Positions 1-35,996 of a stretch of 35,996 nt of DNA are shown here, in pieces. Origin of the DNA: Bacteroidota bacterium (GTDB lineage: Bacteria > Bacteroidota > Bacteroidia > Palsa-965); contig JABDCB010000027.1 in assembly GCA_013288325.1 (NCBI GenBank), positions 546 to 36,541 on the forward strand. The letters are read 5' to 3'. Position numbers and translations under genes: made by a program. Position 1 is the stretch's first letter. Every line of letters begins with the position of its first letter. The notes under the pieces were generated by a model. That model saw only the letters and a list, made by a program, of their open reading frames with translations, did not search any database and was not told the DNA's origin.

Positions 1-1013
1 CGATCATTCAGGATTTCAAGCAATTCCCCATTAGTAAAGCAGATTTGATCAACGTCAAAGTCAAGTAATTGCTCTTCAATTAGGTGACGTAATTCCTTTT
101 CCAGATTCGACTTATTGTTCCTCATTACCTTGTCAAGGGCTTCCGTATATATCTGAGCCGGGGTGAACCACATCCGAGAATTGCATTGGGTGCTGAATTT
201 CCTTTCTTTCAGGTAGAAAAGAAACTGGGGTATTTCAGCAATGAGTTCACCAAGCAGATTAATGTTTTCACTTAATAAAACTGGCACTTTTCTGATCCAA
301 TACCTGATCTCTTCAGAGTCCACTTTAATAAAAGTCTCTTCGTTATTGGAGCATAAAATGAATTTGCCGAAAAAATCACCTTCAGACTTGTCCACTCCTT
401 TTGCCTCAACCTTATAGGACTTAGAAGTACTCAGATTCTTTATTTTCTCACTGTCTTCCATCCGGTCAAGAAGCACTTCATCCACCCCGATAATCAATTT
501 TGTCGCCCAATCTGAATTAAACTGACTCCGAAAGTCCTCATTTGTGTTAATGGTCATATTCCCCCCGTATACAGCCCGTAGGTAGTTCAAATACGTTGTC
601 TTCCCCGTATTTCTCTCAGAGCTTACAAGACAAAGGACAGGAAGCATTTGTAAGGGCTTCTCCAGCAACAACTTCAAATAATCCATACCTAACTCAAACT
701 GGTCGCCAAAAATGTGATTCATAAACTCTATTGTTTTCTGACAATCCCCTGATACTGGCTTGTGCTCAAATGGCTCATATTTGTTATAGGAAGAGCCCAC
801 CTCTTGCTTGTAATCTAAATGACTCGGGATCGTGCAAAATGAATCATATTTCGGAACCTTAGCCAAATAGTCCTGCGATTCATCCTGGCGGATGGTTGAG
901 GCTTTCCAAATAACCAGCCTTGAAATGAAATCTCTGGAGGCCAAAGGGTGCTTGATTTTTTTATAATAGGTTGTTCCCACACGTATGTATGGGATTTTCT
1001 GTAAATTTGCCAT
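1..1013 (-). CDS. Primase-helicase family protein, 3' end cut by window edge
   Basis: The minus strand is open from an ATG at 1011-1013 to the left edge, giving about 337 residues without a stop. Around residues 131-140 there is a Walker A loop, SSERNTGKTT, followed by an IIGVDEV acidic Walker B-like segment and an FILCSNNEE segment. Together they resemble the superfamily 3-like helicase part of the primase-helicase (DUF5906/VirE-like) proteins of Bacteroidota mobile elements and phages. In such elements this protein is thought to drive replication of the excised circle. The gene lies downstream of an excisionase-like HTH gene and an integrase in the same direction, which fits an integrative element. 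The helicase reading is firm; the exact family is inferred, and the C-terminus is not visible. Confidence 0.8.
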   Translation of the reverse strand, partial: MANLQKIPYIRVGTTYYKKIKHPLASRDFISRLVIWKASTIRQDESQDYLAKVPKYDSFCTIPSHLDYKQEVGSSYNKYEPFEHKPVSGDCQKTIEFMNHIFGDQFELGMDYLKLLLEKPLQMLPVLCLVSSERNTGKTTYLNYLRAVYGGNMTINTNEDFRSQFNSDWATKLIIGVDEVLLDRMEDSEKIKNLSTSKSYKVEAKGVDKSEGDFFGKFILCSNNEETFIKVDSEEIRYWIRKVPVLLSENINLLGELIAEIPQFLFYLKERKFSTQCNSRMWFTPAQIYTEALDKVMRNNKSNLEKELRHLIEEQLLDFDVDQICFTNGELLEILND

Positions 1014-1040
1014 GAAAGGAATTAGGTTTTGAGTAAAGAA

Positions 1041-1067
1041 AAAGGACTGCGCTAACAGTCCTTTTTT
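1041..1067 (-). terminator. Intrinsic terminator after the HTH gene
   Basis: GGACTG (1044-1049) pairs with CAGTCC (1056-1061) around a 6-base loop. AAA and TTT tracts on both sides extend the stem and give a U-run in either direction. It touches the stop codon of the excisionase-like gene and lies 28 bp upstream of the primase-helicase start, so it may attenuate read-through between the two. Confidence 0.7.
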
Positions 1068-1351
1068 CATTTTCGCTTGTACTTGAAGCCGTTATTCAGG
1101 GCTTCCAAAACCTCGCTACGTTTAAAATATATCCGACTGTTTATCCGATGATATGGGAGTCGTTTAGTTTTCATCCAGTCGGTAATAGTAACAAGAGAGA
1201 CGGAGAAGAGTTTTGCTACATCTTTCCGGCGAAGCAGAATTTCGTCGTCTTTCTTTGTTGGCGGTACTTTCGAGAGCGCGTCAGAAACACTTTCACTAAT
1301 CAGCACCCTGAGTTCTTCTACTTTTAGGGTAAGGGCGAGTTGATTTTCCAT
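1067..1351 (-). CDS. Excisionase-like helix-turn-helix protein
   Basis: A 94-residue protein. The C-terminal half carries a MerR/AlpA/excisionase-type winged helix (HTH_17 family): LLRRKDVAKLFSVSLVTITDWMKTK, then a short wing LPYHRINSRIYFKRSEVLEAL. The N-terminal third is a charged helix of the kind that may mediate dimerisation. I chose the ATG at 1349-1351; an in-frame TTG two codons upstream is less likely. Proteins of this size beside a Bacteroidota integrase usually act as recombination directionality factors or regulators of element genes. That role is inferred from family and position. Repeated GCTGTAGGGG motifs lie just upstream. Confidence 0.85.
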   Translation of the reverse strand: MENQLALTLKVEELRVLISESVSDALSKVPPTKKDDEILLRRKDVAKLFSVSLVTITDWMKTKRLPYHRINSRIYFKRSEVLEALNNGFKYKRK

Positions 1352-1398
1352 TGACAAGGTTATTGGTTAAACTTTGTCAAAGATGAGCTATGTTTTCC

Positions 1399-1420
1399 GC
1401 TGTAGGGGGTGCTGTAGGGG
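1399..1420. repeat. Paired direct repeat GCTGTAGGGG, period 12
   Basis: GCTGTAGGGG occurs at 1399-1408 and again at 1411-1420, giving a 12-bp period, about one helical turn. It lies between the excisionase-like gene and the unknown 215-residue gene. Short iterated sites near an integrase and excisionase are candidate protein-binding arms or operators, but no function can be shown from sequence. Confidence 0.6.
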
Positions 1421-1438
1421 TACAAAGATTAAGTGAGG

Positions 1439-2086
1439 TTAAACTTCTTTACATATCTCTGGCAAATTAAAACTCCTAAGGATTCCATTAACTTTATTTA
1501 TATTCTGCTTAGTTCTGGTGATATTGCTTTTTTGAACATTTTTCATTGAGTTTTTATATGTAAGGAGAGTTCTTATGCTTGCGTTGGACTTACCAAGAAC
1601 GTAAGAGTATATTTTTGACTTTTCCACTCCTGAGAGCTTGTCAATCTTCTCTGGGCCAAGTTCAATAAGACATTCAAGCAACAACAAGGCTGGTTTCAAA
1701 TCTAACGCCCCCTTTGCTCTATCTGATGCCCCACTTCCCTCAAGAGATATTGCGAATTCATAAAGTTCAATTTGTTCTTTGGTAAAAGCAATAATTAGAT
1801 CAATCGCTCGAATTCCAATGCTCAATACATCAATTCCCTTTACTCTCGCACCTTGTTTTAAACCTGCCTTCATCAATATCATTTTTCGCAATTCCATCTT
1901 GCAAAAATTAAGTTTATCCAACTCGCTAGCACAATCACTCAATCCCTTCCGGAATTGTTTATCATACGATAAGTAAAAATCAGAATTTAGTGCTTTATGA
2001 AGCATGTCGCTCTCCGCAGCACGCTTAGGGATAAAGACACCATGATTGCCAGATTCGTGCATTACTAAAACATGTTCTTCTTCCAT
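1439..2086 (-). CDS. Unknown protein of the integrative element
   Basis: A 215-residue protein starting at an ATG at 2084-2086, 44 bp downstream of the integrase stop, so it may share the integrase transcript. I do not recognise a family. It looks mostly helical, with a hydrophobic helix around residues 84-100 (IDVLSIGIRAIDLIIAF) that is too polar for a clear membrane segment. A second helical stretch of the type ALLLLECLIELG sits near residue 135, and the C-terminus is basic (VQKSNITRTKQNINKV). The basic tail suggests nucleic-acid contact, but that is only a guess. The position between integrase and excisionase-like gene suggests a role in maintenance or control of the element. Confidence 0.65.
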   Translation of the reverse strand: MEEEHVLVMHESGNHGVFIPKRAAESDMLHKALNSDFYLSYDKQFRKGLSDCASELDKLNFCKMELRKMILMKAGLKQGARVKGIDVLSIGIRAIDLIIAFTKEQIELYEFAISLEGSGASDRAKGALDLKPALLLLECLIELGPEKIDKLSGVEKSKIYSYVLGKSNASIRTLLTYKNSMKNVQKSNITRTKQNINKVNGILRSFNLPEICKEV

Positions 2087-2130
2087 TAGCTTTTTTTTAA
2101 TGTTTCTATAGTTAAATTAAGAGTTGCAAA

Positions 2131-3366
2131 TTAAACGGCCTCCTTTAGATCATTTTGTTTAGGTTTATGCCAGATTGATTTCATTTCAGCACCTTTAACT
2201 TTATCCGTAATCTTTATATATTTTTTAAATGTCTTATAGTCCTTATGACCAGTGATACTCATTACAATCTCCGGCCTCATTCTTTTTTCCAGAGATAGCG
2301 TCACAAAAGTTCTCCGGGCCACATGTGTAGAAAGGAATTTATATTTAGGTTTTGTTGAGGAAAGCTCTTCGGCCCCCCGGAATTTGGTTAAGGTTACAGA
2401 ATCATCAATAGAGCAATATTCTCCAAGCTTCTTCAAGTAGTCGTTCGATTTCTGATTGGAAATAACAGGGAAGGAATAGTCATATTTCTCGAGAATCTCT
2501 AAAGCGTAATCATTAAGAGGAATTCTGATTGATTCCGTTGTCTTTTCTGACACCAGATGAATTTCATCCTTTTTAATCGTGCTTTTAGAAACTCTGGCAA
2601 TATCTGAAAACCGGAGGCCAGTAAAGCAGCCGAAACAAAAAGCATCTCTGACCCTTTCCAAATAAGGAACTTCCTTCAAATCGAAGTCCAGTAAATGAAG
2701 CAGTTCCTTTTCGGTGAGATAGATTATATCAGCGTCCCGCTCCTTTACCTTAAACTTCAGAAAAGCAAGGTTGGTGTTATACCCTCGTTCGGTTGCCCAG
2801 TTTAGGAAAGTCTTTAAAGCCTTAATGTACTTAGAGAATGAGTTATCGACGATTTTCAAGTCCTGAAGGCAGTATGATTGAAAGTATTCCATGAATTTGG
2901 AATCAATCTTCTCGAAAACGACCGTGTATTTTCTTTTTTTCTGAAAGCTTTTCAGGTGGTTAATGGTCGTCTGATACTTTTGTAAGGTGGGATTGGATTT
3001 GGTGGTCTTTTGCAGTTCCTTGAATTCATCAAAAAAGCCGAAGAAATCTTTCGGGGCATTGCTTCCGGGGTTTATCTGCCTGTCCAGCCTTTCTTTGATG
3101 TATTCGTTTGTAAGAACATGATTATTCGTTACTCCATTCCGGTATATCCTCCTTACTTCTTCCTCTATCCGGTCAAGGAGATTATTAAGCTCAAGTGCCC
3201 CGGTCATTGATTTCTTAGCCCTTTGAGCCTCTGAATTCCAGTCCTTAGGGGTTATGCTTTCCCCGGTGGAATATTTCAACCTAGTCCCGTTATAGCTAAA
3301 GAACAGGTAAATCAGGCTTTCTCCTTTCGATTTACTGTCCTTAAGATAGAAGTTCGATTTTGCCAT
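2131..3366 (-). CDS. Tyrosine recombinase (site-specific integrase)
   Basis: A 411-residue integrase of the Bacteroidota type, normal in length. An N-terminal arm-binding-like region (1-100) is followed by a SAM-like core-binding domain (about 105-205) and the catalytic domain. The catalytic set is visible: R252 in TGLRFSDI, K275 in SEKT, H348 and R351 in STHVARRTF, H374 in TGHKDYKT, and the nucleophile Y383 in KKYIKI. It is therefore expected to be active in strand exchange. It lies 20 bp downstream of a lipoprotein gene and about 1.6 kb from a tRNA-tail-like sequence (4990-5006) that could be its attachment site. The start is the ATG at 3364-3366. Confidence 0.95.
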   Translation of the reverse strand: MAKSNFYLKDSKSKGESLIYLFFSYNGTRLKYSTGESITPKDWNSEAQRAKKSMTGALELNNLLDRIEEEVRRIYRNGVTNNHVLTNEYIKERLDRQINPGSNAPKDFFGFFDEFKELQKTTKSNPTLQKYQTTINHLKSFQKKRKYTVVFEKIDSKFMEYFQSYCLQDLKIVDNSFSKYIKALKTFLNWATERGYNTNLAFLKFKVKERDADIIYLTEKELLHLLDFDLKEVPYLERVRDAFCFGCFTGLRFSDIARVSKSTIKKDEIHLVSEKTTESIRIPLNDYALEILEKYDYSFPVISNQKSNDYLKKLGEYCSIDDSVTLTKFRGAEELSSTKPKYKFLSTHVARRTFVTLSLEKRMRPEIVMSITGHKDYKTFKKYIKITDKVKGAEMKSIWHKPKQNDLKEAV

Positions 3367-3386
3367 GGGAACACAATTTCTAAGCT

Positions 3387-4811
3387 TTAATTGAATTTTT
3401 TAAGTTGCTCCTTTAATTCATTTAATGTGGTTTCCTGAAATTTCAATTCAGAGATCGGTTTATCTGCTAATGTTGTTTCGGCAAAAGCTGCAAAGAATTT
3501 ACCTTGCAAATGCTTTATGCCAAATACTGTTGCTTGTTTCCCTTTCGGGACTCGGAAGAAACAATACTTCCCATCTTTATTCTCTGCCTTCATTACTCCG
3601 TTAATATCTTTAAATATTAGTTTCAGTTGGGTGTCGGCATTATAAGGTGTTTCAACGATAAAATTGACAGTGTCCTTTGTGTTTAGAAACCGATCACAAT
3701 TAATCCATCCTAATTTAGTAACACTAAATACATAAAACTCAAGTTCAGCATCGTTCATGTTTTTGATGGGGCTTTTTTCAAAACGAGCATACTTTTTATC
3801 AAATGATTTCATGTACTCTTCGTGGTTGCGGTATATAGGAACTACGACTCCGCCCATAATATCCATGCTGCCTTTAAGTTCTATATTATTTCCTTGTTTG
3901 TCTTTGCAGGGTACGAATTCGGGTAGGGTATTTACAAATTGAAGAATTTCGTTGCCGGCTTCTTGCGATATTTTTGAATACTTATAGTCAATGGATGGTT
4001 TTGTAATTTTCCCATTTTTATCAAGCGTAAAAAGTATGTATGCATATTTACGGGTATCATCTAGTTCGTGAATCGTAGCATTTGAAAATTTGTACTTGTT
4101 CAAGAATAAATCCAAGTTGTTCCAATAATAACCAGTATCAACATAATCCTTTGCTCGGTAATAAAAATTCGGATTATAGGTAGCATTAGGCCATACGTAG
4201 CCCCAGCCGAATAATGTAAATACTTTCTTCACTAAACTTACAGTGTCAATCTTCCAGTCTGAAACAACTTCATTGGTTGATGCTTTATTTGCATAGAATA
4301 AGTCCATTTTTATTGGCTCTCCTTTTTGTGCTTTACCTCTAGGAAAATGAACAATAATCTGCTTATCCTTTCCGATTTGGAGTTTTTTTCCATTGGAAAA
4401 AGCTTCTATATGCACCATTCCTGCTGTTTCTAGCACTTTTCCATCCGAAACAGTAAGAAGTCCACCCAAAACCATGTCGGATTTATTATAAACTTCAATT
4501 AGATCAATTTTCACTTTGCCATCGACCGCTTGTCCATTTTCAAATTGAAAAATTCCCTTCTCGATAAATAACCTTGTACCTAGACTTCCGAACAATGTCG
4601 TGTCGGAATTGGGTGATACTAAATATTCATTACCTGGGTAAGTGTATTTTTCCGAAGCCTTACTTCCAATACTATCTTTATCGGTGTCATTTGCCCCTTT
4701 GTGAGCAGTATCGGAACCACAAGCCACCAATAATGCCATTACTAGGACTACAAGAAGCGATACGGAAATTTTAAGCTTAACGTGCTTTTCACTTTTTTGA
4801 GGGGTTGTCAT
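3387..4811 (-). CDS. Lipoprotein with possible TonB C-terminal-like domain
   Basis: A protein of 474 residues when started at the ATG at 4809-4811. A TTG ten codons upstream is unlikely because a promoter-like TATCTTTG lies between the two. A signal anchor ends in a lipobox (LLVAC), so the product is probably an outer- or inner-membrane lipoprotein. Residues about 45-170 match a recurrent Bacteroidota pattern of the type GTRLFIEKGIF...VKIDLIEV...LETAGMVHIEA. A central stretch (LFTLDKNGKITKPSI ... LPEFVPCKDKQGNNIEL) resembles the TonB C-terminal fold used by energy transducers; this is my own pattern match and is not certain. The gene stops 20 bp before the integrase starts, so both are probably on one transcript. 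Function is unknown; it may be cargo of the element. Confidence 0.75.
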   Translation of the reverse strand: MTTPQKSEKHVKLKISVSLLVVLVMALLVACGSDTAHKGANDTDKDSIGSKASEKYTYPGNEYLVSPNSDTTLFGSLGTRLFIEKGIFQFENGQAVDGKVKIDLIEVYNKSDMVLGGLLTVSDGKVLETAGMVHIEAFSNGKKLQIGKDKQIIVHFPRGKAQKGEPIKMDLFYANKASTNEVVSDWKIDTVSLVKKVFTLFGWGYVWPNATYNPNFYYRAKDYVDTGYYWNNLDLFLNKYKFSNATIHELDDTRKYAYILFTLDKNGKITKPSIDYKYSKISQEAGNEILQFVNTLPEFVPCKDKQGNNIELKGSMDIMGGVVVPIYRNHEEYMKSFDKKYARFEKSPIKNMNDAELEFYVFSVTKLGWINCDRFLNTKDTVNFIVETPYNADTQLKLIFKDINGVMKAENKDGKYCFFRVPKGKQATVFGIKHLQGKFFAAFAETTLADKPISELKFQETTLNELKEQLKKFN

Positions 4812-4828
4812 AAATTGGATTTGAATGA

Positions 4829-4836
4829 CAAAGATA
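4829..4836 (-). promoter_or_regulatory. Bacteroidota -7 element TATCTTTG
   Basis: On the minus strand TATCTTTG fits the TAnnTTTG -7 consensus, about 18 bases before the ATG at 4811. No convincing -33 TTTG is seen. It would start a short leader and supports the downstream start of the lipoprotein gene. Confidence 0.4.
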
Positions 4837-4852
4837 GACAAAGATGGAAATA

Positions 4853-4873
4853 GGGGACAGTTTGGGGGACAGT
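4853..4873. repeat. Paired direct repeat GGGGACAGT, period 12
   Basis: GGGGACAGT occurs at 4853-4861 and 4865-4873, again with a 12-bp period. It lies upstream of the lipoprotein/integrase transcript. The spacing equals that of the GCTGTAGGGG pair at 1399-1420, which suggests binding sites for an element-encoded DNA-binding protein. Confidence 0.55.
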
Positions 4874-4989
4874 ATTTGGTTAATACCTCTATTTTTTACT
4901 TTGTGTTAGTTCTCTCATAAATCCCATAAACATTAATGTTTATAGGAGATTTAAGGAAGTAGGGGTAAGTAAGGGGAAGAATTAAGAAG

Positions 4990-5006
4990 CCCCGCCGGAG
5001 CCACCA
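4990..5006 (+). other. Putative att remnant: tRNA/tmRNA 3'-end-like sequence
   Basis: CCCCGCCGGAGCCACCA reads like the end of a T-arm plus a 3' acceptor strand CGGAGCC and an ACCA terminus. No complete tRNA can be folded upstream, so only the 3' end is present. It is followed without a gap by an intrinsic terminator, as at the end of a tRNA gene. Tyrosine recombinases commonly use tRNA 3' ends as attachment sites. This arrangement fits an attR-type junction with the element (1-4989) to the left and the intact tRNA beyond the window. The tRNA identity is not established. Confidence 0.5.
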
Positions 5007-5030
5007 AGCCTGCTGTAGAGCAGGCTTTTT
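5006..5030 (+). terminator. Intrinsic terminator next to the tRNA-like tail
   Basis: AGCCTGCT (5007-5014) pairs perfectly with AGCAGGCT (5019-5026) around the loop GTAG, followed by a T-run (5027-5030). It abuts the CCA-like end at 5006 and would terminate plus-strand transcripts. No plus-strand gene precedes it in the window, consistent with a displaced tRNA terminator. Confidence 0.75.
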
Positions 5031-5223
5031 GTTTCCTAAACTTTTGATGTGGGTTCCCTGCCTGCCGTTGCACTGGCCTTCGCGATGGCACGCAGGGAGT
5101 GAGAGCGGAGAGCGACCACTTTTGACTCTGTTTTTCTTTTTAACCGCTGTTTCACTCTCTTTCTTTGCTCAACACTATGATTTTATGGTGTGGGTGATGA
5201 AAAGAACAGTAAACAATCACACG

Positions 5224-6120
5224 TCAGGCCAAGCTAAAAACAAAAACCCGGCCTTTACAAGCTGTGCATTGGTGAACGAGCATCTCTATGGTCCCCTTAA
5301 AGTTTCTTAATTCATGATCAATCCAATCCCTTTTTTCGGGAGTTGTCCCGATTTCTGTTGATGGCAGGATTAAATCCATCAATCTATGTAATGTAGATAA
5401 AGTTGTAGGAACATCCCAATAATTGTGTTGATGGTTTTCAAGTTCGTTGACTCTTGGCCTTGCACCATCTTCATAAAGGCTAATCTCCTTACTGGGGTTG
5501 CAATTTTTGTATACGTTGATTTCTGTACGGATGTCACTGATATTTTGAGGTAAAATAATCTGTAGTTTAAAATCAATTCCTTGTTCGACTCTCTTTTTAG
5601 CGAGAGGCTGAACGAAACTTTCGAAATACCCCAGAGCGAGGGCGGCAGATGGGATTGGCTTCAAATTATAGCTAGATCGGGTCGAGTTAAAGGCCTCAAC
5701 TATCTTATCAATTGCCCCTTCTAGGCTCCCCACCACGCTCCTTTCAAAATACGACACCGTCACGCCGTTGTAATCAGTAGGCAATTTACTACCCTTCTCC
5801 ACCAGTAAGAATGCTCTTGTCAACCCCAAACTACCCAAGAACATTCCCATTTCAAACATAACATTATCTCTAGGCACAGGGCTTTGCTTTCCTCTTGATT
5901 TCACAATGTCATCTTTGGTGGCTACTAAAATACCATAATCGTATTTTCTAGAGGCTTTTACAAGAGAGTCGAGAGCGTTTTTATTTAATGAGAAAACACC
6001 ACTTTCATTCCACACCTCCGAATCGATCCAAGACCCACATTCAGTTTCGATGTTTTGCTTTAATTGGGTGGCAATAGTAAGTCCTTCAGAGGAAGAGCCG
6101 ATAAATAGTTTTCTTTTCAT
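5224..6120 (-). CDS. cap12: TIR-STING effector of a CBASS system
   Basis: A 298-residue protein of two domains. Residues 1-145 are a TIR-like NADase domain of the predicted nucleotide-binding type: KRKLFIGSSSEG at the start, then PRDNVMFEMGMFLG with the likely catalytic glutamate E90. Residues about 155-298 match bacterial STING: SAALALGYFESFV, an LQIILP strand, WDVPTTLSTLHRLMDLILP, and a final helix WIDHELRNFKGTIEMLV. F166, R221/R223, D236 and T239/T240 are candidate cyclic-dinucleotide contacts. In studied relatives c-di-GMP makes TIR-STING form filaments that destroy NAD+ and kill the infected cell. Its ATG overlaps the E2-like stop codon by four bases (ATGA), so the two are translationally coupled. 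No clear terminator follows the gene. Confidence 0.92.
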   Translation of the reverse strand: MKRKLFIGSSSEGLTIATQLKQNIETECGSWIDSEVWNESGVFSLNKNALDSLVKASRKYDYGILVATKDDIVKSRGKQSPVPRDNVMFEMGMFLGSLGLTRAFLLVEKGSKLPTDYNGVTVSYFERSVVGSLEGAIDKIVEAFNSTRSSYNLKPIPSAALALGYFESFVQPLAKKRVEQGIDFKLQIILPQNISDIRTEINVYKNCNPSKEISLYEDGARPRVNELENHQHNYWDVPTTLSTLHRLMDLILPSTEIGTTPEKRDWIDHELRNFKGTIEMLVHQCTACKGRVFVFSLA

Positions 6121-6842
6121 TTTCCTATTTGTTTAAAATCGTTAAACACTTGTTCTTCCCCAAGAAACTTCAATGTGTGAAATATTTTTTCATGACAATT
6201 TTTATATTTTGTCCCAGATCCACAGAAACATGGGTCATTCCTCCCGCATGTAGTCTTCAAATTCTTGAAAGCATAACAAAAGTATTGCGCCCATAAATCT
6301 TTGTCCCCGGTTTTCAATAGTTCTTCATAAAACTGGCTATAACCAGCCTTAGGATTATGCGCATATTCTCCGTTTTTGTACTTCCCGGTGAGTTTACGGT
6401 GAATGAAATTTGCAAAATATGGAATGGCGTGCTTCTCAATAAATAAAAGAATAGAAATGCCATTCTTGCATGCCAATACCTCTGCTGGCGTAACAGTTAT
6501 ACAACAACTCCAATCTCTCGGATATTTGTGCCAGGCAGGGTCGTTTGGTATTCTCTCGCCAATCTCAAACAATATTGGAAATCTATATGGAAATCCGTTT
6601 GATCGATGAATCTCTATCAGAAAATTGTCTACTATTTCACCATTGTCATTAGGTATATCTATAACCCCGGTTAAAAACGTGTCACCTAGATCGTCTTCAG
6701 TAACTTTAAGCAGGGAATACTTTGCGATTACATCGCCTAACTGGCTTTGAAAGAGTGAACGATTATCTTGTCTCACAGTATGGTTTTGATATTCCAATGG
6801 TCTTCGCGAGCAGAGCTGCGGAGGTCGTTTTCTCCTCCTCAT
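6117..6842 (-). CDS. E2-like ubiquitin-conjugating-fold protein with SEC-C zinc tail (short type II CBASS)
   Basis: A 241-residue protein. I start it at the ATG at 6840-6842 because AGAAGGA lies four bases upstream. A longer reading exists but would overlap the CD-NTase gene by 182 bp; this start overlaps it by 80 bp. Residues about 35-150 resemble prokaryotic E2 domains: FLIEIHRSNGFPYRFP, an FEIGERIPNDPAWHKYP strand and WSCC with the probable catalytic cysteine C113 or C114. Residues 199-217 (CGRNDPCFCGSG ... CH) are a SEC-C zinc motif, as at the SecA C-terminus. Short type II CBASS systems carry a lone E2 that is thought to conjugate and prime the CD-NTase. The position between CD-NTase and effector supports that role. 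E2 function is inferred; the SEC-C motif is certain. Confidence 0.85.
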   Translation of the reverse strand: MRRRKRPPQLCSRRPLEYQNHTVRQDNRSLFQSQLGDVIAKYSLLKVTEDDLGDTFLTGVIDIPNDNGEIVDNFLIEIHRSNGFPYRFPILFEIGERIPNDPAWHKYPRDWSCCITVTPAEVLACKNGISILLFIEKHAIPYFANFIHRKLTGKYKNGEYAHNPKAGYSQFYEELLKTGDKDLWAQYFCYAFKNLKTTCGRNDPCFCGSGTKYKNCHEKIFHTLKFLGEEQVFNDFKQIGK

Positions 6843-7716
6843 CTTTTCCTTCTGGAAAATATGTTTTTCCAAAATGTTTTTGCCATAGTTTACTTGCGTC
6901 AAGTTGATTTTTTTTCTCGTCAACTGCTTGCTTTGAATCAGCAATAAAAGAAGCTAGATTATCAAGAAAATTAGTTTTTTGATTTTCATCAAAATCAGAG
7001 AACAAATCATCCTTTGGCGTTGTTGGCATTACGCATTTGAACCCCTTCTTCAATTCATTTGATATAGCGATCAGGGTATATTTGAGGGCCACATCGTCCC
7101 GGAGATTTTTCTGAAGGTGCCTCATGGAAAATATTGTCATGGACAATCCACTCGGCATTTTTTCCTTTTTAAAATCACACCATGCTTTCAAATAGCGTGA
7201 AATTCGTATCAATTGCCCCTCAGAATCTTTCACCCGGTTAAATTCCTCAATAAATTCTTTGGGGTCATCTAACCGAAAGCCAACGTCTTTAACAGCCAGT
7301 TTAGGATGTAGGTCCTTGTCCTTGTCAAAAATGAATACCGGCAGGTCAATATTATATCCAGCTTTGTAATCAACCATAATACATTTCTTTCTATGGGATG
7401 GTGTTGCATCCGTAACACCGTCAACTGCCTCTTTTACCCAACTTTGAAGGGTTGTAGCTGCTACATCGTCAGGATTTTCCTTAAAATATACGCCATCGTC
7501 AAGGTCACAAGTGTCCTCTTTTGTCCTGATCATGTTTTTAGTTTTACTTGATCCTTGGATATAAAATGTTGGCTTGTATTTCGGATGGTTCTCCTTGAAG
7601 AACTTCCTTATCTTTTCCCTGAGGCTGTCTTTAGACCCTTTCATTAGGTCTTTTTTAGCTTTTGGAATTTGAAGCTCCTCGTTGAACTTCTGGAATAAAT
7701 TGTCACAGTTTGCCAT
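6763..7716 (-). CDS. cdnE: CD-NTase cyclic-nucleotide synthase (CBASS sensor)
   Basis: A 317-residue enzyme of usual CD-NTase length. The nucleotidyltransferase signature is complete: GSS at 55-57 in FYIQGSSKTKN, D71 and D73 in CDLDDGVYF, and the third metal ligand D124 in YNIDLPVF. A helical C-terminal half with SRYLKAWCDFKK follows. Family members join NTPs into cyclic di- or trinucleotides when a phage is sensed. STING-linked enzymes belong to clade E and make c-di-GMP, so cdnE and that product are inferred from the neighbouring TIR-STING. The clade needs a tree, since the LDDGVY form also occurs in DncV-like enzymes. The C-terminus ends KPYCETR, without the terminal Gly or Ala seen in well-studied conjugated CD-NTases. 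Start ATG at 7714-7716. Confidence 0.93.
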   Translation of the reverse strand: MANCDNLFQKFNEELQIPKAKKDLMKGSKDSLREKIRKFFKENHPKYKPTFYIQGSSKTKNMIRTKEDTCDLDDGVYFKENPDDVAATTLQSWVKEAVDGVTDATPSHRKKCIMVDYKAGYNIDLPVFIFDKDKDLHPKLAVKDVGFRLDDPKEFIEEFNRVKDSEGQLIRISRYLKAWCDFKKEKMPSGLSMTIFSMRHLQKNLRDDVALKYTLIAISNELKKGFKCVMPTTPKDDLFSDFDENQKTNFLDNLASFIADSKQAVDEKKNQLDASKLWQKHFGKTYFPEGKDEEEKTTSAALLAKTIGISKPYCETR

Positions 7717-7769
7717 AAATCATAAAGTAAAGTGCGTTGTTAGTTATTTTCCATTTCGTAAACGTTGAA

Positions 7770-8015
7770 CTATGCTTCATCCTCCCCAGATTGTTTGAAC
7801 CCAATTGGGGTTCTGCCAGCGAGATCTTCCTGATGGCTCAAATCGTTTGTCACCTGGTTGTTCGTAGAGTTTCGTTCAGCTAACTGCAGTAACCGTTTCT
7901 GATTTTCAACAATACTGTTTTGAGCATCTATGATAAGGCGTTGGTTGCCGATAATAAATGCCGCTGCAATAAGAATGATTGCAAGGAGAATCAATATTTT
8001 GTAATTTAGTTTCAT
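7770..8015 (-). CDS. Small single-pass membrane protein
   Basis: An 81-residue protein with one strongly hydrophobic N-terminal segment (residues about 6-23, ILILLAIILIAAAFIIG). After it come a coiled-coil-like stretch (IVENQKRLLQLAERN) and an acidic polar tail. The anchor has no clear cleavage site, so it probably remains membrane-bound. It lies 53 bp downstream of the HNH gene and 53 bp upstream of the CD-NTase, all on the same strand, with no terminator between them. It may therefore belong to the CBASS transcript. I do not recognise a family; phage-spanin or holin-like shapes are possible but unsupported. Confidence 0.7.
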   Translation of the reverse strand: MKLNYKILILLAIILIAAAFIIGNQRLIIDAQNSIVENQKRLLQLAERNSTNNQVTNDLSHQEDLAGRTPIGFKQSGEDEA

Positions 8016-8068
8016 AGTTTACTTTTTTAGGATTACGTTTCTAATTGTTTAATTTATTTCTTCTTTGA

Positions 8069-8485
8069 TTACTTTTTCGGGGAGTTACTATTCCCTATCG
8101 CTCCACCAATTGCAGCACCTATTATTGTTCCCGCTGGACCAAATATTGAACCGGCCGCCCCACCGATAACAGCTCCACTTACTGTATTATTGGACCTTAT
8201 TTTCTTTTTCTTGGCGGCGCTATAGGGAGCCCTTGACTTATTATTCCAGGCTCTAGCAGTTTTTGTATGCATAGTCCCTTTTTCCAAATTACATTTTATG
8301 CAGCCTGGATATAGATTATTCAAATGGTCACTACCCCCTTTAGCTTTTGAAACGCTATGCTCAACATGCCAGGCTCCTCTGGCACCATGAACACCGTAAT
8401 TGGTAAAAGCTAATTTCTTATGGCAAATATGACAATGACCATCAGTCTTGTCATAAATTTTATTCAGTTTGTCATCGTCATACAT
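8069..8485 (-). CDS. HNH nuclease with C-terminal glycine-zipper segment
   Basis: A 138-residue protein. Residues 10-75 form an HNH zinc-finger nuclease fold: zinc ligands C18 and C21 (HCHIC), the core WHVEHSVSKAKGGSDHLNNLYP with E42-H43 and N56/N57, then C62 and C65 (GCIKCN). A basic linker (AAKKKKIRSNN) leads to residues 102-131. That segment is a Gly/Ala-rich zipper (GAVIGGAAGSIFGPAGTIIG and more) of the type that packs in membranes or pores. Joining a nuclease to such a tail is unusual and recalls toxin or effector proteins. It is the first gene of a same-strand run leading into the CBASS genes. A role in that system is possible but unproven. Confidence 0.85.
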   Translation of the reverse strand: MYDDDKLNKIYDKTDGHCHICHKKLAFTNYGVHGARGAWHVEHSVSKAKGGSDHLNNLYPGCIKCNLEKGTMHTKTARAWNNKSRAPYSAAKKKKIRSNNTVSGAVIGGAAGSIFGPAGTIIGAAIGGAIGNSNSPKK

Positions 8486-8501
8486 TGGTTCTGTTTTTAT
8501 A

Positions 8502-8523
8502 CCCCTGCATTAAATTGCAGGGG
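8502..8523 (-). promoter_or_regulatory. Perfect hairpin in the HNH leader
   Basis: CCCCTGCA (8502-8509) and TGCAGGGG (8516-8523) form an 8-bp perfect stem with the loop TTAAAT, 16 bp upstream of the HNH ATG. It could terminate the upstream small gene, though it has no U-run on the minus strand. It could instead act as an operator or a leader structure for the HNH-CBASS transcript. Confidence 0.45.
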
Positions 8524-8569
8524 GCGGTTTTCGATTCAGCGAACATTATTTTAGCTTGCATTACCTTAT

Positions 8570-8830
8570 TTAATTGAGGGTGTATCTTTTCCATGGTATC
8601 CTTCTGAAATCGATACTCGCTAGAAATTTTACGATATCTGGCCTCCCATGGTATGCGGGGACGCCACGACTGTTTTGCGCCATAAGGATAAGAGGCATTC
8701 CCGGAAAGTATCGAGAAAATCCTTCCTGAGTTTTTTCACGCTCCGTAGAGTAATCTAATACGCTAGGCTTAACTATAACCACAGCGAAGGTTTGACCTTG
8801 CTCTTTTATAACTGCTCCTTCAAATTGCAT
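8570..8830 (-). CDS. Small conserved hypothetical protein
   Basis: An 86-residue protein. I start it at the ATG at 8828-8830, preceded by AAAGGA about ten bases upstream. Longer in-frame readings up to 9022 run through a DUF2188 gene in another frame and are artefacts. It looks like a compact alpha/beta protein: strands VIKEQGQTFAVVIVKP and MPLILMAQNSRGVPAYHG, ending FLASIDFRRIPWKRYTLN. The pattern is one I associate with small proteins found next to DUF2188 genes in Bacteroidota, but I know of no function. It lies just downstream of the damaged DUF2188 gene and 85 bp upstream of the HNH start. Confidence 0.75.
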   Translation of the reverse strand: MQFEGAVIKEQGQTFAVVIVKPSVLDYSTEREKTQEGFSRYFPGMPLILMAQNSRGVPAYHGRPDIVKFLASIDFRRIPWKRYTLN

Positions 8831-8849
8831 AATCTGGTTTTCCTTTCTT

Positions 8850-9060
8850 TTAGCCTCTGGGAGGAAAATTGTCGTTACCGTAAGAATTTTTCTCTCTGAT
8901 TTTGCCATCGGTTCCGTGTATGACAAGCTCAGATTGTTGGTTTTGGGCAATACCCTTCCCAATTTTGATTGCTTCCGCTTGGGTATTAACAACTGCCGTT
9001 GCCTTCGCCCTTTACGGCCCAATTATTGCCGGAGGGTACTATGTGTTGATTTTTTCCCAT
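8850..9060 (-). pseudogene. DUF2188 protein, frameshifted
   Basis: From the ATG at 9058-9060 the minus strand reads MGKNQHIVPSGNNWAVKGEGN, the start typical of DUF2188 proteins, then hits TAA after four more codons. In another frame the rest continues: KATAVVNTQAEAIKIGKGIA, a QSELVIHG segment and DGKIREKNSYGNDNF, ending at TAA 8850-8852. The frame switch falls at AAGGCAACG. A loss of 11 bases between two copies of AAGGCAACG in an ancestor (GEGN-A-KAT) would explain the +1 shift exactly. DUF2188 proteins are short and of unknown function. A sequencing error cannot be excluded. Confidence 0.8.
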
Positions 9061-9197
9061 TTTGTTGTGCTTTATGGGTCAATAGAATGCTCTGATGATC
9101 ACGGATTAGAGCTGAGTCCCGGCAATTGGGTGGATGTTTTATTGTGCCAGGCAGTACTCAATTTTGAAATTAAATTTCTTTAATTCCAAAACATGTG

Positions 9198-9205
9198 TAT
9201 TTTTG
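9198..9205 (+). promoter_or_regulatory. -7 element TATTTTTG for candidate small RNA
   Basis: TATTTTTG matches TAnnTTTG. Initiation would be expected near 9209-9212, at the start of a run of hairpins closed by a strong terminator. No clear -33 TTTG is seen. TGTTAT/ATAACA (9209-9214 and 9218-9223) overlaps the predicted start and could be a small operator. Confidence 0.4.
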
Positions 9206-9208
9206 CGC

Positions 9209-9326
9209 TGTTATCAAATAACACAAAAGGAGACAGAAGGGGGTTAAACCCTCACAAGACAGTTGCAAACCTTGTTTGTACCCTTTATTCTTGAGGTCAG
9301 ATGCTCGTAACATCTGACCTCTTTTT
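9209..9326 (+). ncRNA. Candidate structured small RNA, about 115 nt
   Basis: Between the -7 element and a perfect terminator there is no reading frame, but three further compact hairpins can be drawn. They are GTTAT-CAA-ATAAC (9210-9222), GGGGGT-TAA-ACCCTC (9239-9253, one G-U pair) and GCAAAC-CTT-GTTTGT (9265-9279, one G-U pair). The terminator follows at 9293-9326. A promoter-like element, successive stems and a terminator with no coding frame make a small RNA likely. No known RNA family is recognised. It could instead be the leader or tail of an uncharted transcript. Confidence 0.45.
9293..9326 (+). terminator. Strong intrinsic terminator
   Basis: GAGGTCAGATG (9293-9303) pairs perfectly with CATCTGACCTC (9311-9321) around a 7-base loop, followed by TTTTT. 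It is the strongest terminator in the window and has no protein-coding gene upstream on the plus strand. Confidence 0.85.
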
Positions 9327-9401
9327 ATTCGTAAGATTTACTGATTAGATTTTTCATCTCCGTTCTTTTTTTACTGTTAAAGCCTTATTGCCTTTCCTAG
9401 T

Positions 9402-10403
9402 TCACGCGTTTTTCAATTCAAATCCGTACAAGTAACTAATATCTTTGAAGCCATCAACATTTTCTTTCCAACCATTCTCCTCATGGCTTATATCAATTAT
9501 TTGACTAGTATTTGTTGAAACAAATTTTTCAGCAACAGCCTCAAGCACTTCAATTTCGTGAGTTGTAAAATACTCCGGCTTAAATGGCCTGTCATCTCGC
9601 GGGATAAAATGCTCCCCCATAGCTCCATTAGGGAATTCGGTATAGAAAATGTCGATAAAATCTTTCTTCGCTGCATATTCGAAAAGTGCCCCGAAATTTC
9701 TAGGTACAGGGCCCATCTGAATAGCCATATACCGGGCTCCACTGATCGAATAGCAGGTCTTTTTGAAGTTTAAAAAATCTGCATAGAACAATAATTTATT
9801 CAACTTTGTTTTAAATGGTTTCAATTTCCATGTAAAAAACACAACCATCTCAATGAACTTATCCAATTGTGGCACTTTAAATCCAGTGTAAATATCCGGA
9901 AGCTTTTCACCCATCATATACTCTTCTAAGTTAAAACCGAAGAACGGATCCTTAGATTCGTCGAGAGATTCTATTTTATTAAGCCTCTTCTCTAATTCGG
10001 CACCTTCATACACCCCGCTTAATTTAAGCAGTTTGGCAAACTCTTTAGGGTCTTGAGCCAGTTGAATCAATCTTCCATTTGACTCACTCGGGATCTCCCC
10101 ATTTTCATAATTTCTGTAAACATTAACCCCGAACCCTAACACCTCAGCCATTTTTATGGCTGGCAAGCCATACTTCTCTCGCATTGCTACCACTTCATCT
10201 GGGAAAGGCAGACGATGTTTTGATCGGTATTGATTGTATAACTGATTCAGATTTACCTCGTCAAGCTCAGTGGTTGTAAATTGCTCACCACTATCTTCAC
10301 ATAAATAAAAATGATACAAGACTTCGAATTCCGTTTTTCGGAATGTCATTGTCCGGCGCTCCTTCGTGAGGATCATTGCCTTACCTGTAATTGGACTTTT
10401 CAT
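9402..10403 (-). CDS. MqsA-like antitoxin fused to a Panacea (SocA-like) domain
   Basis: A 333-residue protein of three parts. Residues 1-60 look like an MqsA/YgiT zinc-ribbon region (MKSPITGKAMILTKERRTM ... YHFYLCEDSGEQF), but the usual paired zinc cysteines are missing. Residues about 65-115 are an XRE helix-turn-helix (LPFPDEVVAMREKYGLPAIKMAEVLG ... YRNYENGEIP). Residues about 180-320 are a Panacea/DUF4065 domain (LNKLLFYADFLNFKKTCYSI ... MGPVPRNFGALFEYAA), which in PanAT systems neutralises diverse toxins. Its ATG overlaps the toxin stop by four bases, so the pair is coupled, toxin first. It probably represses its own operon through its HTH, with the palindrome at 10803-10816 as a likely site. 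Confidence 0.88.
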   Translation of the reverse strand: MKSPITGKAMILTKERRTMTFRKTEFEVLYHFYLCEDSGEQFTTTELDEVNLNQLYNQYRSKHRLPFPDEVVAMREKYGLPAIKMAEVLGFGVNVYRNYENGEIPSESNGRLIQLAQDPKEFAKLLKLSGVYEGAELEKRLNKIESLDESKDPFFGFNLEEYMMGEKLPDIYTGFKVPQLDKFIEMVVFFTWKLKPFKTKLNKLLFYADFLNFKKTCYSISGARYMAIQMGPVPRNFGALFEYAAKKDFIDIFYTEFPNGAMGEHFIPRDDRPFKPEYFTTHEIEVLEAVAEKFVSTNTSQIIDISHEENGWKENVDGFKDISYLYGFELKNA

Positions 10404-10762
10404 TTTTCAAATGTTTTTAAAGGATAGTGAATCGGTTGCTCAGCTATATGAAAAGAAATACAAATTACCTTATCGCTGTTCGCTCCTAAAGTGATTTTTA
10501 TATAAATCTCTTCACCTTTAAATTTCTTCCCAAAGACCCACATATCTGCCCCATTATACAGCTCCTCCTTAATAGGTCCTTTACAATAATCCTTACTTTC
10601 AATACCATCTAGTACTTTGTCCCTATCCACTGGCCGCATTTCTAGATCAGCCAAGCACTGTGCATTTTTCCCTCGATCATCCCGGTAAAAAATACCCCAG
10701 ATTCCCTTCTTTATTTTAAAATCCTGTAGGAACCGCTCGACCTGATCTTTTTTAGCATCCAT
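10400..10762 (-). CDS. MqsR-like toxin
   Basis: A 120-residue protein. The C-terminal half follows the MqsR/RelE-superfamily pattern: VLDGIESKDYCKGPIKEEL, then ADMWVFGKKFKGEEIYIKIT, an ICISFHIAE strand and a final PLKTFEK. MqsR cleaves mRNA, mainly at GCU, during stress. The same fold and the MqsA-like partner directly downstream (ATGA overlap) support an mRNA-interferase toxin. Sequence similarity to classic MqsR is only moderate, so another RNase specificity or target is possible. Start ATG at 10760-10762. The N-terminal 45 residues (IKKGIWGIFYRDDRGKNAQC) are an extension relative to E. coli MqsR. Confidence 0.75.
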   Translation of the reverse strand: MDAKKDQVERFLQDFKIKKGIWGIFYRDDRGKNAQCLADLEMRPVDRDKVLDGIESKDYCKGPIKEELYNGADMWVFGKKFKGEEIYIKITLGANSDKVICISFHIAEQPIHYPLKTFEK

Positions 10763-10802
10763 GACTTCACATTACAAAGGAAAACACTTTTTACCACATA
10801 AA

Positions 10803-10816
10803 CAACTTTAAAGTTG
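10803..10816. promoter_or_regulatory. 14-bp palindrome, likely toxin-antitoxin operator
   Basis: CAACTTTAAAGTTG is a perfect 14-bp palindrome about 41 bp upstream of the toxin ATG. That is where an MqsA- or HigA-like antitoxin would bind to repress the operon. It shares the AAC/GTT arms with other MqsA-type operators, but the binding protein is inferred. Confidence 0.5.
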
Positions 10817-11046
10817 AATAAATGTTCGATTTGATTAGTTTTTCAACCTTTCTAGTTGGAAGAAGGCTGAGTGGAGGAAGCGAATAATAACTTAACACGT
10901 TTAACTCAATTGCCCAGCTATTCTATTAAATACCGTACGATTTCATTAAATTATTAGCTATTATTGACTAAATCTGGGCAAATCTAGGAATTCTAAATTT
11001 AACAAGCAATAAATTCGATATAATTATTTTCCACCTATTATGCTGC

Positions 11047-11076
11047 TTGCTACTTTTAGAATTATCCGTACCTTTA
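11047..11076 (+). promoter_or_regulatory. Promoter of the XRE gene
   Basis: TTG at 11047-11049 and TACCTTTA at 11069-11076 are 19 bp apart, matching the Bacteroidota -33 TTTG / -7 TAnnTTTG layout with one changed base. Initiation near 11080 leaves a 12-base leader before the ATG at 11092. Confidence 0.45.
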
Positions 11077-11091
11077 GACAAACAAACAAAC

Positions 11092-11466
11092 ATGATGGAA
11101 ACGCTAGGCCAGACCCTCAAAGCCACTAGGGGTAAAGTGTCCCTAACGCTTAGAGAAGTTGAGGACTCAACAGGAATTTCAAACGCCTATTTGAGTCAAC
11201 TTGAAAACGATAAAATAAAAAAGCCATCAGCTAATGTGCTTTATAAATTGGCTGATATCTATAAAATTAGCTTGGATGTGCTTTTAGTCGCTGCTGGAAT
11301 AATTACCAAAAGTGATTCTGAGAAAACACATAATGATGTTAGTGAATTTGAACGTGAAATAGCTTTTTATAAGGATAAATTTTCTCCTGAGGAAGAGCAA
11401 CAAATAATCTCTTTTATTAAATTTTTACGTTCACAGAACAAGAATGGATCAGCAGCTGCAATCTAA
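11092..11466 (+). CDS. XRE-family transcriptional regulator
   Basis: A 124-residue protein. A clear XRE helix-turn-helix occupies residues 2-60: LGQTLKATRGKVSLTLREVE, then TGISNAYLSQLENDKIKKPS and LADIYKISLDVLL. The C-terminal half (FEREIAFYKDKFSPEEEQQI ...) is charged and probably dimerises. Translation starts at the ATG at 11092 (an adjacent ATG at 11095 is possible) because the promoter lies inside any longer reading. The gene overlaps the metallopeptidase gene by 23 bp. Such XRE/ImmA-IrrE pairs usually work as repressor and repressor-cleaving protease that switch stress or mobile-element genes. Confidence 0.92.
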   Translation: MMETLGQTLKATRGKVSLTLREVEDSTGISNAYLSQLENDKIKKPSANVLYKLADIYKISLDVLLVAAGIITKSDSEKTHNDVSEFEREIAFYKDKFSPEEEQQIISFIKFLRSQNKNGSAAAI

Positions 11467-12340
11467 GAAAGACATTGAAAAGATTTCTATTGATATATTA
11501 AAAGATTCAAAATCCTACGGTGTTTTCCCGACACCAATTGATAAAATCATCACCTACTCAGAATTAATTGTTGCTGGCGGTATTGACCTTAAAAGCCTCC
11601 AGGAAAAACATAAAAGCTTCTTTTTTTCAGATGCCTTTAAATCCGGATTGAGTAAGATCAGAGGGTTCTTAGATCGCAGAGAAAAAATCATTTACGTAGA
11701 CACAGAGCAAAATATTAATAGGCAAGGTTTCGTGAAGCTACACGAAACAGGTCATAACGTTTTACCATGGCAAAAAAACGTTCTTGAGTTTTTGGATGAT
11801 GATAGTACACTAGATCCAAAAACAAAAGAGGAGTTCGAAGCCGAAGCAAATTATTTTGCCTCAGGCACTTTATTTCAGCATGATTTATTTTTAGATGAGA
11901 TAAAGAAATATGAACTTGGGATTCCTGCGACATTTCAATTAGCGAAATATTTTGGAGCCTCCACTCATGCAACTCTGCGCAGGTATGTTGAACAATCTCA
12001 TAAAAGATGTGCTCTTCTAGTTTTGGAAAAAATATCTCCCAAAGGGCAACCACCCGCTGCGTGCTTTCGGAATTCTTTTCATTCCTCGAAATTTGTTAAG
12101 GAGTTTGGCGAGATAACATGGCCCGATCAATTTGGTTTTACGTGGTCCTTCATTCAGGACTACTATTTCAACAAAAGAGTAAAGATGGATGGGGTTGTTT
12201 CGTTGGAGACTAGCAATGGTCGAAAAGAATTTCATTATCACTTCTTCAATAATACTTTCAATGCTTTCGTGTTGTTCTTTCCAAAAGGGGAAAATAAAAA
12301 GACACGAACCAAGATCATTCTTAAGACATCTCTTGAGTAA
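11444..12340 (+). CDS. ImmA/IrrE-family metallopeptidase
   Basis: A 298-residue protein starting inside the XRE gene, so the two are co-translated. The zinc motif HExxH is H100-ETG-H104 in KLHETGHNVLPW. A third ligand is expected in the FEAEANYFAS segment at 131-140 (E132 or E134). Family members cleave a partner XRE repressor after a signal, as ImmA/ImmR do in ICEBs1. The C-terminal 150 residues (FRNSFHSSKFVKEFGEITWP ...) are longer than in ImmA and may sense a signal. The likely target is the upstream XRE protein. Whether it controls the island genes is unknown. Confidence 0.92.
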   Translation: MDQQLQSKKDIEKISIDILKDSKSYGVFPTPIDKIITYSELIVAGGIDLKSLQEKHKSFFFSDAFKSGLSKIRGFLDRREKIIYVDTEQNINRQGFVKLHETGHNVLPWQKNVLEFLDDDSTLDPKTKEEFEAEANYFASGTLFQHDLFLDEIKKYELGIPATFQLAKYFGASTHATLRRYVEQSHKRCALLVLEKISPKGQPPAACFRNSFHSSKFVKEFGEITWPDQFGFTWSFIQDYYFNKRVKMDGVVSLETSNGRKEFHYHFFNNTFNAFVLFFPKGENKKTRTKIILKTSLE

Positions 12341-12575
12341 TCGTCTTTCAATCTTCACTTGCTTCAGAAAGACCGTGATTTAGCAATCCCGTTTTCTCCC
12401 AATCCATTCTGAAGAATGCTTTCATCCACGCCTATTGAACCTTCTTCAATTTTGAATAAGGTCGTTTCCCCTATCCGGTTTTAATCTATACTCGTGTCAG
12501 ATCGCGCTCCTGGCCTTACCATTGCCATGGTCTGACATATTCCTGCCGGGTGTGCGGTCTTTAATCCCGGAAGAC
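12341..12575. other. Short gene-free segment
   Basis: Contains no credible gene or convincing promoter. GTCTTTC and GAAAGAC (about 12344-12373) could form a weak, long-looped hairpin after the peptidase gene, but no T-run follows. Confidence 0.4.
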
Positions 12576-12827
12576 ATGGTAAGAATTGAAGGAAATAAGC
12601 TGCTTATCGAACTGGAATCAACAGAACCAGTTGAGCTACTGGAAGGCTTTAATAACAGTATTTGTGATTTAGTCCAGATGCTGGCCGAAAGTGACGAAAT
12701 CTACAACTACGCCCACCTATTTGATGCAATGTACTATCTGATTGAGTTGCAGAAGGGATTGTTGATCGATGGAAGCCAGCTCAACAAACTGTTTGGGTCA
12801 CCTCTCCCGGAAAAGGCTCCCGATTAA
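12576..12827 (+). CDS. Small acidic hypothetical protein
   Basis: An 83-residue protein starting at the first in-frame ATG, preceded closely by GGAAG. It begins MVRIEGNKLLIELESTEPVE, a strand-rich start, then becomes helical (FNNSICDLVQMLAESDEIYN; LFDAMYYLIELQKGLLI). It is acidic and probably cytoplasmic. Short proteins opening with a MVxIxxNxLIIEL pattern occur in Bacteroidota beside XRE genes, and an XRE remnant lies 23 bp downstream on the other strand. I know of no function. Confidence 0.6.
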   Translation: MVRIEGNKLLIELESTEPVELLEGFNNSICDLVQMLAESDEIYNYAHLFDAMYYLIELQKGLLIDGSQLNKLFGSPLPEKAPD

Positions 12828-12849
12828 CCGTGCTGCCTTCGTTAGCCGG

Positions 12850-12984
12850 TCATTTTTCCGGTTGCAATTTAAAGTCGAAGAGTTCCTTCACATCTACCTT
12901 GAGACTCCGGGCAATCCTGAATATAGTACTCAGGGCTGGATTAGCGACACTACCGTGTATGCTCCTGTATTCTGTACCTTTAGC
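12850..12984 (-). pseudogene. Remnant of an XRE helix-turn-helix gene
   Basis: On the minus strand, 44 codons read AKGTEYRSIHGSVANPALST, then IFRIARSLKVDVKELFDF, ending at a TGA (12850-12852). The second part is the standard C-terminal half of a short XRE domain (NPSLSTIFRIAxALxVxxxELF). A TAG directly precedes the fragment, and the first helices and start codon are missing, so it is a decayed gene. It lies right before the first gene of the ordinary chromosome. Confidence 0.7.
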
Positions 12985-12986
12985 CT

Positions 12987-13463
12987 ATGACACACAGCAA
13001 TTTTGAACGTATGCTCGAACTCGCAAGCAGGGAGTTTGATGCAAAAAACGATCCTGCCCAGCTGGATGTAAACGAAAAAGTGATGAAACGACTTCTCCGT
13101 CTTCATCCTGCAACCATGTCGGAATTTGATGACGGAAACGGACCGGTAGTCTGGATCCTGGTTATCCCCACCACGCTGGATCTGATGAACAGGTTTATCA
13201 ACAAAAAAATAACGGAGACAGAAATACTGGATCTAACCCATCCCGGAGGAACGTATGAGGCCATCTATCTCTGCTCGGCAATGGTACTTGAAGAATTCCG
13301 TGGCAAAGGAATAGCCAAACGCCTGACTCTTGAAGCCATTGAAAAAATTCGCAAAAAACATCCCATCCAAAGTCTGTTTGTCTGGCCTTTCAGTCAGGCA
13401 GGAAACGGCCTGGCAGATACCATTGCAAAAACAGCTAAACTCCCCCTTTTGAAAAGAAAATAA
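12987..13463 (+). CDS. GNAT-family N-acetyltransferase
   Basis: A 158-residue protein. The acetyl-CoA-binding core is visible: the strand AIYLCSAMVLEEFRGKGIAK carries the R/QxxGxG/A loop (RGKGIA) and is followed by the helix RLTLEAIEKIRKKHP. The N-terminal half is less typical. GNAT enzymes acetylate small molecules or proteins; the substrate cannot be read from sequence. The gene stands alone and starts at an ATG at 12987. Confidence 0.8.
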   Translation: MTHSNFERMLELASREFDAKNDPAQLDVNEKVMKRLLRLHPATMSEFDDGNGPVVWILVIPTTLDLMNRFINKKITETEILDLTHPGGTYEAIYLCSAMVLEEFRGKGIAKRLTLEAIEKIRKKHPIQSLFVWPFSQAGNGLADTIAKTAKLPLLKRK

Positions 13464-13507
13464 TTGGCACGTTCATGCAATAAAGCAGGATTTGCACATG
13501 AATAATT

Positions 13508-13515
13508 TACCTTTG
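13508..13515 (+). promoter_or_regulatory. -7 element TACCTTTG upstream of tag
   Basis: TACCTTTG matches TAnnTTTG exactly, 46 bp before the tag ATG. A TTTG at 13491 is too close (13 bp) to be a proper -33 element. Confidence 0.4.
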
Positions 13516-13561
13516 CTCATACACAAGCTCACTGAAATAGACATTACTTCAATTAGAAACC

Positions 13562-14116
13562 ATGTCCTACTGCACCGTTATCGAACACATGCAGGGCGAA
13601 AGAAAAGCCCTGCATAAAACTTATCACGATAAGCTATACGGGTTTCCCATTCATGATGACAATGAATTGTTTTGCAGACTTGTTCTGGAAATCAATCAGG
13701 CTGGATTGAGCTGGGAGACTATTTTGAAAAAAGAAAGCTCATTCAGAAAGGCTTATCACAATTTCAACATTAAAAAGATTGCTGCCTATACGGCTGCTGA
13801 CAGAAAACGTCTGCTGGCTGATGCCGGCATTATCCGCAACCGGCTAAAAGTAAATGCTGCCATTGAAAATGCGAAAACAATTCTCGGGCTCCAAAAAGAA
13901 TATGGCTCGTTTGAAAAATGGCTGGAACATCACCACCCTAAAACAAAGGAAGAATGGGTGAAGGTGTTCAAAAAAACATTCAAGTTTACAGGTGGAGAAA
14001 TTGTAAACGAATTTTTGATGAGCATCGGTTATCTGCAAGGAGCTCATTCGGCAGACTGCAAAATTCACAAGACTGTGCTGAAGACTAAACCTATGTGGCT
14101 AAAGGTGAAAAAGTAA
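13562..14116 (+). CDS. tag: DNA-3-methyladenine glycosylase I
   Basis: A 184-residue protein, the usual Tag length. It removes 3-methyladenine from alkylated DNA as the first step of base-excision repair. Alignment with E. coli Tag from memory places the zinc ligands at C4, H22 (YHD), H162 and C166 (GAHSADC). It also places the catalytic-pocket glutamate at E43 in LEINQAGLSW, and finds the AGIIRNRLKVNAAI segment. The YHDEEWG motif is changed to YHDKLYG. The gene has its own -7 element. Confidence 0.95.
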   Translation: MSYCTVIEHMQGERKALHKTYHDKLYGFPIHDDNELFCRLVLEINQAGLSWETILKKESSFRKAYHNFNIKKIAAYTAADRKRLLADAGIIRNRLKVNAAIENAKTILGLQKEYGSFEKWLEHHHPKTKEEWVKVFKKTFKFTGGEIVNEFLMSIGYLQGAHSADCKIHKTVLKTKPMWLKVKK

Positions 14117-14263
14117 CCGCTGAAGAATAGGCATTCCTCTACCGGGATTGTGTTTTCCTTAAAAAGATCATTATTCTCTTCCGCGTAATAGCATTATTCC
14201 TTGTAATTGCTATTTTCGTAATTAAGGTTTATTCATAATTTACAACACTCTATTTTTTGTCAC

Positions 14264-14890
14264 ATGACTCAAAAAGTACTTCTGACTGTCTTCTTCTTTT
14301 TTCTTATTAATAATGCATTCTTTGCCCAGGATACGCTGATAAGCAAAAACGGGGAGAAAATTATAGCGAGCAGCTTCGAAAAAAATATCGTTGCCGGAAC
14401 CATTTATTACAAGCAAACCGGAATGAACAAGAATACAATGCTATTTATACTTATGAGCGATCTGACAGCTATTCACTATGCAGATGGAACAACGGAGGAA
14501 ATTCCGGAAGGGGCATACCCTGTTCATGGCAGAGACCGGATTTACAGTCATTTTGTGCTAATTAGCGATGGAAGACATTTCATTTCCAATGGGAAGCAGG
14601 TAGATCTGAATTGGATTGCTGATCAACAGCCTGATAACACAGCATTACGCATTGAGACTGAAGAACTTATTAAATCAAAGCATCGCTCGATTCTTGCTTC
14701 GGTTACAGGAGGCGTATTCCTCTTCGGGGGACTGCTTTCCGGGTTCGCGAACTATTCCCTTAATGGCTCGGAAGTACCAGCCGTGGTAATGGGAGTAGCA
14801 GGGTTTATTTCGATTGGAATTGCAGTGAAGCATCAAAACCAAAGAGACAAACATATTAAACGGATACTGGCTTTATATAATCGTCATTAA
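14264..14890 (+). CDS. Exported hypothetical protein with two C-terminal membrane segments
   Basis: A 208-residue protein. A signal peptide ends about residue 21 (FFFFLINNAFFAQ). Residues 22-125 look like a small strand-rich domain of a type common in Bacteroidota, with DTLISKNGEKIIASSFE and DLTAIHYADGTTEEIP. Two hydrophobic segments follow near residues 143-163 (ILASVTGGVFLFGGLLSGFA) and 170-188 (AVVMGVAGFISIGIAV). The function is unknown. It lies 11 bp upstream of the Crp-family gene, so both are probably on one transcript. Confidence 0.75.
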   Translation: MTQKVLLTVFFFFLINNAFFAQDTLISKNGEKIIASSFEKNIVAGTIYYKQTGMNKNTMLFILMSDLTAIHYADGTTEEIPEGAYPVHGRDRIYSHFVLISDGRHFISNGKQVDLNWIADQQPDNTALRIETEELIKSKHRSILASVTGGVFLFGGLLSGFANYSLNGSEVPAVVMGVAGFISIGIAVKHQNQRDKHIKRILALYNRH

Positions 14891-14901
14891 ACTGCATAGC
14901 T

Positions 14902-15480
14902 ATGTATAAGCAGATTGACACCTACGTAAACAAATGCGTCTCCCTTACAAAAGAAGAACTGGAATATTTTCATTCCTTACTACAATACAAAAAGGTAAAA
15001 AAGAAATCCTTTCTGTTGCGTGCCGGGGAAAAGTGCGATTTTGAAGCCTATATTATTACAGGTTGCGTTCGTGTTTATTATATAGATGAAAACGGTTTCG
15101 AAGTGAATTTACTCTTTGCGGTTGAAGACTGGTGGGTCAGTGATTTAGCCAGCTTCTCTCAGCAACAATCCGCCAGGCTGTTTATAGAAACACTGGAAGA
15201 CTGTGAATTGCTTTTCATCGATTACAAATCCAAAGAAGCATTGTTTAAAAAAGTGCCTAAGTTCGAGCGACTATTCAGGCTCATGATACAAAAGGCCTAT
15301 GAGACCATGGTGGACCGTTTGATATCCAACATTTCAAAATCTGCACCCCGACGCTACCAGGAATTTATAAAGAAGTATCCTACCATACCACAGCGTGTAC
15401 CTCAGCATCTCATAGCTGCTTATTTAGGGGTTTCGCCTGAATTCTTAAGTAAAATAAGAACCCGCCTTTCAAAAGCATAA
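14902..15480 (+). CDS. Crp/Fnr-family transcriptional regulator
   Basis: A 192-residue regulator of the short Bacteroidota Crp type. Residues about 25-110 form the cyclic-nucleotide-binding beta barrel (FLLRAGEKCDFEAYIITGCV ... DENGFEVNLLFAVEDWW). The C-terminal end carries the HTH (VPQHLIAAYLGVSPEFLSKI). Ligand residues of cAMP-binding Crp are not conserved, so the signal is unknown. It precedes the pirin gene, which has its own -7 element, and could regulate it. Confidence 0.9.
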   Translation: MYKQIDTYVNKCVSLTKEELEYFHSLLQYKKVKKKSFLLRAGEKCDFEAYIITGCVRVYYIDENGFEVNLLFAVEDWWVSDLASFSQQQSARLFIETLEDCELLFIDYKSKEALFKKVPKFERLFRLMIQKAYETMVDRLISNISKSAPRRYQEFIKKYPTIPQRVPQHLIAAYLGVSPEFLSKIRTRLSKA

Positions 15481-15527
15481 GTCCTCATTTCTTAATCTGG
15501 TTCAATGCTTTTACTTTTTTACACCCA

Positions 15528-15535
15528 TACCTTTG
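15528..15535 (+). promoter_or_regulatory. -7 element TACCTTTG upstream of the pirin gene
   Basis: TACCTTTG matches TAnnTTTG 21 bp before the pirin ATG, implying a short leader. A clear -33 TTTG is missing. Confidence 0.45.
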
Positions 15536-15556
15536 TGGTGTAAATAAGAAATAACC

Positions 15557-16435
15557 ATGGACAGAAAGGGCTTTATAAAAAAAGGATTGCTGGGCACCGG
15601 TATGTTTGTAGCCTCGGCATCCGCCATCGGCAATATCCTTAAAAACGATATAGACGAATTAAAAGAACTTGAACCGATCGGATTTAATCATTTACCAAAC
15701 ACAAAATCAAATATCATGGCAAACATCGTATTGCACAAATCAGAGACACGCGGACATGCTAACCACGGCTGGTTAGACAGTCACCACTCGTTTAGCTTTG
15801 CTAATTACTACAACCCGGAAAGAATGCACTTTGGCGTATTGCGGGTTTTGAACGATGATCGGGTAGATCCCGGCATGGGCTTTGGCACACACCCGCATAA
15901 TAACATGGAAATTATATCCATACCGCTTGAAGGGGACCTGGAACATAAAGACAGTATGGGCAACATAGCTGTCATTAAAAAAGGCGACATACAAGTGTTG
16001 AGTGCCGGCACGGGCATACAGCATAGTGAGTATAATCGCAATAAAGACAAGCTGACTAAGTTTTTACAGATATGGGTATTCCCCAACAAACAAAATGTAA
16101 CACCCCGCTATGACCAGGTAACACTGGATATCAAAGACCGTCATAATAAACTGCAACAAATACTATCTCCCAATGCCGATGATGCCGGCGTTTGGATACA
16201 CCAGGATGCGTGGTTTAGCATGGGCACGTTTGACAAGGATTTTACTACCGACTATGAAATAAAAAAGAAGGGTAACGGAGTTTATGCATTTGTGCTGAAA
16301 GGCGACATTAGCATAGACGGCCAAAGTTTGAATGAGCGGGATGGTCTCGGTATTTGGGATACGGATAAGATTAAAATCACTGCCAATAGTCCCGATGCAG
16401 AGTTGTTATTAATGGATGTACCCATGGCTGTGTAG
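15557..16435 (+). CDS. Pirin-family protein with N-terminal signal sequence
   Basis: A 292-residue protein. Residues about 55-292 are a full bicupin pirin domain: HKSETRGHANHGWLDSHHSF, GTHPHNNMEIISI with metal ligands H112 and H114, and GIQHSEYN with H156 and E158. Some pirins act as quercetinases or redox sensors. The first 54 residues are an extra segment, MDRKGFIKKGLLGTGMFVAS, like the Tat-style or lipid-free signal sequences of Bacteroidota exported enzymes. Pirins are normally cytoplasmic, so the extension is unusual. An internal ATG at residue 54 could start a plain pirin but has no clear ribosome site. Confidence 0.93.
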   Translation: MDRKGFIKKGLLGTGMFVASASAIGNILKNDIDELKELEPIGFNHLPNTKSNIMANIVLHKSETRGHANHGWLDSHHSFSFANYYNPERMHFGVLRVLNDDRVDPGMGFGTHPHNNMEIISIPLEGDLEHKDSMGNIAVIKKGDIQVLSAGTGIQHSEYNRNKDKLTKFLQIWVFPNKQNVTPRYDQVTLDIKDRHNKLQQILSPNADDAGVWIHQDAWFSMGTFDKDFTTDYEIKKKGNGVYAFVLKGDISIDGQSLNERDGLGIWDTDKIKITANSPDAELLLMDVPMAV

Positions 16436-16627
16436 GTGCTCTGAACCATTCGTTCAAATCTTAATTATATTTGCTTATACATTCCCGGGCGGCACAAAAC
16501 GAAAGTTATTCCGCTCTGTGTCAGGCCTGGGAATGTTAATGGCAACACAAGTCAATGGAATTGTTTTAACCTTCGTTCTCAAAATTAAATTGACTAACTA
16601 ATTCATAACCCTTAAAACGTATCAATT

Positions 16628-17245
16628 ATGAGCAGCTATCCAATCCGCGATCCACAAAAAGACGACTTGTTGACACCTCAAAATTCGGCTTTGATACTTA
16701 TTGATTATCAGCCCACGCAGGTCAACTCCATCAACTCTATGTCGAGAAAACAACTAGTGACGAATATTGTCATTGTGGCTGAATTAGTAAAAGCATACGG
16801 CCTGCCAATTGTACTTTCAACCGTGAATGTAAAAACAGGTGCTAACAAAGAAACGATCACTCCCCTCCTCTCGGTGCTGAAGGGTGTCCCCTCCTATGAC
16901 AGAACAACAATTAATTCATGGGAAGACAAGGAATTTCAGGAGGCCGTAAAGAATACCGGGAGAAAGAAGCTGATTATGTGTGCGCTCTGGACAGAAGCTT
17001 GTCTGGCATTCCCTACACTGGATGCACTAAAAGAGGGTTATGAAGTATATCCTGTGGTGGATGCCGTTGGCGGTACGTCCTTAGTGGCTCACGAAACTGC
17101 TTTACGCCGTGTGGAGCAGGCCGGTGCCAAACTTATATCCATTGCTCAGCTGGCCTGTGAATTACAAAGAGACTGGAACAGAAAGGATTCTGCTCCATCC
17201 ATGGTAAAGGCTTTGACCGATGTAGGAGCATTTCTCTCCTTATAG
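16628..17245 (+). CDS. Isochorismatase-like cysteine hydrolase
   Basis: A 205-residue protein of the cysteine hydrolase family (YcaC/isochorismatase-like). The fold signatures are ALILIDYQPTQVNS with the catalytic aspartate D26 and CALWTEACLAFPTLDALKEG with the nucleophile C125. The TEACLAFPT form is that of YcaC-type hydrolases rather than true isochorismatases or nicotinamidases. The substrate is unknown. It converges with the DinB gene that follows. Confidence 0.9.
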   Translation: MSSYPIRDPQKDDLLTPQNSALILIDYQPTQVNSINSMSRKQLVTNIVIVAELVKAYGLPIVLSTVNVKTGANKETITPLLSVLKGVPSYDRTTINSWEDKEFQEAVKNTGRKKLIMCALWTEACLAFPTLDALKEGYEVYPVVDAVGGTSLVAHETALRRVEQAGAKLISIAQLACELQRDWNRKDSAPSMVKALTDVGAFLSL

Positions 17246-17256
17246 GTATCCTGTTT

Positions 17257-17778
17257 TTATTTATTCATTACCGACAAGTAGGCCTTCCAGGGGCCTACTT
17301 CGGTTTTGTACTGCTTGGCCATCACCCTTGTTATCTGGTTAATGTGTGAAAGATCATGGGCAACCCAGGTAGCAAGCAATTCCTTTAACGTTACAGGACC
17401 AAATGCAGGATGTATTCCAGTTTTAGAGAAGTCGGCATCCGTGAGTTTCTTTGATTTTAAAGTGGTCATGTTTTGTTTTCGCACCTCCTTAAACTCGGTA
17501 AGAAGCTGCTGCAATGATTTGCCCTTGCTTTCATTAAATTGTGCAAACCGGTCATAAGGGGCAAACGTTTTATTCCCGCCTGAAAGGATAATATCCAACC
17601 GTGGAATCCAATCTGTTTTCTCTCCATGAATTAAATGCCCTATAACATCATAAGGGCTCCATGTTTCAGGGCCTTCATTATGCATAATCCAGTCGCCGGA
17701 TAAACCGCCCAGCAGTTGCTCTATAACTATTGGAGTGCGTTCCAGCACTTCCATTGCTTCGTTTAGTTTAAAAACCAT
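17257..17778 (-). CDS. DinB-family protein
   Basis: A 173-residue four-helix DinB-like protein. The conserved motif WSPYDVIGHLIHGE supplies one histidine of the metal site, and VAHDLSHINQI near the C-terminus supplies the others. The family includes thiol-dependent enzymes such as bacillithiol transferases, but no specific substrate can be given here. It is transcribed away from the neighbouring AraC gene, from a shared 69-bp region. Confidence 0.88.
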   Translation of the reverse strand: MVFKLNEAMEVLERTPIVIEQLLGGLSGDWIMHNEGPETWSPYDVIGHLIHGEKTDWIPRLDIILSGGNKTFAPYDRFAQFNESKGKSLQQLLTEFKEVRKQNMTTLKSKKLTDADFSKTGIHPAFGPVTLKELLATWVAHDLSHINQITRVMAKQYKTEVGPWKAYLSVMNK

Positions 17779-17847
17779 GTCCTTGCGTATTTATATTTAA
17801 TTTAAGAGCTAATTTAGCAATTAAGATAATAATTATCCAAGGGTAAC

Positions 17848-18603
17848 ATGAAACTGACCATCAAATCTGCTTTACCCGATCCTTCTATTTCACATTTTGT
17901 TCACAGCTTTTGGATGCTGGAAAACAAAAGCGGGAAAGATATTCCATCCACCCTGCTGCCCAATGGGATGGTTGATGTGACGCTTATTAAAATAAAGTCA
18001 GCAAATTGGGAACTGGTAGTGAGAGGCATTGACACGGTGCCCAGCGAGGTAATTATTACGGCAGACACCAATATATTTTCCATAGGCTTTAAATTACTGG
18101 CCGTTGAATACTTGTTTGGGGATTCGATTAAAGATGTACTGAACAAAGGAAAAGCTATCTCCAACGATTTCTGGCAATTTGAAGACAAAGACATGAAGAG
18201 TCTGGAGGTTTTTTGTCGCAAAGCAACACAAAAGATAAAAAGCATTTCACCGGAAAACATAGACAGCCGGAAGAAGAATTTATTTGATCTTATTTATTCT
18301 TCTCATGGCTCGATGACGGTAAAAGAGCTTTCCGAAAAAGTGCATTGGAGCAGCCGTCAGATCAACCGCTATTTCAATCAACAATTTGGGCTTTCACTCA
18401 AAACATATTGCACGATTCTTCGTTTCGGTACTTCATTCAAACACATCAGCGAAGGCCGGCTTTTTCCGGAACAAAATTTCACGGACCAAAATCATTTTAT
18501 CAAAGAAATTAAGAAATATGCCGGTGTTACACCTAAAGAGCTGAGCAAAAACAAAGATGATCGTTTCCTCGACATCACAGCAATCAAAAGCTTGCCTTCT
18601 TAA
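17848..18603 (+). CDS. AraC-family transcriptional regulator
   Basis: A 251-residue regulator. The N-terminal half (HFVHSFWMLENKSGKDIPST ...) is the small sensor domain seen in many Bacteroidota AraC proteins (DUF6597-like). The C-terminal half is a double HTH: MTVKELSEKVHWSSRQINRY, FNQQFGLSLKTYCTILRF, DQNHFIKEIKKYAGVTPKEL. It is divergent from a DinB gene and lies 73 bp upstream of the TetX-like flavoprotein gene in the same direction, so either may be its target. Confidence 0.9.
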   Translation: MKLTIKSALPDPSISHFVHSFWMLENKSGKDIPSTLLPNGMVDVTLIKIKSANWELVVRGIDTVPSEVIITADTNIFSIGFKLLAVEYLFGDSIKDVLNKGKAISNDFWQFEDKDMKSLEVFCRKATQKIKSISPENIDSRKKNLFDLIYSSHGSMTVKELSEKVHWSSRQINRYFNQQFGLSLKTYCTILRFGTSFKHISEGRLFPEQNFTDQNHFIKEIKKYAGVTPKELSKNKDDRFLDITAIKSLPS

Positions 18604-18676
18604 AAACGGCTGATTTCTACTATTCCCTTTCCTGCCTCCTCCCCATCTTTGTATCCTCATCAAGCAAAGCATAATC

Positions 18677-19837
18677 ATGTTACTGAACAATAAAAAGATA
18701 GCCATCGTTGGCGGGGGACCCGGGGGATTAACCCTAGCACGACTTTTACAACTGAACGGAGCAACCGTCAACGTATATGAACGGGATATGAATAAAGATG
18801 CCAGGGTACAAGGAACCACACTGGATTTGCATGAGGAATCGGGCTTAAAAGCATTGCGTCAGGCTAAGCTACTGGACGCATTCAAAAAGAATTATCGTCC
18901 CGGTGCGGATAAGATGATTATTGTGAACGAGCATGCTCAAGTGTTTTTTTCCGACCACGAAGGTAAACCCCAGGAAGATTTTGGCAGCGAACATTTCCGT
19001 CCTGAAATTGACAGGGGTCCACTGAGAAAGATGCTGCTTGAATCCCTGCAGCCTGATACGGTTGTGTGGAACAGCCAATTTGTTTCCATGCAAAAACAAA
19101 ATGATGGGTGGTTGCTGCACTTTAAGAACGAAACGTCTGCCTATGCCGATATCGTAATCGGTGCCGATGGAGCTAATTCCAAAATTCGTCCGTACTTAAC
19201 TCCCATCAAACCGTTTTATACGGGCATATCCGGTATATTGACCGTTGATGGTATACATCATCCGGAAACAAAGGCTCCCCGGATTGATAAGCTTTTAAAC
19301 GGTGGCAAAATAATGGCTTTCGGAGGCGGGAAATGTATTACCGTGGCCTCCAAAGGAAATGGAGGTTTGGCCTTTTATGTTTCGTATAAAGTGGAAGAAA
19401 GCAACCTTAAAAAGATAAATTTCTCCGACAAAACTCAGCTGCTTGCCTGGTTTAAAAAAGATTTTCCGGAATGGAGTAGCATATGGTTAGAACTGTTCGA
19501 AAATACCGAAACGACTTTCACTGTTATCCCCATTTATTGCATGCCACTGGATCAAACCTGGCAGACTCTGTCCAACCTCACCATGCTGGGTGATGCGGCT
19601 CACCTGATGCCGCCGTTTGCCGGTGAAGGGGTAAACATGGCTATGCTGGATGCACTGGAATTGAGTGATTGTTTATGCAGCGGAAAATTCCGTGATATTC
19701 AAACTGCCATCGCATCTTATGAAAATCAAATGAGAAAACGAGCAGCAGAAGCCGCACAGGAATCGCTGGAAAATGGAGATAAGATACATAGCAAAGAGGC
19801 ACTCGATAAAATGCTGGCATTTTTTAACGGCCTTTAA
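18677..19837 (+). CDS. FAD-dependent monooxygenase, TetX-like
   Basis: A 386-residue class A flavoprotein monooxygenase. The N-terminal FAD fold is IAIVGGGPGGLTLARLL with the YERD end of the second strand. The second FAD motif is MLGDAAHLMPPFAGEGVN (303-320). Overall it lines up closely with tetracycline destructase TetX. However, the substrate-binding residues differ: TetX R213, F224 and H234 align with K211, T222 and A232, and Q192 has no glutamine counterpart. It therefore probably hydroxylates a different substrate. The upstream AraC gene may control it. Confidence 0.92.
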   Translation: MLLNNKKIAIVGGGPGGLTLARLLQLNGATVNVYERDMNKDARVQGTTLDLHEESGLKALRQAKLLDAFKKNYRPGADKMIIVNEHAQVFFSDHEGKPQEDFGSEHFRPEIDRGPLRKMLLESLQPDTVVWNSQFVSMQKQNDGWLLHFKNETSAYADIVIGADGANSKIRPYLTPIKPFYTGISGILTVDGIHHPETKAPRIDKLLNGGKIMAFGGGKCITVASKGNGGLAFYVSYKVEESNLKKINFSDKTQLLAWFKKDFPEWSSIWLELFENTETTFTVIPIYCMPLDQTWQTLSNLTMLGDAAHLMPPFAGEGVNMAMLDALELSDCLCSGKFRDIQTAIASYENQMRKRAAEAAQESLENGDKIHSKEALDKMLAFFNGL

Positions 19838-19899
19838 TTCTTGTTTATTTCATTAAAAAATTATCACCCGTTTCGTCAGAGCTACCGTAAAACAGAAAC

Positions 19900-19930
19900 C
19901 CTGAAGCAGTTCACTTCAGGATTTCCCTTT
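19900..19930. terminator. Bidirectional terminator candidate
   Basis: CCTGAAG (19900-19906) pairs with CTTCAGG (19914-19920) between two convergent genes. T-rich tracts follow in both directions, so it could serve the TetX-like gene and the DinB gene. Confidence 0.5.
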
Positions 19931-19944
19931 ATGATAATCCGATA

Positions 19945-20430
19945 CTATTTCTTCACAAACGCCAGTTGCCCCAGATGATAAGACATGTGGTTGGTACGCC
20001 CTATGATTATGTTCAATCTGTTTCGGTGTGGTTCCTTCACAAAATCTTCGGCCGATACGGAAGCGTGTTTCAGAAACCATTCATCCGGACTCAGCTTATT
20101 GAAATGTGTGGACAATTTGGAATTGATATTTTTCCAGCGCGCACGCAGCTCTTTTGCAGATGGTATTTGTGAAACCGCTTTATCCGGTTTAGTCAAAAAT
20201 GCTTCATCCATATCCGGATATTGTTGTGGTTCAAAATTCAGCAAGGGCAGCATTTTGTCGTGTACTGCCGTTAAATGCCCTAGTAAATAAACAGCTCTGT
20301 TTCTGTTTGGAGAAACTTCCTGTTGTAATTGCTCATCCGTAAGCGAATCAAATGCTTTATTGGCTGCTTCTATTCTGGAGTTCCATGCATCCAGAACTGA
20401 TTTTACGATTAATTGTTTGTGATTTTCCAT
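19945..20430 (-). CDS. DinB-family protein
   Basis: A 161-residue DinB-like protein, the second in the window. The histidines expected for the metal site are in AVYLLGHLTAVHDKML and in NHMSYHLGQLAFV. The sequence is not close to the DinB gene at 17257, so they are not a recent duplication. The enzyme activity is unknown. The gene converges with the TetX-like gene and has a short A/T-rich leader. Confidence 0.88.
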   Translation of the reverse strand: MENHKQLIVKSVLDAWNSRIEAANKAFDSLTDEQLQQEVSPNRNRAVYLLGHLTAVHDKMLPLLNFEPQQYPDMDEAFLTKPDKAVSQIPSAKELRARWKNINSKLSTHFNKLSPDEWFLKHASVSAEDFVKEPHRNRLNIIIGRTNHMSYHLGQLAFVKK

Positions 20431-20641
20431 TTTTATTGATTTAAATTGTTGATTGTGTCGTTTCCGATCTCATTTTGGATCAGAACAAAGGTAGTGTCAT
20501 TAACCGGATTTCATAGTAGCAGAAATAGACATGAATAAGGGCCGGTTTGGACAATTAAGGACATGATTCAAGCCTAAAATCATTCAATTTTTTTCTGAGG
20601 AGCATATAAGCACTACAACTCTTTGTCGTATTTTGTACGCT

Positions 20642-21676
20642 ATGATTCGAAAAAACAACCTGCTCTGCTTCTTCCTCCTTGCTATGTTATGTATCGCATG
20701 TGGCCATACGATCCGGGAAAATGCTGAAAACCTATTTGATAAGAATACTAAATATGAATTGGTCAAGGATTGGCCTCAATTACCAAAAGGCTTTCTCTTA
20801 GGAAACCCAAGCGGAATAGGAGTTGATAGCCATCAGAATATCTTTGTATTTCATCGGGCATACAGAAGATGGGTGCTACCCTGTCCTCCCGATTCAATCA
20901 TTACATCTCCCACCATTTTAGTGCTGGATCGCAACAGCGGAAAAATTTTAAACCAGTGGGGGCAAAACCTCTTTATAATGCCACATGGCCTTAAGATAGA
21001 TAAGGACGATAATATCTGGGTTACGGACGTATGGTTGCACCAGGTGTTTAAATTCAATCACGATGGCGCTTTACTGATGAAGCTAGGTAAAGCAACTGTT
21101 TCGGGAAACGATTCCACTCATTTTAACCTTCCTACTGACGTGGCTATTTCCTCCGACGGTTCCTTTTATGTAAGTGACGGTTATGGTAACAGCAGGGTTG
21201 TCAAATTTTCAGCTACCGGAAAATATCTGTTTGAATGGGGCAAAAAAGGGAATAAACCGGGCGAGTTTGACATTCCGCACAGCATCAATCTGGATGCAAA
21301 GGGAAATGTATATGTAGCCGATAGGGAAAACAGCCGTATCCAGGTTTTTAGTCCCGAAGGAAAATTTATAAAAGAATGGGACAATGAAAAATCAGGCAAA
21401 GTATATGCCCTGGCATTTGACAAAACAAAAATGAATCTCGTGGCTGTTGATTATCAAATGAATGATACAATCCCCAAAGGGTCCGATATCTTTCTTTTCA
21501 ATTTCGGAATAAACAAACTTAGCCAGTTTGGGAAAAGCGGTTCATATAACGGCCCTTTATGCAGATACCATGATGTTGTGATGGATGATGAGCAATCCAT
21601 TTATGTAGGAGACATTTTAGGCAATCGCATTCAGAAATTCAGGAAATTATCAAATCATCAAGCTTCTTCGGATTAA
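20642..21676 (+). CDS. NHL-repeat lipoprotein, peptidyl-alpha-hydroxyglycine lyase-like
   Basis: A 344-residue protein started at the ATG at 20642; a TTG three codons upstream is less likely. A signal peptide ends in the lipobox LCIAC, so it is a surface or periplasmic lipoprotein. The rest is an NHL-type beta propeller with repeats such as GIGVDSHQNIFVFHRA, GLKIDKDDNIWVTDVWLHQVFKF, DVAISSDGSFYVSDGYGNSRVV and SINLDAKGNVYVADRENSRI. The overall layout matches the family annotated as peptidyl-alpha-hydroxyglycine alpha-amidating lyases. Bacterial members probably have other roles, so the name is only a fold-level guide. Confidence 0.85.
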   Translation: MIRKNNLLCFFLLAMLCIACGHTIRENAENLFDKNTKYELVKDWPQLPKGFLLGNPSGIGVDSHQNIFVFHRAYRRWVLPCPPDSIITSPTILVLDRNSGKILNQWGQNLFIMPHGLKIDKDDNIWVTDVWLHQVFKFNHDGALLMKLGKATVSGNDSTHFNLPTDVAISSDGSFYVSDGYGNSRVVKFSATGKYLFEWGKKGNKPGEFDIPHSINLDAKGNVYVADRENSRIQVFSPEGKFIKEWDNEKSGKVYALAFDKTKMNLVAVDYQMNDTIPKGSDIFLFNFGINKLSQFGKSGSYNGPLCRYHDVVMDDEQSIYVGDILGNRIQKFRKLSNHQASSD

Positions 21677-21724
21677 AGGCCTGTCTTTAATCAGGAAATC
21701 CATTCTGGTTGTGCATCAGGTATT

Positions 21725-21746
21725 ACAGAAAAATAATTCTGTTTTG
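21725..21746 (+). terminator. Weak AU-rich terminator candidate
   Basis: ACAGAA (21725-21730) pairs with TTCTGT (21737-21742), followed by TTT, 50 bp after the NHL gene. The stem is short and A/T-rich. Confidence 0.3.
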
Positions 21747-21818
21747 GCCCTCTTTAAGGTGTGAAATACATTTATTGTATTTAAAGTAATACCTTGCCTT
21801 TCTAAACAAACAACCCAT

Positions 21819-22598
21819 ATGATCATCTTATCTGTTTTAGGAGGTATTTTACTAATTCTTGTGCTGCTCGTCCTTTCCGGAATTTGTGTTGCACAGGAGT
21901 ATCAGCGTTCTATCATTTTCAAACTGGGTCGCTTTGACTCCATAAAAGGTCCGGGTATATATTGGCTGATTCCATTTATTGAAAAACAACAACGGGTTGA
22001 TATCCGGACAAAAACCGTTGATCTGGAACAACAAGAAACCATTACAAAGGATAGTGTAACCATTAAGGTGAATGCTGTTCTTTGGTTCAAGATCGTAAAT
22101 CCTGAATCTGCAATTATAAAGGTTGCTGATTTCAACAAAGCGGTATATCAGTTTTCTGTTACGGCATTAAGAAATATTATCGGACAACATACCCTTGATG
22201 AGGTTTTAAGAGAAAGAGAACAGATTAACAGTACGCTTCAGAAAATTGTTGATGCTGCCACAGAACCCTGGGGAATAAAAATTGAAATGGTTGAAATGAA
22301 AGATGTGGAAATACCCGAAGCGATGCAACGTGCTATGGCCCGGGAAGCAGAAGCCATTCGCGAGAAAAGAGCACGTATTGTAAAAGCCGAAGCGGAACTG
22401 GAAGCATCTATTAAACTGACACAAGGCGCCAAAGAAATGGAAGGCAGTCCGATTGCTCTGGAACTAAGACGCATGCAAATGTTGTCTGAAATCGGAATTG
22501 ATAATAATACAACCACCGTGATTCTGATGCCTACAGAATTTACAAATGCGGCCAAAAGTTTTACGGATTTGGTTGCCAGTAAAAAGAATGCCAGTTAA
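21819..22598 (+). CDS. Slipin (SPFH/stomatin-family membrane protein)
   Basis: A 259-residue protein of usual slipin length. One N-terminal membrane segment (residues 2-25) is followed by the SPFH domain (EYQRSIIFKLGRFDSIKGPG; VDLEQQETITKDSVTIKVNA; LRNIIGQHTLDEVLRERE). A charged coiled-coil part comes next (AMAREAEAIREKRARIVKAEAE). Slipins form membrane-bound oligomers that organise the inner membrane. Their usual partner, a NfeD protease, is not next to it here. Confidence 0.93.
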   Translation: MIILSVLGGILLILVLLVLSGICVAQEYQRSIIFKLGRFDSIKGPGIYWLIPFIEKQQRVDIRTKTVDLEQQETITKDSVTIKVNAVLWFKIVNPESAIIKVADFNKAVYQFSVTALRNIIGQHTLDEVLREREQINSTLQKIVDAATEPWGIKIEMVEMKDVEIPEAMQRAMAREAEAIREKRARIVKAEAELEASIKLTQGAKEMEGSPIALELRRMQMLSEIGIDNNTTTVILMPTEFTNAAKSFTDLVASKKNAS

Positions 22599-22645
22599 CA
22601 TTACTCAACGGTAGCTGTTCCGAAATTCTAATAAAACAACTCAGT

Positions 22646-23059
22646 ATGAATACAAATCAAGATCCTATTTTCCCCAAAGGGAATAAAACCTCAGTGGATT
22701 ATTTTACCGGAAATGCCTGGTTAAATGTGCTGGTTCCAAAAGATGAGACAGGCAGTTATTCCATAGGTGATGTTGCTTTTGAGCCAGGTTGCAGAACCAC
22801 CTGGCACACCCACCCTGCAGGACAAATATTACTCATTACCCATGGCCAGGGATTTTATCAGGAACGGGGCAAACCGGCAAGATCGATTGCAAAAGGTGAT
22901 GTGGTAGTTATTCCATCTCTTGTGGAACACTGGCATGGGGCTACCAAGGATAGTAGTTTTACGCATATTGCCGTTACCAATATTGTTGAAAATGTGGCGG
23001 TTAACTGGCTGACGCCGGTTACTGAAGAGGAATATGCGAGTTGTCACGTGACAGCTTAG
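22646..23059 (+). CDS. Cupin-domain protein
   Basis: A 137-residue single-domain cupin. The first motif is TTWHTHPAGQILLI with the metal-binding histidines, and the second is GDVVVIPSLVEHWHGA. The layout resembles small cupins found with carboxymuconolactone decarboxylase-like proteins. The metal and substrate are unknown. It starts 47 bp after the slipin stop and may be co-transcribed with it. Confidence 0.9.
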   Translation: MNTNQDPIFPKGNKTSVDYFTGNAWLNVLVPKDETGSYSIGDVAFEPGCRTTWHTHPAGQILLITHGQGFYQERGKPARSIAKGDVVVIPSLVEHWHGATKDSSFTHIAVTNIVENVAVNWLTPVTEEEYASCHVTA

Positions 23060-23122
23060 TTGGTTATAATGATTGTTATGATTATCATAATAAGTCGCTG
23101 AAGTCTAAAGTGAAAAACACAG

Positions 23123-23521
23123 CCTGCTACTAAAGAAAAACACTCTACTACTAAAGAAAAACACCCTACTACTAAAGAAATACACTCTACTACTAAAGAA
23201 AAACACCCTACTGCTAAAGAAAAACACCCTACTACTAAAGAAACACACCCTTCTACTAAAGAAATAGACTCTACTACTAAAGAAACACACCCTTCTACTA
23301 AAGAAAAATACTCTACTACTAAAGAAATACACCCTACTACTAAAGAAATAGACTCTACTGCTAAAGAAATACACCCTACTACTAAAGAAATACACCCTAC
23401 TGCTAAAGAAAAATACTCTACTACTAAAGAAATACACCCTACTACTAAAGAAATACACCCTACTGCTAAAGAAAAATACGCTACTACTAAAGGAATACAC
23501 CCTACTACTAAAGGAATAGAC
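23123..23521. repeat. 19 tandem copies of a 21-bp repeat
   Basis: The unit is close to CCTACTACTAAAGAAATACA plus C. The TAAAG core recurs from 23131 to 23509 at exactly 21-bp steps, so 19 units with no insertion or deletion. Variation is limited to a few positions: CC/CT at the start, ACT/GCT, AAA/ATA/ACA after GAA, CAC/TAC/GAC at the end. The plus strand carries G almost only in TAAAG. Because 21 is divisible by three, frames stay open. In one plus frame the unit spells PTTKEIH-like heptads, but a TGA precedes the array and there is no start codon. Confidence 0.95.
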
Positions 23522-23580
23522 GCTATTGCTGAATTTTGTTATGAAACTGTTTCAAAAAAGGAATGTTTATTCACACAAAC

Positions 23581-23602
23581 GGCCCCGATATGTATCGGAG
23601 CC
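23581..23602 (-). terminator. Hairpin after the FGE gene
   Basis: GGC and CCGATA pair with TATCGG and GCC across one C/A mismatch, 24 bp beyond the stop codon of the minus-strand FGE gene. It lacks a good U-run, so termination is only likely. Confidence 0.4.
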
Positions 23603-23625
23603 GCCTGTCGGAACATCACATTTGT

Positions 23626-25125
23626 CTATTTAGACACAATCATAACCCGGAAACCGATATAAGGAGAAGCACTTGTTATTCCTGCATATTCATCTTCGCC
23701 GTTCAACTGTACATGTTTCTCATCACTGTTCCAGCTTCCTCCCTTTGTTGCCGGTTTTAACAATTTCGGATTCTGTGCATCTGTAACATAAACCATTTCA
23801 GCCACATTTCCGCTCATACAATATAATCCAAAGTCATTCGGGTTATACGAACTAATCGGAGCTATAAATGTTCCTTCACCCATCATGAGTCCTGCTGTGG
23901 TATACGCTTTCGGAAACGGTTTGGTTCCGCAAAAGCTTGCCGTGTCAACGGTAACAGGATTCTTTTTAAAACACAGGTTGGCCAGGAAGCATCCTCTCAG
24001 ATTTGTTGCTTTCAAATTCTGCGTAGCATAATAAGGTTTCGTGCTCAGATATAAACTCCATGGATAGTTGGCATCCTTTAAACCTCCGGAGCCTGCATAG
24101 GTCCACTCGGCATCACCAGGCAATGCAATCCGGATCAATGGCTTCGACTTTTCCGTGAGTCGTTTGTTGGCTTCCTCTGTAAGCCACAGACAATACATTT
24201 CGGCTCCTTCGCGACTGATATTGACTACCGGATAACCATCATAAACTACGGATGAGAAATAATTTTCGGCCATGGTTTGCGCATATCCATTGATGGGTGC
24301 GGCAAGCCACTTTTGCTGATCGGGCTTGGCTTTCAGAAACTCGGTCTTACGGCCCTGAATCAGCAGGTCGAAGAGAAAGGTTCGGTAATCAAGGTTACAC
24401 ACTTCCGTTGTTTGCATATAAAATTTGCTGATGTTCCGGATCGTTCCCTGATATGAAAACGAAGCTTGCGGAATCGGAAGGTATTTGCTTTTACTGTACC
24501 TGACCACCTGATCAATCATCCGGTTTTTTTGTTTGGTATTTGCCTTCATTTCCTCTTCCGTCAGTTTTGGGAATGCATATTCACTGTCGGGGTTTGCTTT
24601 CAGGGTTAAATAGCTCATACTGCTTACAGGCTGCTCTGTATACACCGGTAAATTATCCACCGCCACACAATCTTCTTTGGGAATGTTTTTACTCACAACC
24701 AGCAGCGATTCGTTTCTTACCGGTGCGGGTATGGACTTTATCTGATCCGCTCTTTCGTTTGCAGAACCGGTATTGTTCTGTATAGTCCCGGGAGGAGGGT
24801 TATTTACAGTCAATGGATTAACAGTTTGCTTTATAACCGGTTTCGCGATATCCGATTTGTCCGTATAAATCAGAGCAGGTATCAGAATAGCCGCCGAAAT
24901 GCATACGATCAGCAGGATGGCATTCAGGTTGAGTTTAAACATTTTCTTTTCGTTTAGCTTGTTTGTTTGCGGGTGATTGAATGTACCCTCACCCATCACA
25001 TGATCAGACATGGCACTCAGGATAGTTGCGTTTTTAGGATCATTGAAGTCCAGCTCCTGAAAGGCCTTATTCAGGAGACCGTCAAATTCCTTATCCGCAT
25101 TGGTATTTGAATCTTTATCAGACAT
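23626..25125 (-). CDS. Transmembrane protein with extracytoplasmic FGE-sulfatase fold, linked to an ECF sigma factor
   Basis: A 499-residue protein. Residues 1-65 are a charged cytoplasmic segment (DGLLNKAFQELDFNDPKNA ...), residues 68-87 a membrane anchor, then a Pro/Asn-rich linker. From about residue 205 there is a formylglycine-generating-enzyme fold: MQTTEVCNLDYRTFLFDL, YPVVNISREGAEMYCLWL, MSGNVAEMVYV, GGSWNS, and GFRVMI at the end. The paired catalytic cysteines expected before GFR are missing, as in GldJ and GldK, so it probably is not an oxidase. Its start overlaps the sigma-factor gene by eight bases. By position it could be an unusual anti-sigma or signal-sensing partner. Confidence 0.85.
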   Translation of the reverse strand: MSDKDSNTNADKEFDGLLNKAFQELDFNDPKNATILSAMSDHVMGEGTFNHPQTNKLNEKKMFKLNLNAILLIVCISAAILIPALIYTDKSDIAKPVIKQTVNPLTVNNPPPGTIQNNTGSANERADQIKSIPAPVRNESLLVVSKNIPKEDCVAVDNLPVYTEQPVSSMSYLTLKANPDSEYAFPKLTEEEMKANTKQKNRMIDQVVRYSKSKYLPIPQASFSYQGTIRNISKFYMQTTEVCNLDYRTFLFDLLIQGRKTEFLKAKPDQQKWLAAPINGYAQTMAENYFSSVVYDGYPVVNISREGAEMYCLWLTEEANKRLTEKSKPLIRIALPGDAEWTYAGSGGLKDANYPWSLYLSTKPYYATQNLKATNLRGCFLANLCFKKNPVTVDTASFCGTKPFPKAYTTAGLMMGEGTFIAPISSYNPNDFGLYCMSGNVAEMVYVTDAQNPKLLKPATKGGSWNSDEKHVQLNGEDEYAGITSASPYIGFRVMIVSK

Positions 25126-25696
25126 TTTCCTTCGGTTCAGATTTATTTACAAGTGCTGTTACACGTTCCATGAGTTGTTTTTTCAATCGTGCATAATAGG
25201 TCTTCAATTGATTTTCCGGCTTGTTGACATACTTTGATATTTCACTGTATGCAATATCCTGTGAGCGCATCAACAATAATATTCGTTGCCAGTCCTCCAG
25301 TTTTTCCAGCTCCTGATTCAGTATTTCAAGCGGCCGGTTTGGAACACCTGTCACCTCATTGCCCGGCTCCGCATTTGCCATATTATCATGTAAAGGAATT
25401 TCCGTTTGATTTTCTCCCATCTTTTTTTGGCGGCGGAGATGATCCTTCATGTTATTGATTAATATTTTGAATATGAAAGAGGCAAAGGCCTGTTCCGATT
25501 TGAATTCATAATTCGTTACACTGTCGGCTACTTTATAAATTGTTTTGTAAATCAGATCCCATGCATCATCCTCGGCAACCTTCCAGTTTTTTGTTGCATA
25601 CCGGAACAGTTTTTGAGCATAAAGCTCAAAGAGAATTTTAATCCCCTGCTCCCGGTCTGATTTAAGTAGTATATATGTTTCCGCTCGTGAATTCAA
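25118..25696 (-). CDS. ECF RNA polymerase sigma factor
   Basis: A 192-residue sigma-70-family factor. Region 2 is FELYAQKLFRYATKNWKVAE, with DLIYKTIYKVADSV. Region 4 is LEKLEDWQRILLLMRSQDIA, with YSEISKYVNKPENQLKTYYA. The start is a TTG (25694-25696): a TAA lies five codons upstream and no ATG is available before region 2. It overlaps the downstream membrane FGE-fold gene, so the two work together. ECF factors of this kind respond to envelope signals. The target promoters are unknown. Confidence 0.88.
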   Translation of the reverse strand: MNSRAETYILLKSDREQGIKILFELYAQKLFRYATKNWKVAEDDAWDLIYKTIYKVADSVTNYEFKSEQAFASFIFKILINNMKDHLRRQKKMGENQTEIPLHDNMANAEPGNEVTGVPNRPLEILNQELEKLEDWQRILLLMRSQDIAYSEISKYVNKPENQLKTYYARLKKQLMERVTALVNKSEPKENV

Positions 25697-25857
25697 TCGG
25701 TGGTGGTTTTAATAGTATAAACGAATGTTGGTAACAGAAGGTGGTAATGTAGTGTAAATAAGGCTATTGCATCAGGAGCAGGAGTGCCCTTTGTCTATGA
25801 GATTGCGGCATTTGGAGAATAGCCCTTTATTACGGAAGAAAATTCAGGATCTGCCCC

Positions 25858-27162
25858 TTACTCACTCATCACAATTTTTACGCTCTTATTCTTGAGCTTT
25901 TCTCCCCGCACCCGGTCCAGCACGTCAGCGGCCTTATTTCTTTTCACAGCCGCAAAGGAACAATGATCAAGTACTTCGATTAAACCGAGTTCGTCTTTGG
26001 CAAGTCCACCTTTTTGTAGGAGCAGACCTACAATATCTCCCTTACTTATCTTTTCTTTTTTTCCGGCATGCAGAAAAAGCGTTACCCAACCGGAAGGTGC
26101 CGGTGGCTGGGCCGAGTTTTTGAGTGTTACGTGTTCTGCCTTTACGATATAGGGAGGCAAATATTCTTCCGCACCCAGTATGATCCAGGAAGTACCGTCG
26201 GCATGCATACGGGCGGTACGACCGTTACGATGCACAAAAATAGTTTCACTCCCCGCCAGCTGATAATGAACCACATTTTTAATAGCTGGAATATCCAACC
26301 CGCGCGAAGCCAGATCGGTGGTGATGAGCAAATGATGGGTACCATTCCGGAATTTAATAAGGGCTTGTTCTCGTTCATCCTGTTCCATACCTCCGTGAAA
26401 CACATCGTGTGTGATCCGCTTTCCACCCAGCAGAGCGCTGATCCTATCTACAGCATCACGGTGATTGCAGAAAACGAGGCTGGGTTCATTGCCTAATTCA
26501 CAAATAAGGAGAAACAAAGCATCCAGCTTATCTTTCCCGTCGGCCTTGATATATTTAACCTGCAATCCTGCCACAGGGGCAGCAACCAGGAAATTCAGTT
26601 TAGCGGGATTACGCAACCCCACGAATGCCGGTATTTCTTCCAGCTCGGTAGCTGATGTAAGGATATGTGTGGTAAGGTTATGCAGATCGCCCACGATCGT
26701 GCTCATTTCCGCCTGAAAGCCCAGCTCCAGCGATTTATCAAATTCATCCAGCACCAGGGTCTTGATTGTTTGGGGATCAACGCTGTTAAGCCTCAGGTGA
26801 TGGGCAATACGTCCGGGTGTTCCGATGAGCAGGGCCGGTGGCTGCAACAGATTGTTTTTTTCTGTCTTTGTTGAATGTCCTCCGTAGCAACAGCTTACCT
26901 TAAAACCGGTTCCCATGCTACGGAACACTTTTTCAATTTGTATGGCAAGTTCCCGTGATGGCACCAGAATAAGCGCCTGCACACCTTCTACATCTGTTTT
27001 TAACTGACGAAGCACGGGTAAAAGAAATCCAAGGGTTTTACCTGAACCGGTAGGAGAAAGAAGCAGTAGATCGCCACCCTTTTCAAGCGCTTTCATTGAC
27101 TTGTGTTGCATTTCATTCAATGCAGTAATTTCGAGCTTAGCTAATATATTTTGTATGTCCAA
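25858..27162 (-). CDS. DEAD-box RNA helicase, DbpA-like
   Basis: A 434-residue helicase. Motifs in order: a Q-motif region at the N-terminus, motif I SPTGSGKT (36-43), PSREL, TPGRI, motif II DEFD (139-142) instead of DEAD, SAT (170-172), and motif VI HRNGRTAR. The last 75 residues (GWVTLFLHAGKKEKISKGDI ... VKIVMSE) look like a DbpA RNA-binding domain, which binds 23S rRNA during 50S assembly. A TTG start (27160-27162) is forced, because an in-frame TAA lies upstream with no ATG between, and the Q-motif begins at once. Confidence 0.93.
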   Translation of the reverse strand: MDIQNILAKLEITALNEMQHKSMKALEKGGDLLLLSPTGSGKTLGFLLPVLRQLKTDVEGVQALILVPSRELAIQIEKVFRSMGTGFKVSCCYGGHSTKTEKNNLLQPPALLIGTPGRIAHHLRLNSVDPQTIKTLVLDEFDKSLELGFQAEMSTIVGDLHNLTTHILTSATELEEIPAFVGLRNPAKLNFLVAAPVAGLQVKYIKADGKDKLDALFLLICELGNEPSLVFCNHRDAVDRISALLGGKRITHDVFHGGMEQDEREQALIKFRNGTHHLLITTDLASRGLDIPAIKNVVHYQLAGSETIFVHRNGRTARMHADGTSWIILGAEEYLPPYIVKAEHVTLKNSAQPPAPSGWVTLFLHAGKKEKISKGDIVGLLLQKGGLAKDELGLIEVLDHCSFAAVKRNKAADVLDRVRGEKLKNKSVKIVMSE

Positions 27163-27262
27163 GGTGTGGTTGTTACTTGCAATAGGGGAATAATAACGCG
27201 TTGAGGATTAAACAGGGTTAAAGCTACGCAGTTTTGGGGACAAACCGTTTTAATAGACAGTG

Positions 27263-27278
27263 GATAATCATGATTATC
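27263..27278. promoter_or_regulatory. 16-bp perfect palindrome upstream of ltrA
   Basis: GATAATCATGATTATC is a perfect palindrome 41 bp before the ltrA ATG. A further half-site makes GGATAAT (27262-27268) and ATTATCC (27283-27289). A TATCTTTA at 27307-27314 may be the -7 element, which would give an almost leaderless mRNA. The site is a probable operator; the regulator is unknown. Confidence 0.5.
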
Positions 27279-27318
27279 ACAGATTATCCCTTTTCTCTCA
27301 ATATTTTATCTTTACCGC

Positions 27319-28518
27319 ATGCAAAAAAGTAAAGTGAATATCTGGTGGGGGCCACCCAAACATTTCTCCACTCAATTTGAGGACCGGAAAATAAGCTGGC
27401 TGGAACTCTTCTATGATCTGGTGTATGTAATTGCCATTTCAAGAATAACCCATCATCTTTCCGATCACCTGAATTGGTCGGGGTTTCTGGACTATACCTA
27501 TCTGTTCGGGATGATATTCTGGGGCTGGCTGAACGGAAGCCTTCATCATGATATTCATGGCTCCACCGGAGTCCGCACCAATTTGATGACCTTGTGGCAA
27601 ATGCTCATTATATCTGCCTTGGTGGTTACGCTCAATACATTTTCGGCAACCACTCTTGTTCCTATCACCATTGCACTCATGGCCATGCAGGTATTTATTA
27701 CCTATCTGTGGTGGAGCGTGGGTATTTACGACAAAGTACACCGGAAACTAAACATCCCTTATACACTTTGCTATCTGGCTTCTCTGGCCTGCATTGCAGT
27801 TACCCTGTTTCTGAAACAGCCCTTTATCCGCCCTTTCTTTTATCTGAGCCTCCTGCTCAATTACCTTCCTCCTTTTCTGATACACCGCAACCTGAAAGAA
27901 AGGGGAGGCGAATTCTCTCTTTCATCGAGCATGACCGAACGTCTGGGGTTATTCACCATCATTCTTTTCGGGGAAGTGGTTTTGGGTATTATTACCGGAG
28001 CCAGTCAGCTAAAGGAATTCAACCTGCAGGTATGGATCAATTTCACTCTTGCCATCCTGATAGCTTTTTCGCTGTGGTGGGTTTTCTTTTCAATGATTGC
28101 CGACCGCAAATGTAAACCCGGGTTCTTAAAAGGCAACTGGATGGCGGTAGCTTATATTCCTACCCTCATGGCGCTTGGCATGACTGGCGTGGCATACGGA
28201 GGTTTGTTTTCCTCTTATGAAAACACAGAAGACACCCATGCGTATTGGATCCGGATTGCGTTCGGTTCATCCATTGCGGTGTTTTTGCTGGGCGTAGTAT
28301 TGCTTTCTTCCTTGCTTGATTATCCGGCAACACACCGTAAGGCAAAGGGGAGGATACAACAGCTACTGGTAACGGCTGCCTTACTTGTTTTGATTATCAC
28401 CATATGCCATTTTCAGGTAAGCCTGGCCATGCATCTGTTGATTACACTGCTGATATTACTTGCTGTGATCAGTGTCATTTCAAAGAAATGGTTTTTGCTG
28501 GCGTTCCCTACTAGCTGA
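27319..28518 (+). CDS. ltrA: Low-temperature-requirement protein A family
   Basis: A 399-residue membrane protein. It opens with the LtrA signature near residue 12, HFSTQFEDRKISWLELFYDL, then VYVIAISRITHHL. About ten to twelve hydrophobic segments follow, including GLFTIILFGEVVLGIITGAS with a conserved glutamate. The family is named for Listeria growth in the cold, but its molecular function is unknown. The cold-shock gene that converges with it starts only 195 bp beyond its stop. Confidence 0.93.
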   Translation: MQKSKVNIWWGPPKHFSTQFEDRKISWLELFYDLVYVIAISRITHHLSDHLNWSGFLDYTYLFGMIFWGWLNGSLHHDIHGSTGVRTNLMTLWQMLIISALVVTLNTFSATTLVPITIALMAMQVFITYLWWSVGIYDKVHRKLNIPYTLCYLASLACIAVTLFLKQPFIRPFFYLSLLLNYLPPFLIHRNLKERGGEFSLSSSMTERLGLFTIILFGEVVLGIITGASQLKEFNLQVWINFTLAILIAFSLWWVFFSMIADRKCKPGFLKGNWMAVAYIPTLMALGMTGVAYGGLFSSYENTEDTHAYWIRIAFGSSIAVFLLGVVLLSSLLDYPATHRKAKGRIQQLLVTAALLVLIITICHFQVSLAMHLLITLLILLAVISVISKKWFLLAFPTS

Positions 28519-28713
28519 TCAAATGCCTTTGGAAACCTTGACAGCCTGAAGCCCACGCTTGCTGGACTCCAATTCAAACCGGACCGGGTCTCCGGCCTTG
28601 ACAGGATAATCCGTGTTTTTGATATGGAAGTAATATTCCTGTTTATCCTCTTCGCTGATAATAAACCCGAATTTGGAAACCGGGTTAAAAAATTTGACAA
28701 CTCCCTTTTTCAT
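28519..28713 (-). CDS. Cold-shock-domain protein
   Basis: A 64-residue single cold-shock domain. RNP1 is KFGFII and RNP2 is YYFHI (a variant of VFVHI), with the usual GVVKFFNPVSKFGF start. Such proteins bind single-stranded RNA or DNA and act as RNA chaperones. It converges on ltrA with no gap, and has a long leader on its 5' side that could hold a cold-sensitive structure. Confidence 0.93.
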   Translation of the reverse strand: MKKGVVKFFNPVSKFGFIISEEDKQEYYFHIKNTDYPVKAGDPVRFELESSKRGLQAVKVSKGI

Positions 28714-28953
28714 ATCAGCTCTTTCCGATTATTGTTTCCTGATTTCGTTTTAAGTACAACAAGGATAAAATACAATTCTGTACGAATTCTATAGCGGTTT
28801 TATCACCGGTAAAGAGTCAACTATCCCTGTCTTTTCGGCATTCATCATTACAGATGTAAGAAACCGCTCCTTTATGCGCCGCCCTTTTCAGTCGAAAAAA
28901 GAAACTTTGCGTTGAAATGAGAAAGAACAGATGCTCATTAAAAAACGAAAGCA
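28714..28953. other. Gene-free segment, 240 bp
   Basis: Holds the leaders of the divergent cold-shock and small XRE genes. No promoter with both boxes, no terminator and no further gene are visible. Confidence 0.5.
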
Positions 28954-29136
28954 ATGAACAGGATCAAAGAATTGCTCGAAACAAAAGGCGAAACACATGT
29001 ATGGCTGGCATTGGCCACCGGAGAGAGACCGGAAGATGTGCTTCGTTATTTGAACAATCAAAAACAGCCTGAAATCCCAGTTTTTATCAAGATTGCAGAA
29101 GCGCTGAAAGTGGATGCATTGGATCTCCTGGCCTGA
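28954..29136 (+). CDS. Very small XRE-type helix-turn-helix protein
   Basis: A 60-residue protein. The C-terminal part (YLNNQKQPEIPVFIKIAEAL, then KVDALDLL) is the standard second half of an XRE domain. The first half (RIKELLETKGETHVWLALAT) is a weaker HTH. Such minimal XRE proteins in Bacteroidota bind DNA as dimers. The target is unknown. It lies 68 bp upstream of the AraC gene in the same direction. Confidence 0.75.
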   Translation: MNRIKELLETKGETHVWLALATGERPEDVLRYLNNQKQPEIPVFIKIAEALKVDALDLLA

Positions 29137-29170
29137 GCTGATCAAAAGATGGGCTGCCTGCCTTTATGTT

Positions 29171-29200
29171 TTTGCATATTATTTGAAATTCATAACTTTG
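29171..29200 (+). promoter_or_regulatory. Consensus promoter of the AraC gene
   Basis: TTTG (29171-29174) and TAACTTTG (29193-29200) are 18 bp apart and match the -33/-7 consensus of Bacteroidota. The expected start of transcription is at or next to the ATG at 29205, so the mRNA is probably leaderless. Confidence 0.65.
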
Positions 29201-29204
29201 CTGC

Positions 29205-30119
29205 ATGAGCCAGACAATTACATTGCAGCAGTTCTATAATGATTACCTCCCCAAGGATGCTGCCAAAAAATGTCAGCTGCTACCACAAATGGGACATTTT
29301 AATGTCTTCAAAAGAGGCGATTCCTTTTGCAAACGCTTTACCCAGATACACCGCACCGATTTTTATAAAATAGCCCTTGTTATAGGTACCGGACGTTTGC
29401 ACCGGGAAGACGAGGTGATAGAGGTCAATGGCAAATCGCTCATCTTCTACAACCCCACCATTCCACACCTATGGGAATCTGTTTCGGAGAAACAGGAAGG
29501 CTATTTCTGTCTCTTTAACAATCATTTTGTTGCCCCTTCCCTGGCAGATAATAATTTCAGAAGCTCTCCTTTATTCAATACGAATCTGAATCCTGTTTAT
29601 AACCTTACTTCGGAGCAGGCAAGAGATCTGAGCTTTATTTTCAGAAAGATGCTGGACGAAGTAGAGAGCGGCTATGTGCAGAAATATGAAATACTGCATC
29701 ACTACCTCCATCTGCTGATTCATGAAGCCCATAAAATGGAACCGGTCAATTTCAGTTCCGACAAATACCTGAATGCCGCTTCACGTATCTCTTCCCTGTT
29801 TATTGAATTGCTGGAAAGACAATTTCCGGTGGACTCTACCGAACAGTCGCTCAAACTGAAAACACCTCATGATTTTGCCGAACGACTCTCTGTACATGTC
29901 AATCACCTGAACCGTGCCGTGAAAGAAGTGACCGGTAAGAGTACGACTGAAATCATATCGGCACGTGTGGCCAATGAAGCTCAGGCGCTTTTAAAACATA
30001 CCGATAACAGTGTAGCCGAAATTGCATACAGCCTGGGCTTTGAGCACCCTTCCAATTTCAATGTCTTCTTCAAAAAACAAACCCAGAAAACCCCTAAAAT
30101 GCTGAGGGCAAGAGTCTGA
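29205..30119 (+). CDS. AraC-family regulator beside an efflux operon
   Basis: A 304-residue regulator. Residues 1-180 form an AraC-type sensor cupin (FNVFKRGDSFCKRFTQIHRT; LIFYNPTIPHLWESV). The C-terminal double HTH is HVNHLNRAVKEVTGKSTTEI and NSVAEIAYSLGFEHPSNFNV. It is transcribed toward the TolC/RND/MFP operon, whose first gene starts 145 bp later, and is probably its regulator. Family members of this type often respond to small toxic compounds. Confidence 0.92.
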   Translation: MSQTITLQQFYNDYLPKDAAKKCQLLPQMGHFNVFKRGDSFCKRFTQIHRTDFYKIALVIGTGRLHREDEVIEVNGKSLIFYNPTIPHLWESVSEKQEGYFCLFNNHFVAPSLADNNFRSSPLFNTNLNPVYNLTSEQARDLSFIFRKMLDEVESGYVQKYEILHHYLHLLIHEAHKMEPVNFSSDKYLNAASRISSLFIELLERQFPVDSTEQSLKLKTPHDFAERLSVHVNHLNRAVKEVTGKSTTEIISARVANEAQALLKHTDNSVAEIAYSLGFEHPSNFNVFFKKQTQKTPKMLRARV

Positions 30120-30204
30120 AAGATGGGTTTCCCAAAAAATCTTAATTGTTTGATTTAAATAGGTAATGGTTTGAATTGCATAGTTTTTATTCAAATCGTC
30201 AACT

Positions 30205-30240
30205 CACCTTTGTATCACCATTTCGAACAACGTATACGTT
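30205..30240 (+). promoter_or_regulatory. Possible promoter and operator of the efflux operon
   Basis: CACCTTTG (30205-30212) is one base off TAnnTTTG. A perfect 12-bp palindrome AACGTATACGTT (30229-30240) follows close to the expected start, 24 bp before the tolC-like ATG. That is a good position for a regulator, though AraC proteins usually use direct rather than inverted repeats. Confidence 0.4.
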
Positions 30241-30264
30241 ACGAAAACATTCCTGCGAACACCC

Positions 30265-31662
30265 ATGAAAAAAATAAGCCGTTTACTGCTTCTCACCATT
30301 TGCTGCCTTGCTTTAGAGGCGGGCACATCGCAAACACAACCTTTAACCCTTAAGGATGCGCTTGGCAAGGGCCTTACCAACTATGGCAGCATCAAAGCCA
30401 AAACCAATTATGTGAATGCTGCTAAGGCCGCATTACAACAAAGCAAACGGGATTACCTGCCCAATGTGATCTTGTCGGCTCAGCAGGACTACGGAACCAT
30501 CAACGGACAGAATGGTCCTATCTATGGGTTTACGGGTCTTGGTGTTGCTTCTGCCGGTCCGCCACTTCCTACACAAAACTGGAACGCATCCTTCGGAGCC
30601 CTTTACCTGGCCAATATCAACTGGGATTTTTTCTCGTTTGGAAAAACCCGCGAAAAAATAAAGGTAGCCCAGGGCGTAGTGAGTCAGAATGAAAATGATC
30701 TGGCCCAGGAACAATTTCAGCAACAGATACAGCTTGCCGCTGCCTATCTCAACCTGCTCGCCTTACAACGCATTACCCATAGCCAGGAAAAAAACCTGGA
30801 ACGCACGTTGGTATTCAAGGAAAATGCTGTCAGGCGTGCCAAGAACCAACTGATAGCCGGAGTTGATACCTCCCTGGCAGCAGCCGAAGTATCGGCGGCA
30901 CGCATTGCACTCACCAATGCAAAAGACAATGAACAGGATCAGGATACTAAACTGGCTGTATTAATGGGTGTTGACTATGCCGAGTTTGCTCTCGACACTT
31001 CCTTTATAGGACGCATACCCAAAGTGATTGGAGGGCCATTTAATTCCAAACAACCCATCCATCCTATCCTGGGTTATTATCAAAGCCGTATTAACCTGAG
31101 CAACGAACAGCTTAGCTACGACCGGAGACTCTACTACCCTACGTTTTCCTTCTTTGGTGTTTTTCAGGAAAAGGCTTCGGGATTTAATTACAATTATTCT
31201 CAGAACCAGCCCTCCTACTCCGGCGATTATGCTAACGGCGTTAACCCTACCCGGGATAATTATCTATTAGGCGTGGGGCTAAACTGGAACCTCACCACAT
31301 TGGCTAGAAATGCCAGCCAGGTAAAGTATCAGGAGTTTATTTCCGAAGGCTTGAAAAATGAATATGATCAGGCTGCATTGCAAATAAAAGCTCAGCTGGC
31401 TTTGTCGGATTCCAAAATCAAAAACGCACTGGCTAACTATACGGAAGCGCCGGTGCAGGTAGATGCCGCCACGGTAGCCTTTTTACAAAAAACAACATTG
31501 TATAAAAACGGTCTCGCTACCCTCGTGGATGTGACCCAGGCCATGTATGCTTTAAACAGAGCAGAAACCGATCGCGATATAGCCTTTGCCAATGTATGGC
31601 AGGCATTGTTGTTAAAGGCTGCAGCCGTAGGAGAATTATCCCTGTTTACAAATGAATTTTAA
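30265..31662 (+). CDS. TolC-family outer-membrane efflux channel
   Basis: A 465-residue protein with a signal peptide (about 1-22, ISRLLLLTICCLALEAGTSQ). Two long helical repeats of the TolC fold follow: LTLKDALGKGLTNYGSIKAK with ALQQSKRDYLPNVILSAQQD, and later LSYDRRLYYPTFSFFGVFQE and the C-terminal VDVTQAMYALNRAETDRDIA. It forms the trimeric exit duct of a tripartite pump. It opens an operon with the RND permease (10-bp gap) and the fusion protein. Confidence 0.93.
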   Translation: MKKISRLLLLTICCLALEAGTSQTQPLTLKDALGKGLTNYGSIKAKTNYVNAAKAALQQSKRDYLPNVILSAQQDYGTINGQNGPIYGFTGLGVASAGPPLPTQNWNASFGALYLANINWDFFSFGKTREKIKVAQGVVSQNENDLAQEQFQQQIQLAAAYLNLLALQRITHSQEKNLERTLVFKENAVRRAKNQLIAGVDTSLAAAEVSAARIALTNAKDNEQDQDTKLAVLMGVDYAEFALDTSFIGRIPKVIGGPFNSKQPIHPILGYYQSRINLSNEQLSYDRRLYYPTFSFFGVFQEKASGFNYNYSQNQPSYSGDYANGVNPTRDNYLLGVGLNWNLTTLARNASQVKYQEFISEGLKNEYDQAALQIKAQLALSDSKIKNALANYTEAPVQVDAATVAFLQKTTLYKNGLATLVDVTQAMYALNRAETDRDIAFANVWQALLLKAAAVGELSLFTNEF

Positions 31663-31672
31663 TTAAAGAACA

Positions 31673-34600
31673 ATGAATTTAATACGCTTTGCACTTCGCA
31701 AACCCATCTCTGTACTTGTTCTCGTAGCCGGCTTGTTTTTCTTTGGTGTGTCAGCAACACGCGACATCAAGATTGATATCCTGCCAAAAATGAATTTGCC
31801 GGTCATCTATATCGCTCACCCGTTCGGAGGTTATTCGCCTAACCAGATGGAAAGCTATTTCGGTAAACAATACGTAAACGTTTTGCTTTTTGCCAATGGA
31901 ATAAAAACCATTGAAACAAAAAATATCCAGGGCCTAACCCTGATGAAATTAACCTATTACGAAGGCACCAATATGGCTCAGGCTGCAGCAGAGATCAGCG
32001 CCCTGGCAAACCGGATACAAGCCATCTTCCCTCCCGGCTCCAACCCTCCGTTCGTAATCCGTTTTGATGCGTCGTCCTTACCGGTGGGTCAGCTTGTATT
32101 AAGCAGCCCCACCCGTTCTAATAATGAATTACAGGATCTGGCCAATGTATATGTACGGGCTTCGTTTACTGCTATTCCAGGCTTGCTTGCTCCCGCTCCC
32201 TTTGGAGGCAATGTAAGAACCGTAGTCATCAATGTGGATCCTGAACTGCTGCGTGCGCATCACCTTACTCCCGATCAGATTGTAGAGGCCCTTCGCATAA
32301 ATAACCAGACAGCACCCGGAGGAAATGTTCGCATAGGCGATCAGAATTATATTACCCCGACAAATAACACCATCAAAACAATAAAGGACTTTGAAAATAT
32401 TCCTCTGTTCAAAGGTGGTGTACAAAATCTGTATCTGCGCGATGTGGCTACTGTCAAAGACGGAGCCGATGTTACTGCCGGTTATGCGCTGATCAATGGC
32501 AAACGATCGGTATACATCAGCATCGCCAAATCAGGTGATGCTTCTACCTGGGATGTGGTAAGCAAACTGAAAGCAGCTCTACCCAAAATTCAGAGCACCC
32601 TGCCTGAAGATGTAACGCTCTCTTATGAATTTGACCAGTCTGTATTCGTGATCAATGCTGTTAAAAGTTTAGTGAGCGAAGGTATTATAGGAGCGGTACT
32701 CACAGGACTAATGGTACTTCTTTTTCTTGGCGACCGCAGAGCGGCGCTCATCGTGATTATGACTATTCCTACGGCCATTATTTCAGGGGTATTGTTTCTG
32801 AAGCTGTTCGGTCAAACCATTAATATTATGTCGCTGAGCGGACTGGCGCTGGCCATTGGAATTCTGGTAGATGAGAGTACAGTGACTATTGAAAATATAC
32901 ACCAGCATCTGGATATGGGCAAGCCCAAAGCCCTGGCCATATGGCATGCCTGCCGGGAAATTGCATTACCCAAACTGCTTATCCTGCTTTGTATCCTGGC
33001 CGTATTTGCACCTGCCTTTACTATGGTAGGTATTCCGGGAGCGCTGTTTTTACCTTTGGCCCTGGCCATCGGTTTCTCCATGATCATCTCCTTCTTGTTG
33101 TCACAAACATTTGTTCCTGTTATGGCCAACTGGATGATGAAAGCTCCGGACAAAACAGACGAAGCTGCTCACAACGTTCATAAAAACAAACGCTTTGACC
33201 GCTTCCGAAATCGCTTTATCGCCCTGATTACGCGTTTACAGAAATACGGAAAGAGCGTTTCGATTGCTTACCTGATAGGCATTACCGGTTTGGCTGTTCT
33301 TCTCATCAGTGTGATTGGTCGGGATGTATTGCCGAAGGTAAACTCCAGCCAGTTTCAGCTACGTTTGCGGGCACCCGACGGAACCCGTATTGAACGTACG
33401 GAAGAAAAAGTGATTGCCACGTTAAAAGAACTTGAAAAGATGGTAGGGAAAGATCATATCGCTATCACCTCTGTATATGTTGGCCAGCACCCTTCTCTGT
33501 TTTCTGTAAATCCTATTTATCTGTTTACCTCCGGTCCCCATGAAGCCGTATTCCAGATCAGTCTGAAAGATTTTCATGGCAATATGGATGTTTTCAAGGA
33601 TCAGTTGCGAGGCCGCATAAAAGAGCTGTTGCCGGATGTGAAACTTTCATTTGAACCCATAGAGCTTACGGAAAAGGTACTCAGCCAGGGGTCGCCCACT
33701 CCAGTTGAAGTAAGGATAAGCGGCAAAAACAAAAAACAGAATGAAGAATATGCCAACAAAATAGTGGCTAAACTAAAAAACATCAGCTATCTCCGCGATG
33801 TACAGATAGCACAATCCATCCATTACCCTTCTTTGGATATTAATATTGACCGGATAAGGGCGGCACAACTGGGAGTGGACATGAATGATATATCGAGGTC
33901 ACTCATTGCCACTACCTCTTCTTCCCGCTATACGGAAAAAAATATCTGGGTGGATGAACAGTACGGATTGTCTTACAACGTACAGGTGCAGGTTCCGCTT
34001 AATCAGATGAAAAGCATAAGCGAAATAAATGAAACTCCCCTGCTTCGCGATGAAAACAGACCAACACTGGGTGATGTGGCCAGCATTACACCTGGCGATA
34101 CCTACGGTGAAAATGACAACCTGGGTGCCACACCTTATTTGTCGGTAACGGCCAATATCAACAACAAAGATCTTGGAAGCGCTTCTTCGGATGTAAGCAA
34201 AGCCATTGCAAGTCTGGGAGAACTACCACGCGGATTATTTATTGAACCAATAGGATTAACAACGGTATTGAACGAAACTCTGAGCAGTCTGCAATCCGGA
34301 TTATTGGTTGCTGTGATCGTTATCTTTTTAATGCTGGCTGCTAATTTCCAGTCGTTCAAAGTTTCTTTTGTCATACTCACTGCAGTTCCTGCGGTTGTTC
34401 TGGGATCTTTGCTCCTTCTTACCATCACCGGATCCACTCTTAACCTTCAATCTTACATGGGTATCATCATGTCAGTAGGGGTATCCATTGCCAATGCGGT
34501 ATTGTTAATTACCAATGCCGAACAATTGCGCAAAGTATCGGGCAATGCGTTGGAAGCGGCACGCACGGCAGCCTCGCTCCGTTTACGACCCATTATCATG

Positions 34601-34843
34601 ACCAGCGTGGCCATGATTGCAGGTATGCTACCTATGGCTATCGGCTATGGAGAAGGTGGTGACCAGGTGGCTCCATTGGGAAGAGCCGTGATAGGCGGAC
34701 TTTTGTTTTCCACATTCGCCGTACTCATTATTCTTCCTTTATTATTTACCTGGGTACAAGGCAAAACAACTACTCAGTCCGTATCGCTTGATCCGGAAGA
34801 TCACGAAAGTAAATTCTATGTGGAAGAACAAAAACATGCTTAA
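31673..34843 (+). CDS. RND-family efflux permease (AcrB/HAE-1-like)
   Basis: A 1056-residue inner-membrane pump, the usual length for the family. The N-terminal TM1 is ALRKPISVLVLVAGLFFFG. The porter domains and a second six-helix block are present, with TM10-11 near VAVIVIFLMLAANFQSFKVS and IIMTSVAMIAGMLPMAIGYG. In TM4 the proton-relay motif reads GLALAIGILVDESTVTIENIH, with D400-E401 in place of the usual Asp-Asp pair. It takes substrates from the periplasm or membrane and drives them out with the proton gradient. The spectrum of substrates cannot be read from sequence. Confidence 0.95.
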   Translation: MNLIRFALRKPISVLVLVAGLFFFGVSATRDIKIDILPKMNLPVIYIAHPFGGYSPNQMESYFGKQYVNVLLFANGIKTIETKNIQGLTLMKLTYYEGTNMAQAAAEISALANRIQAIFPPGSNPPFVIRFDASSLPVGQLVLSSPTRSNNELQDLANVYVRASFTAIPGLLAPAPFGGNVRTVVINVDPELLRAHHLTPDQIVEALRINNQTAPGGNVRIGDQNYITPTNNTIKTIKDFENIPLFKGGVQNLYLRDVATVKDGADVTAGYALINGKRSVYISIAKSGDASTWDVVSKLKAALPKIQSTLPEDVTLSYEFDQSVFVINAVKSLVSEGIIGAVLTGLMVLLFLGDRRAALIVIMTIPTAIISGVLFLKLFGQTINIMSLSGLALAIGILVDESTVTIENIHQHLDMGKPKALAIWHACREIALPKLLILLCILAVFAPAFTMVGIPGALFLPLALAIGFSMIISFLLSQTFVPVMANWMMKAPDKTDEAAHNVHKNKRFDRFRNRFIALITRLQKYGKSVSIAYLIGITGLAVLLISVIGRDVLPKVNSSQFQLRLRAPDGTRIERTEEKVIATLKELEKMVGKDHIAITSVYVGQHPSLFSVNPIYLFTSGPHEAVFQISLKDFHGNMDVFKDQLRGRIKELLPDVKLSFEPIELTEKVLSQGSPTPVEVRISGKNKKQNEEYANKIVAKLKNISYLRDVQIAQSIHYPSLDINIDRIRAAQLGVDMNDISRSLIATTSSSRYTEKNIWVDEQYGLSYNVQVQVPLNQMKSISEINETPLLRDENRPTLGDVASITPGDTYGENDNLGATPYLSVTANINNKDLGSASSDVSKAIASLGELPRGLFIEPIGLTTVLNETLSSLQSGLLVAVIVIFLMLAANFQSFKVSFVILTAVPAVVLGSLLLLTITGSTLNLQSYMGIIMSVGVSIANAVLLITNAEQLRKVSGNALEAARTAASLRLRPIIMTSVAMIAGMLPMAIGYGEGGDQVAPLGRAVIGGLLFSTFAVLIILPLLFTWVQGKTTTQSVSLDPEDHESKFYVEEQKHA

Positions 34844-34868
34844 TCTAATTGACACCAGCACCATAACA

Positions 34869-35960
34869 ATGAAAAAGATCACATTTCTCTTCTCCGTATT
34901 CCTTGCATTAACAGCTATACAAAGCTGTTCTCCGGTTAAAGGCAAAGAAGACCCGATTGCGGAAGGAAGCCGCGTAACGGAAACCTTTCTGCTTAAGAAA
35001 GATAAAGTTCCTACACACCTTCAATTGCCCGGCGAGCTGATTGCTTATCAACAGGTGGACCTATATGCAAAGGTGACCAGCTTTGTAAAAGACCTGAAGG
35101 TGGATATTGGCTCTGAAGTAACGGCAGGGCAACTGCTGATTTCGCTCGATGCACCGGAACTTACCTCACAACTATCGGCAGCAGAATCCCGGTTGCATTC
35201 ACTGGAAGCTGTTTATACTGCCAGCAAGCTCAACTATGACCGTTTATCTGAAACCAGTAAAACACCAGGCACTATTTCCCAGAATGATCTGGATGTGGCA
35301 GCAGCCAAAGAAAAATCAGATCTCGCCAATCTGAATGCTGCAAAAGCTGATTACAAAGAAGTAAGTGAGATGAAGAGCTATCTGGAAATCAGCGCACCAT
35401 TCAGTGGCATTATCACTTCCCGAAATGTAAACACGGGTGCCTATGTAGGTCCCGCAGGAAAAGGCTCGGAATTTCCATTGCTTACACTTCAGGAGCAAAA
35501 ACGGCTGAGACTGGCCATCTCCGTTCCGGAAGCATTTACCGGCTATCTGAATCAGGGCGATGAAATAAGTTTCCATGTAAAATCAATGCCCAACAATACC
35601 TATAAAGCCAAAGTAGCGAGGCTGGCAGGAGCATTGGATATGAGGCTGAGATCGGAGAAAATTGAAATGGATGTAATTAACAACGATAAAAAATTATTGC
35701 CCGGCATGGTAGCCGAAGTATCCATTTCACTGGCGGCTAAGGATAGCAGCTTTATCATTCCTAAAACAGGTCTTGTCAATTCAGATGAAGTGATCTATGT
35801 TATTAAAGTGACAAATGGGAAAGCGGAACACATCCTTGTTAAAAAAGGACGGGAGATGGGTGATAGCATAGAGATCTTCGGCTCGCTGACCGGGAATGAT
35901 GTTTTGATAAAAAAGGCTTCTGAAGAAATCAAGAACGGAACAGAAATAAAAACCCAATAG
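34869..35960 (+). CDS. Efflux RND periplasmic adaptor (membrane-fusion lipoprotein)
   Basis: A 363-residue adaptor. I start it at the ATG at 34869, 25 bp after the permease stop. A longer reading overlaps the permease and lacks a sensible signal. The signal peptide MKKITFLFSVFLALTAIQSC ends in a lipobox with C20. Domains follow in the usual order: a lipoyl-type half (VDLYAKVTSFVKDLKVDIGS), an alpha-helical hairpin (LSAAESRLHSLEAVYTASKL), the second lipoyl half (ISAPFSGIITSRNVNTGAYV), and a beta-barrel and membrane-proximal end. It bridges the RND pump and the TolC channel. The last 36 bp of the window hold nothing recognisable. Confidence 0.94.
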   Translation: MKKITFLFSVFLALTAIQSCSPVKGKEDPIAEGSRVTETFLLKKDKVPTHLQLPGELIAYQQVDLYAKVTSFVKDLKVDIGSEVTAGQLLISLDAPELTSQLSAAESRLHSLEAVYTASKLNYDRLSETSKTPGTISQNDLDVAAAKEKSDLANLNAAKADYKEVSEMKSYLEISAPFSGIITSRNVNTGAYVGPAGKGSEFPLLTLQEQKRLRLAISVPEAFTGYLNQGDEISFHVKSMPNNTYKAKVARLAGALDMRLRSEKIEMDVINNDKKLLPGMVAEVSISLAAKDSSFIIPKTGLVNSDEVIYVIKVTNGKAEHILVKKGREMGDSIEIFGSLTGNDVLIKKASEEIKNGTEIKTQ

Positions 35961-35996
35961 CTGTCAACTGCTTACTACTCTATGTAATAGATATCA

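Follow-up and report, generated by a model that had tools for sequence, protein, structure and literature searches.

The genus studied here carries a class of non-coding, intergenic tandem arrays, nearly all of them locked to a period of 21 bp or a multiple of it, that turn over by whole units. The sequence of the unit is unlike between families and largely unlike between species. We tentatively read these arrays as a genus-wide satellite system whose unit is held at two turns of the DNA helix, probably by binding of protein to one helical face, a reading that we favor without being confident of it. The window (the whole stretch of DNA that was analyzed, 35,996 nucleotides) contains one such array between two convergent genes:

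22646..23059, + strand: Cupin_2 domain protein, left neighbor, 137 aa, ending 55 bp before the array
23106..23110, + strand: 20th TAAAG core, at the left edge, where the register breaks
23115..23533, no strand: 21-bp array of 19-20 units, consensus AAATACACCCTACTACTAAAG; within the unit, conserved part CTAAAGAAA and variable part ATACACCC
23626..25125, - strand: FGE-sulfatase (SUMF1-like) domain protein, right neighbor, 499 aa

The original prediction of a phased intergenic array of 19 x 21 bp without indels was confirmed. TRF called the array at 23115-23525 with a period of 21, 19.6 copies and 0% indels, and the 19 TAAAG cores from 23131 to 23509 are spaced by exactly 21 bp throughout. The extra core lies 25 bp upstream of the first in-register core and marks the one register break. 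Substitutions amount to 31 per 399 bases (19 units), and 13 of the 19 units are distinct. The pattern CTAAAG-N15-CTAAAG-N15-CTAAAG matched 17 times in the window, compared with no match in 100 dinucleotide shuffles. With 19.6 copies of a 21-bp unit, the array counts as a prokaryotic satellite (at least four repeats of 10-200 nt, at least 60% of identical length). A CRISPR array was rejected: the core is only 6 bp long, and the rest of the unit recurs instead of forming unique spacers. The plus strand of the array is C-rich and G-poor. A strong strand bias had been noticed; the further remark that G occurs almost only in TAAAG was too strong, since these cores hold 19 of the 30 Gs of positions 23123-23521. 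The bias may need no special cause, because the repetition of one 21-base unit by itself yields a skew. By eye, neither terminal inverted repeats nor a target duplication was seen in the flanks of the array.

Several other genes of the window were identified. A tyrosine integrase (2131-3366) lies in the same stretch as a CBASS-like defense operon, which is supported by Pfam PF10137 and PF20300 and by PADLOC Cyclase, E2 and Effector:

5224-7716, - strand: CBASS-like operon with a DncV-like nucleotidyltransferase, an E2-like protein with a SEC-C motif, and a TIR + prokaryotic STING effector
9402-10403, - strand: SocA-Panacea antitoxin-type protein, with weaker MqsA similarity
11444-12340, + strand: IrrE/M78-type metallopeptidase, with PADLOC capP similarity

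The source genome (G000; 2.81 Mb, 104 contigs, 59.6% complete) belongs to the Bacteroidota by its relatives, and the nearest titled relatives of a neighboring protein come from uncultured Flavobacteriales or Bacteroidota genomes. All genomes of the genus are fragmentary assemblies (104-270 contigs), with a completeness of only about 60% for G000 and the congener G002. A search of the source genome for the unit, proposed in the original prediction, found related arrays on contigs C45, C21, C12, C43 and C5; with C27 these carry the CTAAAG arrays of G000, of which there are at least five besides that of the window. The phased CTAAAG triple gave 109 matches in G000 and 0 for the reversed control. 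These arrays form a dispersed non-coding family in one genome in the satellite sense given above, and G000 additionally contains 21-bp arrays built of other units.

A CTAAAG pattern of variable spacing had matches in 10 of the 39 genomes searched; outside G000 and G002, those among the matches listed appear scattered, coding or of other spacing. In G002 the arrays are of exactly 21 bp, with a different unit. A G002 protein 72% identical to the window cupin over 129 aa had no array in the 1.4 kb examined, and at the orthologous sites of five genes (six sites) none was adjoined by a matching non-coding array. One seeming array at an orthologous site, L220, turned out to encode a coiled-coil repeat. 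Such comparison of sites between species is weak because the sites lie in neighborhoods without a conserved gene order. It had been proposed that unphased or absent repeats in close relatives would point to a transient expansion. At the level of sequence, the window family was indeed absent at the one site checked, and the 21-bp-phased CTAAAG core was absent from two of the three congeners; at the level of the class, however, 21-bp arrays were present in all four species sampled.

The phages and plasmids searched gave no match to the array. In viral contigs (IMG/VR), the phased CTAAAG pattern occurred in at least 120 stretches, and among the matches listed 27 contain a clear 21-bp array, 22 of them inside frames of at least 150 codons. 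An origin of the array in a phage, plasmid or virus was rejected, given the lack of matches in the phages and plasmids searched. Two IMG/VR contigs carry short, near-perfect 21-bp arrays with CCTAAAG that no long frame spans (L398:3038-3130 and L399:10699-10801, the latter reaching the contig end).

The prevalence of the 21-bp period was measured in stretches picked independently of whether they held arrays, for the most part the initial 20 kb of contigs taken in succession, together with further parts of six contigs. Self-similarity was scored at periods 9-130, where 6 of the 122 periods are multiples of 21. In 1.84 Mb from four species, 53 of the 71 tandem arrays had solely multiples of 21 as periods:

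G000, 0.40 Mb: 4 of 8 arrays
G001, 0.53 Mb: 10 of 17 arrays
G002, 0.56 Mb: 34 of 36 arrays
G003, 0.35 Mb: 5 of 10 arrays

The remaining 18 comprise 15 arrays that lie in open frames (112-1374 codons) and have a period divisible by three, two 14-bp repeats, and L215, whose 42-bp period is broken by a slip of 1 bp. Coding arrays among the 53 number four, namely L091 (in a 581-codon frame), L220, L239 and L289, the last two with 3-bp shares of 0.35 and 0.59 and repetitive translations. This leaves 49 non-coding arrays, or 50 once L215 is added. The latter are distributed as 4, 8, 33 and 5 in G000, G001, G002 and G003, equal to 10, 15, 59 and 14 per Mb (targeted loci L050-L061 left out), and the non-coding arrays make up about 0.4-2.5% of the sampled DNA. 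Several arrays lie at contig ends, and the real lengths and numbers may exceed those counted. The arrays span about 0.1-0.7 kb and are intergenic; by crude ORF-based gene calls, the gaps holding them are convergent in 12 cases, divergent in 10 and co-directional in 21, with 8 at a contig edge.

Neither the three arrays found in two sister genera (0.205 Mb) nor the two found in 80 loci of other genomes (0.63 Mb; almost all titled as Bacteroidota) were of the 21-bp kind. At the lowest density of the genus, 10 per Mb, this outgroup of 0.83 Mb should hold about 8 such arrays and the sister genera alone only 2; the chance that the sister-genus sample holds none is about 13% at that density. Base periods of 20 or 22 bp did not occur in the census. 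At the targeted locus L052, two short arrays of a 20-bp unit CCTAAAGGGCGGGGCAACTA adjoin CCCGCCCTAAAGGGCGGG palindromes (L052:2926-2999 and L052:5683-5755); these are a different repeat type, with CTAAAG in common.

A catalog of 51 arrays was sorted into 33 families at a threshold of 16-of-21, or 31 without two doubtful single arrays, L078 (also 14-bp periodic) and L239 (coding). The tests described below used 42 of these arrays, after exclusion of nine that measure about 150 bp or less. Family representatives showed no excess of likeness over shuffled units (10.02 versus 9.92 matches on average). In a profile test, 3 of 26 families from other species fitted a degenerate G000 element (P ≤ 0.005; about 0.1 expected), and the mean z of those 26 was 0.40 ± 0.29. 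By this test some families do have a common ancestry, and most do not; families within one genome are not independent of each other. On contig C43 of G000, two arrays of different families lie 40 bp apart (L054:5530-5904 and 5945-6444).

Many arrays are dimeric or of higher order, with periods of 42, 63, 84 or 126 bp. In 6 of the 42 arrays, adjacent 21-mers are 30-54% alike and 42-mers 67-92%. Conservation is concentrated in one block per unit (first-harmonic share, 0.178 ± 0.026; flat expectation, 0.1), with no excess at 10.5 bp (second harmonic, 0.105). The 10.5-bp component of purine content was modestly raised (0.145 ± 0.021 versus 0.100). A 7-bp signal within units was absent (lag 7, 0.236 versus 0.256), and sub-repeats of 10-11 bp were unsupported (lag 10, 0.262 versus 0.257).

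Paralogous copies show how the arrays change. L228 and L238 of G002 have identical flanks (130 bp + 134 bp) and identical outer units and contain 18 and 21 units, respectively, a difference of 63 bp with the interior units rearranged. In this one clear pair, the copy number has changed by whole units while the flanks are unchanged. Some arrays are dispersed as part of longer repeats. The flanks of L228, L238 and L229 are common to all three and by eye have no clear inverted termini, and a degenerate array is present in three copies of one G000 element (L050, L051 and L053). L050 and L051 are identical over 388 bp and thereafter differ in 21-bp steps. Over the 31 units of this element, shift 0 was best for 28-29 of 31 at an all-pair identity of 0.40-0.42, and no lasting register shift was seen. 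BLAST of L051 against L053 placed seven small gaps (1, 1, 11, 1, 4, 3 and 3), and within-family array alignments contained many 1-bp gaps in some pairs. These gaps probably reflect misalignment among repeats, because each copy holds its own register. In a MITE family of G002, 17 gap openings accompany 244 mismatches in 10 pairs of 8 copies, and loss of register would therefore be expected in unconstrained DNA.

This MITE-like family (e.g., L255, L264 and L274) consists of elements of about 280-420 bp with the terminal repeat TAGGGTTCACTCAA, whose ends matched 72 times in G002 with at most one mismatch and were found in none of G000, G001 and G003. One copy, by eye, seems inserted in a TAACTA site beside the 21-bp array L238.

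The reading of the unit as two helical turns, made in the original prediction, remains the best fit because 21 bp is the one property common to arrays of unlike sequence. Slippage or unequal exchange may lengthen, shorten and homogenize the arrays, and older degenerate DNA that is already phased at 21 bp may give rise by amplification to new homogeneous arrays. Two turns of 10.5 bp would place the core of each unit on the same face of the helix for a DNA-binding protein, the step of which we are least sure. Indels would then be selected against and most bases would be free to drift, which is also less certain than the turnover. The conservation of one block per unit resembles an array of sites made of core and spacer. 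The register kept by the degenerate 31-unit element, the whole-unit turnover and the modest purine component at 10.5 bp are also in favor of this explanation. Several observations run counter to this explanation. The families have no core motif in common, and one sequence-specific binder therefore cannot serve all of them. Besides the missing conservation excess at 10.5 bp, A/T power at that period is below expectation (0.064 versus 0.103), and HU/IHF counts are ordinary (2-4 both in the genus and in six relatives). The 21-bp core is not always visible, as the 6 arrays that agree better at 42 bp demonstrate, and the few array sites that were compared proved not to be shared between species. 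Hairpin potential is strong in a few arrays and nil in others.

Close behind is the explanation that the arrays are neutral or selfish satellite DNA derived from one ancestral 21-bp satellite and without cellular function, a serious possibility that we consider somewhat less probable. The unit length would then simply be inherited, as slippage and unequal exchange can change an array by whole units only. The whole-unit copy changes agree with this, as do the array positions that were not conserved in the cases checked and the three other-species families that fit the degenerate G000 profile. Outside arrays, only 16 two-copy non-coding duplications were found in the four species, 3 of them of 21 bp; births of new arrays therefore look rare, which is also in favor of this explanation. 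A decaying array should lose its register, however, and no lasting shift was seen in the 31-unit element, unlike the gap-prone MITE family. The absence of base periods of 20 or 22 bp from the census also argues against neutrality, the 20-bp palindromic repeat of L052 being of another kind.

A bolder reading is that up to a few percent of the genome, as non-coding DNA fixed at exactly two turns of the helix, constitutes a sequence-agnostic periodic code, in which helical spacing rather than sequence would be read by a dedicated DNA-binding or chromosome-organizing system while the sequence is renewed by turnover. We consider this unlikely.

It is improbable that the arrays are made by an enzyme that generates mutations in steps of 21 bp (nuclease, recombinase or polymerase, duplicating two turns of the helix), in which case the period would be a property of the enzyme and not a result of selection on its product. 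Many unlike families with a single unit length would be accounted for, but fresh duplications of 21 bp did not stand out clearly (3 of 16, a small sample). RVT_1 was unmatched in the four genus genomes (G000 and G002 being about 60% complete), and Y1_Tnp was unmatched in G000 and G001, both of which bear arrays. Enzymes of these two kinds were rejected as array makers, as their occurrence does not track the arrays.

Intrinsic curvature, in which 21-bp phasing adds in-plane bends, is very improbable. Bends stay in phase in any 21-bp repeat, but the bend predicted from wedge angles was not above that of column-permuted arrays, with mean z values of 0.14 and 0.05 (n = 42). At 10.5 bp there was no excess of AA/TT or A/T; AA/TT was raised at 5.25 bp (0.19 versus 0.115). 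The earlier suggestion that the array may bend DNA is thus unsupported as far as intrinsic bending is concerned. The window unit is not palindromic (P = 0.42), and a REP or other palindromic repeat was rejected; P was <0.05 in 7 of the 42 arrays.

About as improbable as curvature is an element acting at the level of RNA, such as a Rho loading site, a terminator or a structured RNA. The C-rich, G-poor plus strand of the window array would suit it, and RNA folding z was mildly negative overall (-0.9 and -1.0) and reached -4 to -5 in a few arrays. However, C>G skew is independent of transcription (10 of 19 co-directional arrays), the arrays occupy convergent, divergent and co-directional gaps alike, and positions 22500-24200 of the window had no Rfam match. 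Skew averages 0.26 in the arrays, of either sign, versus 0.085 in random 350-bp pieces. Curvature, sub-repeats of 10-11 bp, palindromes, RNA structure and Rho loading are all unsupported as a general explanation.

The least probable explanation is that the arrays are protein-coding heptad repeats or relics of them, and the original suggestion of a repeat-protein relic did not hold. Open frames are plentiful: the window array is stop-free in three frames, one on the forward strand (NCT-AAA-GNN) and two on the reverse strand, and most of it is spanned by a mechanically called reverse-strand ORF of 131 codons (23105-23500) that starts with GTG. At least one frame is open in 39 of the 42 arrays (null, 36.1 ± 2.0), and the mean number of open frames is 2.43 versus 1.95 in column-permuted arrays, about 3 SD with families that are not independent. 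The 3-bp composition power, however, was 0.089 ± 0.007 in the 42 arrays, compared with 0.46 in the 22 viral in-frame arrays, which served as the coding control, and 0.34 in 102 ORF pieces. The 3-bp share was at most 0.175 in the 49 non-coding census arrays, except for L237, where it was raised to 0.258. The codon-phase share of variation (0.461) was the same as the null (0.458 ± 0.011), and of the 60 mismatches between the paralogs L051 and L053, 17 are third-position changes in the forward frame that is open. Six array translations matched no Pfam family above its cut-off, and the ORF list holds no forward-strand ORF of at least 80 codons over the window array. TGA terminates 51 of 186 long open runs, which points to a standard genetic code.

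Plasmid iterons are direct repeats about two helical turns apart that present the same face to a protein and consist of a core and a spacer, and they form a single array beside a rep gene at an origin. The window array is iteron-like in its direct repeats phased near 21-22 bp, the spacing that defines iterons. Unlike iterons, the arrays are many and have different cores, and the neighbors in the window are the cupin and FGE-sulfatase genes, with no rep gene. Ordinary bacterial VNTRs have many unit lengths in one genome; as in VNTRs and minisatellites, copy number here shifts by whole units, but the non-coding arrays have one base length in common. In the library model of eukaryotic satellites, unit length is kept while the sequence turns over and higher-order multiples arise. 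The arrays share the conserved length, the sequence turnover and the multiples, but differ in their two-turn unit, their small size and their intergenic location in a bacterial host.

Among prokaryotes, Subirana and Messeguer (2019; PMC6749651) describe non-coding satellite families in Leptospira interrogans and Methanocella conradii with units of more than 30 nt (37, 46 and 69). Those families, like the present ones, are many-unit non-coding tandem arrays scattered in one genome; here the unit is 21 bp or a multiple, the families are numerous and for the most part dissimilar, and the class extends across a genus. In the scheme of that study, a 21-bp unit falls in the short class and a 42-bp unit in the long class. 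The density of 59 per Mb in G002 is above that of every bacterium in its Table 1 (at most 23 per Mb), under detection rules that differ. Methanosarcina is listed there with up to 89 satellites per Mb, mostly short microsatellite-like repeats, and the dispersed short-repeat families known from that work are likewise mostly microsatellite-like (PMC6749651). A heptamer-derived 14-bp dispersed family in Chloroflexus aurantiacus (PMC6749651) is similar in its unit of less than 30 nt and its many sites per genome. That family derives from one heptamer, whereas the families here share the 21-bp length only and have no 7-bp signal. A study of lake plankton mentions intergenic tandem repeats in Planctomycetota (PMC9426551). 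No report of 21-bp-locked arrays was found in the literature searched, in agreement with the original remark that the array follows no recognized repeat class.

Unlike sequences that share a length of two DNA turns amount to a natural experiment, in which selection on helical spacing could be separated from selection on sequence. The arrays of this genus thereby make it testable whether bacteria maintain satellite DNA for chromosome structure, as eukaryotes do.
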